The notes beneath the pieces were generated by a model, which was given only the letters and a program-made list of their open reading frames with translations, did no database searches and was not told the origin of the DNA. The position numbers and the translations under genes were made by a program. From contig JAUVCV010000003.1 of NCBI GenBank assembly GCA_030595665.1, positions 1-64,000 of the forward strand: a DNA stretch of 64,000 nt, read 5' to 3'. Within the stretch, counting starts at the first letter, position 1. The number at the start of each line of letters is the position of its first letter. Shown piece after piece: positions 1 through 64,000 of this stretch. Origin of the DNA: Methanogenium sp. (lineage in GTDB: Archaea; Halobacteriota; Methanomicrobia; Methanomicrobiales; Methanomicrobiaceae).

Positions 1-1
1 G

Positions 2-427
2 TATGACAAAATATACATGCACTATGATCTGGTTCTTGACCGGGTCATCAGATATGAGGACGATTTAAAAGACCCTAAACTGATGACAAAACTCACCACC
101 CTCTCACCTGAACCAACGATTTCAAAAAGAAAAGCGAAACAAATTCTGGAAGAAAAACTGAACGAAAGCTACCCCGATGAAGATCTACAGATACAGTACC
201 GTGTCTTAAACGACTTTGAGAATAATGTTCTTTGGTATGATAAGGATGAACTGGTATACTCTCAGCAACCCGAGCCAATCAGACTCATCTGGCGTATATC
301 GTTTAATGACGAAGAGATGCGCAATAAACATTTCCTATTAACAACTAGCGCTATTATTGATGCCCATACCGGGGTAATTATTGATCTCAGATACAGGGAT
401 ATTGATATTTCCGAAGAGAACCGGTAA
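2..427 (+). CDS. C-terminal part of a PepSY-like domain protein (5' partial)
   Basis: The reading frame is already open at base 2, so the true start lies outside the window; the first internal ATG is at 17. About 141 residues are visible. They contain a Lys/Glu-rich helix (KAKQILEEKL) followed by strands, and a C-terminal segment of the form DAHTGVIIDLRY. This helix-plus-hairpin pattern ending in a conserved Gly-x-hydrophobic strand is that of PepSY-type domains, often found in secreted or membrane proteins. No signal peptide can be judged because the N-terminus is missing. It lies 282 bp upstream of an ABC exporter on the same strand and may be functionally linked to it. The family call is by eye and moderate at best. 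Confidence 0.5.
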   Translation, partial: YDKIYMHYDLVLDRVIRYEDDLKDPKLMTKLTTLSPEPTISKRKAKQILEEKLNESYPDEDLQIQYRVLNDFENNVLWYDKDELVYSQQPEPIRLIWRISFNDEEMRNKHFLLTTSAIIDAHTGVIIDLRYRDIDISEENR

Positions 428-709
428 CCCCAACCAATCTTTTTTCGTGCCGATGCTGAAGAAATACGGAAACACGTTCATACTTTTTTTCATGGTGCGT
501 CTGCCATTGTGTTCGAAATTTATTGAGCCTGAACATCCTGAGGTAATTATTTTTTGCGCTTATGATTCGCCGGAAGAACCGATCTGATTGACACCAAAAT
601 CCAAATCAGTTCGGTGTTTGTCCCATAAACCGTATATGAATGGAGGAACAATAAAAAAATACGGGATTTTTTGCAGAAAAACTTTGCAGAATCAATACGC
701 GGGGGATAA

Positions 710-1633
710 ATGATAATCACAGAAAACCTCACCAAAAAATATAACGGAAATAATGCTGTTGATAATCTCAATTTAGAAGTCGGGGATGGGGAAGTATTCG
801 GCTTTTTAGGCCCAAACGGGGCAGGTAAAAGTACAACCATTCTCATGCTCACAGGGATGATTGAGCCTACATCGGGAAGCTGCACAATCAATGGGATAAA
901 CGTTGCATTAAATCCCCTTAAGGGAAAAGAAATTCTTGGTTATCTCCCCGAAGATGTTGGATTTTACAAAAATCTCACCGGGTGGGAAAACCTTGACTAC
1001 CTCGGAAAATTCTATCCCATGAGCAACAGTGACAGGGAAGAAAGAATTGAAACACTCCTTAAAAGTGTCAGGCTCCAGGATGTCCCGCAGAAAGTCGGCG
1101 AATACTCAAGGGGAATGAACCAGAGACTCGGCCTTGCTCTTGCTCTTTTAAACGACCCTGAAGTGGTCATTCTTGACGAACCCACCGCAAATCTTGATCC
1201 CGAAGGTGTCCTCAGGTACAGGGAAATCATAACCCAACTGGCAAAAGAAGAAAAAACCGTCCTCATCTGTTCTCATATTCTCTCAGAAGTAAAGGCAGTC
1301 TGCACAACACTCGGAATTATTTCACAGGGCAGACTTGTCGCACGGGGGTCTGTTGAAGAAGTAGAAAATGAACTGATTTTGCAGAGCAGCACCCCGCAAA
1401 AGATAGTCATCAGATCGATAAACCCGGATGTGTATGATTTCATTGAATCCATATCAAACCCCGATATCCTGGAAGTAAACCGGCTCAAAAACGGCGTTGA
1501 AATTTTGGTCAACAGGGACATAAGAAACGAACTTGCAGAAGAACTCAAAGGCAACTGCTCCGGCATAACAGAGATGTACCTTGACAGGCCAAGTCTTGAA
1601 GATCTCTTCCTGAAGGTCTACCGGAGGGAATAG
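710..1633 (+). CDS. ABC-2 type transporter ATP-binding protein
   Basis: Cytoplasmic ATPase subunit of an ABC exporter, 307 aa. Walker A (GPNGAGKST) lies near residues 34-42, the signature helix (YSRGMNQRLGLA) near 132-143 and Walker B (VVILDEPT) near 152-159; the C-terminal third is the regulatory extension typical of CcmA/NatA-like subunits. The ATG at 710 has a G-rich Shine-Dalgarno-like stretch (gggggat) just upstream. Two permease genes follow at 3 bp and 16 bp spacing, making a compact three-gene operon. The substrate cannot be read from the sequence; the family includes drug, sodium, lantibiotic and polysaccharide exporters. Confidence 0.95.
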   Translation: MIITENLTKKYNGNNAVDNLNLEVGDGEVFGFLGPNGAGKSTTILMLTGMIEPTSGSCTINGINVALNPLKGKEILGYLPEDVGFYKNLTGWENLDYLGKFYPMSNSDREERIETLLKSVRLQDVPQKVGEYSRGMNQRLGLALALLNDPEVVILDEPTANLDPEGVLRYREIITQLAKEEKTVLICSHILSEVKAVCTTLGIISQGRLVARGSVEEVENELILQSSTPQKIVIRSINPDVYDFIESISNPDILEVNRLKNGVEILVNRDIRNELAEELKGNCSGITEMYLDRPSLEDLFLKVYRRE

Positions 1634-1636
1634 AAA

Positions 1637-2650
1637 TTGAACCTAAACCGCCTGATAACAATATCTCAAAAGGAGTTTTCGGATCATATAACCAGCAGAC
1701 GATTTCTCCTGATTCTTTTCATTACCTGTCTGGTGCTTGGGGTTGCAGCCGCAAATGGTGTGACTGACTATAATAATGCGCTTGAAAGCTATAAAAACGG
1801 AAATGTGGGATATTTATTTTCCCCCTCTATCCTTCTGGCATTTGGGAGAGTAACCAATTCAATAGGCCTTAGCGGACTGGGTGCTGTGATAGGAATTGCA
1901 ATCGGATTTGATCTGGTTTCAGGGGAAAGAGAGGGAAAATCCTTAAAGACAACACTCTCACAACCCGTATATCGTGATGAAGTAATAAACGGCAAGGCAA
2001 TCGGCGGAATAATCAGCCTTTCCATAATAACTCTCGCAGGATTTCTGACTGTACTTGCACTATTTTTAATTATCGGGATTGTTCCTTCAGTTGACGAGTT
2101 TTTCCTGATAGGTGTTATCTGGCTGATTACCCTGTTATTTATGATATCAACGTTCTCTCTGGCGCTGATGTCTTCGGTTCTTGCAAAAACAAGCAGCGGC
2201 GCCCTGATTCTGTCTCTTATTGTTCTTTTCACACTGATGTACATCATCCCTGTTGGCGGAGGAGAATTCGGCACATATGCCCTGATCGGCCCGGAACCGT
2301 CGGATGACGGATATGGTTCCGGGTCGCAACATCAGGTGGAATCATTTGAGAATATTCAGTATGAATACAATCAGAAAAGAACGGCATTATATGATTTTTT
2401 CAATATTTTTTCAATAAGAAGTGTCTATAACGATATAACCAGTCCGATAACGATGCCGTCCAAGTATGCAATAAACCAGATTGGTTCCTCTGAATTTTCC
2501 ATCAATCCTGACATTGCAGAAGAAGTGGAAAAACCGTCGCTATGGGATATTATGGGAGATAAATGGATAAAAATTATCGTCTTTATCATGTGGCCGGTTC
2601 TTTTCTTTGGAATTGCATATGTACGGTTTATGCGGATGGATTTGAGATGA
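1637..2650 (+). CDS. ABC-2 type transporter permease 1
   Basis: Integral membrane permease, 337 aa, starting with TTG at 1637 only 3 bp after the ATPase stop codon. One hydrophobic segment near residues 23-41 is followed by a large extracytoplasmic loop, then a cluster of about four membrane segments (residues 78-205), a second loop rich in polar residues, and a final segment ending in AYVRFMRMDLR. The motif GFDLVSGEREGKSLKTTLSQP matches the conserved ABC-2 cytoplasmic loop that contacts the ATPase. The next gene is a paralogue with the same architecture and the same eleven C-terminal residues, so the pair probably forms a heterodimeric channel. Confidence 0.9.
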   Translation: MNLNRLITISQKEFSDHITSRRFLLILFITCLVLGVAAANGVTDYNNALESYKNGNVGYLFSPSILLAFGRVTNSIGLSGLGAVIGIAIGFDLVSGEREGKSLKTTLSQPVYRDEVINGKAIGGIISLSIITLAGFLTVLALFLIIGIVPSVDEFFLIGVIWLITLLFMISTFSLALMSSVLAKTSSGALILSLIVLFTLMYIIPVGGGEFGTYALIGPEPSDDGYGSGSQHQVESFENIQYEYNQKRTALYDFFNIFSIRSVYNDITSPITMPSKYAINQIGSSEFSINPDIAEEVEKPSLWDIMGDKWIKIIVFIMWPVLFFGIAYVRFMRMDLR

Positions 2651-2666
2651 TTTTGGTGGGTGTGAT

Positions 2667-3650
2667 ATGAATGTTAAACGGATAATTCTCATTGGATATA
2701 AGGAATTTCAGGACCATCTGACGAACCGGCGCTTTTTAGCCCTTCTGTTTCTGATGCTGACAATCACCGGAGTATATGTCTTTAAAGATATCGGCTCCTA
2801 TTTTGAGGGCCTGGAAAGATACAGTAACCCTCTTGGATATTCAATATTCGGCATTCCAAAGGCGATGAATATTTTCGGCGGTATTGTCTCAGGGATTGCA
2901 GGCGGTTCCGTATTCGGATCGATAATTGCGATTGCACTGGGTTTTGACCTGATTACAAAAGAGAGGGAAACCGGTTCAATCAAAGCATTGCTGTCCGTTC
3001 CGCTTTACCGGGACGAGGTCATAAACGGCAAGGCACTGGGAGGAATTATTGCAATTACATTTGCCGTAACGGTTGTTTTCGTACTGACGCTTGGCATTAT
3101 GTTGGTATACAGCATCGTTCCCGGACTGGATGAACTGGGGTTCATATTTGTATTCTGGCTGGTGACAATTCTGTATCTCTCAGGAATTTTTGTGATGTCC
3201 GTTATGGTTTCATCCTTTGCAAAGACCAGCGGAATGTCGTTCATATATTCATTGCTGCTGTTTCTGCTTTTGACCAGTGTCATTTATTCAACCGGCAATT
3301 TTGCTGTTGATGTGGTAATGGGGCCAAAACCATCAATGAATCCTGATACTATGGAGGTCGATGAATATTACGAGCAGTCCAGTGCATACTATCAAAAACA
3401 TATGGAACTTACCAATCTGGTGTTTTATGTCTCTATGGACACCAATTATCGAAAAGTTGGCATCGCCCTAACCGAACCCGAACGCTACCTCATCGATCAG
3501 TCAGGTAACCAGAACAATCCGGAATGTCCCGAACCGAAACTCTTTGATCTGCTGGGGGGGTTATGGGGGTATATTCTCTTCCTGATTGCATACCCGGCAG
3601 TTTTTTTCGGTATTGCCTATGTCAGGTTTATGCGAATGGATTTGCGGTGA
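2667..3650 (+). CDS. ABC-2 type transporter permease 2
   Basis: Second membrane subunit of the exporter, 327 aa, paralogous to the preceding permease. It shares the N-terminal pattern (GYKEFQDHLTNRRFLALLF), the coupling-loop motif (FDLITKERETGSIKALLSVP) and the same C-terminal residues AYVRFMRMDLR. About six membrane segments are visible, with a long polar loop near residues 215-290. The ATG at 2667 follows the previous stop by 16 bp with ggtgtgat upstream. A tandem duplication that later diverged is the simplest explanation. The exported substrate is unknown. Confidence 0.9.
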   Translation: MNVKRIILIGYKEFQDHLTNRRFLALLFLMLTITGVYVFKDIGSYFEGLERYSNPLGYSIFGIPKAMNIFGGIVSGIAGGSVFGSIIAIALGFDLITKERETGSIKALLSVPLYRDEVINGKALGGIIAITFAVTVVFVLTLGIMLVYSIVPGLDELGFIFVFWLVTILYLSGIFVMSVMVSSFAKTSGMSFIYSLLLFLLLTSVIYSTGNFAVDVVMGPKPSMNPDTMEVDEYYEQSSAYYQKHMELTNLVFYVSMDTNYRKVGIALTEPERYLIDQSGNQNNPECPEPKLFDLLGGLWGYILFLIAYPAVFFGIAYVRFMRMDLR

Positions 3651-3743
3651 AAAAACATGGAATGGGAAAGAAAGATTACGATATTAATTCCTGGGATCGC
3701 AGGTATTATTGAGAATTTTTTAAAAAGGGTATTTAGTAATCCA

Positions 3744-5114
3744 TTACTGTTTTTTCAATGCAACAGCAGATGAGATTTTATGGAAAAATGTGCCAAGGAA
3801 ATCCTTAAAATCCTCATCCCAGCAGTCAGCACCCACCCTGACATCGCAATTCCTTTTCATCGACTTCATCACATGCTTTCCCAGCCTGGCTGAAAACAGG
3901 TCAGATGAGGCGAGAAGTGTAGATGCACTCACCCATTTTCGGGGGATTTCAACGGAGTATCTCCCATCACCATTGATAAACGGTCCTGAAAATACCGGCT
4001 GAGTGAGATACTTATCCCTGAACTTTCCTGCATTTACCGCATTATCAACCGGAGGGCCCGTATGAACACATAATGGAGGGAGCGTATCTACAAGCAATTC
4101 AAAGAGAAGACAACACGTTTCATCACCCATCGCCTCACTATATCTGTTTACGACAAATCCATTCCGTTCAAGAAGAGATGCAATACCTGCTGAACTTCTC
4201 CTCAGTTGTGGAACAACAATATCAGGAATCTGATGCGGCGTTGCAAAACTGATACTATAGAGCCCGGTCCCACGCTCTGATAAGATCTGTTCAAATTCAT
4301 TGCAGGTCATGACATCTTTTGCAGGCGGGTAAAAATATTCCAGGCCGGGTGAGGCAGAGTACCCCCGGCAGAGCTCAATGAATTCCCCCATCTTTGCCCG
4401 TGACACCGATGCCGCCACATTCCGATTTGGATCAACAGGATCAATCACAACCAGAGGATCGTCAAATTGTTTCCCCTGATGACCCATAATATCAATCGTC
4501 TGCCCGGCCCTCCAAGACTGACAGGCTTCAATAAGTGCACTGAATCCACCGTACCTAAGAACGAGCAGTTCACACAGATATCCTGCAAACCCTTCCGTCA
4601 TCAGATCAGAGCCATACACCCCGCCCGCCTTTGAAAACTGTTTCATCAGGAGGACATCATCCTCCAGACCACCGATATGTGACTGTATATACCGGGTGTG
4701 AAACGGCGTTCTGTCAACAGCACTCTGAATCCGTGCAGAATCGGTCACCGCATAACAGGGGACCAGATCCACATCAAACCCGGATATAGTTGCATTAACG
4801 TACGGGTGTTCAGCATATTTTTCAACAAACTGACCACCAAATCGTGATGCAATTGACCTGCCAAGAATAATGCCCTCTTCTTCGAGTGCTTCCCGGGGCA
4901 ACTCAGGAGGATACAGCATAAAAACATCAATATCACGGTCGCCGCTAATCCAGGTATTTCGTGCGACAGAGCCAACGACCATTCCCCTTGCGGTTCCGCT
5001 TTCATTTACCGCATTAAGAAGCATCTCCGCAACAGCGCAAATGCTCTCTATCTCCTCTTTTTCCGGACGAACACGTAACAGCACCTCCTCCTCGGTTTCA
5101 TTCCTAGGGTTCAT
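3744..5114 (-). CDS. cca: CCA-adding enzyme (archaeal tRNA nucleotidyltransferase)
   Basis: Class I archaeal CCA-adding enzyme, 456 aa, which adds or repairs the 3' CCA end of tRNAs using CTP and ATP. The nucleotidyltransferase signature lies near residues 46-66: GSVARNTWISGDRDIDVFML, where the two Asp residues of D-I-D bind metal and a further Asp follows in the region with GFDVDLVPCY. The length fits the archaeal family (about 440-460 aa). The start codon overlaps the stop of thpR by 4 bp (ATGA), so the two are co-transcribed and probably translationally coupled. The four tRNA genes in this window lack an encoded CCA, consistent with the need for this enzyme. Confidence 0.95.
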   Translation of the reverse strand: MNPRNETEEEVLLRVRPEKEEIESICAVAEMLLNAVNESGTARGMVVGSVARNTWISGDRDIDVFMLYPPELPREALEEEGIILGRSIASRFGGQFVEKYAEHPYVNATISGFDVDLVPCYAVTDSARIQSAVDRTPFHTRYIQSHIGGLEDDVLLMKQFSKAGGVYGSDLMTEGFAGYLCELLVLRYGGFSALIEACQSWRAGQTIDIMGHQGKQFDDPLVVIDPVDPNRNVAASVSRAKMGEFIELCRGYSASPGLEYFYPPAKDVMTCNEFEQILSERGTGLYSISFATPHQIPDIVVPQLRRSSAGIASLLERNGFVVNRYSEAMGDETCCLLFELLVDTLPPLCVHTGPPVDNAVNAGKFRDKYLTQPVFSGPFINGDGRYSVEIPRKWVSASTLLASSDLFSARLGKHVMKSMKRNCDVRVGADCWDEDFKDFLGTFFHKISSAVALKKQ

Positions 5115-5650
5115 GCCTTCACCTCCATAATATCCTCATACACCGGCCCCTGCGGAGTGAGTGTACTTTTTTTCAGAGTAATGGTATCAACAACCATCTG
5201 TCCAAATGAATACCCCGATACCTCTGCAACTGCGGCGCGCAGTGAACTATCATACCGTTTGATGCGCCCGAGTGTTACGTGCGGTGTGAATATCCGGGTT
5301 TCAGATGAAATGCCCAGAGGAGCAAGACGTCTGTCCAGTTCAGCAACCGTTTCCCCGCCCCATCCGTTGTCGGATACATCAGCCCAGACAATACGGGGCT
5401 GTTTTTTCGGATGAAGCCGGACACCCGACACCGTTATTTCAGTCGGTTTAAATGAGAATTCAGACATTATTTCCTGTACACAATGCATTACATCATCAGA
5501 AACATCCCCAAGAAACTTCAGGGTAATATGCGCGAGGGGGGGATCAACACAGGTCAGTTTTGCATCACTGTTCCTGAGAATATCCTGCGCAGCATAGAAT
5601 TGATTTCTGATACTGGGGGTGAGATCAACAGCAAAAAAAGCCCGAACCAT
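5111..5650 (-). CDS. thpR: RNA 2',3'-cyclic phosphodiesterase (LigT/ThpR family)
   Basis: 2H-phosphoesterase family protein that opens 2',3'-cyclic phosphate RNA ends. Both catalytic HxT motifs are visible: HITLKFLG near residue 42 and HVTLGRIK near residue 124. Length is about 179 aa from the ATG at 5650 (MVRAFFAVDL, the usual start of the family); another ATG lies 6 bp upstream. It is the promoter-proximal gene of a two-gene leftward operon with cca and overlaps it by 4 bp. Both products act on RNA 3' ends, which fits a tRNA end-processing unit. Confidence 0.92.
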   Translation of the reverse strand: MVRAFFAVDLTPSIRNQFYAAQDILRNSDAKLTCVDPPLAHITLKFLGDVSDDVMHCVQEIMSEFSFKPTEITVSGVRLHPKKQPRIVWADVSDNGWGGETVAELDRRLAPLGISSETRIFTPHVTLGRIKRYDSSLRAAVAEVSGYSFGQMVVDTITLKKSTLTPQGPVYEDIMEVKA

Positions 5651-5776
5651 ATACATATCTATTGAACTTTTAATCAGATAGGGTTACCCATACCCCCCAT
5701 TACGGGAACAGGAAAGAAGTATTATTTTTAGTTCAGACACAACATTGGTATACGAATCCATGGGGGATTATTTTCT

Positions 5777-6046
5777 GTGACAGATGCAGCAAAAATCAAT
5801 GTGTACACACTTGAAAACTGCCCGAACTGCGAACTTTTAAAGGAATACCTGAATGCGGCAGGTATTGGATATACCATCCGCAATATGATGGACGCAGGGG
5901 CATTGACAGAACTCAGAATAAATGGTATATTTGTACGTGAGGCTCCGGTCCTGCAGATCGGAACAACGTTTTTGATATCAAAGGACCTCTTTGGTGCAGA
6001 AGGGGTTCGTGAGGACGTCGTTGATTCATTGCTCCGGGGAGACTGA
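5777..6046 (+). CDS. Glutaredoxin/NrdH-like redoxin
   Basis: Small thioredoxin-fold protein of 89 aa with GTG start. The redox motif CPNC is at residues 15-18 and the cis-Pro segment (REAPVLQIG) near residue 57. It ends 1 bp before the nrdD start, so the two are co-translated. Redoxins encoded next to class III ribonucleotide reductases in methanogens are known to feed electrons to NrdD (established for Methanosarcina-type enzymes); here that role is inferred from position. No transmembrane segment or signal peptide is seen. Confidence 0.8.
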   Translation: MTDAAKINVYTLENCPNCELLKEYLNAAGIGYTIRNMMDAGALTELRINGIFVREAPVLQIGTTFLISKDLFGAEGVREDVVDSLLRGD

Positions 6047-6047
6047 T

Positions 6048-8249
6048 ATGCCGACAAATCCCCGTCATGCAGAGAATCAGCAGACTCTTGATGGGTTCTT
6101 TGTACCAACACTTCCAAGAGTCAGAACATCGAGAGGCCATATTGTTGACTGGGACAGGGAAAAAATCGTAACGCAGATTCTCAAAGAAACACAACTGGTT
6201 GAAATATTTTATGGAAGCAAGGGAGCAGACGAACCCCTCGCGCGTGATATCGCACTTGAAGTCGAAACCAGAATTAAAAAACTCAGACTAAAATCCCTTT
6301 CAGGCCCGTTAATCCGGGAAATTCTTAATATCACCCTTCTTGAACGGGATTTGATCAAATACCGGAATGTCTGTACCCGTGTCGGTACGCCGGTCTTTGA
6401 TGCACATTTAATCGATGTGGGAATGGGATTTGAGTCACATGATAACGCAAATCTCCAGGAGAATGCAGAGACATCACACAAGAAGAAAGCAGATAAAATC
6501 AGTAAAGAACAGTATCTGCTCCAGTTACCTCCGGAACTGGCTGATTACCACCTGTCCGGAGATCTGCATATTCATGATCTTGAATATTTTGGAACACGGC
6601 CCTTCTGTCAGGACTGGGATCTGCGGTACTTCTTCTATTATGGTCTGATGCCGGACGGAAGTGGAACAAAGGCATCTGTTGCAGGTCCTGCAAAACGTGC
6701 TGAGGTTGCCATTCTCCATGCAGTAAAGGCACTTGGCAGCGCTCAGACAAATTTTGCAGGCGGACAGGGATATTACAATTTCCTGACATTTCTCGCCCCC
6801 TATTTTGAAGGACTTTCGTATCCTGATATCGTGCAGCTCATGCAGATGTTTGTCTACGAGATGACCCAGATGATGGTGGCCCGCGGAGGACAGGTCGTCT
6901 TCTCATCGGTCCAGTTATCCCCGGGAGTCCCCCACCTCTGGAAAGAAAAGCCATGCGTCTATAAAGGCAAGGTCTGGAACGGCGTACAGGCTCCGGAACG
7001 TAAATATGGTGAGTTTGAACGGGAAGTACGACTGCTCTTTAAGGCGCTCATGGAAGTGATGCTGGAAGGCGATTACTGGGGCAAACCATTTAATTTCCCC
7101 AAACCTGAAATCAGCATTGAACCTGACTTCCTGACCGAAGATGAGGCATTCAACAACGCAAATCCCGATATCCCCTCATTCAGTGAACTGTACCTGATGA
7201 CATTCGAACTTGCATCAAAATATGGTACACCATATTATGACAACCAGATTCCGGAATACCGTGGTTCAGGAGAAGGCATCTCCTGTTATCAGTGCTGTGC
7301 ATATCAGTTCTCCTCTCTTGCAGCAGACGACGATGAATTTGATGAAAAGATGCTGTTTTCCAAAGGAAAGCACTTCTCAATGGGTTCATGGCAGGTATTA
7401 TCCATAAACTGCCCCCGTGCAGCGTATAAAGCAGAAGGGGATGATGAGCGACTCTTTGCAGAACTCAAAAAATTAATGGATGTCTCTGTTGAAATCTTCC
7501 GGATTAAACGACGCTGGATGGATAACATCCGGGCAACCGGACGAATGCCATTTGCCATGCAGCGGCCAAAGGACCCGAATGATCCCGACATGGAAGAACG
7601 AGGCCCCGTTGCTGTTGATCTTGAAGGACTGGTTTATACCATCGGTATTGTCGGCGTTAATGAGATGGTCCAGCACCATATCGGAACCCAGCTGCACGAA
7701 AGCCGCGAGGCATTCCATTTTGCAATACGGGCCATGACAGAGATGGATCTCTACTCCAAAGAACTTTCAGAGAAAACGGGGATGACAATCGCTCTGGCCC
7801 GGACACCTGCAGAAACAACCGGACAGAGATTCGCCATTGCAGACCTGATAGACCAGAGGTTCAGGTCACATGCTGAAAAAGTGATCAAAGGTGATCTCGA
7901 GGCCACTATTCCTGAACTGGGACAGAAATTTGATCTCCCGGTGTACTATACCAACGGAACGCATGTTACGCCAGGTGCGGATGTGCCCCTGACGAAGAGG
8001 ATGGAGATTGAACATGTATTCTTCCCCATTGTTGACGGGGGCAATATCTTCCATATCTGGCTGGGAGAAGCGCGGCCAGACCCACGAGGTCTCATGGATA
8101 TGGCAATGAATCTCTGCAGAAATACCCAGATTGGCTACTTTGCTTTTACCCGTGATCTCACGGTTTCTCTCAAACAGTTTAAGGAATACAAGCAGGAAAA
8201 GAATCCGAAATCTAGCCTCTCTGTTGCTGACAGACGGGTAGAGGTTTAA
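6048..8249 (+). CDS. nrdD: Anaerobic ribonucleoside-triphosphate reductase lacking the C-terminal glycyl-radical domain
   Basis: Class III ribonucleotide reductase large subunit, 733 aa from the ATG at 6048, which follows the redoxin stop by one base. An ATP-cone regulatory domain covers about residues 20-110. The catalytic barrel contains the family blocks FCQDWDLRYFFYYG, SAQTNFAGGQGYYNFLTF, a Cys cluster ISCYQCCAYQ (Cys413, 416, 417), VGVNEMVQHH and TNGTHVTPGADVPL. The protein ends about 24 residues after the block IGYFAFTRDLTV. Class III enzymes normally continue there into a four-Cys zinc site and a segment with the radical glycine. No CxxC pair and no RVxGY-like motif follow, and the next gene starts 30 bp later. 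The radical glycine must come from elsewhere or the enzyme is inactive. Confidence 0.93.
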   Translation: MPTNPRHAENQQTLDGFFVPTLPRVRTSRGHIVDWDREKIVTQILKETQLVEIFYGSKGADEPLARDIALEVETRIKKLRLKSLSGPLIREILNITLLERDLIKYRNVCTRVGTPVFDAHLIDVGMGFESHDNANLQENAETSHKKKADKISKEQYLLQLPPELADYHLSGDLHIHDLEYFGTRPFCQDWDLRYFFYYGLMPDGSGTKASVAGPAKRAEVAILHAVKALGSAQTNFAGGQGYYNFLTFLAPYFEGLSYPDIVQLMQMFVYEMTQMMVARGGQVVFSSVQLSPGVPHLWKEKPCVYKGKVWNGVQAPERKYGEFEREVRLLFKALMEVMLEGDYWGKPFNFPKPEISIEPDFLTEDEAFNNANPDIPSFSELYLMTFELASKYGTPYYDNQIPEYRGSGEGISCYQCCAYQFSSLAADDDEFDEKMLFSKGKHFSMGSWQVLSINCPRAAYKAEGDDERLFAELKKLMDVSVEIFRIKRRWMDNIRATGRMPFAMQRPKDPNDPDMEERGPVAVDLEGLVYTIGIVGVNEMVQHHIGTQLHESREAFHFAIRAMTEMDLYSKELSEKTGMTIALARTPAETTGQRFAIADLIDQRFRSHAEKVIKGDLEATIPELGQKFDLPVYYTNGTHVTPGADVPLTKRMEIEHVFFPIVDGGNIFHIWLGEARPDPRGLMDMAMNLCRNTQIGYFAFTRDLTVSLKQFKEYKQEKNPKSSLSVADRRVEV

Positions 8250-8279
8250 CTATTTTCACCCCCCATACTGAAATTACGT

Positions 8280-9320
8280 ATGAAAGGGCCATCTGAACCA
8301 GTTCTCCTCCTGGATATCGGGAGGGGGACTCAGGACATATTATTGTACTCACCCGGTCAGCCGGTTGAAAATTCAATCAAAATGATACTGCCGTCACCCA
8401 ATGTGATCACAGGAATAGCAATTGAGAAGGCTGCATCAGAGGGAAAGGCAGTCCATCTCGAAGGACCGGTGATGGGAGGGGGGAAAAATAGTCAGATGAT
8501 TAAACAATGGTTACCAAAAGGTCTGAAAATCTCTGCAACCCCTTCAGCAGCGCTATCCATTCGTGACAATCTTGATTATGTAAAGAAAATCGGCGTTACA
8601 ATCACCAATACTCCCCCGGAAGATGCCGTCATTATCCGGACGGGGGATTATATGAAAGCCGAACTGCAGGAGACATTTTCCCGGTTTGGGATACCATATC
8701 CGACAAATCTGGCAGTAGCGGTGCAGGACCATGGCTACAGCCCGGATATGAGCAACCGGAAATTCAGATTCCTCCATATGAGAGAAACACTCGAAAAAGG
8801 CAACTGGAATATCCACTCACTCATTCAGGACCCTCCATCCCCATCCATGACCCGGATGCAGGCAATTCGTGACACCGAACCGGACGCTCTGGTCATGGAC
8901 ACCGGCGCTGCCGCAGTTTTAGGTGCACTCGAGGACCCCATTATCCGCAAAGCTCAGGACAAAGGCGTCACCATCGTAAACGCAGGAAATGGTCATACTC
9001 TGGCATTTACCCTGAAAGGGGATGAAGTATGTGGCGTATTTGAGCATCATTCACGGGTGCTTTTGAATGAAGGAACATGCCAAAAGTTCCTGAAAAAACT
9101 TCAGAATGGCACCCTGACAAATGACGAAGTGTATGATGACCATGGACATGGAGCTGCAGTGAACCGCGCCTGCAATTCTTCACTCATCGCCGTTACCGGC
9201 CCGAACCGCATTAACATCCTCCCGGATGCATATCAGGCGGCACCGCATGGTGACATGATGCTGACCGGCTGTTTCGGACTTCTTTCAACATGGATGAAGA
9301 CCAGAACCGACAACCCCTGA
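8280..9320 (+). CDS. DUF1786 family protein (actin/Hsp70-like ATPase fold suspected)
   Basis: Conserved archaeal protein of 346 aa, start ATG at 8280, 30 bp after nrdD and probably in the same transcript. The N-terminus (LLLDIGRGTQDILLY) resembles the phosphate-1 loop of ASKHA-type ATPases, and a second glycine-rich block (VNAGNGHTLAFTL) near residue 237 resembles phosphate-2. I recall the Pfam family being described as a putative pyruvate formate-lyase activating enzyme, but no radical-SAM CxxxCxxC motif is present, so that name should not be taken literally. Its position next to a glycyl-radical-type enzyme is suggestive only. Confidence 0.75.
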   Translation: MKGPSEPVLLLDIGRGTQDILLYSPGQPVENSIKMILPSPNVITGIAIEKAASEGKAVHLEGPVMGGGKNSQMIKQWLPKGLKISATPSAALSIRDNLDYVKKIGVTITNTPPEDAVIIRTGDYMKAELQETFSRFGIPYPTNLAVAVQDHGYSPDMSNRKFRFLHMRETLEKGNWNIHSLIQDPPSPSMTRMQAIRDTEPDALVMDTGAAAVLGALEDPIIRKAQDKGVTIVNAGNGHTLAFTLKGDEVCGVFEHHSRVLLNEGTCQKFLKKLQNGTLTNDEVYDDHGHGAAVNRACNSSLIAVTGPNRINILPDAYQAAPHGDMMLTGCFGLLSTWMKTRTDNP

Positions 9321-9325
9321 CGTTA

Positions 9326-9502
9326 TTATTTTCTTTTATCCATACAGGGGCCCACGTATGCAGTTAAATTATGTGTGGTGCTTCTCCTCGCAATAGCCAG
9401 CGCAATCGCTGCAGCACAGATAAAACTGATCAGTGTTACAAGACCAATAACACCAACAAAAAGGAGACAAAAGACCATCAGACATGCAATATCCTGAATC
9501 AT
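9326..9502 (-). CDS. Small membrane protein (58 aa)
   Basis: Short leftward gene between the convergent DUF1786 gene and the RNA polymerase operon tail. The start at 9502 (MIQDIACLMVF) is chosen because a perfect AGGAGGT sits about 8 bases upstream (plus-strand acctcct at 9511-9517). Residues 5-38 form a long hydrophobic stretch, enough for one long or two short membrane helices, followed by a basic polar tail (ARRSTTHN). I do not recognise a family. The strong ribosome binding site argues that it is translated. Confidence 0.6.
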   Translation of the reverse strand: MIQDIACLMVFCLLFVGVIGLVTLISFICAAAIALAIARRSTTHNLTAYVGPCMDKRK

Positions 9503-9589
9503 ATGCGCATACCTCCTGATGTGGAGTGCATACATTCAGCTGAACATATTATTACATATAATTATTTAGAGAGAAAAAAAACGAGAAAA

Positions 9590-10039
9590 TTATTCAGCGT
9601 CGTCCTGGACGAGCTGAACATTCACAATATCGTGCTGGCGTTCTGCAAGACACTTTGCCTTGAAGATATTCTTACCTGCTTTGCCAATTGCAATGCCACG
9701 GTCTTCTTCTTCAACATCGATAAGCGCGACAAGTTCACCCTCTTCATTCTCCTCAAAGAGAATGGAGGTGACGCGTGCCGGAAGGAAACAATTCCTAAGG
9801 AACTGCTCTGCATCGTCGGAGTATTCAACAACCTCGATGCGCTTACCTAAGTCATCAGATGCCTTCTTGATGCTTGAACCCTGTTTGCCGATTGCACGAC
9901 CCATTTCACCGGGGTTTATAACGAAAATAAGGCGTTCATTTCTCTCGTCAATGATACAGTCTCTGCTTCCTGCACCGGTCAACTGTTCAAACTGAGCCAT
10001 AAGCTGAAGGCTCTGCTCATTTAATACAATTTCTCCCAT
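9590..10039 (-). CDS. nusA: Archaeal NusA-like KH-domain factor
   Basis: Archaeal NusA homologue, 149 aa, made of two tandem KH RNA-binding domains without the S1 and N-terminal domains of bacterial NusA. The two GxxG loops are visible as GRAIGKQGSSIKKA and GIAIGKAGKNIFKA. Start ATG at 10039 (MGEIVLNEQ), 1 bp from the stop of the L30e gene. It is the last gene of the RNA polymerase operon. Its exact role in archaea is not settled; RNA binding during transcription is inferred from the family. Confidence 0.93.
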   Translation of the reverse strand: MGEIVLNEQSLQLMAQFEQLTGAGSRDCIIDERNERLIFVINPGEMGRAIGKQGSSIKKASDDLGKRIEVVEYSDDAEQFLRNCFLPARVTSILFEENEEGELVALIDVEEEDRGIAIGKAGKNIFKAKCLAERQHDIVNVQLVQDDAE

Positions 10040-10040
10040 A

Positions 10041-10331
10041 TTATGCCCTCTTGAGTGAAAGGATATCTGATTCACCTGCATCAACAATTGCAAGTGCACT
10101 TACCATGTGGGGTCGGCCACATGCCTTTCCAAGCATTACACTCGAACCGTCAAATGTATAGACGAAGGTATCCTCTTTACCGGAAAGATATTCCATATAT
10201 TCTTCCGGACAATTCTTTGCAACAACAACCATCTGGGCTGTCTTGTTTTCAATGCATTCTTTTGTTGATTTCTGGCCGCTGAATACGTTTCCTGTTTTTA
10301 TTGCGCGGCGCAACGAAGTTTCGAAATCCAT
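10041..10331 (-). CDS. rpl30e: 50S ribosomal protein L30e
   Basis: L7Ae/L30e-family ribosomal protein of 96 aa, start ATG at 10331 (MDFETSLRRAIKTG). The family pattern is clear: GNVFSGQKSTKECI, then VVVAKNCPEEY and a C-terminal segment ending in VDAGESDIL. It sits between rpoA'' and nusA, its standard place in archaeal RNA polymerase operons. Spacing to both neighbours is a few bases, indicating one transcript. Confidence 0.95.
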   Translation of the reverse strand: MDFETSLRRAIKTGNVFSGQKSTKECIENKTAQMVVVAKNCPEEYMEYLSGKEDTFVYTFDGSSVMLGKACGRPHMVSALAIVDAGESDILSLKRA

Positions 10332-10341
10332 AATTATGTTC

Positions 10342-14147
<3,806 letters not shown>

Positions 14148-14159
14148 ATTTAGAACCCC

Positions 14160-15986
14160 CTATACCTGGTCCTCCAGGTGCATTCTGGGTGCGATACCCA
14201 TACTCTTCATCTCATCCAGGAGAAGTTTAAACGCATAACTCATCTCAACCGGATAGATATCAATTTCATTTCCACACGCGAGACATCGCGTAACATTTCT
14301 GTTACGGTCAAGGAAAGCAATCATTCCGCACTGGGCGCAGACATACTGCGTAACCTTGTCAGACTCATCAAGAAGTCTCTCCTTCAGAGCCATTGCCGCG
14401 CCATGTCCAATCATGACATCACGTTCCATCTCACCAAATCTGAGACCACCCTCACGGGCACGTCCTTCTGTTGGCTGACGGGTTAAGACCTGCACAGGCC
14501 CACGGGACCGTGCATGCATCTTCGAGGATACCATGTGGTAAAGCTTCTGGTAGTAGATAACACCGATATAAATATCTGCGTGGAACTGCCTTCCGGTAAT
14601 TCCATCCCGCATTACTTCGCGGCCATTATGGGAAAATCCAAGAGCTGCAAGCGATTTTCTCAGACTTGCTTCTGGCTCTCCGGAAAAGGCAGTAGCATTA
14701 ATGCGCCGCCCTTCCAGAGATCCAACCTTTCCTCCGAGCATCTCCAGCATATGTCCTATGGTCATACGGGATGGGATTGCATGCGGGTTAATGACGAGAT
14801 CCGGTGCAATGCCTGCTTCGGTAAATGGCATGTTTTCCTGGGGAACGATAAGTCCCACAACACCCTTCTGTCCGTGACGTGATGCAAATTTGTCACCAAC
14901 TTCCGGTATCCTGAGATCACGCGTCCGGACCTTAACAAGACGGGAACTGTTTTCTCCTTCAGTCAGGATGACAGTATCAACAATACCCCGTTCATTGCTC
15001 CGCATGGTGACAGAGGTGTCACGACGTTTCTCAACAGTGATCAGTTCACCGGATGGTTCTTCAAGGAACCGTGGCGGAGAGGTCTTACCAATAAGAACAT
15101 CCTTTTCATGAACAACAGTCTCAGGATTAATAATCCCGTCAGTGTCCAGATTCTGATAATATTCTGCTCCGTGTGCTCCGGCCACTTCTTCATCGGGAAC
15201 CTCGATTTTATCAACCTGGCCTCCCGGATACCGGCGTTCTTCGCCGTCATATGTACGGAAAAAGTGTGAACGTCCTACACCACGGTCAATAGATGCCTGG
15301 TTGAAAATAAGAGCATCCTCAATATTGAACCCTTCATATGAAAGAATAGCAACAACAAGATTCTGACCCGCAGGTCGGTCATCGGAACCAATGATCTTAG
15401 ATGTCTGTGTATGAACAAGCGGTTTTTGCGAATAATGGAGAAGATGACCACGGGTGTCCGGACGGAGTTTCATATTTGAACATCCAAATCCGAGCGCCTG
15501 TTTGATCATACCTGCACCCATGGTAACACGAGGTGATGCATTATGTTCAGGGAACGGAACATGTGCTGCTCCGATACCAAGAATGAGTGCAGGATCAATC
15601 TCAAGATGAGTGTGGTCAGGCGTGATTTCAAACTCATTCATCGCAATGAAGAGGTCTTCTTCTTCCTCTGCATCGATATACTCCACAATTCCCCGGGAGA
15701 CGAGATCCTGAAAGTCAATTTCACCAGATTTCAGCCACTCAATATCCTCTTCTGTGACCAGTGGCTTGCCTTCCTCAACCACAATCAGAGGCCGACGGGC
15801 ACGACCCCGGTCGGTATGAATAATAATATCCCCATTATATTCCTTATATGAGACATTAATCTCTGAGGAAAGATCGCCCCGCCGTCTCATCTTTCGGGTC
15901 CGTGAGACCAGCTCAACGGGTGAATCCGAAAGACCAATCAGCGCACCATCTACAAAAACACGGGACTTTTTCTGGACTTTACTCAT
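14160..15986 (-). CDS. rpoB1: DNA-directed RNA polymerase subunit B'
   Basis: C-terminal part of the split second-largest subunit, 608 aa. It carries the hybrid-binding region ([17 protein letters not shown]), the [14 protein letters not shown] block and a C-terminal zinc site ([11 protein letters not shown] plus CLACG). The split of B into B' and B'' is characteristic of methanogens and halophiles. Its start overlaps the rpoB'' stop by 4 bp. Confidence 0.98.
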
Positions 15987-17557
15987 AATTGCTCCCGTTT
16001 CAGTTCTTCAACGCCAAAATTATAGAGCGCCTTGTTGACCACTTGCGCATCAGGGATACCTTTTGATATCTCAACCATCTGTGCAAAGTTTTTCACAAGA
16101 CCACAATTTGGACCTTCAGGTGTTTCGGATGGACAAATACGTCCCCACTGCGTCGGATGGAGATCACGAGCCTCAAAATGTGGCTGTGACCGTGACAAAG
16201 GAGAGATAACCCTTCTCAGGTGGGACACCACTGCCATGTGATCAATCCTGTCGAGAAGCTGTGACACACCAGTTCGGCCGCCAACCCAGTTACCTGTGGC
16301 AAGAGGATGGAGCAGACGCTCCGTCAGCACATCTGCACGAACAGCAGTGCCGATAGAGAGATCCCGGTGTCGCATACTGGCACGCTCAAGCTGATACTTG
16401 ATATCACGAGTCAGCCGGTTTAATGATATCCTGAAGAGATCTTCCATCAGATCCCCGGCAAGTTTGAGCCGCTTGTTAGAATAGTGATCCTTATCATCAA
16501 TTCTCCGGTTCTCAAGAACAAGATCAAAGCATGCCTCTGCCATTCGTCCAAGGAAATATCCCTTTGCAAGCCTGACACTCTCAACTGCCTGCTGGTATCC
16601 GGGGTCCTCTTCCTTTAGCCCTGCCGGCATCAGATAATTCAGATGCGGAAGGAGATAGTTATCAAGAACAAATTCTGCACGTTTGCGCTGGTAATCACGT
16701 GTCTGATTCGGAGCAAGCTTTTTCCCGACATACATGATTCCCTCTTCAGTATCATCGCATTCACTCTCTTCGAGATTCTGCATCATGAAGGTAAGAATCT
16801 GCTCATCGTCAGAAACCGCATGCACAACATCAAGATCACTGCCCAGACCAAGTCCCCGCATCAGGTCCACATACCTGAGATGACCGGCAACGGACGGGAA
16901 TGAGACCTCAAGAAGATTTTTACGGTTACGTTCAACAATGACAAGAGCACGATATCCACGGAACTGAGAGAATACTTTTGCAACATAGATTCTCTCACTA
17001 TACCGCTCCGTGTATTCGGTCATAATCTTGTTGGAGGCGAGATCCTCAAGTGTCATTAAAACACGTTCTGACCCGTTAACGATGAAATAACCGCCGGGGT
17101 CGTGAGAATCCTCTCCAGAGGAAATCCGTTCCTCATCAGACATTCCAAACAGATTGCAGCTTTGGGAACCGATCATTACAGGAAGCTGACCGATTGTTGT
17201 TACAACGGGCTCCTGGCGCTCATCACCCTGGACCAGAACCATATCCAGTCGGATAGGTGCCGCATAGGTCAAATTTCTAAGCCGTGATTCGCAGGGAAAC
17301 AGACCGGACTGGGAACCGTCCGCTTCTCTTACAACTGGTTTTAACACTTCTATTTTTCCAAGTTCAACCCACACGGGATCATTGTCTTTGCCACGCTGAC
17401 CGATATCAGTCTCAATAATCCGCTGTTCATCCACAACTTTCTGAAGGTTAAAATCCAGAAAATGGTTATATGAATCCAGCTGATGACGTGCTACATGTTC
17501 CCGTGAAAAATAGGCTGAAGATAATACATTTGTATCAAGCAGAGAGATCACCCTCAA
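15983..17557 (-). CDS. rpoB2: DNA-directed RNA polymerase subunit B''
   Basis: N-terminal part of the split second-largest subunit, about 520 aa, with the lobe, protrusion and fork regions: [19 protein letters not shown] and [22 protein letters not shown] are diagnostic. The start is uncertain. The frame opens at TTG 17557, and a GTG lies at 17551. However, a good GAGGGTGAT ribosome binding site occupies 17548-17556, and family members begin at the position of the Leu-Leu-Asp codons (CTG at 17542). A CTG or other non-ATG start is therefore possible. There is no in-frame ATG near the expected start. Confidence 0.96.
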
Positions 17558-17562
17558 TAAGT

Positions 17563-17817
17563 TTATTTTTTCGGCCTCTTGACAACCATCCGGAACGATT
17601 CCGCACGGCCTGCCGTCTGGCTGTTTCTTACAATTCTAATAACATCATTGACCTTTCCATCAATCGTTTTCACAGCTGGATCGTCATGATAGATTTTGGG
17701 CAACTGGCTATAGTTGATCTTGTACTTCAGCAAAAGATCGTCTACTTCCTCCCGGGTCATTACGTGATGTTCCGGTACCATCACATGTTCAATTACAGAA
17801 AAATCTTTGGTGTCCAT
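17563..17817 (-). CDS. rpoH: DNA-directed RNA polymerase subunit H
   Basis: Small assembly and DNA-interaction subunit (Rpo5, homologous to the C-terminal domain of eukaryotic Rpb5), 84 aa. The family pattern HVMVPEHHVMTREEVDDLL leads into LPKIYHDDPAVK and a basic C-terminus (FRMVVKRPKK). It is the first gene of the rpoH-B''-B'-A'-A''-rpl30e-nusA operon, whose promoter must lie between here and tRNA-Lys or upstream of the tRNA. Confidence 0.97.
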   Translation of the reverse strand: MDTKDFSVIEHVMVPEHHVMTREEVDDLLLKYKINYSQLPKIYHDDPAVKTIDGKVNDVIRIVRNSQTAGRAESFRMVVKRPKK

Positions 17818-17903
17818 CTAACGCCCCTGATCAAAATACCTGATTCTTATTCAGATGCATCACCGCAAAAAATCACACATTGCGCCACATGCCTTTGTGG
17901 CAA

Positions 17904-17977
17904 CGGGCCTAGAGGGATTTGAACCCCCGACCACCTGGTTAAAAGCCAGGCGCTCTTCCTGGCTGAGCTATGGGCCC
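17904..17977 (-). tRNA. tRNA-Lys (anticodon UUU)
   Basis: Cloverleaf on the minus strand, 74 nt including discriminator G at 17904. The anticodon stem is CCTGG/CCAGG with loop CTTTTAA, giving UUU. The T-loop is TTCAAAT and the D-arm begins GCTCAG. The acceptor stem GGGCCCA/TAGGCCC has one C-A mismatch at pair 6-67. CCA is not encoded. It lies 86 bp upstream of rpoH on the same strand, with a TATA-like element at 18017-18030. Confidence 0.96.
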
Positions 17978-18016
17978 GATACACTGATCGAATCAGTATA
18001 CTAAGTGGGATGCGGA

Positions 18017-18030
18017 CATATATAAATTTA
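18017..18030 (-). promoter_or_regulatory. TATA-like element upstream of tRNA-Lys and the RNA polymerase operon
   Basis: On the minus strand the sequence reads taaatttatatatg, an archaeal TATA-box match, ending about 40 bp upstream of the tRNA-Lys 5' end. It probably drives the tRNA and may read through into rpoH. This is pattern matching only. Confidence 0.45.
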
Positions 18031-18181
18031 ACCCACGTTTAATAACCAAACAGTGCAAATCACCTCAGAAGGCAACAAATCCCGCGCATTTCATCCATAA
18101 CCGCCGATGAAAAAAAAAAGGATACAAAGAATGATAATGCATTAAAACACCGGAATATATTAACACCAGAGGAAGGATGAG

Positions 18182-18610
18182 ATGAAAAAAGAATGCAACC
18201 GGATTGAAGAAAAAATAATCTATATCCTTAGCTCAGGAACATACCTGATCTACGTATTCGTAGCTATCATCCTGCTCATCCTCGCCGCCCTGTCACTCAT
18301 GGACGCCATTACCGGATTTCGGATGATGCTGGACGGGTTTAAACAATCAGGTATGATGGAAGCATTGCATGCAGTGCTTCTGACAATTGTGATCATTGAA
18401 ATTATGGAAACGGTGACTGGCTATCTACGAACACATACCATACAAATACGCCCCATATTAATTGCCGGAATCACGGCCATGGTCAGAAGGCTACTGTTTT
18501 TTGACACTGAGCCACTGACAATACTTCTTTTGGGAGAGGTAGTCCTCGCAATTGTCGCCGTACTTATCCTCACAATAGCAATTGTTTACCTTGGAAAAAA
18601 AGAAAAATAG
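18182..18610 (+). CDS. PsiE-like (phosphate-starvation-inducible E family) membrane protein
   Basis: Four-helix membrane protein of 142 aa. Hydrophobic segments cover roughly residues 16-42, 59-78, 90-105 and 112-137. The second and third are linked by the family-typical stretch MEALHAVLLTIVIIEIMETV and IRPILIAGITAMVRRLLFFD. This pattern matches the PsiE family found in many archaea and bacteria; the biochemical function is unknown. It is divergent from the rpo operon and convergent with the receiver-domain gene. Confidence 0.8.
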   Translation: MKKECNRIEEKIIYILSSGTYLIYVFVAIILLILAALSLMDAITGFRMMLDGFKQSGMMEALHAVLLTIVIIEIMETVTGYLRTHTIQIRPILIAGITAMVRRLLFFDTEPLTILLLGEVVLAIVAVLILTIAIVYLGKKEK

Positions 18611-18629
18611 TATTTATTTAGATGACTTT

Positions 18630-19259
18630 TTATTTTTTCAGATGAAGATGCTCTTTTGATATCTGCTCAAGCCGTTCTTCCTGGAACTTAATACTCATCC
18701 TCATACTCTCAATCGCCTGCTGAATATTTTCTCCAACTTTAACGTTAGAATCATTGAGATTATACGTCGATTCCAAAATATTCAGAAGGCGGCGGGAAAC
18801 ATCCGCACTTTTGCTCAGCTTCTCATATTCTTCAATAATCTGAGAATCAGTGCCCTTGCTCTTCGCGTCCTCAATATCCAGATTAATCTTTTCCTGACGT
18901 TTCAGCACATATTCAATGGCATCATAGAGCTGACGATGAGTGGTCGGCTTCATGATATAATCTTCAATATAGGCGCCATATTCCTGTGCTTCATCAGGAG
19001 TCAGTTGCTTAGCCGTGAGCATCATTACCGGGACATCGACCGTTGATGCATTCATCTTAATGTTTTCAAGCGTTTCCCACCCGTCCATCGGCTCCATCAT
19101 AATATCCAGAAGAATCAGATCAGGCCTGACATCCTCCAAAACTTCCAGACATTCATTACCACTATAAGCCGCAATAGGTCGATACCCCCCTCGTTCAAGC
19201 ATCGCAACAAATACGTCAACGATCATCGGGCTGTCATCAACGATTAGAATTGTATACAT
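18630..19259 (-). CDS. Response-regulator receiver protein with C-terminal coiled coil
   Basis: Two-component receiver protein, 209 aa. The acidic pocket (VDDS, residues 8-10), the phospho-acceptor Asp in LILLDIMM (near residue 54), the conserved Thr in MMLTAK and the Lys in IMKP are all present, so phosphotransfer should work. After residue 125 a charged helical tail with heptad-like character (residues 125-205) replaces a DNA-binding output domain, suggesting a protein-protein output. It is 5 bp downstream of a roadblock-domain gene on the same strand. The cognate histidine kinase is not in the window. Confidence 0.92.
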   Translation of the reverse strand: MYTILIVDDSPMIVDVFVAMLERGGYRPIAAYSGNECLEVLEDVRPDLILLDIMMEPMDGWETLENIKMNASTVDVPVMMLTAKQLTPDEAQEYGAYIEDYIMKPTTHRQLYDAIEYVLKRQEKINLDIEDAKSKGTDSQIIEEYEKLSKSADVSRRLLNILESTYNLNDSNVKVGENIQQAIESMRMSIKFQEERLEQISKEHLHLKK

Positions 19260-19264
19260 ATTTA

Positions 19265-19633
19265 CTACTCCCCAATATTACCCGCAATAACCGCCAGTTC
19301 CCTTTTTAATGATTGTATATCGGCCGATTTATTAATAATTACCGTTATTAGCGCATTCTTTCCGGCACCCATAACAATAACTCCACCATCATCAACTTCT
19401 ACAAAAACTAAAGACGGACGTGATAAATGCACCAAACCTGCTGCTGCTTCAGCAGAGCCAAGAATAGTTGCTCCCATCGCTGCAAAAGAGGGAACAGAAA
19501 TACCCTGTTCAACTCTTTTCCCCATAAGCGCACCAGTACGTGAAACGATCACACACCCCAAAACGCCATCAAGGGCCACGCATGCATCCAGATGTGCTGC
19601 AATTTGCATTTTAACTGAAGATATATTACTCAC
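19265..19633 (-). CDS. Roadblock/LC7-domain protein
   Basis: Single-domain protein of 122 aa. A leading helix is followed by the strand pair LDGVLGCVIVSRTGALMG, a long helix rich in Ala and Gly, then VFVEVDDGGVIVMGAG and a C-terminal helix. This is the roadblock/LC7 topology known from MglB and dynein light chains, which usually dimerise and regulate Ras-like GTPases. It is the promoter-proximal partner of the receiver gene and is transcribed divergently from 19791. Confidence 0.82.
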   Translation of the reverse strand: MSNISSVKMQIAAHLDACVALDGVLGCVIVSRTGALMGKRVEQGISVPSFAAMGATILGSAEAAAGLVHLSRPSLVFVEVDDGGVIVMGAGKNALITVIINKSADIQSLKRELAVIAGNIGE

Positions 19634-19790
19634 GCCAATCCCCCGGGTAGATTATTAAGAACGAGTTCAGTTTGAATTTCATATCACATATATCTATTCA
19701 ATAATTTTGTGTGAACACAAGGCCTTATCCACCCAATAAATGGAAACGGGCAACAGATTTATTATATCACGATTTTAACTTTTAAACAGT

Positions 19791-20966
19791 ATGCAATTGC
19801 CTCGGGGGACACTGCATTCAGTTAAGAAGGACATTCAGTCATCCATCCTCTTTAAAGAAATTTCTGAACAAAAATTTACCGGCCACTGCAATATATATAT
19901 TAGCTCAGGCACTGCGTCGGTTGTATTCAGGGAAGGGAGATGTATACTAGCAAAAATAGGACAATTCTGTGGATTTGACGCATTTAAACGAGTTGAAATG
20001 GATCCCTCTACAGTTTCTGCAGAGCTGTATGTATTCACCACTATACAAATTGGACTAAGCACCGAATTCAATGCAGATTGCACAGTTGTTTTTCCAAAAA
20101 AAGCACCATTGCCCAAAAAAATGAATGAGGGGGGAGCAATACCAGAATCAAAAATAATGGCCGAAGTGAAAAGACAACAACGTTCCAAAGAAACAATCAG
20201 CCCGGACTCAACAAAGGATGTAAGCACATTTTTTGAATTCCGACCCGCGGTAAATCCAAAAATAAAAAAACCAAATAGCGATTTTCAGATACCACGGGGA
20301 AAATTTGTTTCAATTCAAAAATCAGTTCCACTCCTGAATGTTATCCGTTTAGCCGAGGAAAAAAATTTTACCGGATACATAATCATTGATATTGGAATTC
20401 GGAAAGCTTCCATTATTTATCGCAGTGGCATGTGCATTATGATTGATTATCCCCCAAAATATGGAGAAGAGGCAACCCGGGATATCCAACATGAATTTGA
20501 AAAGAGGGTAACAGCAGAACTATATGATTTGTCTCATCAGCAGATGGATGTCGCACTTGAATTCAATGATGGTTACTGGGCCAATAACTGGACCAAAGGG
20601 ACAGGAGTATCAATTACATCCATATCAAAAGGAATTATTGAAGAAAAAGAAAGAATCATTGAAAAAAATGGTCAGGATGGCTTTAACACATCAGATTCCA
20701 AAGCAGATGTCAAAATATCTGAATTATCAGAACATATCGACATCACCAAAATATCAGATAATGATATGCAGACTGCAGACGCACCTGATGAAGAAAATTT
20801 TGATGAATTCGCAAAAGAAGTTAACACTCTTGAAAATATGGACATGGAACTTATGGAGTCAAGAGTGAGAGAAAATTTCAAATATGTGATTAAAGAACTT
20901 GATCTCGATTACCTGATTATTGATACAAAAGCTGAAAAAAAACGGATCGGTGACATACATGAATAA
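19791..20966 (+). CDS. Protein with two copies of a DUF2226/PATAN-like domain
   Basis: Uncharacterised soluble protein, 391 aa. Two copies of one domain are visible, residues about 2-100 (starting LPRGTLHSVKKD) and about 164-262 (starting IPRGKFVSIQKS). Both share a P-R-G start, the FTG turn (KFTGHCNIYI / NFTGYIIIDI), a beta hairpin ending in a Gly (FREGRCILA / YRSGMCIMI) and the pattern AELY before a final Glu-Phe-Asn. This resembles DUF2226 or DUF4388/PATAN effector domains. A polar linker separates the copies, and an acidic helical tail follows. The next gene overlaps the end by 8 bp. Confidence 0.7.
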   Translation: MQLPRGTLHSVKKDIQSSILFKEISEQKFTGHCNIYISSGTASVVFREGRCILAKIGQFCGFDAFKRVEMDPSTVSAELYVFTTIQIGLSTEFNADCTVVFPKKAPLPKKMNEGGAIPESKIMAEVKRQQRSKETISPDSTKDVSTFFEFRPAVNPKIKKPNSDFQIPRGKFVSIQKSVPLLNVIRLAEEKNFTGYIIIDIGIRKASIIYRSGMCIMIDYPPKYGEEATRDIQHEFEKRVTAELYDLSHQQMDVALEFNDGYWANNWTKGTGVSITSISKGIIEEKERIIEKNGQDGFNTSDSKADVKISELSEHIDITKISDNDMQTADAPDEENFDEFAKEVNTLENMDMELMESRVRENFKYVIKELDLDYLIIDTKAEKKRIGDIHE

Positions 20967-21507
20967 AGATATTTATCTGGTTGCTTTAGGCGTAATTGTT
21001 GTTATCCTGTTTATTACATTGATTGTTCTGATATACAAAGTGTTTGACCTTCAGCAGAAGGTAGCTGATGGAAATAAACGGAAAATTCACGAAGAAAAAC
21101 CCGCTCAAACAAAGACAGAACAAAAAAACGAACACCAGGAAGAACAAATTATTGCTGGGCCGCAAAATACCATAATTTATGATGTCAACATCACAGAAGG
21201 AATTTCTGACATCAATGGAAGCATGAAACGGTATGCAATGAAATATAATCTTGATTCAGCAACGCTGGCATCAATGGACGGATTTTCAATCGCCTCATCA
21301 CATGCGGACAGTGAACAGGAAGCGGCAAACCTTACCGCACAATACCAGGAAAACACAATGACAGAAATTGGAAATACCCATATCATTCCACTCGAATACA
21401 GGGGCGAACAAATTCTGATAATGGTTAGAACCACCCAACAAATTACCAAAGAGCGGGCAGATATGATGGTACTGGATATAAGATCTATCCTCTCTCATTG
21501 GATCTGA
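20959..21507 (+). CDS. Membrane-anchored roadblock-like protein
   Basis: 182 aa from ATG 20959, overlapping the previous gene by 8 bp. One transmembrane helix (residues about 5-27, VALGVIVVILFITLIVLIY) is followed by a charged Lys/Gln/Glu linker, and then a cytoplasmic-type domain at residues 85-180. That domain has the order helix, ATLASMDGFSIASS, helix, IIPLEYRGEQILIMVRT, helix, which fits the roadblock/longin topology. The likely role is to tether a signalling module to the membrane. Confidence 0.7.
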   Translation: MNKDIYLVALGVIVVILFITLIVLIYKVFDLQQKVADGNKRKIHEEKPAQTKTEQKNEHQEEQIIAGPQNTIIYDVNITEGISDINGSMKRYAMKYNLDSATLASMDGFSIASSHADSEQEAANLTAQYQENTMTEIGNTHIIPLEYRGEQILIMVRTTQQITKERADMMVLDIRSILSHWI

Positions 21508-21610
21508 GTATTTAAACCTTATCTGCACATTACCACAGCCACATATAATATTTTGGATATAGCTAAATAAAATTTCACCGAGTCCATTTATTTTGATTTG
21601 CAATAACCCA

Positions 21611-21626
21611 TACATATTAAATAATA
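21611..21626 (+). promoter_or_regulatory. TATA-like element upstream of the minD-like gene
   Basis: The stretch tacatattaaataata is an AT-rich archaeal TATA-type match about 50 bp before the ATG at 21675. It lies in the 167-bp gap after the preceding gene, so the MinD-like gene probably has its own promoter. Confidence 0.35.
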
Positions 21627-21674
21627 CAAAACCACAGAATTACTGTGTATAATCCACGAATTTGAGAGGTGTTC

Positions 21675-22466
21675 ATGGTCAAAGTTTATACTATAGCGTC
21701 AGGAAAAGGGGGAACGGGTAAGACCACAACATCAGCGAACCTTGGTACATGCCTTGCTGAACTTGGAAAAGAAACGTATGTGATGGATGCCGACATGGGG
21801 ATGGCAAACCTTGGCATTATTATGGGACTGGAAAACGTCCCCATAACACTTCACGAAGTTCTTGCAGGAAATGCGAAGGTGTCTGAAGCGGTCTATGAAG
21901 GACCATGTGGTGTCAAAGTTGTCCCGAGCGGTATATCACTGAAAGGATTTCAGAATGCTGATCCTGACAAATTACGGGATGTTATGCGTGAACTGATTGG
22001 AAAATGTGAATTTCTAATCATAGACGCACCAGCAGGAATTAGTCGGGACGGGGTAATTCCGCTCGCCATCGCGGACGAAGTTATTCTAATTGTTAATCCG
22101 GAATTATCGTCTATGGTGGATGCATTGAAGACAAAGATACTTACCGAACTTGTGGGGGGAAGCGTGAAAGGGGCGATACTCACACGTGCCACAATGGAAA
22201 ATACAGAGATATCAAAGCAAAAAATGGAGGAGGTACTCGGCGTTAAAGTAATAGGGATAATCCCCGAGGATCCAAATACACGCAGAGCGGCTGCATATAA
22301 AGCACCAATAGTGGTCAAATATCCGGATTCTGATGCATCAAAAGCATACCGAAGAATTGCAGCAAACCTTGCCGGAACAACATATTCTGAAAATCCGGAT
22401 CAGGTAAAATCAAGAGAAAGTTTCATCGACAGACTGGCTCGTTCAATATTCAGGGGGAAAAGATGA
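21675..22466 (+). CDS. MinD/ParA-family ATPase
   Basis: Deviant Walker A ATPase of 263 aa. The P-loop SGKGGTGKTTTSANLG starts at residue 8 and carries the signature Lys. Switch motifs are the MDADMGMANLG block (near 37-47) and FLIIDAPAGIS (near 116). The C-terminus, SFIDRLARSIFRGKR, is amphipathic and basic, like the membrane-targeting helix of MinD. ATG 21675 is chosen because gagaggtg lies just upstream; a GTG is at 21669. The stop overlaps the next gene by 4 bp. The role (polar localisation or arraying) is inferred. Confidence 0.92.
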   Translation: MVKVYTIASGKGGTGKTTTSANLGTCLAELGKETYVMDADMGMANLGIIMGLENVPITLHEVLAGNAKVSEAVYEGPCGVKVVPSGISLKGFQNADPDKLRDVMRELIGKCEFLIIDAPAGISRDGVIPLAIADEVILIVNPELSSMVDALKTKILTELVGGSVKGAILTRATMENTEISKQKMEEVLGVKVIGIIPEDPNTRRAAAYKAPIVVKYPDSDASKAYRRIAANLAGTTYSENPDQVKSRESFIDRLARSIFRGKR

Positions 22467-22669
22467 TAGGTGCAACACCAGAAGGAATAATGTTGATATT
22501 ATTCGGAGTAGTAATTGTTTTTCTCCTTTTTGTAATGAAGCTGATGCATACCCGGATAAACCAGTTGTTGGAAGAAATGAACAATCTTAACGGAAAGGTA
22601 AACCTGACTTCAAATGAAATTGAAGAGCTTACCAAGAATGTTGAAGAATTTAAAAATACCAATTTCTAA
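22463..22669 (+). CDS. Small membrane coiled-coil protein coupled to the MinD-like ATPase
   Basis: 68 aa. One transmembrane helix covers residues 8-27 (GIMLILFGVVIVFLLFVMKL), and the rest is a coiled coil with regular Leu/Ile/Val spacing (INQLLEEMNNLNGKV through EELTKNVEEF). The ATG overlaps the minD-like stop codon (ATGA), so it is translationally coupled. No family is recognised. It could be a membrane receptor or activator for the ATPase, by analogy with MinE or other small partners; that is inference. Confidence 0.75.
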   Translation: MIGATPEGIMLILFGVVIVFLLFVMKLMHTRINQLLEEMNNLNGKVNLTSNEIEELTKNVEEFKNTNF

Positions 22670-22717
22670 TTTTCAAAACGCAAGTTTGATAAAGAAAGCG
22701 AACCAAGACTGTAGAGC

Positions 22718-22792
22718 GGGGCCATAGGGTAGCCTGGACCATCCTAGGAGGCTGGGGGTCTTCTGACCTGCGTTCGAATCGCAGTGGCCCCA
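22718..22792 (+). tRNA. tRNA-Pro (anticodon GGG)
   Basis: 75-nt cloverleaf. The acceptor stem is GGGGCCA/TGGCCCC with discriminator A; the anticodon arm is GGAGG-CTGGGGG-TCTTC, giving GGG; the T-arm is CTGCG-TTCGAAT-CGCAG. CCA is not encoded. A protein gene starts 28 bp downstream on the same strand. Confidence 0.95.
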
Positions 22793-22819
22793 TTATTTCT
22801 TTTTTGGACGGTTCTTTTT

Positions 22820-23680
22820 ATGAAAATAACTCAAACATGTTTCGAATGTCTTCTTTCACGCATTGGATATGAATGTGACCTCATCTGTACAGATCCCCAA
22901 AAAACAGAAGAAATCACCAAAAAGTGCAGAAATCTTCTTACAGAACTTCACACTCTTCCTGAGCCAGGGCCACAGATATCAAGCAAAATTCATCGGCTCG
23001 CATATGAAGAGATGGGATCTGTTGATCCATATCATGACATAAAAGTGAAAGACAATGAAGATGCACGCAATGTATGCAACATAGTTATTAACAATACGAC
23101 AAGTTTTCGTGATCTTTGCCTCGCAGCAATTATTGGAAACACACTTGATCATGGATCAAGCCAACATTCGGTGACAGATAACCTTACGAGATATTTCACA
23201 AATGAATTTGAAAAGGGTCTGACAATCGATGATACCGATGAAATCTTAGCCCTTTCAAAAAGAGTAGTCTTCTTATGTGATAACTGCGGGGAGATAATCT
23301 TTGATTCATACCTGATACGATTCCTGAAAGACCGGGGAGCCCATATCACCGTGGTCGTTCGTGGAGGCCCAATCATTAACGATGCAACACTGGAAGATGC
23401 ACATACAGCAGGAATAGAGGCAATCTGTGACAACCTTCTGACCAATACCGATGGTATGCCTGAACTTGGATACAATCCGGCACTGGCACCTGAAGAACTG
23501 CGGGAAGCAATTCGTAATGCAACAATCATTATTGCAAAAGGAATGGCCAATTACGAGTCCCTGACCGAGATAGAAGGCCTCCCCCCTGTTGCATACTGTA
23601 TGACCGTTAAATGCATCCCCATTGCAGATTCAATTGGTGTTAAAAAAGGATCCAGAATTGCAATGCTCAGGCATCAATAA
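22820..23680 (+). CDS. DUF89/ARMT1-like protein (AF1104-type damage-control phosphatase)
   Basis: 286 aa from ATG 22820. The archaeal subfamily features are present: an N-terminal CFECLLSR Cys pair, the block AAIIGNTLDHGS near residue 110, LCDNCGEIIFDS near 153 with the Asp/Asn metal ligands, and AKGMANYESLTE near 248. Members are metal-dependent phosphatases acting on small phosphorylated metabolites. It lies 28 bp after tRNA-Pro and may be co-transcribed with it. The convergent TPR gene ends 1 bp away. Confidence 0.88.
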   Translation: MKITQTCFECLLSRIGYECDLICTDPQKTEEITKKCRNLLTELHTLPEPGPQISSKIHRLAYEEMGSVDPYHDIKVKDNEDARNVCNIVINNTTSFRDLCLAAIIGNTLDHGSSQHSVTDNLTRYFTNEFEKGLTIDDTDEILALSKRVVFLCDNCGEIIFDSYLIRFLKDRGAHITVVVRGGPIINDATLEDAHTAGIEAICDNLLTNTDGMPELGYNPALAPEELREAIRNATIIIAKGMANYESLTEIEGLPPVAYCMTVKCIPIADSIGVKKGSRIAMLRHQ

Positions 23681-23681
23681 T

Positions 23682-24416
23682 TTAGATGACTTCATCTTCT
23701 GAATTATTCCCATACGGTTTATCGAATACTTCATTCCACGTTGTTTCCAGCACATAGTATTCCATCATCTCAACAACACGCTGATTTTTGGGAGATAATT
23801 CATACGCCCGTTCAAGTACCTTACCTGCCTCTTCATGATTTCCAAACTGAATATAAATCCGGGTCATATCAAGCAGAATATCGATATTATCAGGATCCAT
23901 CCGATAGCCACGCATCAGGAGTTTCAGAGCTTTTCCCGTATCACGCTCAATTCGCCCAAGATGATACCATAGCGCCGGCTGATTCGGTTTTAAACGAATT
24001 GCAGTCTTCAGTGCATTTGAAGCTTCATCCGTTTCACCGAGATTCAGGAGACAGATACCTACCCCAAGCCATACCTCCCCATCATGATCTTTTACCGTAT
24101 TGGCATGGCGGTAGCACCTTAGAGAATCAGTATAATTTTCCAGGCGCATAAGTGTCGTTCCCATATTCAGCCATGCGCGAAAATTGTCGGGTTCATTATC
24201 AGCAGCCCTTCGGTAATAATAATAGGCTTCTTCATAATTTCCAAGGGAAAGATACACATCGCCCTTACCAATTAAAAAATCAGGATTTTCCGGTAATGCA
24301 TCAAGGGCCGTATTGATAAACTGCATTGCTTCTTCAAACTGATTTATCTTCAGATGTACAATGCCTTCATTGTACCAGCCAAGGGCATACAGTTTATTTG
24401 CCGGAATTCGCGACAT
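23682..24416 (-). CDS. Tetratricopeptide-repeat protein
   Basis: 244 aa with about six TPR motifs spaced 34 residues apart; examples are ALGWYNEGIVHLKINQFEEA, AWLNMGTTLMRLENYTDS and ALWYHLGRIERDTGKALK. No signal peptide or other domain is seen, so it is probably a cytoplasmic protein-interaction scaffold. The ATG at 24416 is preferred over a GTG at 24428. It ends 1 bp from the convergent ARMT1-like gene. The partner is unknown. Confidence 0.88.
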   Translation of the reverse strand: MSRIPANKLYALGWYNEGIVHLKINQFEEAMQFINTALDALPENPDFLIGKGDVYLSLGNYEEAYYYYRRAADNEPDNFRAWLNMGTTLMRLENYTDSLRCYRHANTVKDHDGEVWLGVGICLLNLGETDEASNALKTAIRLKPNQPALWYHLGRIERDTGKALKLLMRGYRMDPDNIDILLDMTRIYIQFGNHEEAGKVLERAYELSPKNQRVVEMMEYYVLETTWNEVFDKPYGNNSEDEVI

Positions 24417-24553
24417 ATACGGAAACACCTATTTCTATAATGATACGTATCTCCTACATACATATTATACATAAGTATATTTTTTCATATCAGCAGAAAC
24501 GCTGCGACACAATAAATCATACCGTTTGAAAAAATGTGTATTTAAATTAATAT

Positions 24554-25852
24554 TCAACCAAAAATATATGGAATTATCAGCAGAAGAAGGATCACTCCCA
24601 CCATTAATGAACTGATAATTGACACAACAATTGGTACAAGGTCACCGCGGCCCCGTTTTTCAAAAAATCCTGCTACCCCTTCCCGCATGATATATCCACC
24701 ATCCAGTGGAATAAACGGGAGTGCATTAAATGTCCCAACTGCCATATTGAACCAGAATGTCCAGAACAATACCTGAATTACTCCCCAAAACCCGGAGAAG
24801 GGCACATCCCATACGCCCACATATGACACATCAAACGCAAGAATCCCCAGGTTCAGACTGTCATCTTCAACGACCGTATTAATTGGTATATAGAGCAGAA
24901 GAAGGGGACCAACAGGGCTTTTAATAAGATTATTAAATACCAACTGAGCTGATTCCGGAGAATAATACACAACACCCATAAATCCGGTTGACTTGTTACT
25001 GATTTCGTCAGGCCACTCCTGTAAAATAAGGGTATGATCAGAATGGACACCATCTTTCAGTGTTGTAACCATCAGCGTATCCCCGGGAGTAGTGGTCTGC
25101 AGAATGTCTGACACATCAGTGGCAGATTCCACAACAACTCCATCAACAGCATAAATCACTGAATCAGGAATTATCCCTGCCAGATCAGCAGGGTAATCCT
25201 CATACACTCCCTGAATCATTGGCGTGGATGAGGGAGTTATCATTCCCATTAAAATGACAATCCCGGCAAAACAAATCAGTGCAACAACTATATTGTTGGT
25301 GATACCCGCCCCATACATCCGTATTTTTGAGGAGCGCGGGGCTTTTTCCACCTCTTCCTCATCAGGTTCTACAAAAGCACCAATGGGAACTACGGCAAAG
25401 AGAATTCCGGTGCTTTTTACCCGTATATCCTCAACTCTGCAAAGAATGGCATGTCCAAATTCATGGACAACAAGCGTCACGAAAAAACCGATAATAACTG
25501 CAATAGTAATCGGAATGAAATCGTTGAGACCGGGGATCGCGAGAATATTCTGTGGTTCATAAATCCCCACTGGTGAAGGGGGATTAATCATAGAGTTGTA
25601 GACTGCAAGCAGGAGGAGGGCAGACATCAGGATGGAGATCACAACCACGAGAACGGCGCCAAGTGTCCCATAGCCGCGCCAGAATCTTGTCTGTCGCCTG
25701 AAAAAATCAAAGAATCCTACCCTTTCTGTCTTCAGCGCAAGAATAGGTCCATAAAAGGTTACATGATCTTCCCACAGATGTGCATACTTAATAAAACCAG
25801 CAACAAGGGCATAGATAATAACTGCAATAATGCCGATTAAAAGCAATTCCAT
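24554..25852 (-). CDS. Site-2 protease family membrane metalloprotease (M50) with PDZ domain
   Basis: 432 aa. A zinc motif HEFGH lies near residue 129 in a membrane helix, and the second ligand block NALPFIPLDGG is near residue 380. A PDZ domain between them (about residues 215-290, GVYEDYPADLAGIIPDSVIYAV) is followed by TM segments, and there are N-terminal membrane helices (residues 3-22, 62-84). The family cuts membrane-embedded substrates, usually to release transcription regulators. It is monocistronic here, and no obvious substrate or anti-sigma-like partner is adjacent. Confidence 0.9.
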   Translation of the reverse strand: MELLLIGIIAVIIYALVAGFIKYAHLWEDHVTFYGPILALKTERVGFFDFFRRQTRFWRGYGTLGAVLVVVISILMSALLLLAVYNSMINPPSPVGIYEPQNILAIPGLNDFIPITIAVIIGFFVTLVVHEFGHAILCRVEDIRVKSTGILFAVVPIGAFVEPDEEEVEKAPRSSKIRMYGAGITNNIVVALICFAGIVILMGMITPSSTPMIQGVYEDYPADLAGIIPDSVIYAVDGVVVESATDVSDILQTTTPGDTLMVTTLKDGVHSDHTLILQEWPDEISNKSTGFMGVVYYSPESAQLVFNNLIKSPVGPLLLLYIPINTVVEDDSLNLGILAFDVSYVGVWDVPFSGFWGVIQVLFWTFWFNMAVGTFNALPFIPLDGGYIMREGVAGFFEKRGRGDLVPIVVSIISSLMVGVILLLLIIPYIFG

Positions 25853-25910
25853 TCATTATATCGTTGACTGCAGTGACTATAAAAACCGTCGTATAACATC
25901 CCTTACCTCA

Positions 25911-26555
25911 TCAGAAATCAAAGAGAGACGCCTGTGACAATCGATCAATTATTCTCCGGGTCGTTTCCCATGACGAACGGGCACATGTTGGGGGGAGACC
26001 AAATTCTGTAATATACGTCTCAAGAAACCGTATCGTATAGGGATCTGATGGGTAACCGCTCCCAAAATTACCAAATTCTTCATGAAGCCTCTCAACGCAC
26101 CTGTCACGGGTTACTTTTGCAACGATTGAAGCAGCACTGACAACCGGAAACCGAACATCTGCCTTATGCTCAGATACAATAGTATAACCCTCCCCTGCAT
26201 ACCCGGAAACAGTCCCCCCGTAACGTTTGGCATTCACATCACATGCATCCACAAATGCAGTATCGCAGGGAAGCTTCCGGATAACATCCGCATGTGCCCG
26301 TGCAACAATATCATTCATTGTTATTTCTGCGCGGAGACGGTCTATTTCTTTTGCAGGAATGATTGTACAGGCAGTAACAAATTTTCCTGTGATTTCCCCA
26401 TAGAGTAATTCACGGCGTTTCCGGGAAAGTGTTTTAGAATCAGCAACGCCTGTTAACGCGAAATCATCCATATCGGGGGCCGATACGCCAGCAACAACCA
26501 TCGGGCCAAGAACCGATCCTTTTCCCGCTTCATCAATACCGCAGATCACGTACAT
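25911..26555 (-). CDS. rnhB: Ribonuclease HII
   Basis: Type 2 RNase H, 214 aa from the ATG at 26555, removing RNA from RNA-DNA hybrids. The first catalytic Asp-Glu pair is in GIDEAGKGSVLGPM, with further acidic residues in FVDACDVN and the VSAASIVAKVTRDR block. The length matches archaeal RnhB. It is divergent from the trkA-like gene, and there is no clear ribosome binding site, so the message may be leaderless or nearly so. Confidence 0.95.
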   Translation of the reverse strand: MYVICGIDEAGKGSVLGPMVVAGVSAPDMDDFALTGVADSKTLSRKRRELLYGEITGKFVTACTIIPAKEIDRLRAEITMNDIVARAHADVIRKLPCDTAFVDACDVNAKRYGGTVSGYAGEGYTIVSEHKADVRFPVVSAASIVAKVTRDRCVERLHEEFGNFGSGYPSDPYTIRFLETYITEFGLPPTCARSSWETTRRIIDRLSQASLFDF

Positions 26556-26605
26556 ACGGTTCAATTCACAACCTATATCAATAGCTGTGGTTGATACGCA
26601 TTTTG

Positions 26606-27271
26606 ATGTATACCATCATCATTGGCCTTGGAGGTATCGGCAGGGCACTCGTGGCCATGTCGGTTGAAAATGGAAATTCAGTGGCAGTTATCGACCAGGA
26701 TGAGGAACGCTGTAACGAGATTATCGACCATTATGATGTCCTTGCTATTGCCGGAAATGCAACAGACAAATCCATTCTTCTGGACGCAGGAATAGACCGC
26801 GCAAAGGCACTTGTTGCAACAACCAGTGACGACGCAGTAAACCTGATGGCCTGCTGGTTAGCAAAAAAATTTAATGTCCCAAATGTAGTCTCCATCGTAA
26901 ACCAGACAGAGCATTCTGAGATGTTCAAAGAGGTTGGCGTGCATATCAGTGAAAATCCAGATGAACTTGTTGCTGAAAGACTCTATCTCTGGTCAGAAAA
27001 CACCGATCTTCACCAACTTGCATCAATACCGGGAGGATCCATCTTTGAAGTTGATGTTGATGATGATGCTCCAATGATTGATCATGAAATAAAAGAGCTG
27101 GATGTAACGGACTTTGTATTCATCGCGATTAAACGGGAGAAGGGAGACATCATCATCCCCAGCGGCAAAGTGCGCATACGGAAAGGAGACAATATCATTG
27201 TATTCACAAAGACAGATGCAGAAAAAGAGTGTTTGAATATGCTCAACCGGCAACTGAAAAGTTCAGTCTAA
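26606..27271 (+). CDS. TrkA-type potassium channel regulatory protein
   Basis: 221 aa from ATG 26606. The N-terminal Rossmann RCK domain has [10 protein letters not shown] (residues 6-15) and an acidic residue at the end of the second strand (VIDQDEE), consistent with NAD(H) binding. A TrkA-C domain follows (about 135-221, [19 protein letters not shown]). No TrkH or channel gene is adjacent, so its membrane partner is encoded elsewhere. The 3' end overlaps the convergent reductase gene by 9 bp. Confidence 0.9.
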
Positions 27272-28456
27272 CAGCCGTCTGAGGGTTCCGATATCTTTTA
27301 ACAGCCACGGATTGTATTTGACCAGTTCACGGATGAGGTATTTGGTATCAAATATCTCCATGTCAAGTTTGTTAACAGACTTTACGATGGAGTTCAGTTT
27401 TTCATCCTTGAGTTTAAGGAATATCTCCTTCACCTGGTAGTTGCGTTTCAGGCCTTTCCCCATTTTGGAACATCGCCACTCGGCATCATATTTCATCAGG
27501 GCCTGTTTACTGCAGTCCCCCGTTGCAATGGATTCTACTGCAACCTCGCCTGCCAGTTTTCCGGTATACATCGCATTGATGATACCTCCGCCGGTGATCG
27601 GATCACTCAGTCGTGCCGCATCGCCCACGATGATAAGCCCGTCTGCGACCGTGCATTCCAGCGGCTTGCACGCCGAGACGCCGCCTGCCATTAACTCAAT
27701 GATCTTGCCGTTCGGCAGGTGTTCTGCAATGAAGGCGTCCAGATAATCTTTCGGACGTTTGCCGTCTTTGCACATCTTACCGGATATGCCGATACCGACA
27801 TTAGCGGTGCGTTTACCTTTGGAGAAGATCCAGACATATCCTTCCGGCGCCACATCACGGCCGAGGTAGAAGGCGTTCATGCCGGGGTCAATGTCGAGAT
27901 TGGTCATCAGGTACTGCACACAGGTCTCAATCTCTGCCATGGGAACGGTTGTGTCAATACCACACCAGCGGGAAAACTTGGACTCAACACCATCTGCAGC
28001 GATCACTATGTCAGCAAACACCTCGACTGTTTTACCCCCGGTCTCAATAATTGCACCACAGACTTTGCCATCTTTCATGATTGCACTGCTTGCCCGGGCC
28101 TTGACAAATACATCGCAACCCGCATTTGCTGCTTTCCAGACCAGTTCACGGTCAAAGATTTTTCGGTCAAGCACATAGCCAACTTCATTCCCTGCCATTT
28201 CAGGATTCAGTTCAAGAATCTGACCATCCGGAGCAACAAGCTGGGCACCACTAATCTTTGATGAGATCCATTTTGGATCCAGATCCACAAGCTCAGATAT
28301 TTCCTGTCCCACACCCTCTGCACATCGTACCGGTGCACCGATCGCCGGGCGTTTCTCAATAATGCAGCAGGAAAGCCCTGCTTCTGCAACCGCCTTTCCG
28401 GCCATTGCCCCGCCGGGCCCTCCTCCAATTATCAGAACATTATATTTACTCTGCAT
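27263..28456 (-). CDS. Geranylgeranyl reductase family flavoprotein
   Basis: 397 aa FAD-dependent enzyme of the type that saturates isoprenoid chains of archaeal ether lipids (digeranylgeranylglycerophospholipid reductase). The FAD motif [10 protein letters not shown] starts at residue 11, followed by the family block PVRCAEGVG near residue 43. The second FAD-binding block [16 protein letters not shown] is near residue 276. The bicistronic arrangement with an upstream 2x[4Fe-4S] ferredoxin (11 bp overlap) suggests that the ferredoxin supplies the electrons. Confidence 0.92.
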
Positions 28457-28625
28457 TCTTCAACTCCAGAGCGCCGAGAGGACATATTCGGGCACATATA
28501 CCACATTCTATACAGGTTTCCGGATCAACAGTAAGGTAAGTATCTACCAGTTCGAGCGCGCCTTCCGGACAGACCGAAACGCAGGCTCCACAGTAGCCGC
28601 ACACTTCCCTTTTGATGACAAGCAT
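28446..28625 (-). CDS. 2x[4Fe-4S] ferredoxin
   Basis: 59 aa from the ATG at 28625; starts further upstream (28643) are possible. Two complete cluster motifs are visible: [15 protein letters not shown] and [15 protein letters not shown]. It overlaps the geranylgeranyl reductase start by 11 bp, so the pair is translated together and the ferredoxin is the likely electron donor for lipid saturation. No ribosome binding site stands out. Confidence 0.88.
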
Positions 28626-28725
28626 TCTGAATACTATGATCATTACGAAGTATAACCCTTCCTTTAAGGAAGGGCAAAGAATTAAAAAGAATGCATTCAT
28701 TTTCACTTTGCCAGGTGAAGAACGC

Positions 28726-28934
28726 GTGAACTACCCCTAAGCTAAAGACTTAGTGGCTTCCTGCTTCATACCCCAAACTAATGTTCATCAGTCCACAGGC
28801 CCTACCCCTCGTCCCGAGGGTGAAATAATTGCTTGTTTATCGCAACTGAGTAATACCGGGTTAGTGTTAAATGATTTAACTCTATCGGTAACTACGCTTA
28901 CATCCCCCTGGCTAAAGACTAAGGAGTTTTACGC
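28726..28934 (-). mobile_element. Relic resembling an IS200/IS605-type tnpB right end with its guide-RNA scaffold
   Basis: No protein is encoded, but the minus strand has the layout of the non-coding 3' end of IS200/IS605 (IS1341-like) tnpB elements. It carries a hairpin with a CTTTAG-type loop at each end (28903-28926 and 28734-28756, sharing the exact 10-mer gctaaagact on the plus strand). A perfect 6-bp hairpin (CCCTCG/CGAGGG, 28806-28820) lies between them, then a stretch containing ggggtatgaagcaggaagc. It ends in ggggtagttcacg, which I recall as a common terminus of such elements in methanogens. No tnpB or tnpA reading frame remains nearby. Confidence 0.5.
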
Positions 28935-29227
28935 TTAATCTATAAAGACAATGAACCATCCCGGCCACCTCTATTTTCATAGGTAAAAACAATTTGAGAG
29001 AGAGGAAGGGGAAATATCCCCAGGCATAATCCATGCAATCTTTTCACAATGTGAGAACGCTATTTTTTCGGATGTGAAGAGCGTCACCTGCACCCGAAAA
29101 ATACCAATGCCCTTTATTATCCGAGGCTGTTCCAATGAAACGAACGGGAGACGCATGGCCTCTGAGACGGCCACACATACACTAAAAAAACAGAAAAGAA
29201 GGAAGGAAGATCTACGCTGAGATTGGA
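28935..29227. other. Intergenic stretch without recognised gene
   Basis: About 290 bp between the transposon-like relic and the PAC2 gene. A 65-codon frame on the minus strand (28977-29174) has no start-site support and no family resemblance, and it does not look like remaining tnpB coding sequence. Nothing functional is recognised. Confidence 0.5.
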
Positions 29228-29974
29228 TCAGCCAATATAGCTGAGTTCTTCCTCAGCCTTCGCAGTCTCAATTTCCCGGATCTTTTCAACAATCCCTTCC
29301 ATTTCAACGGCACGCTCTTCAAGTTTCGTGTCGTCGATATCAAGGCCTGTCAGGGCACTCAGAATGCCAAGAACTGCATGTGCACTCTTAGGATCAACAA
29401 TGTAACCAGAGGTCTCCCCCATCAGGCACACACCTTCAATTCCACGCTCTGCTCCCATACTCAGGAGAAGGCCGGATGCGCCAATGATTCCGCCACCTGT
29501 TTCATCTTTCGAAAAAACCACTCCTGCATTTTCAGCAGACTCCCGGAGAGAAATATTACTGACAGCCCCAAAGACCTGAGTCTCTTCCTGCAAATGGCCT
29601 GTCCCATACCCTCCAAGGGTGTAAATCTGTTTGACGCCCAGTTCCTCAGCAATGTCAAGATACGCATCTGTAAGCAGATAATGTCCCTCTCCGGACGCGC
29701 TCTGAGCGTCACCTACAAGAAATGCAATGGAATGATTATCGTTATTAGCCAGGTACACTTCATTGCATGAAAGACGGGCAACGCCGTTTTCATCAATAAG
29801 CACCTGCGGAGGAAAGAATATGGAGGTAATCTCTGCGATTTTCTCTGCACCAAATTCTTCAATCATGTGCTCAGCAACAAGCTTTCCAACCTGACCAACG
29901 CCAGGAAGGCCTTCAATGAGAATATCAGCATGATAACTCTCATCGGTGAGCATTTTTATACGAATATCATCCAT
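29228..29974 (-). CDS. PAC2 family proteasome assembly chaperone (PbaB-like)
   Basis: 248 aa. The PAC2 fold signature is clear: ILIEGLPGVGQVGKLVAEHM near residues 18-37, SIFFPPQVL, then YTLGGYGTGHLQEE, GASGLLLSMGAERGI and a C-terminal helical region. Archaeal PAC2 proteins help assemble the 20S proteasome. The C-terminus (SYIG) lacks the hydrophobic-Tyr-X tail, unlike the second PAC2 protein at 53239-53961. It is the last gene of the rpl44e-rps27e-eif2a-nop10-PAC2 series and overlaps nop10 by 8 bp. Confidence 0.9.
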   Translation of the reverse strand: MDDIRIKMLTDESYHADILIEGLPGVGQVGKLVAEHMIEEFGAEKIAEITSIFFPPQVLIDENGVARLSCNEVYLANNDNHSIAFLVGDAQSASGEGHYLLTDAYLDIAEELGVKQIYTLGGYGTGHLQEETQVFGAVSNISLRESAENAGVVFSKDETGGGIIGASGLLLSMGAERGIEGVCLMGETSGYIVDPKSAHAVLGILSALTGLDIDDTKLEERAVEMEGIVEKIREIETAKAEEELSYIG

Positions 29975-30122
29975 AGCGAACTTTCCGTCGATATTTACCT
30001 AACCGGTCCTGTGGAGAATAGCGGGCTGGATGTGCAGTCCGGGTTTCAGTTCCGCATTGCGGACAGGAAAAATTGAGGGTATATGTTCCATCAGACGGAC
30101 ATCGTCTAATTTTTCCGGCCAT
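29967..30122 (-). CDS. nop10: Ribosome biogenesis protein Nop10
   Basis: A 51-aa gene. Translation from the ATG at 30122 gives MAGKIRRCPSDGTYTL, then a CPQCG zinc half-site, RTAHPARYSPQDRLGKYRR and a stop at 29967. This is the archaeal H/ACA ribonucleoprotein subunit Nop10, which works with Cbf5 in rRNA pseudouridylation. Its first Cys pair is reduced to a single Cys (RRCPSDG), as in many archaeal copies. Its start overlaps the eif2a stop by one base (TAATG) and its end overlaps the PAC2 start by 8 bp. The position after eif2a is the conserved archaeal arrangement. Confidence 0.95.
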   Translation of the reverse strand: MAGKIRRCPSDGTYTLNFSCPQCGTETRTAHPARYSPQDRLGKYRRKVRYG

Positions 30123-30907
30123 TAATTTTTACCCGAGCGTGCTTTCCGGACAAATTCTGCAGTGCCGCCGGCGCGTTCAACAACACCAATTGCAGCTTTT
30201 GCAACCTTGTTGATAGCTTTTTCAGCGGATTTGTAATCGTGTGCAGTCACTTTTACACGGTACTTGGGAGCACCAACATACACCAGTTCAATCTCAACCC
30301 CCTCAACAGTGGGCTGAGCACTGCGCAATGCCCGACGAATCACATTAACGCCATCTGGTTTGTTAGAGGTCAGAACAAGATTTCCGGTAATGGTGACTTT
30401 AGATAATTTGACATTTTCATTGGCGACTGAAATCAGTGCGTCTGCAACCTTTTTATCCAGATTCAGACGAACAAGTGTTGATTTTTCATCGACAATAATA
30501 TCTTCAAATACCGGAAATAATGCCCCATATTCGTGATAGAAGACATTCCGTATCGATTCTTCATCAGTGCCGGATGCTTCTGACACAAATGAAATCCATT
30601 TCAGCGCCTTACGTTCATTTTTCCATTCATGAACTTTCTCTTTACGCTGATGATCATTTACATCCTTCAGCGAGAGATCGATATGGCCCTTGGATCTTTC
30701 AACATGAAGAACTTTACAGACAACCTTCTGTCCTTCACGGACATAATCCCTAATGTGCTTAATCCAGCCCCGGGCCACCTCAGCAATAGGTATCAGGCCT
30801 TCACGTTCATCATATTCATCCAGCGATACAAATGCAACAAAATCCTTTACATTTGTAACCGTGCAGACAACAAGTTCACCTTCGTCGGGCCATTCTCTCT
30901 CTTGCAT
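30122..30907 (-). CDS. eif2a: Translation initiation factor aIF2 subunit alpha
   Basis: 261 aa from ATG 30907 (MQEREWPDEGELV); a GTG lies 12 bp upstream. An S1 RNA-binding domain covers residues 8-85 (VVCTVTNVKDFVAFVSLDEY, then HIDLSLKDV), followed by a helical domain and a C-terminal alpha-beta domain ending in a basic tail. It forms the aIF2 heterotrimer that delivers initiator Met-tRNA. It sits between rps27e (4 bp gap) and nop10. Confidence 0.95.
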   Translation of the reverse strand: MQEREWPDEGELVVCTVTNVKDFVAFVSLDEYDEREGLIPIAEVARGWIKHIRDYVREGQKVVCKVLHVERSKGHIDLSLKDVNDHQRKEKVHEWKNERKALKWISFVSEASGTDEESIRNVFYHEYGALFPVFEDIIVDEKSTLVRLNLDKKVADALISVANENVKLSKVTITGNLVLTSNKPDGVNVIRRALRSAQPTVEGVEIELVYVGAPKYRVKVTAHDYKSAEKAINKVAKAAIGVVERAGGTAEFVRKARSGKN

Positions 30908-30911
30908 AGAA

Positions 30912-31103
30912 TTACTCACTCAACTCTTCGATAATCTCAGCATGAATCCTGGCGTTTCCGCTTGATGGTTCTGCAAGTACACTACCACAGACAACACAGT
31001 CAACAGTTGTACTTGCCCGCTGGAATACGAGCTGTTCATTTTCACAATTTGGGCACTTTACTTTGTAGAAAGCGCTCCGGTTTTCTCTATTAATCCGTAC
31101 CAT
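30912..31103 (-). CDS. rps27e: 30S ribosomal protein S27e
   Basis: 63-aa zinc-ribbon ribosomal protein. The four Cys ligands appear as CPNCENEQLVF and CVVCGSVL, with the family start FYKVKCPNC. ATG 31103 is preferred to the GTG at 31112. It lies between rpl44e and eif2a. Confidence 0.95.
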   Translation of the reverse strand: MVRINRENRSAFYKVKCPNCENEQLVFQRASTTVDCVVCGSVLAEPSSGNARIHAEIIEELSE

Positions 31104-31108
31104 TCTAA

Positions 31109-31387
31109 TCACTCCGTGAGTTCAAATTTACCAGCCCTTATACCACGACGCAGATGTGCTTTGCCACACACTGTGCACCGGTAGCGCACATTGATTTTCT
31201 TCGTTGGCTTGTCGCCACCAGGAACCTTTGAGAACTTACCCATGTTCCCGACTTTCCCGCGACGTGCTTTCTGCCGGTCGATCCAATGAAGATGCATCTC
31301 TTTCCCGCGCTTCACCTTTTCGACCTCATGGATCTCATGTTTCCTGCAATAAGGACAGTAGGTATTAAATTTCGTTGGCATTTTCAT
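31109..31387 (-). CDS. rpl44e: 50S ribosomal protein L44e
   Basis: 92-aa zinc-binding ribosomal protein. The N-terminal CPYC pair and the C-terminal CTVC pair form the zinc site, and the basic block [20 protein letters not shown] matches the family. The length is standard. It is the first ribosomal gene after gins, with a 37-bp gap that may hold a promoter for the translation part of the operon. Confidence 0.96.
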
Positions 31388-31424
31388 GGATTGAGCCCCT
31401 TTATGTGGATATTGAATCCCAATA

Positions 31425-32078
31425 TTATTTACTTACCTTAATATTTAAGGCTATGTTGCGTTCATAAAGTACCTGCGCATTCCGGAGAGGAAGCGAGACC
31501 AGGTCATCTTTAATAAGACTATATATTCTCCCGTCAGTCCCCATAAAAGGTTCGATGTCATCAAGGACATGAACAAGGTCATATCCTACACTGACAGCCT
31601 CCGGCAATTCTGGTTCAACAGCTGGCATTTCACTATCAGGACATAATTCTTCCTCAAAATTCTCAGAAGACTTAATGATCTGAACGGCTTTTCTCCTTTC
31701 AGCCGATGCACCATCGATAAGGGAATGCCTGCATGTTGTAATTGCTGCATGAATATCATCATACATCTCCCGCTCTTCGGGAATCATCTTCCGAAGTTCC
31801 TGGGGATCCACATAATGAGTACCCATCTGGTTTATCGCCATCTTCAGGATTTTTTTAAACCGTTCACGCGAAATATCATTCAGAGTTACCGTAAGACTGT
31901 CAATCTCATTCATGAGATCTGAACCACGGTCAGTAAGAAAATTGTCAATAGACTGGGCCTCGGAGTAGAGTTCCCGTAACCTTTCCTGACCCTTTTTAAA
32001 AATATCCCGGGATATACCCGTGAGTTTTCCACTTTCACGCTCATCCAGAACAACTATCCGCAGGTCTTCAAGCTCCAT
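31425..32078 (-). CDS. GINS complex protein (Gins51-type)
   Basis: 217 aa. A helical A-domain comes first ([13 protein letters not shown] through [13 protein letters not shown]), then a linker and a short beta-rich B-domain at the C-terminus ([22 protein letters not shown]). The A-then-B order is that of Gins51/Sld5-like subunits. GINS links MCM helicase, GAN nuclease and primase at the archaeal fork. The position beside priS supports this call. The sequence is divergent, as usual for the family. Confidence 0.85.
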
Positions 32079-32106
32079 ATATTATCAGCCCACCACATTT
32101 AACCAG

Positions 32107-33258
32107 TCAGGAATCAGAAGCGGATATTTCCCCTATACCCCTGCAACAAAGGAAAACGGCCATTTCATCCGGCACTCTGTTTACCCCTTTCTCAATAGTA
32201 TATACCTGACCTAACATAGGCATTGTGAGAGAAAAAGGGCATTCCACAGAGACCATATTTCCACCAAAATCAACGACTGCATCAACAAATGGATCAAACT
32301 TCTTAAGATCTTCCACCGAAGCCAGTTCTGTCACACGGAACCCGGAACCACCATGAAGAGAACCCGGTGCACGAATCAGCCGTTTAATATCTGTTGTTAC
32401 CGGCTCATCGACAAGGGCAGCCCTGGAAAGTATCAAACGTTTTAGCGGTTCATAATCCTCTTCAATAAGTGCACGAAGCGCATTATTCTTCATCAAAGAT
32501 GCAGGTGAAGAGAGGTCACCCGCCGATGCAATAACCGTGTCAATTCCCTCAACGAACGAACATGCAGATTCTTTGCCCACGCCCCGCAGGGATGACAAAT
32601 ACTTCACACCGTCCTTCACCCCCATATCACGAATACGCTGCAGCTCTTCGCGCAGAGAATCACGATATCGTACCGGCCATCCATCCCCCGCCCCCTCATG
32701 AGCACCGAGCATAAAACCTGGGTCTATGCCGATACCACAGACATAATCCACCAACTCGCGCCGCTGCGAGCTGCCCCATTCCCGGATCTCAAGATCCCGG
32801 ATATGGACGTGATACCCACGCCCTCCCGAGAAGACGAGTGACATACTCTTTTTTGAAAATCCAAGTTCGTCAGTGAGCATATCTATCAGTTTCAGGGTCT
32901 CATCTTTCACCCGGGAAAGCATCGTCTCGTAGGACACCTTCTGGACGATGTGATCTGCATCCAGATCAAATATAAGGTCCGCACCTGCCCAGACTTTGTC
33001 ACTCATCGTCGGAGCTGATGGTAGTTCATAGTATGCGGTGGAAAAATACATATGACGGGGAACAATCACACGGACATAGGATGCCAGTTCCTCGCGCGAC
33101 TGGAACGCCATATGCCGCCGCATCTTTAACTTCGACGTTTCATCAAAGGAGATAAATCCCCATTCACGCTGACGGAGAGATGGCGGCACAAATACCGGAG
33201 CATGCGAGTAATAGTCAGCAAACTTCTGTCGAATATATTCACGAGTGGCGGGATTCAT
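32107..33258 (-). CDS. priS: DNA primase small (catalytic) subunit PriS
   Basis: 383 aa catalytic subunit of the archaeal-eukaryotic primase. The metal-binding motif is DLIFDLDADH near residues 94-103, and the conserved SGGRGYHVHI block near residue 148 and an RAPGSLHGG segment near 305 are present. The start overlaps the elp3 stop by 4 bp. The large subunit PriL is not in the window. Confidence 0.95.
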   Translation of the reverse strand: MNPATREYIRQKFADYYSHAPVFVPPSLRQREWGFISFDETSKLKMRRHMAFQSREELASYVRVIVPRHMYFSTAYYELPSAPTMSDKVWAGADLIFDLDADHIVQKVSYETMLSRVKDETLKLIDMLTDELGFSKKSMSLVFSGGRGYHVHIRDLEIREWGSSQRRELVDYVCGIGIDPGFMLGAHEGAGDGWPVRYRDSLREELQRIRDMGVKDGVKYLSSLRGVGKESACSFVEGIDTVIASAGDLSSPASLMKNNALRALIEEDYEPLKRLILSRAALVDEPVTTDIKRLIRAPGSLHGGSGFRVTELASVEDLKKFDPFVDAVVDFGGNMVSVECPFSLTMPMLGQVYTIEKGVNRVPDEMAVFLCCRGIGEISASDS

Positions 33259-34835
33259 CCAAGCCTCTTTACCATATATGGGCCTGATCGTTCATATCCA
33301 TGTCTGGCATAATACGGCCGGACCCCTATTCCACTCATCACTGCAATCGAGAGATATCCATCTGATGCTGCCAGGTCTTCTGCTGTTTTGAGGAGGCGCG
33401 CACCATATTGCCGGTGCTGCCACTCTCCGGATTCTGTACCGGTTTTTTCCAGGGGAACCATTGACCCATACACGTGAAGTTCACGGATAATCGCACATCC
33501 GGAGAGTTCCACCCGCCATGGATTGCCAGGATATCGCAGACGCACAAATCCAATCAACGAGTCATTTGCCGTTACCGAGATAAAATGTTCAGTGCCACCA
33601 CAACACTCATACGTCATTGTTTCAATTGCAGCGTCCCCGGTTACCGGAACACGGCCTGCTTCTCTGCACCGAATGCAACGACAACTCCCGCCCATTTCAT
33701 GAAGTCTCTTCTGGGCAAGCTGCCGGAAATTGCTGTGGTGCGAACCAGAGACAATCAGCTTTGCCGGGATATCCCGCTGAACACGCTGGATACGAGTGTA
33801 TTCCGGGACACATGATTTTCCGAACGCAATCAGATCAATAAGGTCTTCTTCCGGATAGGTCTCATATCCTCCTGCCTGCCACAGGGCCTCAATCTCTGAA
33901 CCCGGGGTAACAAGTGTCGGATAAATCTTCAGAAAATCCGGTCGGTATGAGGGGTTACGGAAGAGCTCTTCAAACATCCACCGGTCATCAGCCATCGTTG
34001 CTGAAGGAAGATTCGGCATGATATGAAAACCGACCTTAATCCCGGCATCCCGTAACAGAGTATTTGCAGCAATAGTCTCTGCAATTCCATGCCCACGGCG
34101 GTTATAGTCAAGAATATCATCTTTCAGTTGTTGCACACCGATTTCGACTTTTGTCACACCAAGTGAGAGCATACTATCGATATGCTCCTGTTTAGACCAG
34201 TCCGGGCGTGTCTCAAATGTTGCGGCAATACAGCGGGCCCGGGCAGTCTCATTCCTGCGGCATAACTCCTCATACGTTAAGCCATCATCTGGGAGAACAG
34301 GACCGCCAAACTCATTCATGGCACGAATACACGAACCCATAAACGATTTCTGATACGCCGGGTCACGGGCCGTCATGGTGCCACCCATAACAATCAGTTC
34401 AACCTTGTCAGTATGGTGACCTAGGAGTTCAAACTGAAGAAGTCGCTGACGGACCTGAACATATGGATCAAATCCAAACTGGCGGCCGCGGAGTGCCGCA
34501 GGTTCTTCACCGGTATAACTCTGAGGTGACCCAAATGGATGATCCGGTCCACCCGGACAGGGCAGACATTTGCCATGAGGACACGGATGAGGAGATGTCA
34601 TGACCGCAACAGGTGCCACACCAGAGAGTGTCCGGGTTGGTTTTACCAGAAGGATTAACCGCATTGCCTCAAATTCATCATCAGTTGCAGCTGCAAGTAT
34701 GACTGAATTTTTCGGGATTGCAGAAAGCCGATATTCTTTGGCAACCTGAATCTTTACCTTCTGAACATCTGACGATGTAATTCCTGGAAAAGAGAGCCGG
34801 GATATAATTTCCCGGAAAATAGCATTGTCATGCAT
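33255..34835 (-). CDS. elp3: Elp3-family tRNA uridine-34 radical SAM/acetyltransferase
   Basis: 526 aa. A radical-SAM domain binds one [4Fe-4S] cluster through CPHGKCLPC (C-x4-C-x2-C, near residue 88), followed by the CPGGPDHPFGSPQSY block and ATFETRPDW. The C-terminal third (from about residue 380) is a GNAT acetyltransferase ending in GVRPYYARHGYERSGPYMVK. Archaeal Elp3 carries out carboxymethylation chemistry at U34 of tRNA anticodons. It overlaps priS by 4 bp and lies 5 bp from the UPF0058 gene. Confidence 0.95.
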   Translation of the reverse strand: MHDNAIFREIISRLSFPGITSSDVQKVKIQVAKEYRLSAIPKNSVILAAATDDEFEAMRLILLVKPTRTLSGVAPVAVMTSPHPCPHGKCLPCPGGPDHPFGSPQSYTGEEPAALRGRQFGFDPYVQVRQRLLQFELLGHHTDKVELIVMGGTMTARDPAYQKSFMGSCIRAMNEFGGPVLPDDGLTYEELCRRNETARARCIAATFETRPDWSKQEHIDSMLSLGVTKVEIGVQQLKDDILDYNRRGHGIAETIAANTLLRDAGIKVGFHIMPNLPSATMADDRWMFEELFRNPSYRPDFLKIYPTLVTPGSEIEALWQAGGYETYPEEDLIDLIAFGKSCVPEYTRIQRVQRDIPAKLIVSGSHHSNFRQLAQKRLHEMGGSCRCIRCREAGRVPVTGDAAIETMTYECCGGTEHFISVTANDSLIGFVRLRYPGNPWRVELSGCAIIRELHVYGSMVPLEKTGTESGEWQHRQYGARLLKTAEDLAASDGYLSIAVMSGIGVRPYYARHGYERSGPYMVKRLG

Positions 34836-34840
34836 ACCGT

Positions 34841-35110
34841 CTAATGACCGGCAATAATCTCATCAGGAGCAGAATACTCCTGATAATCAAGTGAAGCGAG
34901 ACCTCTGGACTTCAGATACGAAACAAGTTCATCACCCAGCATCAGAATTGCTTCCTTATGACATGATTTATTTTTATGAATATGCACCGGAGAGATGGAG
35001 AAAGCATCATATCCGGCTGTGCAAACCTCGTCGCCACACGTAGATTCGTAGTATTTTTTCACATGGACAAAGAGCATGTGAAGATGTAGTAGTTCCTCTT
35101 TTTGCACCAA
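34841..35110 (-). CDS. UPF0058 family protein
   Basis: 89 aa. The archaeal UPF0058 pattern is visible: EELLHLHMLFVHVKKYYES at the N-terminus and SPVHIHKNKSCHKEAILMLGDEL in the middle, rich in His residues that could bind metal. The function is unknown. It is the first gene of the leftward elp3-priS-gins operon and is divergent from the ADP-ribosylglycohydrolase gene. Confidence 0.9.
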   Translation of the reverse strand: MVQKEELLHLHMLFVHVKKYYESTCGDEVCTAGYDAFSISPVHIHKNKSCHKEAILMLGDELVSYLKSRGLASLDYQEYSAPDEIIAGH

Positions 35111-35157
35111 ATCACCAATCCTTAGAATTACTACTAATCAGGAGAACATATAGTTAA

Positions 35158-36045
35158 TTGGTGATCTTTATATCGCAGGTTTCACGTTCAATCGGAGCAC
35201 TCGCAGGACTCGCCCTGGGAGATGCATTTGGCGCACCATTTGAAGGGGGGCCCCCACCAGAACACAATATCCGCGAACCCGGATATTTTGGGACAAATCC
35301 CATTATTTATTGGCAGTTTACTGATGACACGAAGCAAACACTTGCAATATCTAAATCAATGTTAAAATGCGGACATTTTGATCCTATAGATGCAATAATG
35401 GCTTTAATCCAGGAATATGAACGGGACCCGCGTTTCTATGGCCCGACATCAGGAAGGATATTTTCAATGATAAAAAACGGGTGCGCTCCACTGGAAGCAG
35501 CACAAGCCCTCTTTGAAGAAGGAAGAGGAGGGGGCCGGACAAACGGCAGTGTTATGCGTGGCGTCCCGATTGGCATATTCTACCCGCCGGAGGAGGTCAG
35601 GACGTACAGCCTCGCGGCTTCCCGGATCACCCATTTTAACCCGGTTGCCTGCGAGGCATCAGCAGTATTCAACACTATAATCTCATACCTGGTACGGGGC
35701 ATGGACATCACCGCGGCAGTGGACAGGGCCATTGAATCCTGTGAAATCAGAGAAGTCCGCGAACGTATTGTTACCCCTGAAAAATACCCGCTGAACCCGT
35801 CCATGGATGCACTTGACACCCTTCATGCATCCCTTTCCATCGCACTCAGTGCGGATTCGTTTATAGACGCGGTTACAGAGGCAGTAATGCTGGGAGGAGA
35901 TACAGACACCATTGCCGCCCTGTCCGGCGCACTGAAGGGCGCAGAATATGGCATTGAATCACTTCCGGAGAAATGGCTCAGGAATACTGAAGGAATCGAT
36001 GAGGTGATAAACTGCGCCAGAGCCCTGTGGGTTATGAGAAAATAA
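35158..36045 (+). CDS. ADP-ribosylglycohydrolase family protein
   Basis: 295 aa. Dinuclear magnesium site motifs of the DraG/ARH family are all present: LGDAFGAPFEG near residue 20, TDDTKQT near 60, NGSVMRGVPIG near 129 and GGDTDTIAALSGAL near 247. The enzyme removes ADP-ribose from a protein or small molecule. The start is TTG at 35158 or GTG at 35161; aggag at 35140-35144 is somewhat far upstream. No ADP-ribosyltransferase is adjacent. Confidence 0.92.
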   Translation: MVIFISQVSRSIGALAGLALGDAFGAPFEGGPPPEHNIREPGYFGTNPIIYWQFTDDTKQTLAISKSMLKCGHFDPIDAIMALIQEYERDPRFYGPTSGRIFSMIKNGCAPLEAAQALFEEGRGGGRTNGSVMRGVPIGIFYPPEEVRTYSLAASRITHFNPVACEASAVFNTIISYLVRGMDITAAVDRAIESCEIREVRERIVTPEKYPLNPSMDALDTLHASLSIALSADSFIDAVTEAVMLGGDTDTIAALSGALKGAEYGIESLPEKWLRNTEGIDEVINCARALWVMRK

Positions 36046-36048
36046 TGA

Positions 36049-36504
36049 TCAAAACGGGCTCAGAAGAACCCGTTTCATCCGTTTTCCCAGTTCACAGGAG
36101 ATAACACCCCCATTATCTATCTCAGCAATGCGATACCCTTCACCAGGAACAATACCTTCCGGATTACAGAGATCAAAATTGATGCAGTCACTTTGCGTGC
36201 ATCCCGCCTCGTAGACAATAGTCGAATTAAGGATTGTACGTTCTGCAGAAATGGCAGCAGGGATCTGTGCTTCAACCACTTCCACCGTGTACGCGCCGTC
36301 CAGATGCACATTACAGGAATGAAGTGTGCTGGTCCGGACCCCGACAATACGATATCTCCGGTGAGGCAAAAGGTTGTGACAGACCTTCCTGAGTCTGCAG
36401 CCTTCACATTCATGCACTTCCCCCCCATACACAAATTCAGCGCCCTCACGTGCAAGCGCCTTTCCCATCAGTGTTATTTTTGTATGTTCATCTTTTTCGG
36501 TCAT
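36049..36504 (-). CDS. UPF0179 family protein
   Basis: 151 aa, Cys-rich archaeal protein of unknown function. The family core KITLMGKALAREGAEFVY is followed by ECEGCRLRKVCHNL, LHSCNVH and CTQSDCINFDLCNP, so up to nine Cys could bind metal or a cluster. ATG 36504 is chosen because gagga sits at the right distance; it begins 1 bp after the egsA stop, and another ATG at 36516 would overlap egsA. It is co-transcribed with egsA. Confidence 0.88.
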   Translation of the reverse strand: MTEKDEHTKITLMGKALAREGAEFVYGGEVHECEGCRLRKVCHNLLPHRRYRIVGVRTSTLHSCNVHLDGAYTVEVVEAQIPAAISAERTILNSTIVYEAGCTQSDCINFDLCNPEGIVPGEGYRIAEIDNGGVISCELGKRMKRVLLSPF

Positions 36505-36505
36505 T

Positions 36506-37585
36506 TCAGTCCTCATATAACATATTAATCAACTGCTCTGCAACCTCTTCGGTGACACCCATATCCAGAATGGTAAACCGTTCCGGCCGGATGTTTTTAG
36601 CAAGGATCAGAGCCTGCGCCGCAGAGTGGTCATCAATTCCAATCTCCTTTGGTGTTGTCGGCGCCCCTATCTTTTTCAGAGAGTTCCGGATACCTTTCCA
36701 GTCACCACCATGCAGATACATCGTGATGATAGAACCAATACCACATTGTTCACCATGAAGCCCCTTTCCCGGAGCAATCTGATCAAGGGCATGACTGAAT
36801 TTATGTTCCCCACCCGATGCAGGGCGTGAAGAACCCGCAATGCTCATTGCCACCCCGGAAGAGAGCAGTGCTTTGATGACGGTCCATGCGCTCTCTTCTG
36901 AATTGGGTTTTATGAGGTCAGCATTTTTACTGATTATTTCTGCGGTCATTCGGGAAAGTGCCATGGCATACTCTGAGATGGGTTCCCCCCGGAGGCGGTG
37001 AGAAAGTTCCCAGTCAAGAATTGCCGTGTAATTGGATATCACATCTGCGCACCCTGCTGCAAGAAGACGGCGAGGCGCTGCGGCGATAATGCCGGTATCG
37101 GCCACCAGTGCAATGGGCGGATTCGCCTCAAGAGACACGCTCCCCCCTTTAACCGGCACTGACGCACGTGATGACGCAATGCCGTCATGAGACGCTGCCG
37201 TGGGTACACTAATAAACGGACGGCAACAGTTGTATGAAACAATTTTAGCCGTATCAATCACCCTCCCACCGCCGACACCAATAAAGACATCAACCCCTTT
37301 TCCCGCTTCTTCGGCCTCTGAAATAATTTCAGGGGATATTGTATCAACAATGAATACTTCAGCATCAGCCACCTCCTTAACCAGTGAAAGGACCTGCCTC
37401 CCGGCGACATTCATTGTGCCTTTCCCACTGAAAATGAGCACAGAACCAGAGATCTGAAGATCCTCACAGACCTTCGGCAACTGCATAATCGCATCATGAC
37501 CAATAATCACATCACGCGGCAGTTGCATCCATTTTGATTTATCCAAAACAGGTGTTTTGAGTAATTTTATACTGTCAGGACTCAT
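36506..37585 (-). CDS. egsA: sn-glycerol-1-phosphate dehydrogenase
   Basis: 359 aa. Makes the archaeal glycerol-1-phosphate backbone of ether lipids from dihydroxyacetone phosphate with NAD(P)H. The nucleotide site VFIGVGGGRVIDTAK is near residue 100, followed by SVPTAASHDGIASS. A metal site lies near residues 262-285 (GGEHKFSHALD and LHGEQCGIGS), with two conserved His. The presence of this gene alone marks the window as archaeal. Confidence 0.96.
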   Translation of the reverse strand: MSPDSIKLLKTPVLDKSKWMQLPRDVIIGHDAIMQLPKVCEDLQISGSVLIFSGKGTMNVAGRQVLSLVKEVADAEVFIVDTISPEIISEAEEAGKGVDVFIGVGGGRVIDTAKIVSYNCCRPFISVPTAASHDGIASSRASVPVKGGSVSLEANPPIALVADTGIIAAAPRRLLAAGCADVISNYTAILDWELSHRLRGEPISEYAMALSRMTAEIISKNADLIKPNSEESAWTVIKALLSSGVAMSIAGSSRPASGGEHKFSHALDQIAPGKGLHGEQCGIGSIITMYLHGGDWKGIRNSLKKIGAPTTPKEIGIDDHSAAQALILAKNIRPERFTILDMGVTEEVAEQLINMLYED

Positions 37586-37598
37586 GTACTATCATTAA

Positions 37599-38444
37599 AT
37601 GATGTGGGATTTTATATACAAATATTACGTTGGCCCGACACTAAACGGGGAACCCTATACCATTGTTGATACGCTGACCTATGCCATCATCCTCATTCTC
37701 GCAGTATATCTGGTATACAGATGGCTGAAAAAGACAGGGATTGACATAGATCAGGAATTTATCGTCTCAACAATCCCTTTTGTCATTCTCGGAGGGTTAA
37801 TGCGCGTTGTTGAGGATACGGGAATTATTCCACGACCATGGAATGTCATTCTGGTAACGCCGATCATATTCTTTGTGGTTTTTTTCATCACCATTACCAT
37901 CCTTGTGACCGCAAGAACACTGGAAAAGAAGGGCCTCGTTCCATCATATACCAAAGTTTACGCCGCAGGTGGCTTATGCGCCTGTATCATTACCGCAGCC
38001 GTCCTGACATATTTTGGCATCACCGAGACACGGATTGCCCTGGATGTTCTGGCGACAATACTGATGATGGCAGCAGTCTCATCAGCGACTGTCTGGGGTT
38101 TGCTCCGGTATGGACTTAAATGGACATTTACTGAGAATATCCTCTATAAGCTGCTTATTTTTGGCCACATGCTGGATGCAAGCGCGACAAGTTTTGGTAT
38201 TGAGCTCCATGAACTGACGTATGTAGAGGTGCATGTTGTCGGATCTCACCTGATAGAAGCTACCGGCACCGCATTTTCCATGTTTGCCCTGAAACTGGTT
38301 GTGATCATTCCTGCAATATATGTGCTTGAAATGTACCGGAAAGAAGGAAACAGCCAGTTGTGGCACCTTATTATTCTGGCAATGATTGTTGTCGGAATGG
38401 CACCCGGTATCAGGGACATGGTAAGGATGATACTCTATGTTTGA
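37599..38444 (+). CDS. DUF63 family membrane protein
   Basis: 281 aa with about seven membrane helices. The DUF63 features are the N-terminal YYVGP segment, FVILGGLMRVVEDTGIIP near residue 66, and a helix with HMLDASATSFGIE near residue 195. The function is unknown. It is divergent from egsA (13 bp between starts) and overlaps the SpoIIM-like gene by 8 bp. Confidence 0.9.
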   Translation: MMWDFIYKYYVGPTLNGEPYTIVDTLTYAIILILAVYLVYRWLKKTGIDIDQEFIVSTIPFVILGGLMRVVEDTGIIPRPWNVILVTPIIFFVVFFITITILVTARTLEKKGLVPSYTKVYAAGGLCACIITAAVLTYFGITETRIALDVLATILMMAAVSSATVWGLLRYGLKWTFTENILYKLLIFGHMLDASATSFGIELHELTYVEVHVVGSHLIEATGTAFSMFALKLVVIIPAIYVLEMYRKEGNSQLWHLIILAMIVVGMAPGIRDMVRMILYV

Positions 38445-39003
38445 TGGCAATTACCGGAGAGCTGCGATTGTCACGGTGGGCATTCTTATTCTCACCTGTG
38501 TTATCGGGGGATTTACCGTGCATGCAGACCCGTCGGTTGGAGAATCAATGGTTGCCATGATGAACGATGAGGTCTTCAACAGTATTCAGTCTGAGAATCC
38601 TGCCGTTGTTGCGTTCAACATCTTTGCAAACAATACCCAGACCTCGGTCATTCTGTTGATTGGCGGAGCGTCCTTTGGCCTGATAACAACACTGATACTC
38701 TCGTTCAACGGGTTTGTTATCGGTATCGTGATCGAATATGTCCGGCAGGAACAGGGACTCTATGTCATTCTTGCAGGAATCCTGCCGCATGGCATATTTG
38801 AGATTCCCGCACTGCTACTTGCGGGCATGTTTGGTCTCCTCATCGGTGAAGAACTCTGGAGAGAACTGCATGGCACCGGGGATACCATATTGGTGGCACA
38901 ACAGATGGGCAAACAATTCCTCGCCTATGTTCTGCCTCTTCTGGGAATCGCAGCGATTATAGAGGGATTTATTACGCCAGAGATCATACAGTTATTTATC
39001 TAG
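38437..39003 (+). CDS. SpoIIM-like (stage II sporulation M family) membrane protein
   Basis: 188 aa with five membrane helices. The family core is a helix-loop-helix with FNIFANNTQTSVILL, FNGFVIGIVIEYV and the motif GILPHGIFEIPALLLAGMFG near residues 110-130. The family occurs widely in archaea, with unknown function there; names from sporulation are historical. It overlaps the DUF63 gene by 8 bp and precedes proS by 11 bp, so the three are probably one transcript. Confidence 0.9.
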   Translation: MFDGNYRRAAIVTVGILILTCVIGGFTVHADPSVGESMVAMMNDEVFNSIQSENPAVVAFNIFANNTQTSVILLIGGASFGLITTLILSFNGFVIGIVIEYVRQEQGLYVILAGILPHGIFEIPALLLAGMFGLLIGEELWRELHGTGDTILVAQQMGKQFLAYVLPLLGIAAIIEGFITPEIIQLFI

Positions 39004-39014
39004 GTTGATGAGCT

Positions 39015-40448
39015 ATGCAGGAAGATAAGGGCGCACTCCCGCCAAAAGAAACATTCAGTGAATGGTACAATGACATTCTCTGGCAGGCAGAAATAATGGA
39101 TGTCAGGTATCCGGTGAAAGGCGTATATGTATGGTTCCCTCACGGATTTGCGGTGCGAAAAGCAACCTATGCCATCCTTCGGGAATTACTGGATAAAGAC
39201 CATGATGAAACGCTGTTTCCGCTATTGATTCCGGAAAATGAATTCATGAAAGAAGCAGAGCATATCAAAGGGTTTGAAGAGGAGGTATACTGGGTCACCC
39301 ACGGCGGCACGAGTGAACTTGATGTGCCGCTTGCACTCCGCCCCACATCAGAGACAGCGATATACCCCATGTATGCCCTGTGGGTCAGATCTCATGCGGA
39401 TCTTCCAATAAAACTCTACCAGATTGTTAATACCTTCCGCTATGAGACAAAGCACACTCGTCCGCTCATTCGCCTGAGAGAGATAACCTCGTTTAAGGAA
39501 GCACATACCGTCCATGCCACCTGGGAAGAAGCTGAAACACAGGTGAATGATGCAGTGGACCTGTATCGTACGTTCTATGACAGGCTCTGTGTCCCGGTCA
39601 TCGTTTCACGCCGCCCGGAATGGGATAAATTCCCCGGTGCAGATTATACCATGGCAACCGATGCCATCATGCCTGACGGAAAAACCCTTCAGGTTGGAAC
39701 AGTCCACCATCTGGGTGACCATTTCTCCCGTACGTTTGATATCACCTACGAGGACGCACAGGGAGAACAGCAGCTGGCATACCAGACCTGCTATGGAATA
39801 TCAGAACGTTGCATTGCAGCACTCATCAGTACACATGGTGATGACAGGGGCCTGGTCCTGCCACCGGCTGTCGCACCCGTGCAGATTGCAATTGTCCCGA
39901 TCATCATAAAAAAGCGTGAAGAAGAAGTTCGTGCAGCAGCAAAAGCACTTGAGACCGAACTCAAAGAGGCAGGGTACCGGGTAAAGACCGACTTCCGGAA
40001 CCTTCGGCCCGGTGCAAAATATTATCACTGGGAGATGCGCGGTGTGCCACTCAGAATAGAGATCGGCCCGCGTGATATTGATAATGGCGTAGTAATGGCG
40101 GTAACACGACTGGGAGAAAAGCAGACCGTCGCAAGGGATGCCCTGCTGCCCGGCATACAGGCCATCATGGAAACGTTCACGGAAACACTGAAAGAACGGG
40201 CAGAACAAAAAGTGCAGGAACAGATTGTGTCCGTGTCTTCCCTTGAAGAAGCACGTGAGGCAGCAGGTAAGGGCGTTGCGGTCATCCAGTGGTGCGGGTG
40301 TAAGGAATGTGCCACCACTATTGAAAACGAGATTGACGTCAGTGTGCTGGGCACCGATGTTCAGAGCAAATATATCCCGGATACCGAAGGCACCTGTATC
40401 ATCTGCGGCAAACCAGCACGTCCGGCAATCATTGCACGGACCTATTAG
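39015..40448 (+). CDS. proS: Prolyl-tRNA synthetase (archaeal/eukaryotic type)
   Basis: 477 aa class II synthetase. Motif 2 ([25 protein letters not shown]) lies near residues 135-159 and motif 3 ([21 protein letters not shown]) near 259-279. An anticodon-binding domain and a C-terminal zinc-like Cys region ([14 protein letters not shown]) end in the Tyr typical of archaeal ProS. The length is standard. The 3' end overlaps the convergent frameshifted gene by 4 bp. Confidence 0.96.
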
Positions 40449-41085
40449 TCCTCTTTTTTCCCTGCCGGAATGGCTGCAAAGGCAGATGTGATTGCCAGTA
40501 TGGCTACTAATCCATTGAAATAACTCTCCGTTGGCACTGGTGTTGCAGACTCCGGGACAGATAGTTCTTCAGGAGTGACTGGCTCAGTATTGGTATCCAC
40601 GAGCAGAGACACTGTTGAAATCCCGTCTCCCCGCACATTGCCATATCCATCGTACTGTGTGAGACAGTCAGTTGTGTCAATCATCCCTTCGGGCACCTCA
40701 GGCACCACCACACTGACCTCTACAGACAGATACTCAGATCTGCCCTGTGCATATTCGAGATAGTATCCATTGATGAATACCACACCATTTTCCCGGTAAA
40801 AGATCGGGACCGGATGATTGTCAACAATAAGAGTATACTGCCACTCAGGCTCATTCAGTGCCGTAGAGAGCTGGAGCGTGTCACTCCCCGGGAATGTCAC
40901 TTCTCCCCGATGAATCAAACGAAACACGGGCAGATACCTGAACTGAAACCCCCCGAAGAAACATTCTCAGGACTGGTTACCGAAATCTGATCAACGGTAA
41001 ATGAGGCCCCACTGGCAGAGAAGGGAATAATTGCTGCACAGAGCATCAGGCGCATACATTCCCTGCCTGTCAACACCTGATACAT
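40445..41085 (-). pseudogene. Exported, C-terminally membrane-anchored protein interrupted by a frameshift
   Basis: Two adjacent frames make one protein if a single G is added to a run of six G (plus-strand CCCCCC at 40949-40954). The first part starts at ATG 41085 with a signal peptide (MYQVLTGRECMRLMLCAAI) and the segment FTVDQISVTSPENVSSGG, then runs to a stop at 40915. The second part continues FQFRYLPVFRLIHRGEVTF and goes on to a Pro/Thr/Ser spacer and a C-terminal hydrophobic anchor (FNGLVAILAITSAFAAIPAG). No family is recognised. It is either a decaying gene, a sequencing error in a homopolymer, or slippage-controlled expression. Confidence 0.6.
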
Positions 41086-41390
41086 ATGACTATCCAAAAA
41101 AAAGATTACTGCAGTGACCCGGTATCTCTGCCACCAAAGAGGACAATTGCTTAGTTCCCACAATAGTATTTAAACGAATTGATTGCACGCACAAATACTC
41201 ACATATCCGGGTAAAAAACAAAAAACAGGATATATAATTATCCATTTCCGGGCACTGTCGGATTTTTCAGTGATAGGAGAGTATGAAATAGATTGCCTCA
41301 GTTCAAATCACCAAAAACAGTAATTGCTGCTTAAGGATGATCAATGATAACTGGATTTTCCGACATTACCCATTTCCGGATGGAACAGAA
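41086..41390. promoter_or_regulatory. Intergenic region with TATA-like element
   Basis: About 305 bp without a gene between the frameshifted gene and pdaD. The minus strand contains cgtttaaatac at 41166-41176, a TATA-type match about 80 bp before the ATG at 41085. Nothing else is recognised. Confidence 0.35.
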
Positions 41391-41894
41391 TCAGTCCATC
41401 AGAAATACGGCTGCTGCAATGACGGATGTCCATTGCCCATCATCACCAACAACTGTACTCTTCGTCACATTCATAGTCTGCTTAAGTGCACTCTCGGAGA
41501 TACTGCCAAACATATCCTTCGCAAGTTTTTCCGCATATTTTCCAGACTGTTCAGGCCCCATACCAAATGAATGATGCTCAGTAAAGTACCCCCAGTGAGA
41601 TTCCATATCTTCCGGAATTGCAACACCAATTGATGAACAAATTCTCCGATGAGGTTCATTTGAAGAAAGACGTGAAAACACGGTAAAAACAATACTGCCT
41701 GCACGCAAATCCGGAAGTGCTTCCTCTTTTGTTATAATTCTGCATTTTGGAGGAAGTATTGAACTGACAGTCACAATATTATAACATTCAATGGATGCGT
41801 CACGCAATGCCATCTCAAATGAAGTCAGTTCATCGGGACTCCGGCCAACACCGCAGGTAAAAAACACACGTTTTGGTACAAATCTATCGCTCAT
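41391..41894 (-). CDS. pdaD: Pyruvoyl-dependent arginine decarboxylase
   Basis: 167 aa proenzyme from the ATG at 41894 (ggtgatg upstream). The autocleavage site is the Ser44-Ser45 pair in VTVSSILPPKC; cleavage gives a beta chain and an alpha chain whose Ser45 becomes the pyruvoyl group. The block GVAIPEDMESHWGYFTEHHS near residue 100 and the VTKSTVVGDDGQWTS C-terminus match the family. The product agmatine feeds polyamine and agmatidine synthesis in archaea. Confidence 0.95.
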   Translation of the reverse strand: MSDRFVPKRVFFTCGVGRSPDELTSFEMALRDASIECYNIVTVSSILPPKCRIITKEEALPDLRAGSIVFTVFSRLSSNEPHRRICSSIGVAIPEDMESHWGYFTEHHSFGMGPEQSGKYAEKLAKDMFGSISESALKQTMNVTKSTVVGDDGQWTSVIAAAVFLMD

Positions 41895-42034
41895 TTTCAT
41901 CACCAGATTAGTCTAAATGTTTGGCTGTGTGCTCACTTAAAGGAAATTGAAGAAACAGTTGAATACCGACCAAATTGTATGAATAATTGATTTCCAGTAA
42001 CAGAAAAATAAAAGATATGGGAAAAAATAGTAAT

Positions 42035-42553
42035 TTACTCGGCCTGTGTTACCAGCGGATGATATACTCTCGCGGCAAGATCCTTGTCGACCATAAAGAG
42101 AATACCCATTCCTGAATCATCACCGACCATAGTCAGTTTCTCAAGGATGGTGCGTGCATTCTCCTCCTCCTCAACCTGTTCGTCCACAAACCACTGAAGC
42201 AGGTTATATGTCGCATGATCATGCTCCTCATGCGCAATCTCAACAAGATTATTGATCTTTGCGGTGACTGACTGTTCATGGTCATACTGAAACTCAAAAG
42301 CCTTTTCCGGAGATTCCCACAGAGAAGGAGGGGCGTCTATTGCCTGAAGTTCTATGATTCCGCCACGGGAAAGAACATAATCATAGAATTTCATTGCATG
42401 GTCACGCTCTTCCATCGCCTGAATCCGTTCCCAGTTTGCAAAACCACGCAGCCCGATAGAATCATACCAGGCTGACATGGAAAGATAAAGATATGAGGAA
42501 TAGAATTCCCATTTCATCTGCTCATTGATTGCGTCAATAATTTTTCCATTCAT
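42035..42553 (-). CDS. ftn: Ferritin
   Basis: 172 aa non-haem ferritin. The four-helix bundle and ferroxidase ligands are visible: Glu17 in EFYSSYLYLSMS, the EERDHAMKFYDYV block with Glu and His near residues 49-52, and the second-half Glu and Gln residues (EIAHEEHDHAT, WFVDEQVEEE). It stores iron and limits oxidative damage. It is monocistronic, and no iron-responsive operator is recognised upstream. Confidence 0.95.
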   Translation of the reverse strand: MNGKIIDAINEQMKWEFYSSYLYLSMSAWYDSIGLRGFANWERIQAMEERDHAMKFYDYVLSRGGIIELQAIDAPPSLWESPEKAFEFQYDHEQSVTAKINNLVEIAHEEHDHATYNLLQWFVDEQVEEEENARTILEKLTMVGDDSGMGILFMVDKDLAARVYHPLVTQAE

Positions 42554-42636
42554 TATTTTTCATCACCTCGTCCAACCTCAACACTGCTCAGTAACAACGC
42601 ATAATATAAAAAAACTATGGATGAGAAGACCGGAAG

Positions 42637-43485
42637 TCATCTGCGTCCATCAATGAAGCGCATGATAAAGGATTTTTTATCCCCATAATCCTGCTGCAGG
42701 AGAGGAACACCCACGTGAAATCGTTCCCGCTCCTTCCGGAATATTACTCCAAGAGCGATTTTTCCGGAATCATCATACCGGTATTCCCGCACAAGACGGC
42801 AGGCTGCATCAAAATCATCGGGATTATGATCAAGAGGAACGTACACCTTTCCGCCATACTCTTCTGTTTTATCAAGATAGCTTGCACAGATCTGGAGGAT
42901 GTCGATGAATGAAAACCCGGAATGGGATATACCCGCATACATGAGCTCTTTCAGTTCTTTCCCCCGCCGGGAATACCCGCGTGCAACAAAACTGCAACCG
43001 GCTGAAAGCAGCAGTTCGGGCGGATTAAATGTGATTTCTCCGGTATCATACGGGTTTGATTTGCTATGGTATTCTCCGGGAGACGTTGGGGTAGGCTGCC
43101 CCTTAGTCAGTCCATAGACACGATTATTGTGTACAAGAACGGTCATATTCACATTCCGTTTTGCTGCAAACAGGAGGTGTGCAATACCCTCCGCATAGGC
43201 ATCCCCGTCCCCCACACAGCAGATCACCTTCAGGTCGGGGTTTGCCATGCAGATTCCTGTCGCGAAGGAGACTGACCTCCCGTGAAGGGAATAGAACGAA
43301 TTAATATTCAGGTAATCGGCCATCTTTGCGTGGCACCCGATACCTGAAACGAGCACCATCTGTTCACGGGGAGTGCCCTCTGCCTCCAGACGGAGAATGA
43401 CATCTTTGAGTGCATGCTCAATGGCAAAATTACCACATCCCGGACACCACGTGTTCTGCGCATCTGTTATGAGCCCTGTTGTCAT
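42637..43485 (-). CDS. 2-oxoacid:ferredoxin oxidoreductase subunit beta
   Basis: 282 aa, the thiamine-diphosphate-binding subunit. The [4Fe-4S] ligands are in CPGCGNF (residues 14-17), GIGCHAK (near 51) and the late Cys of FIDILQIC (near 199). The ThDP/Mg motif is GDGDAYAEGIAHLLFAAKRN near residues 92-111. It overlaps the alpha gene by 4 bp. The substrate (pyruvate, 2-oxoglutarate or another 2-oxoacid) cannot be decided by eye. Confidence 0.9.
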   Translation of the reverse strand: MTTGLITDAQNTWCPGCGNFAIEHALKDVILRLEAEGTPREQMVLVSGIGCHAKMADYLNINSFYSLHGRSVSFATGICMANPDLKVICCVGDGDAYAEGIAHLLFAAKRNVNMTVLVHNNRVYGLTKGQPTPTSPGEYHSKSNPYDTGEITFNPPELLLSAGCSFVARGYSRRGKELKELMYAGISHSGFSFIDILQICASYLDKTEEYGGKVYVPLDHNPDDFDAACRLVREYRYDDSGKIALGVIFRKERERFHVGVPLLQQDYGDKKSFIMRFIDGRR

Positions 43486-45137
43486 TCAACAAACCCCCAG
43501 AGGTCTTCCACCAGTTGATCCAGAGTGAAAGGCCGTCCGTCAAACCGGGGCAATCTGACATCAACCGGAATACCATGCGCTTCACAGATATCTGCCAACT
43601 GTCCCGAATAATTATCTTCCGGAAGGAATGTCATACCGGAATAGCGTGTCGCTGCAAGCATCTCAGTTTCCGGAAACGGATGCATAACAATTGGCTGAAC
43701 CAATTTCATTCCCACGATCTGTGCTGCCTCACGGCAGAGTGATGCATTTGAACCCCAGGATATCAGGCACATATCCGAATCTAAATTGCCTGAAATCTGA
43801 ACCGGATTCAACTGCGAAACCGCCTCTTTCATGTATGGAATCTTTTTCATCTGTTTTTTGGTCATTGATGCGATCTGCATACCGTCATCAACAGATATGC
43901 CACGTTCATCATGCGATTTGCTGTTTCCTTTAATTACATGCCCCAAAAGGGGAGGGGAGGCGTACGGGGAAATGCCATCTTCAGTATCCCTATACCTCAG
44001 GTATTCACCTGGACCTTCCCAAAGAGGGAGAGAAACAGGTAAATGTGCCGATAATAATTCAGGAGCTACCGTGTATAACCCCTCTGACAGAGTTTTATCT
44101 GTCATCAGAATGGAAGGAACCTGAAACTGCCAGGATAATGACAATGCATGGCCCGCCCATTCAAATGCCTGCTGTGCATCCCCGGGAGCAAAAACAAACC
44201 GGGGAAATTCACCATGACCTGCATGAATCGCAAAATGAAGATCTGACTGAGCAGTATATGTCGGAGTACCGGTGGAAGGGCCACTCCTCTGTGCAAGAAC
44301 AATGGTAATCGGGATTTCTGCCATGCCTGCCATTGAAAGTGCCTCTGTCATCAGGCAGAAACCCCCGCCTGACGTACCAACAGCAGTTTTTGCCCCGGCA
44401 TATGCCATACCCTCCGCCATTGTGATCACTGCAATTTCACTCTCCGGCTGAAAAACCTGTACCCCCGTCTCACCGGAAGCGCCCGCCATGAAATGAAGAA
44501 TGCCGGTTGAAGGACTCATCGGGTATGCAATATACCCATTCAGCCCGGCAGAAAGTAAACCAAGAGAAAGAGCTTCATTTCCAGAGAGAAGAATCCCCGG
44601 TGACTTTTTCAGGCGCTTTAATTCTTTTTTCTCAGTCTGCATCCGGAAAGCATCCCGGGCGATTCCAAGATTTTTTTCGGTGAATCTATGCATCCCATGC
44701 GAAATAACGGATGCAACAGATTCCCATTCCATACCAATGGCAGACGCGAGAGCACCGATCATTGCAGTATTTTCCATGACGGCAGACCCTTCATTTTTCT
44801 CAACAATACGCTTCAGAGGAATTCCGGAACCGGCATCCGATTGCACACTATCAGAGTTATAAATAATCAGGGCATCACGTTTGCAGTCATTCTGATGACG
44901 CCGAAGTGTTGTCGGGTCCATTGCCAGGAGAATATCAATTCCCGAACGATGTGTTCCTATAGGATGGGTGCTGGCGCGGATTACAGAAAAATTGTGTCCG
45001 CCGCGTATCAGTGACGGATAATCATAATACATATATGCATAATATCCAAGGCGCGTAAAAATGCGGGCAATCATCTGGCCCGCAAGATTAATTCCATCCC
45101 CCGCCTTCCCCCCAATCAAAACAGAACACTCATCCAT
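43482..45137 (-). CDS. 2-oxoacid:ferredoxin oxidoreductase, fused gamma-alpha subunit
   Basis: 551 aa from ATG 45137, chosen because aaaggagat lies about 9 bases upstream. The N-terminal 170 residues are a gamma domain (VLIGGKAGDGINLAGQMIAR). The alpha domain follows (from about residue 185: LLSGNEALSLGLLSAGLNGY, YPMSPSTGI, and GTSGGGFCLMTEALSMAGMAE). The gamma-alpha fusion with a separate beta is the two-subunit type best known from aerobic archaea and some bacteria. No delta (ferredoxin-like) subunit is encoded beside it. Confidence 0.92.
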   Translation of the reverse strand: MDECSVLIGGKAGDGINLAGQMIARIFTRLGYYAYMYYDYPSLIRGGHNFSVIRASTHPIGTHRSGIDILLAMDPTTLRRHQNDCKRDALIIYNSDSVQSDAGSGIPLKRIVEKNEGSAVMENTAMIGALASAIGMEWESVASVISHGMHRFTEKNLGIARDAFRMQTEKKELKRLKKSPGILLSGNEALSLGLLSAGLNGYIAYPMSPSTGILHFMAGASGETGVQVFQPESEIAVITMAEGMAYAGAKTAVGTSGGGFCLMTEALSMAGMAEIPITIVLAQRSGPSTGTPTYTAQSDLHFAIHAGHGEFPRFVFAPGDAQQAFEWAGHALSLSWQFQVPSILMTDKTLSEGLYTVAPELLSAHLPVSLPLWEGPGEYLRYRDTEDGISPYASPPLLGHVIKGNSKSHDERGISVDDGMQIASMTKKQMKKIPYMKEAVSQLNPVQISGNLDSDMCLISWGSNASLCREAAQIVGMKLVQPIVMHPFPETEMLAATRYSGMTFLPEDNYSGQLADICEAHGIPVDVRLPRFDGRPFTLDQLVEDLWGFVE

Positions 45138-45593
45138 TGAACAGTCATCTCCTTTGAACCTGCATGGAGATGAAAAATACATAATGGTTGCGTATTTCGG
45201 GCCTATAGAATTGCTGCGAAGCAAACGAAGACGGACATAACTATGCAAACCGGTCGGATGCATATCGAAACCCGGGGCTATACTACATCATTCCTGTTTT
45301 GAGCAACCCGTTTTCACCCTTTTTGAATCCCTGTATAGGGAGATTGGGAGGTGAAACGGGCGTATTTTGTGCTCATTTTTACTGCCGGAAAAAAACGACC
45401 ACAATGCCTTTTATTTGCTAAAATATGGATTTTTTGCAGATTACTGAGGGGTCTCCATTGCCAAATAGTTTGGGAGGATGTTATTGTTTATCTCCGGTTG
45501 AGAAGGGCTCCCTCAGGGCTTCTGTGTGGATGTGTTTTTTCCAGTGCGGTAGGCCCACATTTCAGGAATACACATTAACTGCACTATTTTTTT
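45138..45593. other. Intergenic stretch without recognised gene
   Basis: About 455 bp upstream of the 2-oxoacid oxidoreductase operon and downstream of a leftward membrane-protein gene. Frames at 45351-45578 and 45425-45697 on the plus strand do not resemble proteins. I see no riboswitch, tRNA or clear promoter. Confidence 0.5.
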
Positions 45594-46340
45594 TTACTGC
45601 TGCACAATTGCGGAAGCCTCTTCATCAAAAGGATTTGTCCGGAGGGCAAGAGAGAACATATAGGGATAACTGTTCTTCAGATACTCCATATACCTGACCC
45701 ATTCGCTGACGAGTTCTTTATAGACCCGGTCAATATCTCCTCCGATATGCTGGCAGTCACTTTCAGGAAGGCAGTCAAAACCGGGACGGCGCTGCAGTTC
45801 TTCATTCAGGTGGAATACGGCACGCAGAAGTTCGGTGAATTTCTGATTCTCCAGAAGGACAGGGTTTTCAAGCAAACGAAGAAGAAAATCACGTTTCTGC
45901 ATAAGAAAAGAGTCCAGTTCAGCAAGATCTAACTCGCCCCAGTTAACAGAAAAGGAGTGACCATCAATTGATGCTGATGCACTACGAAAACGCTCTGCCC
46001 CCCAGTCATTGCCAACAATAAGCTTGTTTCGCAGATCAGAGGAGTCTTCGTCATAATCGGAAAGGACAGTTAAGAGGTGATTCCCCACTTCAGCAAAGAA
46101 TGTCCCGATAACCATATTGAGTTTCTGCATTTTTTCCTGATGAGAACGGAGAGTCAGCAGGTGATTAAGTACCACAGTCACCAGAAGAACACTGATTGGA
46201 AGAAACCCTATCGCATTAAATAGGTAATTAATGGTATTTTCCGGATTATGGAGCAGAAGCATCTTTGTTGAGTAAATGACTACGGATGCTGCCACCAGAA
46301 AAAGTGCAAGTTTCATCTCCCAGGTACCTAATTTTTTCAT
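45594..46340 (-). CDS. Conserved hypothetical protein with two N-terminal membrane helices
   Basis: 248 aa from the ATG at 46340. Two membrane helices (about residues 8-30 and 41-63) form a hairpin, leaving a long cytoplasmic helical domain with charged and Leu-rich heptads. The C-terminal portion includes RVYKELVSEWVRYMEYLKNSYPYMFSLALRTNPFD. No catalytic motif or Cys/His cluster is visible. I do not recognise a named family. It is divergent from the lipoprotein gene, with less than 100 bp between starts. Confidence 0.7.
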   Translation of the reverse strand: MKKLGTWEMKLALFLVAASVVIYSTKMLLLHNPENTINYLFNAIGFLPISVLLVTVVLNHLLTLRSHQEKMQKLNMVIGTFFAEVGNHLLTVLSDYDEDSSDLRNKLIVGNDWGAERFRSASASIDGHSFSVNWGELDLAELDSFLMQKRDFLLRLLENPVLLENQKFTELLRAVFHLNEELQRRPGFDCLPESDCQHIGGDIDRVYKELVSEWVRYMEYLKNSYPYMFSLALRTNPFDEEASAIVQQ

Positions 46341-46405
46341 TTTTTGTTCATCTCCGGGACATACTGTACATTCATATCTGTACCGGATGCCAGACATCCG
46401 ATAAG

Positions 46406-46415
46406 AATAAATATA
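46406..46415 (+). promoter_or_regulatory. TATA-like element for the lipoprotein gene
   Basis: aataaatata lies about 26 bp before the ATG at 46436, the spacing expected between a TATA box and the transcription start. This would make the lipoprotein message leaderless or nearly so. Confidence 0.4.
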
Positions 46416-46435
46416 GCATTTCCATATGGAATGAT

Positions 46436-46915
46436 ATGATTAAAAAGGCATCAATTGTTCTGATTGTTCTTGTAATCGGGATGGTATGTATAGCCGGGTG
46501 TACCTCGGATACCGGCGAGGCTACCGCAACGCCCACACCAGTCCCTGTGCAGACACCGGCTCCAACAACAACACCGGTAGCACCTGTTCTCGTGCCTCAG
46601 CCAACCGATGTTGTACCGACAACACAGTTTGTAGACGTTGCTGCTTCAAAAGATCCGATAACAGGTGATATCACCGTCTCATTTAGGGGTGGAAAAGGGC
46701 AGGCTATGGTCAGCGACGTAGAGGTGGTTGTGATATCCGGCACCGGCACACAGACCACCAAATACATTGACCTCGATGCAGCAGGAGATAAGGAAGCAGT
46801 ATTCAAAGTGGATGATGGAGAAGCGACACGGGGAGAGGACCGGGTCATCGTCACGGTCACCTTTAACGATGCCAAAAGCTACAAAATATATGACGATGTC
46901 CTTTCCAGGACCTGA
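46436..46915 (+). CDS. Putative lipoprotein with Pro/Thr-rich linker
   Basis: 159 aa. The signal peptide MIKKASIVLIVLVIGMVC is followed by the lipobox-like IAGC (Cys at residue 21), then a Thr/Pro/Val-rich low-complexity linker (residues 27-60) and a compact beta-rich domain (residues 63-155: ITVSFRGGKGQAMVSDVEVV to VTVTFNDAKSYKIYDDVL). It is probably anchored to the outside of the cell membrane. Many Methanomicrobiales encode such proteins; the ligand is unknown. Confidence 0.8.
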   Translation: MIKKASIVLIVLVIGMVCIAGCTSDTGEATATPTPVPVQTPAPTTTPVAPVLVPQPTDVVPTTQFVDVAASKDPITGDITVSFRGGKGQAMVSDVEVVVISGTGTQTTKYIDLDAAGDKEAVFKVDDGEATRGEDRVIVTVTFNDAKSYKIYDDVLSRT

Positions 46916-46931
46916 TGTAGAAAAAGGATGA

Positions 46932-47624
46932 TTACGATTTATCACTCTTTTTTTGAACCGTCCAGTGCAGAAGAATTCCTTTGTCTATTTTTTCAGCGCT
47001 ATTAAGAACAAGAGAGGGAAAATCAGCCTCATTGGTAAATCCTTCACCATCTGCCGGGGTGGGTGCATCTTTCCCGCCAATGATCATATTTCCAATACAG
47101 GTGTAGAGTTCATCAACAAGCCCTTCTGCAAAAAGAGAACCAATAAGCGTGCCACCACCCTCAACCATAAGACTCCGAATCCCAAGAGTCCCCAGATATT
47201 CCAAAAAGGATGAAAGCCTGACCCGTTCATCCCCACACACCTGAATTTCAGCATATTGTGAGAGAAGAGCAGTCTTTGCAGGATCTGCGGAACCCGTTAC
47301 AGCAATAATTCTTTTGCCGGGACCTTTATGCAGGATATCCGCATCCACAGGTGTTCTTGCCCTGCTGTCAATGACAATACGAACAGGATTTTCATCCCTG
47401 CCTTCATCTGTCCTGTTTTTTCTAAGCAGCACATCTTTAACGGTAAGAGAGGGATCATCAGCAAGCACGGTCCCTATCCCTACCATGATCGCATCACACT
47501 GCGACTTTATCAGATCAACACGTCTGAAATCAGAATCTCCTGATATTCTGACCTGTCTGCGTTCTTTTGTTGAAAGTTTACCGTCTGCACTCATTGCCAC
47601 GTTGACAAACACATGAGGCCGCAT
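46932..47624 (-). CDS. arfC: 2,5-diamino-6-(ribosylamino)-4(3H)-pyrimidinone 5'-phosphate reductase
   Basis: 230 aa from ATG 47624. The archaeal reductase of riboflavin and F420/FO synthesis (RibD-C/DHFR-like fold). The N-terminal strand PHVFVNVAMSADGKLS is typical, then RRQVRISGDSDFRRVD, a GIGTVLADDPSLTV block near residue 55 and MVEGGGTLIGSLFAEGLVDE near residue 160. It uses NAD(P)H. It lies 10 bp after the truncated msrB gene on the same strand. Confidence 0.93.
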   Translation of the reverse strand: MRPHVFVNVAMSADGKLSTKERRQVRISGDSDFRRVDLIKSQCDAIMVGIGTVLADDPSLTVKDVLLRKNRTDEGRDENPVRIVIDSRARTPVDADILHKGPGKRIIAVTGSADPAKTALLSQYAEIQVCGDERVRLSSFLEYLGTLGIRSLMVEGGGTLIGSLFAEGLVDELYTCIGNMIIGGKDAPTPADGEGFTNEADFPSLVLNSAEKIDKGILLHWTVQKKSDKS

Positions 47625-47634
47625 ACAGTAGCAT

Positions 47635-47982
47635 TTATTCACGCCCGGATTTAGCCATATTGGTATCAGATTGGTGCATTCCACATACGATGAGGTCAAG
47701 AGACAGGGAATTCATACAATACCGCGTCCTATCTGGCGCGGGACCGTCATCAAAGACATGCCCAAGGTGAGCGTTGCACCGGCGGCAGAGTACCTCCGTG
47801 CGCACCATCCCATTTGAACTATCTTCACACAGTTCGACATTATCCGGGCAGACAGGGCGGGAAAAGCCTGGCCACCCTGTTTCATGCATATACCTGTCCA
47901 TACCAGTTGAAATACATTGCCGATACAGCAGAGGAGACTCATTTTTCAATACATGATGAGGTGCTGTAGAGAAAGAGAACAA
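47635..47982 (-). CDS. Truncated methionine-R-sulfoxide reductase (MsrB-like)
   Basis: 115 aa. The C-terminal half is a good MsrB match: TGWPGFSRPV, NGMVRTEVLCRRCNAHLGHVF and the catalytic Cys in RYCMNSLSL. The usual N-terminal 30-40 residues, with the GTE(R/P)PF segment and the first zinc CxxC pair, are missing. The region in front of the TGWP block (HVLKNESPLLYRQCISTG) is unlike the family. It starts only about 40 bp from tRNA-Phe. It is either a degraded gene or a variant that does without the structural zinc. Confidence 0.7.
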   Translation of the reverse strand: MFSFSTAPHHVLKNESPLLYRQCISTGMDRYMHETGWPGFSRPVCPDNVELCEDSSNGMVRTEVLCRRCNAHLGHVFDDGPAPDRTRYCMNSLSLDLIVCGMHQSDTNMAKSGRE

Positions 47983-48022
47983 AAAATCCTTACAGTCACA
48001 AGAATAAAAATGAGAAAATTAG

Positions 48023-48096
48023 TGCCTCAGGCCGGATTTGAACCAGCGACAACCAGATCTTCAGTCTGGCGCTCTCCCAATCTGAGCTACTAAGGC
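48023..48096 (-). tRNA. tRNA-Phe (anticodon GAA)
   Basis: 74-nt cloverleaf on the minus strand. The acceptor stem is GCCTTAG/CTGAGGC with discriminator A; the anticodon arm CCAGA-CTGAAGA-TCTGG gives GAA; the T-arm is GCTGG-TTCAAAT-CCGGC. CCA is not encoded. A divergent DHH-family gene begins about 100 bp away. Confidence 0.96.
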
Positions 48097-48199
48097 TTGG
48101 ATATTCATATTGGAACCACATAGATATAATACCATCCATTTGATTTTTAGCAGACGAGTCAGGATATTTATTCCACCACTTCCAAACGGTATTGATAAC

Positions 48200-49168
48200 A
48201 TGGGGAAGAAAAAGGGAAATTCAAAATCAAAGAGAGATAATCTGCTCAAATCTATCTCAGAACGGAAAACAGAGATTGTACACCTCTCACACAATGATCT
48301 TGACGCAGCAGGATGTGATGCAGTGCATCGGATGAAATATGGAACCGTGTTCACCGTATGGTCATCAGTGGGTTCATTTCCATCAATGCTGCGCGACATC
48401 GGCACACTGCCGGGAAAAGGCCACCTCCTCAGCATCTCCGACCTTGGATACTGTAAGGATGCGGAGAAACTGGTGAAGGCAGCCATCAAAAACGAATGGA
48501 AAATCTGCTGGCGTGATCATCACCGGTGGACAGACGAAGAACTTCTCTCTATTCAGAATACCGGTGTCACCTGCATTGTGGACACAACATGCTGCGCCGC
48601 TGCCATATGCGCAGGGGACCTTCTGCCCGGAGATAAAACCGCTGAAGAAGTCGCCAGAGTTGTCTGCGACTACGACCTCTGGAAAAATGAGGACCCACGT
48701 GCAAAGGTGCTGGGTCAGATATGCACAAAGAGACACAATCTGAATCCGATCCGTGATCGCCTCTCGAAAGGCATTATCACTGATGCCTGGATCACAGAAG
48801 AGTACCAAACAATTGAAAAAGAGCGACAGGATGCGATAAAAAAGAGCATCCGGCGGATGAAAATTATAGAATCCCGTTACCGGATTGCATTTGCCCCTAT
48901 ATACGGATATCCCAGTGAGACTGCACATGAAATACGGGACCTGTACAAAACCGATATCGAAGTAATATACGGAACAAATGGCAGATTTTCAATACGTTCG
49001 CGAGTTCCCATCAGTCATCTCATTGCACGCCAATTCTCCGGCGGCGGACACCCACCCGCAGCAGGTGGCACATTCACAATAACTCTGAAAGATAAGATAT
49101 CCCTGTTTTTCCTGAAAAAAGCCCGGTGTTTTGATGAACTGGTGCAGATTGCAGATACTCTTCCATAA
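48200..49168 (+). CDS. DHH/DHHA1-family phosphoesterase
   Basis: 322 aa. The N-terminal DHH domain shows HLSHNDLDAAGCD (residues 27-39), the DLG motif in SISDLGYC and the DHH triad in WRDHHRW. The C-terminal DHHA1 domain has the glycine motif FSGGGHPPAAGG near residue 290. Family members include oligoribonuclease/NrnA, GdpP-like c-di-AMP hydrolases and archaeal RecJ-like proteins. There is no membrane part, so a nanoRNA or nucleotide phosphodiesterase role is likely but unproven. Confidence 0.9.
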   Translation: MGKKKGNSKSKRDNLLKSISERKTEIVHLSHNDLDAAGCDAVHRMKYGTVFTVWSSVGSFPSMLRDIGTLPGKGHLLSISDLGYCKDAEKLVKAAIKNEWKICWRDHHRWTDEELLSIQNTGVTCIVDTTCCAAAICAGDLLPGDKTAEEVARVVCDYDLWKNEDPRAKVLGQICTKRHNLNPIRDRLSKGIITDAWITEEYQTIEKERQDAIKKSIRRMKIIESRYRIAFAPIYGYPSETAHEIRDLYKTDIEVIYGTNGRFSIRSRVPISHLIARQFSGGGHPPAAGGTFTITLKDKISLFFLKKARCFDELVQIADTLP

Positions 49169-49242
49169 CTACAGTCAACCCCCATCACCCACCCTTATCC
49201 CAGACGCAATTTTCATAAAGACATAATTTAAACACCAGCAAC

Positions 49243-50028
49243 TCAGACCAAAACAAAGGCGTGTGAAGACACACCTTCCCAGTATTTTCGTCCGCCACCG
49301 GAAGATAATCCGCCTGCGGCCAGGTCTTCGGGATCAAAATACGAGAGTAATCCGGAAAAATTCTTTTCTGTTCCATCAATCACCGTTAATGACCGAATCT
49401 CATATTCATTCAGCAGATCAGGAATGACAGAGAGACGATGTGCAGGAAGAGACAGGGAACTCTGGACTTCAAGAATTCCGGAAATTGCACGGGAACTCCC
49501 TGAAAGAGAATGGAGTAATACCCGTCTTCCGGGAAGCAGTTCACGCTCTAAAGATGAGAACTGATCACCAACAATAATAGTCCCATATACCCCGGCATCA
49601 CGAATCTCACGCATCAGGAGCCTGTACATACTACAGAGAGTGCTCTCATATTCCTCCCTGTCATGAAATACCCCGTCTTCAATCTTCAGTTGCAGAGGAG
49701 ACGGCAGGACAGCCCATACCTTCCGGGAGAGTGAGACTGCGCGCGAAGCATCATCACAGAGATATTCTGGACGTATCCAGGGTTCTTCACGCAGAAACCC
49801 GGAACGGATACCGCCAATTGAATCATACATCCTGTCTGCATAATACAACCCCCCATATGCAGGACGGGCAAGTCCTGACTGGTCTTTTAGTGAACATTCA
49901 ACCTTAAATGAGAGAAGGTCGCACACCCCGCCTTTCTGCCTGCCCGTCCATGCGGCAAGGGTTGGCATATCCGGGTCCGGTTCTTCCCCGCCAAATGACC
50001 AGACCGGGAGGCTTCTTCGTTTATTCAT
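49243..50028 (-). CDS. Conserved hypothetical protein
   Basis: 261 aa, starting at ATG 50028. Soluble, with no Cys cluster, membrane helix or recognised nucleotide motif. Visible landmarks are an N-terminal PVWSFGGEEPDPD, a middle with YRLLMREIRDAGVYGTIIVG and a Gly-rich C-terminus (LAAGGLSSGGGRKYWEGVSS). I do not recognise a family. It is divergent from metG with only about 40 bp between starts. Confidence 0.65.
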   Translation of the reverse strand: MNKRRSLPVWSFGGEEPDPDMPTLAAWTGRQKGGVCDLLSFKVECSLKDQSGLARPAYGGLYYADRMYDSIGGIRSGFLREEPWIRPEYLCDDASRAVSLSRKVWAVLPSPLQLKIEDGVFHDREEYESTLCSMYRLLMREIRDAGVYGTIIVGDQFSSLERELLPGRRVLLHSLSGSSRAISGILEVQSSLSLPAHRLSVIPDLLNEYEIRSLTVIDGTEKNFSGLLSYFDPEDLAAGGLSSGGGRKYWEGVSSHAFVLV

Positions 50029-50036
50029 TGATATTA

Positions 50037-50047
50037 TGTATTTATAC
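50037..50047. promoter_or_regulatory. AT-rich element shared by divergent metG and hypothetical gene
   Basis: gtatttatacc reads as a TATA-like box on either strand. Its centre is about 28 bp before the metG ATG at 50071, the spacing for a transcript starting at or next to the ATG. Confidence 0.4.
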
Positions 50048-50070
50048 CATCAAATGCAAAAAAATTAGGC

Positions 50071-52107
50071 ATGAGTGATTCACCTCTGCTGGTAACATGC
50101 GGACTTCCGTACACAAACGGGAACTGCCATATCGGGCACCTGCGTACATATGTCCCTGCCGACTTTTATGTTCGTTATATCCGCCATTCTGGAAAAGAGG
50201 CCCTCTTTATCTGTGGTTCAGATAATCACGGAACTCCCATCGTCATCTCTGCCGACCAAAGCGGCAAGACCCCCCGCGAAATCTCAGAAATCTACCACAA
50301 CCACTTTGATTCGACATTTAAACGAATGAATGTCGTTTTTGACCGGTTTGGTATGACAGATGACCCGAAGAACCACCAGCTGACGCGCAAGATTGTCCAG
50401 TCACTCATTGACAACGGGCATGTATATCAAAAAACGATAAGCCAGAGTTACTGCCCTCACTGTAAGATGTTTCTCCCGGACCGGTATGTGGAAGGAATTT
50501 GTCCGCACTGCGGTGTCCGTGCGCGTGGAGACGAATGTGATCAGGGATGTGGCAAACACCTTGAGCCGGGCGAAATCAAAGACCCCACCTGCAAAATCTG
50601 TGGAGAAAAAGCTGAACAGAGAGATCAGGAACATTACTTCTTCAAACTCAGTGATTTCAGCGAATTCCTGCAGGAATACCTGCCCACCCTGGGCGGCACA
50701 ACGAATGCACGGAATTATGCAATCGGGTGGCTCAAAGAAGGACTCCATGACTGGTGCATCACACGAACGCTTGACTGGGGGGTAAAATTCCCCGGTAATG
50801 ATGATCTGGTCGTTTATGTCTGGGTCGATGCACCGATTGGATATATGGCATTCACCGAAGAGTGGGCAGAACAGAACAATGGGGACTGGGAACAATTCTG
50901 GCGTGGCAGTCAGCCAATAACCCATTTTATCGGACAGGATATAATTTACCACCACTGTGTCTTCTGGCCGGCGATTCTAAAGGGTGCAGGGTATTCAACA
51001 CCAAACGCAGTGGTTGCAAGCGGCATGGTCAAAATCAATGACAAGACCTTCTCCAAGTCACGGGGATATGTAATCTGGACAAATGATGATTACCTCGATC
51101 AGGGACTTCCTGCAGATTATCTCCGCTATTATCTGCTTGCCTATACATCACACACCAAAGAGCTCAACTTTTCATGGGACATATTCCAGGAACGGATCAA
51201 TAATGAACTGGTAGATACCCTGGGCAATTTCCTGTACCGGACACTGCATTTTGCTGCAAACAAACTGGGAGGCATTCCTGAAGGAAAGCCTGCACCAGAG
51301 ATTTGTGAGAGAATTCAGGCAACCCTGAACATTGTACAAAGAGAAATGGAACGGTATGAGTTCAAGAATGCAATCGATGAGATGATGGCGCTTGCCTCAT
51401 ACGGCAACTCCTATATCCAGAATAATGCACCCTGGAAACTCATAAAAGAAGACCGGGCAGCAGCAGAAGCAGTGATTCTTAACTGTCTGCAGATTGCAAA
51501 GGCATGCACAATTCTTTTTGATGCACTTATTCCGGAAGAGGCACAGAAAGCATGGGAGATGCTGGGATATACCGACAGTGTCACAACGCACAATATTGCA
51601 GAATCAACAGAAGGATTTGCGCACAATAATCTTCCCAAACCTTCCATTCTATTTGCAAAAATTGAAGACGAAACGCGGGATGCACTGAACGAAATTATGA
51701 AAATAAGGATTGAGGAAGCAGAAATGAACGAAAATACAGAACTGAGCAAAAATACCGAAAATATTGAAACTACAGAAATACAGACCGAAGAACGTATCAC
51801 CATCGATGAATTTGCACGCGTTGAACTGAAAGTTGCAAAGATTCTCGCAGCAGAAAAAATAGACGGGTCAAAGAAACTTCTCAAAATCCAGGTGACTCTT
51901 GGGGATGAAGAACGCCAGATTGTCAGTGGGATTTCCCAGTATTACTCTCCTGAAGAACTGATTGGAAAGTCCGTTGTTGTGGTGACAAACCTGAAGAAAG
52001 CAAAACTCTTCGGCGTAGAAAGTGACGGCATGATTCTTGCAGCAGGAGATAATGCATCACTGCTGATTCCGAATGAGGATGTTCTTCCCGGAACAAAAAT
52101 CCTTTAA
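50071..52107 (+). CDS. metG: Methionyl-tRNA synthetase with C-terminal tRNA-binding domain
   Basis: 678 aa class I synthetase. The HIGH motif is CHIGHLRT (residues 19-26). Four zinc-knuckle Cys pairs lie at residues 131-186 (CPHCKMF, CPHCG, CDQGCG, CKICG). The KMSKS-equivalent is TFSKSRG near residue 328. After residue 570 an EMAP-II/OB-fold tRNA-binding domain follows (FARVELKVAKILAAEKIDGS to GDNASLLIPNEDVLPG), preceded by an acidic linker with repeated NTE. A hairpin and T-run downstream may terminate transcription. Confidence 0.97.
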   Translation: MSDSPLLVTCGLPYTNGNCHIGHLRTYVPADFYVRYIRHSGKEALFICGSDNHGTPIVISADQSGKTPREISEIYHNHFDSTFKRMNVVFDRFGMTDDPKNHQLTRKIVQSLIDNGHVYQKTISQSYCPHCKMFLPDRYVEGICPHCGVRARGDECDQGCGKHLEPGEIKDPTCKICGEKAEQRDQEHYFFKLSDFSEFLQEYLPTLGGTTNARNYAIGWLKEGLHDWCITRTLDWGVKFPGNDDLVVYVWVDAPIGYMAFTEEWAEQNNGDWEQFWRGSQPITHFIGQDIIYHHCVFWPAILKGAGYSTPNAVVASGMVKINDKTFSKSRGYVIWTNDDYLDQGLPADYLRYYLLAYTSHTKELNFSWDIFQERINNELVDTLGNFLYRTLHFAANKLGGIPEGKPAPEICERIQATLNIVQREMERYEFKNAIDEMMALASYGNSYIQNNAPWKLIKEDRAAAEAVILNCLQIAKACTILFDALIPEEAQKAWEMLGYTDSVTTHNIAESTEGFAHNNLPKPSILFAKIEDETRDALNEIMKIRIEEAEMNENTELSKNTENIETTEIQTEERITIDEFARVELKVAKILAAEKIDGSKKLLKIQVTLGDEERQIVSGISQYYSPEELIGKSVVVVTNLKKAKLFGVESDGMILAAGDNASLLIPNEDVLPGTKIL

Positions 52108-52117
52108 CTTTTTTTCC

Positions 52118-52138
52118 AGAGTGAAATACTCTATTTTT
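52118..52138 (+). terminator. Hairpin plus T-run after metG
   Basis: A perfect 5-bp inverted repeat AGAGT/ACTCT with a 5-nt loop is followed by attttt, and a T7 run precedes it. The arrangement fits a transcription stop for metG; archaeal termination relies mainly on the T-tract. Confidence 0.4.
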
Positions 52139-52660
52139 CTCTCTCAATTCAGGATTCCTATCGCATGGGCGAAACCCTGCAATCGGCAGCCAAATAACGT
52201 TAAAATGGCACATCATGCAGATATTTGCCCCGGTTATAACCATCCACACAGAAGCCTGGTGAGGGCAGTTCTCAGTCTGGACAGCACATACATCCTTCAA
52301 ATAATTCTATCAATAGCGGCCCCTCAATCGTCCACAATCAGCCGTATTTACACCAAATAAAAGGCATTGCAGCCGTATTTTTCAGTCATCACGAATGAGC
52401 AAAAAATACGTCCATTGCACTCTCCAATTCCCAAACGCAGGAGGTAAAAGAGGGTGGGTACAGAGAGTTATAAAAAACAGGGAGAGAAAATGTCCCACAT
52501 CAACAGGCTCCTCAAAAAAATCCCGGAATGTCTGTAGCAACCACTGCGAGGGGAGCACTGACCAGAAGAAAAATACCCTTTTTGAAACGAACGACAAAAA
52601 ACACAATCATCTAAAAATAAGTAATATGATGGTTCAAAAAGGAAACCTATGAAATAAATA
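52139..52660. other. Intergenic stretch without recognised gene
   Basis: About 520 bp between metG and tRNA-Arg. A frame at 52395-52652 (plus) is basic and low in hydrophobic content and has no family resemblance. I looked for RNase P, SRP and riboswitch signatures and saw none. Confidence 0.5.
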
Positions 52661-52735
52661 CGGGCCTGGAGGGATTCGAACCCTCGACATCCGGGTTAGA
52701 AGCCCGGCGCTATATCCAGGCTAAGCCACAAGCCC
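52661..52735 (-). tRNA. tRNA-Arg (anticodon UCU)
   Basis: 75-nt cloverleaf on the minus strand. The acceptor stem is GGGCTTG/CAGGCCC with discriminator G; the anticodon arm CCGGG-CTTCTAA-CCCGG gives UCU; the T-loop is TTCGAAT. CCA is not encoded. A short tandem repeat begins 6 bp in front of its 5' end. Confidence 0.96.
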
Positions 52736-52740
52736 AATAC

Positions 52741-52787
52741 ATTCTGCGTAATTAGCATATCCTGCGTAATTAGCACATCCTGCGTTA
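52741..52787. repeat. 18-bp tandem repeat (about 2.6 copies) in front of tRNA-Arg
   Basis: Unit 1 (52741-52758) attctgcgtaattagcat, unit 2 (52759-52776) atcctgcgtaattagcac and a partial third (52777-52787). Units 1 and 2 differ at two positions. The repeat lies where the promoter-to-tRNA spacer would be on the minus strand. Confidence 0.85.
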
Positions 52788-52828
52788 CAAGGTTGCTTTC
52801 AGGGATAATAAAATGAATGGTATTGATA

Positions 52829-53233
52829 TTATCCGGCACGATAACATGAAGGACGGAGTACTTCTGCAAATGTGGGCTCCCCCCATCCATTCCCTTCTAC
52901 AGACTTTGCCATAGCACCATTCAGGTACCGCACCTGAATCCGTGCAGACATCCTCTCACGCTCTTCATAATGATAGGGCGCCGTATATTCAACAAGCCTC
53001 TTCATATTTATCGTCAGTGAGATAACCTGCACAACAATTCCCCGATCTCCGGCAGTAAAATCATCCAGATCAACCGATGTCAATAACATAACATCACCGG
53101 GCGACACAACGGTAAGAGATATCAGATTATGTGCACTTTGAAGTTCCAGTGTGCGTGGCTTCCCTTTCTTCAGTTCTTCAATAACATGTGGTCCAATTCC
53201 AGTGAGTGCAACACACTTAAGCGTACAATCCAT
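52829..53233 (-). CDS. DUF473 family protein
   Basis: 134 aa from ATG 53233. The family features are CVALTGIGPHVIEELKKG at the N-terminus, RTLELQSAHNLISLTVV and DVMLLTSVDLDDFTAGDRGIV. Archaea-specific with unknown function; the beta-rich pattern resembles ASCH/PUA-like RNA-binding folds. It lies 5 bp after the PAC2 stop on the same strand. Confidence 0.85.
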   Translation of the reverse strand: MDCTLKCVALTGIGPHVIEELKKGKPRTLELQSAHNLISLTVVSPGDVMLLTSVDLDDFTAGDRGIVVQVISLTINMKRLVEYTAPYHYEERERMSARIQVRYLNGAMAKSVEGNGWGEPTFAEVLRPSCYRAG

Positions 53234-53238
53234 CATGA

Positions 53239-53961
53239 TCACCCATACATCGGAAGGTGTTCCTTCTTCACCGGTTGCTGTTCAGCCTGCTCAACCTGTT
53301 CGGCCATCTGCTGCAGAGACGCTTCAATTTCCGTTGCCTGTTCAATCAGTGGATCAATACTCACATTAAATTCAAACAGTTCATTCAGAACTTTCATTAC
53401 TGCAGCAGCAGCACGTGGATCCGGGGCATTTACCGATTCTCCCATAAGTCCGATTGCCAGTAAACCATTTACCTTACATTCAGTAAGGACTGTCCCTGCA
53501 ATCCCCGTTATACTTCCCATCGGCAGAATCTCTGTTTTCTCACGGATCATTTCAAGCCCTGTGTTCTCTGTAGCAACCCCAAATACCCGTTTTTCAACAT
53601 CATTTGTTACAATCCCTGCCACAACCACTACTTTACTCACCGGAAACGCAGAAAGCCATTCCAGAATGCCATTTCCAACCTCATAGCAGATCGCCGGATG
53701 GATTGGAACATCAGAAACGATGAGAACATACTGATCTTTCTGGAATATACGCATCGGGGCATGTACAATCCCGTCAACCATCATTGCAAGCGGGGGGAAA
53801 TATTTGCTGGTGATATTCCCAATATGTTCAAACTCCAGCTCATCGATCATATGGGCAAGTGCAATACTCCCAACAAGTCCACTGCCCGGGAACCCCAGCA
53901 GTACAATGAGGTCCTCCCCTTGCGGGTCGCTGGATTTTATTCTTATGTCCTCCATCTTCAT
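53239..53961 (-). CDS. PAC2 family proteasome assembly chaperone with HbYX-type tail (PbaA-like)
   Basis: 240 aa from ATG 53961, with a well-placed gagga ribosome binding site. The PAC2 core is present: VLLGFPGSGLVGSIALAHMI near residue 19, SKYFPPLAMM, VVVVAGIVTNDVEKRV and GLLAIGLMGESV. A C-terminal Gln/Glu helix leads to the final residues LPMYG. Met-Tyr-Gly is a hydrophobic-Tyr-X motif, the tail by which activators and PbaA dock onto the 20S proteasome. It is paralogous to 29228-29974, which lacks this tail. Confidence 0.88.
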   Translation of the reverse strand: MKMEDIRIKSSDPQGEDLIVLLGFPGSGLVGSIALAHMIDELEFEHIGNITSKYFPPLAMMVDGIVHAPMRIFQKDQYVLIVSDVPIHPAICYEVGNGILEWLSAFPVSKVVVVAGIVTNDVEKRVFGVATENTGLEMIREKTEILPMGSITGIAGTVLTECKVNGLLAIGLMGESVNAPDPRAAAAVMKVLNELFEFNVSIDPLIEQATEIEASLQQMAEQVEQAEQQPVKKEHLPMYG

Positions 53962-54105
53962 CACAGTCCTCAATACCTCTACAAGGGTAATGAGTAAACA
54001 CAAGTATAAAAAAGATTTCCGTATGTGTATGAGATTACAGCAGATATCGGATTGTTCACAGGATCAAGACCAACACTCATAATATCTGACGTCAATACAT
54101 TTGGT

Positions 54106-54465
54106 ATGCAGGAATATCCAATTAAAAGGGGATATACCAAAGAATTTGCCACACGAATGGTAGATGGTCTGACAGAACTCTTTGGCGAGACAGCAGAGGA
54201 AAATGAGGGGCACTATCTCATAGTATATGGATCCTTCAAACGTTTTGAAGTCTACACCGGTGAAAATGAAAAAACACTGATTGTTGATTCTGACTCAGAT
54301 ATGTCTATTTTTGATCGTTTTACAGAAGAAGAAGCAAATGAAATGGTCCTTGATACAAACAGACGCTTCCGACAGTACCTTGAACATGTAACCGGATATA
54401 ATTCAAAAGAAAGAAAGAAAAATGCAGACAAAGCTGCCAAAAAAGCTGCCAAAAAAGCTGCATAA
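54106..54465 (+). CDS. DUF5611 family protein
   Basis: 119 aa from ATG 54106 (MQEYPIKRGYTKEFATRMVD), the family-typical start; an upstream GTG frame to 54025 is less likely. The core has HYLIVYGSFKRFEVYTGEN and a helix DTNRRFRQYLEHVTGYNSKERKK. The tail is a repeat of KAAK units that may contact nucleic acid or be disordered. Archaeal, of unknown function. Confidence 0.82.
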   Translation: MQEYPIKRGYTKEFATRMVDGLTELFGETAEENEGHYLIVYGSFKRFEVYTGENEKTLIVDSDSDMSIFDRFTEEEANEMVLDTNRRFRQYLEHVTGYNSKERKKNADKAAKKAAKKAA

Positions 54466-54489
54466 TTTTTTTGTTTTTTACCTTTTTTA
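54466..54489 (+). terminator. T-rich tract between convergent genes
   Basis: Directly after the DUF5611 stop codon there are three T-runs (ttttttt, tttttt, tttttt) in 24 bases, which fits an archaeal oligo-T terminator for the rightward gene. The leuS stop lies at its right edge. Confidence 0.55.
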
Positions 54490-57249
54490 TTGCACCACAA
54501 TTGCCGGTTTAAACGGCAGTGCTGCCCGTGCTTTGGGATGAGAACTCTCCTCAGCACTAACAACAGAGACCGGGACACCAAACTCACGTTGCAGGAAGTC
54601 CTGTACTCCACTGAATACCGCACGTTCATCAAGCCCGGCTGCAGCAATCGAGGAAACCAGTTCAGGTGGGAAACGGTGTATCTGATTCGTGATCTGTTTT
54701 GCAGCATCCGTTGCTTCTTTACCCCGATTTCTCATCTCCTCATTCTTCATGATCTCGCCCATCACCTTCTTTCTGTCCGGGGCAGAGGCTATGATACGGA
54801 ATATGTCCCACTTCCATGCCGGTGCAACATACAGGGTGATAGATTCGGTGTCAATCTGAATCAGACGGATAATGGATTCAATATCCTCCACGGTTCGGGA
54901 AAGAAGTTCTTCGGATAGTTCAAGATCGGTGTCAACAAGGGCATAGTCCGGTTGCGGCCAGGATGCAAATGCAACAGGTTCACCTGAGCCAACCATTGTC
55001 CAGAGTTCCTCACAGGTATAGGGAATAAACGGTGCAAGCAGTCTGACCCATATCGATGCAATAGAATTGATAACCACTGAACTGCGTACACCCTCCGGAA
55101 GACGGCGACGATACCACTTCAAATCTGATTCAATGCTAAAGTAGGCCTCCTGTAGTGCCTGACGGGTCTGGAACGATTCAAGGGCATCTGTCGTCATCTC
55201 AATATGCTTCTGCATCCGGGACAGAACCCATGCATCGATATCATAGGTATCCTCTGACTGAATGCCTTCATTGATTGTGTTCCAGAACCGTTCGATCTGT
55301 TTACGTACCGACGAGACCAGTTCATTCCTCCAGTCAAAGTCCTGCCACGGTTCAGCACTGCCCACAAGGAACATCCGCACCGTGTCAGCTCCAAATTCAT
55401 CCAGCGCATCTTCAAGAAGGATCACATTCCCTTTGGATGAAGACATCTTGGCCCCTTCCAGGAGACCCATCCCAAAGATGACCATTCCCTTCGGCCGCAG
55501 TTCGGGAGGGAAAAGAGCATCATGGTGGAACAACTGGAATGTCAGATGATTGGAGATCAAATCTTTCGCTGAGAAACGGTAGTCATATGGATACCAGTAC
55601 AGGAATTCCTGCCTGAGGTCATCAAGAGTATCCCGCGGAATGCCTTTCGGATCTCCTTTCCCAAGGAAGATATATTCAAAAACATCCGGCGTGAGCAACT
55701 CCGGTGCAATATTCCTGATCTTATGGGCAATGGTATAGTATGACATATACATTGTCGAGTCAGACAGGGGTTCAACCAGCCAGTCCTTATCCCATGGCAC
55801 TTTGGTGCCAAGCCCAACTTTTCTCGTACATGCCCAGTCATTGAGCCAGTCAATGGTACGGGTAAATTCTGCCCGGACTTCAGGAGGCACCAATGTCAGA
55901 GATTCCAGGTCATTATGAACATTCTTCTTCCATTCAGGGTCACTGTATTTCAGGAACCACTGGTCCTGCAGAATTCTGACATACACACGGGTACCGCAGC
56001 GGCAGACAACATTTCTGTTGTCGAACTCATACATTACCGCGGAGCCATATCGCTCAAGCATGCGTTCGGATATTTCCACCCGGGCTTCTTTTACCAGCTT
56101 TCCACCGTATTCCGGAAGCATTCTGCCTTTTGAATGCTCTGCGTTATAGACTTCCTGTGTCAGGACTTCCATGGCCGGATCATTCTGGTTACTGATACCT
56201 GAGCGTTCAACAGCATCCTGAGCAGGACATCTGCCATATCCTTCAACCGTAATCAGGGGAACAGGAGTAATATTCAGGTATTTTCCCTGCTCCTGAAGGT
56301 CACGGAGGGCAATATAGTCAAATGGTGCATGAGCAGGCACACTCATCACAATGCCTGTCGCCATATCAGGGTCAACAAAAGCCGCAGGCAAAATCTGTAT
56401 GTCCCCACTCAGGGGATTGGAAACAGTCTGGTCAACGAGGCTCAAACCTGAAATATCTCCATCCAGTATCACATCATGATCCTGCAGACGAATCTTATCT
56501 GTTGCCTCGGGGGAAAGAATCCACTTCTGACCGTCAACACGAACCTTCTGGTACATGACATCGGGGTTTACCCAGAGATTTGTCACACCATACGACGTCT
56601 CAGGCCTGAGAGTGGCGCAGGGAATAGTATACTCATTCCAGTTGAACATAACCAGCACGTACTTGACAATCTCTGCATGTTCTCCTTCGAGGAGGTCATG
56701 ATCACCAACAGGGTTGTCGCATCCCATACAGTATTTCACCGGATGAGCCCCTCTCACAACACGGTTTTGATCATGCAGATGAAGATACTGCCATTCAATA
56801 AATTTGGAATATGTCGGGTCCACAGTGGTAAACCGTCGTCTCCAGTCAATGGAAAGGCCGCAGCGGCTCATTACCCGCTCATATTCCTGACTGAAATAAC
56901 GAACAATTGACATCGGTTCAATGAATGTATCAAGCGTCTCCTTTGGTACACGGTAGAGATCAGAATAGAGCCTGATTGTCTTCTCATCACCTGCGGCAAT
57001 CCTCCGTGATATACCGACAACAGGCGTGCCGGTAACATGAAAAGCCATCGGATACAGAACCTGACACCCTTTCATTCTCCAGAAACGCCCGATAACATCA
57101 GGCACAATGTATGTTCTCCCATGTCCGACATGCATTGCCCCGGATGGGTATGGATACGCCACATTCAGGTAGAATTTCTTATTCGCACTAGGGTCTGATT
57201 CAAACTGCGACCGCCAGATTTCCCCATATTTTTGTTCAAAGTTTTTCAT
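54487..57249 (-). CDS. leuS: Leucyl-tRNA synthetase (archaeal type)
   Basis: 920 aa class I synthetase from ATG 57249; an upstream GTG at 57264 is less likely. The HIGH-equivalent MHVGHGRTY lies near residue 39 and KMSSSKGN near residue 603 (GLLEGAKMSSSKGNVILLED). The CP1 editing domain includes TLRPETSYGVTNLWVNP. The C-terminal extension after residue 800 is of the archaeal type. Monocistronic. Confidence 0.97.
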   Translation of the reverse strand: MKNFEQKYGEIWRSQFESDPSANKKFYLNVAYPYPSGAMHVGHGRTYIVPDVIGRFWRMKGCQVLYPMAFHVTGTPVVGISRRIAAGDEKTIRLYSDLYRVPKETLDTFIEPMSIVRYFSQEYERVMSRCGLSIDWRRRFTTVDPTYSKFIEWQYLHLHDQNRVVRGAHPVKYCMGCDNPVGDHDLLEGEHAEIVKYVLVMFNWNEYTIPCATLRPETSYGVTNLWVNPDVMYQKVRVDGQKWILSPEATDKIRLQDHDVILDGDISGLSLVDQTVSNPLSGDIQILPAAFVDPDMATGIVMSVPAHAPFDYIALRDLQEQGKYLNITPVPLITVEGYGRCPAQDAVERSGISNQNDPAMEVLTQEVYNAEHSKGRMLPEYGGKLVKEARVEISERMLERYGSAVMYEFDNRNVVCRCGTRVYVRILQDQWFLKYSDPEWKKNVHNDLESLTLVPPEVRAEFTRTIDWLNDWACTRKVGLGTKVPWDKDWLVEPLSDSTMYMSYYTIAHKIRNIAPELLTPDVFEYIFLGKGDPKGIPRDTLDDLRQEFLYWYPYDYRFSAKDLISNHLTFQLFHHDALFPPELRPKGMVIFGMGLLEGAKMSSSKGNVILLEDALDEFGADTVRMFLVGSAEPWQDFDWRNELVSSVRKQIERFWNTINEGIQSEDTYDIDAWVLSRMQKHIEMTTDALESFQTRQALQEAYFSIESDLKWYRRRLPEGVRSSVVINSIASIWVRLLAPFIPYTCEELWTMVGSGEPVAFASWPQPDYALVDTDLELSEELLSRTVEDIESIIRLIQIDTESITLYVAPAWKWDIFRIIASAPDRKKVMGEIMKNEEMRNRGKEATDAAKQITNQIHRFPPELVSSIAAAGLDERAVFSGVQDFLQREFGVPVSVVSAEESSHPKARAALPFKPAIVVQ

Positions 57250-57319
57250 ATCAAATGATTGCACGTTTATCGCCCCAATCTGAAAGGTAATCCCAGAAAT
57301 ATTGTTCCCAAAAATAAAG

Positions 57320-59278
57320 TTAGTTTCCTACCGGCTTAAGGAGGATTGGCTCACCCTCCTTATACCGGCGGAGCATGTCCTGTGCTATCCCACTGGTCTT
57401 TGAGATGACAATTTCACCATTATCATTCACCGTTGCTGTGAAAAGATATTCTTTTCCGCCAAACACATCAACAATTCTCCCGCTGTTTCCCGGAGACATC
57501 ACCGTGAGATTCTTTTTGTCAACAGTAAGATCGATTGACTGCCCATTTGCAGCAACTGCATCTCCGGATGGTCTCCCATCCACAGAAACATCTTCTTTTG
57601 CAGGTCCAAATTCAGAAAGCGGCTTAATATCAATGCCAATACTCAGTTTATTGACGATACCCGCAACATTTTTGCCACCTTTACCAATTGCAGCAGGCAC
57701 ATCTCTGTCATCAATATATACAACCGCTTTATTATCTGAAAGCATTTTTACTTCAATGGGTCCATCAGTAAAACGCCCGATTTCCTGTTTTATTTCACGT
57801 CCTGCCAACTTCCACGAGAGATTTTCCTCTTCTGGCAGCGCCGCCTCTTTCTCCTCAGGAACCTTCTTTGCCACTTCTTTTACCGGAGGCTGTTCTTTTT
57901 TATGCGAAGAAACGGATGCCACTTCCGGGGTCTCAACAGGCAAAACAATGATCTGCCCTTCATAGCAGAAAGCATCACATACCGTAACACCATCTGAACG
58001 GCGTGACAGTTTGATGATTGGACAATTTTTGGAAATATCCTGCATTCCGGTTGGTTTTCCAACTGCCAGCGTAATCTTATAAACAGATAATTTTGCTTTT
58101 TCGTCAACGAAAATCAGGGTATCAATTGCATTTGCTATGGTACTGAAATCAACCCGGTTAATGAACCGCTGCAGGGCATCGCATGGTGTCTGAGAATGGA
58201 CAACCCCAATGATTCCGATTCCCGCAAGGCGCATATCCGTATAAACCTGAAAATCTTCCTCCACACGGATTTCATCAAATATTACATGATCCGGACGGAT
58301 GAGTGTCAGCACTTCTCCGGTTTTCTTCATGCTTCCATCAAGTGCAGAAAACTGCGTGACTGAATCAGGAACCTGAAGGTCACGGGGATTCTCCATCGTG
58401 CAGACCTGTTGTCCTGACTCCAGAAGGTAAGACGCAATGGTCTGAACAAGCGTGGTTTTTCCGGAACCCGGAGGACCAGCAATAAGAATGCCGGATGATT
58501 TTTGTGCCAGACACGTTTTAATCTCCGGGGTAAGCAAATTCGGATCATACTGCACTCTGAGAACCGGTCTGAAAGCAGTAATATTCATACCATCAGAAAA
58601 TGGCCGGCGCATAATTGCGATTCTCATCGAACCTATCTGAACAACCGTCACTCCTTTACGTTCAACTTCAACAAATCCATCTGGATCGCGTTTGGCCCGC
58701 TCAAGAATTTCCTGGGCCATCTGACGGAGTTCATACTCAGAAAGAGGAGTTTCACGAAGAGTCACAATCTCTGAACGCTCTATATTTCCTTTTCGCGCAG
58801 TGGGTTTTACCCGTTCCTTCAGATGGACAGAAATTGTTGTTTCATCAAAAAACTGGTCAATACTGAGTGGCGAAAATTCCCCTGCATGTGGTTTGAGATA
58901 CAGAACATCCAGACCTTTTGCCTTTGCCACCTCTGCCTGCACGATATCACTGGTGATAAATTGCGCATCTTCGTATTCCAGTGCAACATTGCGAATAATT
59001 GCATCAATCTCCCCACCACTTGCCATTTTCACCTCTTCAAGGCTGGGTCGTTTCCCAACGTAATGTAATTCAATTATTCCTTCACCAGCCATATCTGAAA
59101 GTTGCTGGAGTTCTATTAAACCACTGAATCCTATTTCTCTTCCCTGGTTCGCCTGTGATTCAAGTTCAGCCACAACAGCTTCCGGTATTATTATTGTATA
59201 ACCGTTATATTCGCCCTCCCGTATCATGGAGGTGATGCGCCCGTCTATTACAACGCTTGTATCGGGTACTAATATCAT
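57320..59278 (-). CDS. PINc/VapC-type PIN domain, VirB11-like ATPase and KH domain protein
   Basis: 652 aa. The N-terminal PIN domain has the acidic residues of VPDTSVVIDGR and the later EIDAIIRNVALE and TSDIVQAEV. A secretion-type P-loop ATPase follows: Walker A GPPGSGKTTLVQ near residue 269, Walker B HVIFDEIR near 332. After a charged linker, a KH domain (AAIGKGGKNVAGIVNKL, near residue 535) and an archaeal C-terminal beta domain complete it. This architecture is conserved in Euryarchaeota; a role in RNA processing or decay is suspected but unproven. Confidence 0.9.
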   Translation of the reverse strand: MILVPDTSVVIDGRITSMIREGEYNGYTIIIPEAVVAELESQANQGREIGFSGLIELQQLSDMAGEGIIELHYVGKRPSLEEVKMASGGEIDAIIRNVALEYEDAQFITSDIVQAEVAKAKGLDVLYLKPHAGEFSPLSIDQFFDETTISVHLKERVKPTARKGNIERSEIVTLRETPLSEYELRQMAQEILERAKRDPDGFVEVERKGVTVVQIGSMRIAIMRRPFSDGMNITAFRPVLRVQYDPNLLTPEIKTCLAQKSSGILIAGPPGSGKTTLVQTIASYLLESGQQVCTMENPRDLQVPDSVTQFSALDGSMKKTGEVLTLIRPDHVIFDEIRVEEDFQVYTDMRLAGIGIIGVVHSQTPCDALQRFINRVDFSTIANAIDTLIFVDEKAKLSVYKITLAVGKPTGMQDISKNCPIIKLSRRSDGVTVCDAFCYEGQIIVLPVETPEVASVSSHKKEQPPVKEVAKKVPEEKEAALPEEENLSWKLAGREIKQEIGRFTDGPIEVKMLSDNKAVVYIDDRDVPAAIGKGGKNVAGIVNKLSIGIDIKPLSEFGPAKEDVSVDGRPSGDAVAANGQSIDLTVDKKNLTVMSPGNSGRIVDVFGGKEYLFTATVNDNGEIVISKTSGIAQDMLRRYKEGEPILLKPVGN

Positions 59279-59304
59279 AAAAATATCACCAATCTAATAT
59301 GATG

Positions 59305-59673
59305 TCACTCATCCTTTTTATCATATACCTCATCCGGGTTAACCAGCCTTCGCGCAATTACTTTTCCGTCCAGTTCACGGAAAAAGCAGGTTTCATATCC
59401 GGTATGGCAGGGCACACCGGTCTGATGCACAATATAGAGAAGAGTATCTGCATCGCAATCTACCCGTATGGCTTCAATTTTCTGAAAATGTCCGGATTCC
59501 TCTCCTTTTTTCCAGATGCGATTTCTGCTGCGTGAAAAATAATGCGCATATCCTGTGGACTGAGACAGAGAAAGGGCCTGGGCATTTGCATATGCAAGCA
59601 TCAGTACACGCCCGGTCTCCACATCCTGTGCAATCACAGGAACAATTCCTGAGTTATTGTAATGTATATCCAT
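59305..59673 (-). CDS. hisI: Phosphoribosyl-AMP cyclohydrolase
   Basis: 122 aa, third step of histidine synthesis. The zinc site is formed by Cys in RVDCDADTLLYIV and in VPCHTGYETCFF, and the SRSRNRIWKKGEESGH block binds the substrate phosphate. The stand-alone (non-fused) form is the rule in archaea. Its ATG directly follows the prepilin-peptidase stop codon, an unrelated partner. Confidence 0.95.
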   Translation of the reverse strand: MDIHYNNSGIVPVIAQDVETGRVLMLAYANAQALSLSQSTGYAHYFSRSRNRIWKKGEESGHFQKIEAIRVDCDADTLLYIVHQTGVPCHTGYETCFFRELDGKVIARRLVNPDEVYDKKDE

Positions 59674-60471
59674 TTATCCGAGAGCTCCTGATAGTGCCTG
59701 TATTAATATTGTCATAATATCACCAATAAATATCGCAGAGAGAAAACCCGCGCAAATGGGAAGAATGAATGGAACACCATAGGAAATCCACACCGTTCCT
59801 GCTTTTCTGTAGAGTCTTAGTTCCTCTTTGTATTCCTCTGGTTCTCGCTTAAAATCCCCTGTATACAGTCTTCGCTCCCCACGGATCATTCTCTTTATCG
59901 CTTCTGTGAATGAAAGGTAGCGGCGCGTAACCGTACCATCATCCTCTTCAGTGAATTCCTCCATTATAAATCCAAATTCATTCTGAATGGTATCTCCGGA
60001 AACCGGGAACCCCACAAACAGATACCGAAGTGGCCCATGATTTTTCCGAAGGCAGTTAACGACAAATATACCCAGAGGTGTCACAAGATTGAGAAGAACT
60101 GCATTTACCATTACAGAGAGGGGGAAAAACGCAATTATCGGATAACCGGCATACGGTTCAACAGGGAAAAGCGGGATACACGCAGTAATAAAGATCATCG
60201 CCCATGCATCAGCACCTCCAAAAAGATGCAGGTATGCTGAGGCAAAATAATAGAACCCACAGAGCATCACTGACAAAAACAGCAGACCAGATGCGAACCG
60301 TACAGATTCACTAAATAATTCTGCATACGTAAGCACTGCCATTGGAAGTGCAATAAAAAGCATTGGATACCACGTTTTAAAAGGAATTCTGCGTTCGCGA
60401 AGGTCCAGAACCGATGCATACAGAAGAGTCAGAGCGATGGCCGCTGAAGAGATAATCAGTGTCTGATACAT
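59674..60471 (-). CDS. Type IV prepilin / preflagellin peptidase (A24 family, FlaK/PibD-like)
   Basis: 265 aa from ATG 60471. An aspartyl protease in the membrane with about six helices; the catalytic Asp residues are in VLDLRERRIP (near residue 25) and in the GxxD motif FGGADAWAM (near residue 86). A soluble insert (about residues 150-220) separates the last helices, as in archaeal FlaK relatives. It processes signal peptides of archaellins and pilins. No pilin gene is in the window. Confidence 0.88.
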   Translation of the reverse strand: MYQTLIISSAAIALTLLYASVLDLRERRIPFKTWYPMLFIALPMAVLTYAELFSESVRFASGLLFLSVMLCGFYYFASAYLHLFGGADAWAMIFITACIPLFPVEPYAGYPIIAFFPLSVMVNAVLLNLVTPLGIFVVNCLRKNHGPLRYLFVGFPVSGDTIQNEFGFIMEEFTEEDDGTVTRRYLSFTEAIKRMIRGERRLYTGDFKREPEEYKEELRLYRKAGTVWISYGVPFILPICAGFLSAIFIGDIMTILIQALSGALG

Positions 60472-60773
60472 ATCATAACCATAAGTTGTTTCGCCATCTC
60501 TCCACTTAATATTCATTATTGAACTGAATGCAGAGGTGACATATAGTATCGAATATCAGAACATATTTATATCACTACATTATTTTCAATTAAAATTTAG
60601 GCTTTGTTTCCTGAACAAATCAAAAATAAAGATAATTCACAAATTTTGTATAAAAAAATAACCTGGATCATTCATCGGAAGGATTTTTACGGATCAATCA
60701 CACCTCTTGATTATTGCTGTAAACCAGTGATGAGAAGTCCCTATCTGTTCTCTCTGTTGAAGGATTGAAATAC
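60472..60773. promoter_or_regulatory. AT-rich divergent promoter region
   Basis: About 300 bp between divergent starts. TATA-like stretches are seen at 60561-60573 (minus, gatataaatatgt, for the prepilin peptidase) and at 60645-60660 (plus, tttgtataaaaaaata, for the hydrogenase-like gene). No gene is recognised. Confidence 0.4.
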
Positions 60774-61064
60774 ATGATAGAAATCAAGGTTGACAAAGAT
60801 GCATGCGTCGGTTGTGGCCTTTGCGTTAAAGACTGGTCAATGGATAAGGGGGTCGGGAATGTTGCACGAAAAGTCATTTCTGACGGAATAATCTCTGACA
60901 GTGATAAAAATCAAATTGATATGGTAATTCGTGCCTATGACCCCTGTATATCATGTGCAACCCATGCTATCGGCAAAATGCCATTCAAATTTACTATTGT
61001 ACCAAAAAGAAAGGGTTTTAATTCAAAAAAACCGAAAACAGGATACGGTGTTGGAGATGCTTAA
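60774..61064 (+). CDS. Ferredoxin-like Cys motif joined to a [NiFe] hydrogenase large-subunit C-terminus
   Basis: 96 aa from ATG 60774 (gaaggat upstream). Residues 11-18 hold CVGCGLC, three Cys of a ferredoxin-like site without the usual fourth Cys-Pro. From about residue 45 the sequence reads IDMVIRAYDPCISCATHAIG, which is the C-terminal Ni-binding block of F420-type or methyl-viologen-type hydrogenase large subunits (DPCxxCxxH), followed by a tail like the peptide removed by maturation proteases. No RxCGxC N-terminal half or small subunit is adjacent. VhuU, a tiny hydrogenase subunit of Methanococcus, is the nearest known parallel. It overlaps a roadblock gene by 8 bp. Confidence 0.75.
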   Translation: MIEIKVDKDACVGCGLCVKDWSMDKGVGNVARKVISDGIISDSDKNQIDMVIRAYDPCISCATHAIGKMPFKFTIVPKRKGFNSKKPKTGYGVGDA

Positions 61065-61404
61065 ATCAATATTGACAGAGTTTCTCAGACAGGATGGGAT
61101 TACTGCCGCAGTGGTTGTCGGAAGGGATGGATTCGTGATAGAGAGCGCAGAAAAAGGAGAGATTGACACTGAAGCACTCGGCGCAATGGCTTCAACCGGA
61201 ATGGGTACCTCTGAAGCAATGGGTGCTGAACTTGGTCAGGGTGAGATGATCCAGATGCTTGTGGAGTGTGAAAACGGCCCGATCCTCCTTTCACCACTAT
61301 CTGATGATGAACTCATTGCGATTGTCGCAGATAAAAATGTAAATATTGGAAGAATTCGGTATGAACTAAAGAAAAACCGTGAAAGAATTACTGCTGCACT
61401 GTGA
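61057..61404 (+). CDS. Roadblock/LC7-domain protein
   Basis: 115 aa from ATG 61057. The classic order is visible: helix (MLKSILTEFLRQDG), hairpin AAVVVGRDGFVIES, a Gly/Ala/Met-rich helix, hairpin MIQMLVECENGPILLSPLSD and ELIAIVADKNVNIGRIRYEL. Such domains dimerise and regulate small GTPases. It overlaps the hydrogenase-like gene upstream and touches the next gene, so all are co-expressed. No GTPase gene is seen within the window. Confidence 0.9.
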   Translation: MLKSILTEFLRQDGITAAVVVGRDGFVIESAEKGEIDTEALGAMASTGMGTSEAMGAELGQGEMIQMLVECENGPILLSPLSDDELIAIVADKNVNIGRIRYELKKNRERITAAL

Positions 61405-61409
61405 TAACA

Positions 61410-62069
61410 ATGCTTCCGGAAGGCAGGCAGGTAGCAAATATTAATGGTTTGTTTAAAGAATTAATTGAGTTCACCGGACATATTATTGCCGGAGTTTCAG
61501 CAAGGGGGCCGGATGGAGAGGGATATCTCCTTATCGAGAAGGGGATTCCTGCAATTGCCCAATACAATGAAAATGGAACAGACCTGAAAGGAAATGATGC
61601 AGTAATTTTCTTTCGCAAACAGCCATTTTTAGAATATACTGTCTCCTCCTATAATGAATCAGAACTAAGGGATGCGATTACCCATTCAATCCGGAATAAA
61701 TGGCTTGTCGATCATAAGTCCCTTCCCGCTGAAGAGAAGACCACACTTTCAGAAGAAGAGAAACTTGAGAAAATTTTGCGGCAGCCTGGCGTGATTGCTG
61801 TTTCATCATTTTTTGAAGGATTTCCCATAAATTCACAGGGGGACGGTGATTTTGAACATGCCGCAGCAATCGCAGAAGATCTCCTTCGCGCAGGTGCCAG
61901 AATATCAAATGACCTTGGAATTGGCCTGCTGGAGCAGATAATTCTTGAAACACCAGAGGGGAAATGCATACTTGCACCGTTTGAAGATCTCTATCTGGTT
62001 GTACTAACCTCAACAGATGCAAATCTTGGCCTGATCCGCCTTGCAATAAAAGGGGTGCAGAAACAGTGA
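61410..62069 (+). CDS. Two-domain protein: DUF2226/PATAN-like domain plus roadblock-like domain
   Basis: 219 aa from ATG 61410 (a GTG at 61401 overlaps the previous stop). Residues 1-90 start LPEGRQVANING and have the FTGHIIAGVSA, GYLLIEKGIPAIA pattern seen in the duplicated domain of the protein at 19791. Residues 120-219 have roadblock order: EKILRQPGVIAVSSFFEGF, a long helix, LEQIILETPEGKCILAPFED and a final helix. The fusion physically links two modules found as separate proteins elsewhere in the window. Confidence 0.75.
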   Translation: MLPEGRQVANINGLFKELIEFTGHIIAGVSARGPDGEGYLLIEKGIPAIAQYNENGTDLKGNDAVIFFRKQPFLEYTVSSYNESELRDAITHSIRNKWLVDHKSLPAEEKTTLSEEEKLEKILRQPGVIAVSSFFEGFPINSQGDGDFEHAAAIAEDLLRAGARISNDLGIGLLEQIILETPEGKCILAPFEDLYLVVLTSTDANLGLIRLAIKGVQKQ

Positions 62070-62103
62070 TCTAATCACATATTCCGGGGGATGGTGAAAA
62101 AAG

Positions 62104-62715
62104 ATGAATATTGAAAACGACATAAGAAATGTGGTTGAACATGCCCGGTATGCCGGCGAGTATGAATCTGAAGATCTCATTAAAAAAATGACGGCATCCG
62201 GACGGTCCGGACTTGCCATATCCATTGGGGGGAAAGAACAGAATTTATTAATTTTTATTGATGGAGATGTTGAAGGTGCAGCCCTTCTGGGAAATGAAGG
62301 GAACCTCTATGGTGACAAAGCAATTTATCTTTATAATAAAAATTTAAAATTTAAAATATATCTGACGGAAAAAAATATCGCAGAATCAGTAGCTGCCGGG
62401 TGCCGGGTATATGACAAGGGGCATATACAAAGCAGTCATCTGGAAAAAATTCCGGAAATTGGTGAGCAAAAGAAGGGGAGGGGTGTTATCAGACTCCAGA
62501 TTGTCTCAGGAGGTAAGCCACTTGCCGGGGCAAGGGTCTCCATGAGGAAAGGCAGACAACTTCTTCTGAGTGAAATCACCGGAACAGACGGAATTGTGGC
62601 ATTTAAACTCACTTATGGTATCTATGACTGTATCATTGTGGACAGATCGGGGAGTGTTCACAAGTATCGGATTGAATTTAATGATGAACTTATTGATACC
62701 GTAATTGAGATTTAG
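62104..62715 (+). CDS. PATAN-like domain protein with C-terminal Ig/carboxypeptidase-regulatory-like domain
   Basis: 203 aa. Residues 1-95 follow the same effector-like pattern (GRSGLAISIGGKEQNLLIFI, DGDVEGAALLG, GDKAIYLY). Residues 127-203 are a beta-sandwich of the carboxypeptidase regulatory or SpaA-like type (IRLQIVSGGKPLAGARVSM to GTDGIVAFKL and IYDCIIVDRSG). There is no signal peptide, so it is cytoplasmic; such Ig-like tails are normally outside the cell, which is odd. Confidence 0.65.
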   Translation: MNIENDIRNVVEHARYAGEYESEDLIKKMTASGRSGLAISIGGKEQNLLIFIDGDVEGAALLGNEGNLYGDKAIYLYNKNLKFKIYLTEKNIAESVAAGCRVYDKGHIQSSHLEKIPEIGEQKKGRGVIRLQIVSGGKPLAGARVSMRKGRQLLLSEITGTDGIVAFKLTYGIYDCIIVDRSGSVHKYRIEFNDELIDTVIEI

Positions 62716-62725
62716 GGGGACAGAA

Positions 62726-64000
62726 ATGAAAGAGAAAAAATCATTTTTTTGGGGATTGCGTCGTGGAAATAAATCAAAAGAAACCAGTGATGCTGTAACT
62801 CCTGAAGAAAAAACAAAGCAGGATTTCCCTGCCGGACAGAAAAAAGATCTGATACCCGCTGATGAAGAAAACAGTTCTGAAACAGAAACCATCCCGACTA
62901 AATCATATGAAAAAATTATCTCAGATTATACACGACCAAATGAAACTTTTGGAGATCTGCTGGCTGATATCCGGAAAATGGATACAAAAACAGAAAAAGA
63001 GGATGTAAAATCAGAGTCGGGTATATCACAGACAAGCAATTCTATAGCCGGTAGCAATGGATCCGGGGATAAAAAGCCTACACTCAGGGACATCATTGCA
63101 GGAATTTATAAAAATAAACCCGAACATGATTCTGCTCAAAATGAACTGAAACCAGAAGATATGAGTGTCCCTGCCGGATCCATACCTGACAAACATACGG
63201 AAAACGCAACCGAAAACACAGAAAGGGAGAATATCACAGAATTCGGGAAAGACGCGCCCGGCGAAATATCAATAGAACAGGATACGGAGATATTCATACC
63301 GGAGAGAACAGAAGAGGAGAATATTCCGGAAGTCAGGGAAGACATGCCCGGTGAAATAACAATTAGTCAGGATACGGAAGTATTCATCCATGACAGAACT
63401 GATGAAATTGAAATCCCGGAATTCAGAGAAGAAAATACTGAAGGCAATTTTACCCGGGATGACACGACAAAACAAGAGTCCACATCACATTTGAATTCAC
63501 TCATCCGGTCAGCACATAATGAATCCCTGGAAGATATTCCACCTGAAATACCTGAGACCACTGAGGATGCAGAAAACAGCCACTCTGATTCACTGATTGC
63601 TGACATTCAGGAGAACCCCAATTCTTCAGCGTTAGAGGGTCCTGCCAAAGAACCTGACCGTGAATCTGAAAAGAAAATTGATGGAATCATTAGTGAATTG
63701 CTTAACAGCAAAGAGGAAATTCCGGAAATAAATTATTTTAATGACGAACCTGAGGAATCCAAAGTAGGAGATCTCAGTTCAATGATACAGAAGATACAGG
63801 ATTCAGAAACTGCATTAAACGAGAGACCCCCCCAGCGGAAACCAGATGATATCATCAACGAAATGGTGCATGCATATGATGAAGCAGAACTGATACCCGG
63901 AATCAATCAGCCCCTAAATTCAACAACGAGAATTACACAAATTATTGAAGAGATTTCGAGTGATGGGGATATAAATATCCGCAAAGAACAAATCAAAATA
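62726..64000 (+). CDS. Large acidic disordered protein with 30-residue repeats (3' partial)
   Basis: Starts at ATG 62726, 10 bp after the previous stop, with aggggga upstream. The frame is open for 425 codons to the window edge, so the C-terminus is not visible. The N-terminus is basic (KEKKSFFWGLRRGNKSK), then the sequence becomes rich in Glu, Asp, Ser, Thr and Asn with few hydrophobics. Two full copies and a partial third of a 30-residue unit start at 63227, 63317 and 63407. Short conserved islands such as GDLLADIRKMD, LRDIIAGIYKNK and KIDGIISELLNSK recur as amphipathic helices and may be docking motifs. No family is recognised. Confidence 0.75.
   Translation, partial: MKEKKSFFWGLRRGNKSKETSDAVTPEEKTKQDFPAGQKKDLIPADEENSSETETIPTKSYEKIISDYTRPNETFGDLLADIRKMDTKTEKEDVKSESGISQTSNSIAGSNGSGDKKPTLRDIIAGIYKNKPEHDSAQNELKPEDMSVPAGSIPDKHTENATENTERENITEFGKDAPGEISIEQDTEIFIPERTEEENIPEVREDMPGEITISQDTEVFIHDRTDEIEIPEFREENTEGNFTRDDTTKQESTSHLNSLIRSAHNESLEDIPPEIPETTEDAENSHSDSLIADIQENPNSSALEGPAKEPDRESEKKIDGIISELLNSKEEIPEINYFNDEPEESKVGDLSSMIQKIQDSETALNERPPQRKPDDIINEMVHAYDEAELIPGINQPLNSTTRITQIIEEISSDGDINIRKEQIKI
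63227..63450 (+). repeat. 90-bp in-frame tandem repeat inside the acidic protein
   Basis: Units begin at 63227, 63317 and 63407 and encode EN-I-x-E-F/V-x-ED-PGEI-x-I-x-QDTE-x-FI-type peptides. The first two share long identical stretches such as caggatacgga; the third is partial and diverged. Length variation between strains would be expected. Confidence 0.7.

Follow-up and report, generated by a model that had tools for sequence, protein, structure and literature searches.

Class III ribonucleotide reductase (RNR), NrdD, needs a radical glycine at its C-terminus, and a four-cysteine zinc site precedes this glycine. The enzyme is taken to be a homodimer, with the radical glycine on the active-site chain. 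In a Methanogenium sp. genome there is an nrdD gene that stops before its glycyl-radical domain (GRD). It lies in the window, the whole stretch of 64,000 nucleotides that was analyzed. Is this gene broken, has its product given up radical chemistry, or is the radical supplied by another protein? The last is very probably the answer. From its sequence, the window gene is predicted to supply a split class III RNR with its catalytic subunit, and a 120-aa protein would give the radical domain in trans. The window features used here are the following.

5777..6046, + strand: NrdH/glutaredoxin-like redoxin (CPNC); PF00462 exactly at cut-off, TIGR02196 and TIGR02194 below cut-off
6048..8249, + strand: nrdD, large subunit, 733 aa; complete catalytic barrel, probably of NrdD3 type, without a GRD
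6606..6608, + strand: codon of Cys187, barrel cysteine of the reducing pair; invariant in every NrdD compared (truncated, fused NrdD3-type, and short fused)
7275..7310, + strand: finger loop GISCYQCCAYQF with Cys413/416/417 (thiyl-radical and reducing cysteines), from the alignment
8166..8168, + strand: codon of Ser707; in the C-terminus alignment it stands where fused relatives have their first zinc-ligand Cys (TVC)
8184..8249, + strand: short variable tail, with stop, in place of the zinc ribbon and GRD, from the alignment
8280..9320, + strand: DUF1786 gene (PF08735), downstream neighbor of nrdD

A preliminary description of this DNA had called the catalytic barrel complete, and two profiles with the NRDD signature of the ten-stranded barrel agree. 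Pfam NRDD (PF13597) matches the protein over profile positions 1-513 of 562 (445.8 bits), and NCBIfam TIGR02487 matches over 2-530 of 581 (460 bits over cut-off). Because the profile matches are otherwise nearly complete, only the C-terminal GRD part is missing. The reported Cys413/416/417 cluster is all there, together with Cys187, and the three cysteines of the cluster are invariant in the 60 truncated and 13 fused NrdD3 rows aligned. It had also been said that the protein has no CxxC. This is correct for the C-terminus but not for the protein as a whole, as the CYQCC finger loop is itself a CxxC. The CYQCC-type motif and the adjoining redoxin gene are features like those of NrdD3, the subtype of the Methanosarcina barkeri type. 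Identity with the fused NrdD of other orders is 67-70% over about 689 residues. Cys690 and Cys303 were considered as marks specific to the split form and were rejected. A fused viral NrdD also has Cys690, and the truncated NrdD from a virus has Val in place of Cys303.

Active-site positions of RNRs are a common site for inteins. Intein-sized in-frame inserts were seen in nrdD at residues of about 187-190 and 410-420 (G011, G016, G029, G030, G035, G045, G050, and others). Some nrdD genes carry both inserts and have open frames of up to about 2000 aa.

The window NrdD runs to ...GYFAFTRDLTVSLKQF and then continues for 22 residues, rather than the 24 first counted. A C-terminal zinc ribbon and glycyl-radical loop are absent from this chain. 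In fused relatives, the zinc site starts with TVC....H inside the barrel tail. Ser707 aligns with the Cys of this TVC, as had been suspected, and the His that follows is also gone. TVC is kept in a few truncated NrdDs. The tails of truncated NrdDs vary by genus in length and sequence, and neither CxxC nor RVxGY was found in them among the C-termini aligned. The next gene begins at 8280, after the 30-nt gap that had been described.

The own genome is a 59-contig draft, and the window gene could have lost its GRD through a recent frameshift or through a mistake in sequencing or assembly. This is extremely improbable. Four congeners that are 90-94% identical, two of them closed, single-contig genomes, end at the same NrdD residue. 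The window NrdD was matched in 57 of 60 relatives, and a C-terminal GRD was found in none of the 60 truncated NrdD rows (44 after repeated genomes were removed). Since the congeners end at the same residue and no row has a GRD, the truncation is not an error, although the preliminary description had named one as what could overturn its reading. Read-through or a frameshift at the end of nrdD was rejected; as first reported, none after residue 700, including those past the nrdD end, restores CxxC, RVxGY, or a GRD. The truncation is order-wide in Methanomicrobiales, which settles whether it is a clade-wide trait. In the tree, the truncated NrdDs group in a single clade (support 0.92, or 0.81 with viral sequences added), and the fused NrdDs of other orders lie next to it.

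If the radical domain is not on this chain, it may be elsewhere in the genome, and a separate small radical protein had been proposed. PF13597 has only two matches over the own genome. One is the window gene and the other is at G000:C51:5815-5979, covering profile positions 503-562. An intact second nrdD, which would have made the window gene a relic, is not among the two, and the second match belongs to a separate gene.

Contig C51 of the same genome (G000), 5629-5988, outside the window: small GRD gene, 120 aa; separate intact ORF with the radical motif SRVTGY

The ORF has 129 aa in full and 120 aa when it is counted from the conserved start (MNWTQEQLSLKKKYPTLQDIPNEERRYKCHTCHHVVDETPCPCCGETQLEIMCPLDHCHCTHNITETIEYCPLCGQPVCPECGSHDVSQVSRVTGYLADVSGWNQGKQQELKDRAHYNVA). 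Its product begins with an additional Cys-rich stretch, which is followed by a complete CxxC-x4-CxxC zinc site and then by SRVTGY, the radical loop of NrdD. A small protein with CxxC-x(n)-CxxC and an RVxGY-like motif had been anticipated. For the Cys-rich N-terminus there was no Pfam match above cut-off, and it has a weak likeness to the Spt4 zinc ribbon. The four zinc cysteines, Gly95, and a GWN..K.QELKDR stretch are invariant in alignments of 22 and 44 small-protein orthologs. The protein matches NRDD models, and no PFL/GrcA model matched up to E = 1. All of its named matches come from Methanomicrobiales or from unplaced Euryarchaeota MAGs, with Methanogenium marinum (99%) at the top. An AlphaFold2 model of the small protein alone was poor (pLDDT 63, with the GRD below 50). 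In cellular genomes, the small gene is unlinked to nrdD, which is a point against the pair. It sits in a conserved block, with pyrF and the gene for deoxyhypusine synthase upstream. Downstream, the block has a CbiZ-like, Cys-rich gene and a gene that was named RPA-like by inspection. Purifying selection is strong on both genes: within the genus, dN/dS is 0.03-0.07 for nrdD and 0.04-0.10 for the GRD gene.

The two proteins correspond to one chain. The sequence comparison pairs the window NrdD with residues 13-676 of the Prevotella copri NrdD chain (8p23), and the profile of the small protein with residues 697-737, the radical glycine included. The published core of P. copri NrdD is 123-671 and its GRD is 676-739, with the radical at Gly711 (PMC11226230); the PDB chain is numbered 4 higher than this. 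Since the two matches tile the P. copri chain and the published boundary is at 671/676, the break is at the domain boundary. The zinc site of Thermotoga maritima NrdD is CxxxHx6CxxC (PMC4493059). Zinc ligands are lost from the large subunit (the Cys, now Ser, and the His), and the small protein makes up for all of them with four cysteines of its own.

It could be asked if the pieces are joined after translation, by a split intein or by ligation, into a normal NrdD. The inserts seen in nrdD of some relatives near 187-190 and 410-420 would favor this idea, but the tails of the large subunit are short and variable, and the small protein has its own start codon and its own conserved Cys-rich N-terminus. 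Inspection of both ends showed nothing like an intein, and the chance that the pieces are joined appears negligible.

Two separate subunits would need partners, and these can be found. NrdG, the radical-SAM activase that had been suggested as something to look for, is present in the own genome (G000:C49:33510-34277; TIGR02495, 152 bits over cut-off). Its ortholog adjoins nrdD directly in two fused outgroups. The redoxin gene stops one base before nrdD starts. The same order, with the redoxin gene immediately before nrdD, is seen in 29/29 truncated relatives and in 8/8 fused outgroups. The upstream redoxin is the likely electron donor. The DUF1786 gene was rejected as a part of the core system, as its linkage to nrdD is inconsistent. 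It is near nrdD in 14 of 29 relatives (1.5-kb flank) and adjacent in only part of the order. Pfam names DUF1786 a putative pyruvate formate-lyase activating enzyme. On inspection, its start, LLDIGRGTQDILLY, resembles an ASKHA-type ATPase motif and not radical-SAM.

A possible mechanism can be put together from these parts. The large subunit would contribute the barrel with the substrate and finger-loop cysteines, and the small protein would contribute the zinc ribbon and the glycyl-radical loop in trans. The GRD of the small protein is predicted to dock in the mouth of the barrel, at the site that the covalent domain has in other NrdDs, with the Cys-rich N-terminus as the docking candidate. 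NrdG would abstract a hydrogen from Gly95 (SRVTGY). The glycyl radical would then give rise, as in NrdD3, to a thiyl radical on the finger loop, and NTP reduction would follow with the Cys187/finger-loop pair as the reductant. The resulting disulfide would be re-reduced by the redoxin encoded upstream. Activation of YfiD is undetectable without cleaved PFL (PMC8683613), and by analogy Gly95 may receive its radical only within the complex. Complex formation, the radical on Gly95, and the activity itself are in this way predicted for the pair. The split NrdD lacks one defining feature of a single-chain enzyme, the GRD in cis, and appears to have the same feature in trans.

The distribution of the two genes was explored in 135 Methanomicrobiales genomes that are at least 90% complete. 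Both parts are present in 120 of these. Only the large part was found in two (G062 and G127, fragmented MAGs), only the small part in one (G116, also a fragmented MAG, in 810 contigs), and neither in 12. Over 391 genomes of the phylum, the homologous GRD of other orders normally belongs to a fused gene, with an open frame of 760-840 aa. The 12 genomes without either part (G047, G052, G063-G072) belong to a single genus, g21 of family f6, and therefore indicate one co-loss event. The nrdG ortholog is absent from all 12 and present in 29/29 other genomes tested. A class I/II RNR match is found in each of the 12. The genus that lacks nrdD, the GRD gene, and nrdG is presumably Methanocorpusculum.

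A class I/II RNR match is found in the own genome (class II) and in 110 of the other 134, and the genus without NrdD lives on such an RNR. These facts would suit a truncated NrdD that has lost ribonucleotide reduction and is now a relic or moonlighting barrel, with NrdJ making the dNTPs and the small protein serving some other role. This is very improbable, and the loss of radical chemistry that had been offered earlier as an alternative is disfavored with it. The truncated NrdDs keep every catalytic cysteine, at a dN/dS of about 0.05, and neither nrdG nor the redoxin gene has been lost. Moreover, no class I/II RNR large subunit was found in 24 of the 135 genomes, among them the single-contig G129, G136, and G139, and all of those listed (20 of the 24) have both split parts. 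No RNR other than the split one is seen in these 24 genomes, and the pair would therefore have to make their dNTPs. In the own genome, the class II RNR means that the split enzyme may not be essential.

Viruses provide the strongest link between the parts. The 135-kb IMG/VR contig L254 (IMGVR_UViG_3300044712_001062) has a GRD protein, a redoxin, and a truncated NrdD as a three-gene overlapping set (7502-10022).

7502-7798: stand-alone GRD protein, 98 aa
From 7795: CPNC redoxin; its start overlaps the GRD stop
8010-10022 plus stop: truncated NrdD, 671 aa, which ends GYFAFTKDFTVCNNAYRKY

The set sits among genes for dCMP deaminase, a MazG-like protein, and an ERCC4-type nuclease. As the three genes overlap, the parts are tied into one enzyme, which also speaks against a barrel without ribonucleotide reduction. 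The L254 NrdD branches outside the truncated and fused host clade and has no close affinity. The split may therefore have arisen more than once or have been moved by gene transfer. The GRD tree, built on about 45 aa, does not separate a fused-NrdD origin of the host small protein from a viral one.

Eleven further viral contigs, which may be incomplete, encode the small protein with no NrdD on the contig (L243, L244, L245, L246, L256, L258, L260, L261, L262, L263, and L264). In the contigs examined, the neighbors of the viral GRD genes encode Sak4-like, ssDNA-binding, Cas4-type exonuclease, and helicase or primase proteins, or else are terminase, portal, and baseplate genes. Collections of plasmids and cultured phages gave only weak matches to the C-terminal part, and these were nrdD genes where annotated. 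In some Methanosarcinaceae-like genomes (Methanosarcinales), and in a second family, a stand-alone GRD and an intact fused NrdD are found together.

L225, L226, and L228-L232 (G351, G283, G333, G187, G361, G178, and G172): stand-alone GRD proteins, in genomes that have a fused NrdD as well

Two viral proteins (L263 and L264) have the same N-terminal region as the Methanosarcinaceae form. In one of the genomes with a stand-alone GRD, G191, there is a GRD-like 109-aa protein with a degenerate C-terminus (L233:4834-5160). It is 240 bp upstream of a gene (L233:5403-7799) that resembles class II RNR, NrdJ, as named by inspection.

A GRD beside an intact fused NrdD, or alone on a viral contig like Y06I in T4, would fit a small protein that is mainly a YfiD/GrcA-like spare for oxygen-cleaved NrdD and not an obligatory subunit. 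The stand-alone GRDs of Methanosarcinales and viruses are indeed candidate RNR spare parts, from their sequences. For Methanomicrobiales, a spare is still less probable than a barrel that has lost ribonucleotide reduction. The spare-part idea fits only the Methanosarcinales and virus cases, and Methanomicrobiales keep no GRD-bearing NrdD to repair, except for the second, short fused NrdD of G011. Because no intact NrdD backs it up, with this one exception, the small protein must be an obligatory subunit in Methanomicrobiales. The parallel with GrcA/YfiD drawn in the preliminary description holds for the architecture but not for the role. There is about an even chance that NrdD GRDs are a mobile family of trans-acting subunits of methanogens and viruses. 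They would be obligatory in Methanomicrobiales. In Methanosarcinales and viruses they would serve as spares, rescuing the NrdD barrel of the host or taking it over.

If the split enzyme is real, class III RNR has a natural two-subunit form, a counterpart of the catalytic and radical subunits of class I, and a trans glycyl radical would be known for the first time from an enzyme other than pyruvate formate-lyase. Radical docking, radical transfer, and half-site behavior could be tested with separately labeled subunits. The split would explain why annotation makes the RNR of Methanomicrobiales look broken, and it suggests how viruses of strict anaerobes could control the dNTP supply. If the mobile-family reading is also true, a virus could raise the dNTP supply of its host by bringing only the small, oxygen-vulnerable radical subunit.

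RNR chains in pieces are known from other systems. They include the phage split RNRs (nrdD of phiAS4 and of Lactococcus phage 949, and nrdA of Aeh1) and the split class II NrdJab of Pseudomonas aeruginosa. The phage splits reviewed are due to introns, inteins, homing endonucleases, or fragmentation of unknown cause (PMC3653736). None of those described there takes off the radical domain exactly at its boundary and across a whole order, as in Methanomicrobiales. In an analysis of the RNR family, the GRD is the class III C-terminus (PMC9669993). No earlier description of a split archaeal NrdD was found in a search of mainly open-access literature.

The split enzyme is like NrdD3 in its barrel, its finger loop CYQCCAY, its adjoining redoxin gene, and its NrdG activase. 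Unlike NrdD3, it would have the GRD and zinc ribbon on the product of a separate, unlinked gene with an extra Cys-rich N-terminal domain. The validated trans glycyl-radical proteins are only YfiD and Y06I, both for PFL, and others have been suggested to exist (PMC8683613). Like YfiD/GrcA and T4 Y06I, the small protein is predicted to be a stand-alone glycyl-radical domain that acts in trans, and like them it is also found in viruses. Unlike those proteins, it is of the NrdD type in its sequence and its zinc site, and in Methanomicrobiales it appears to have replaced the domain permanently.
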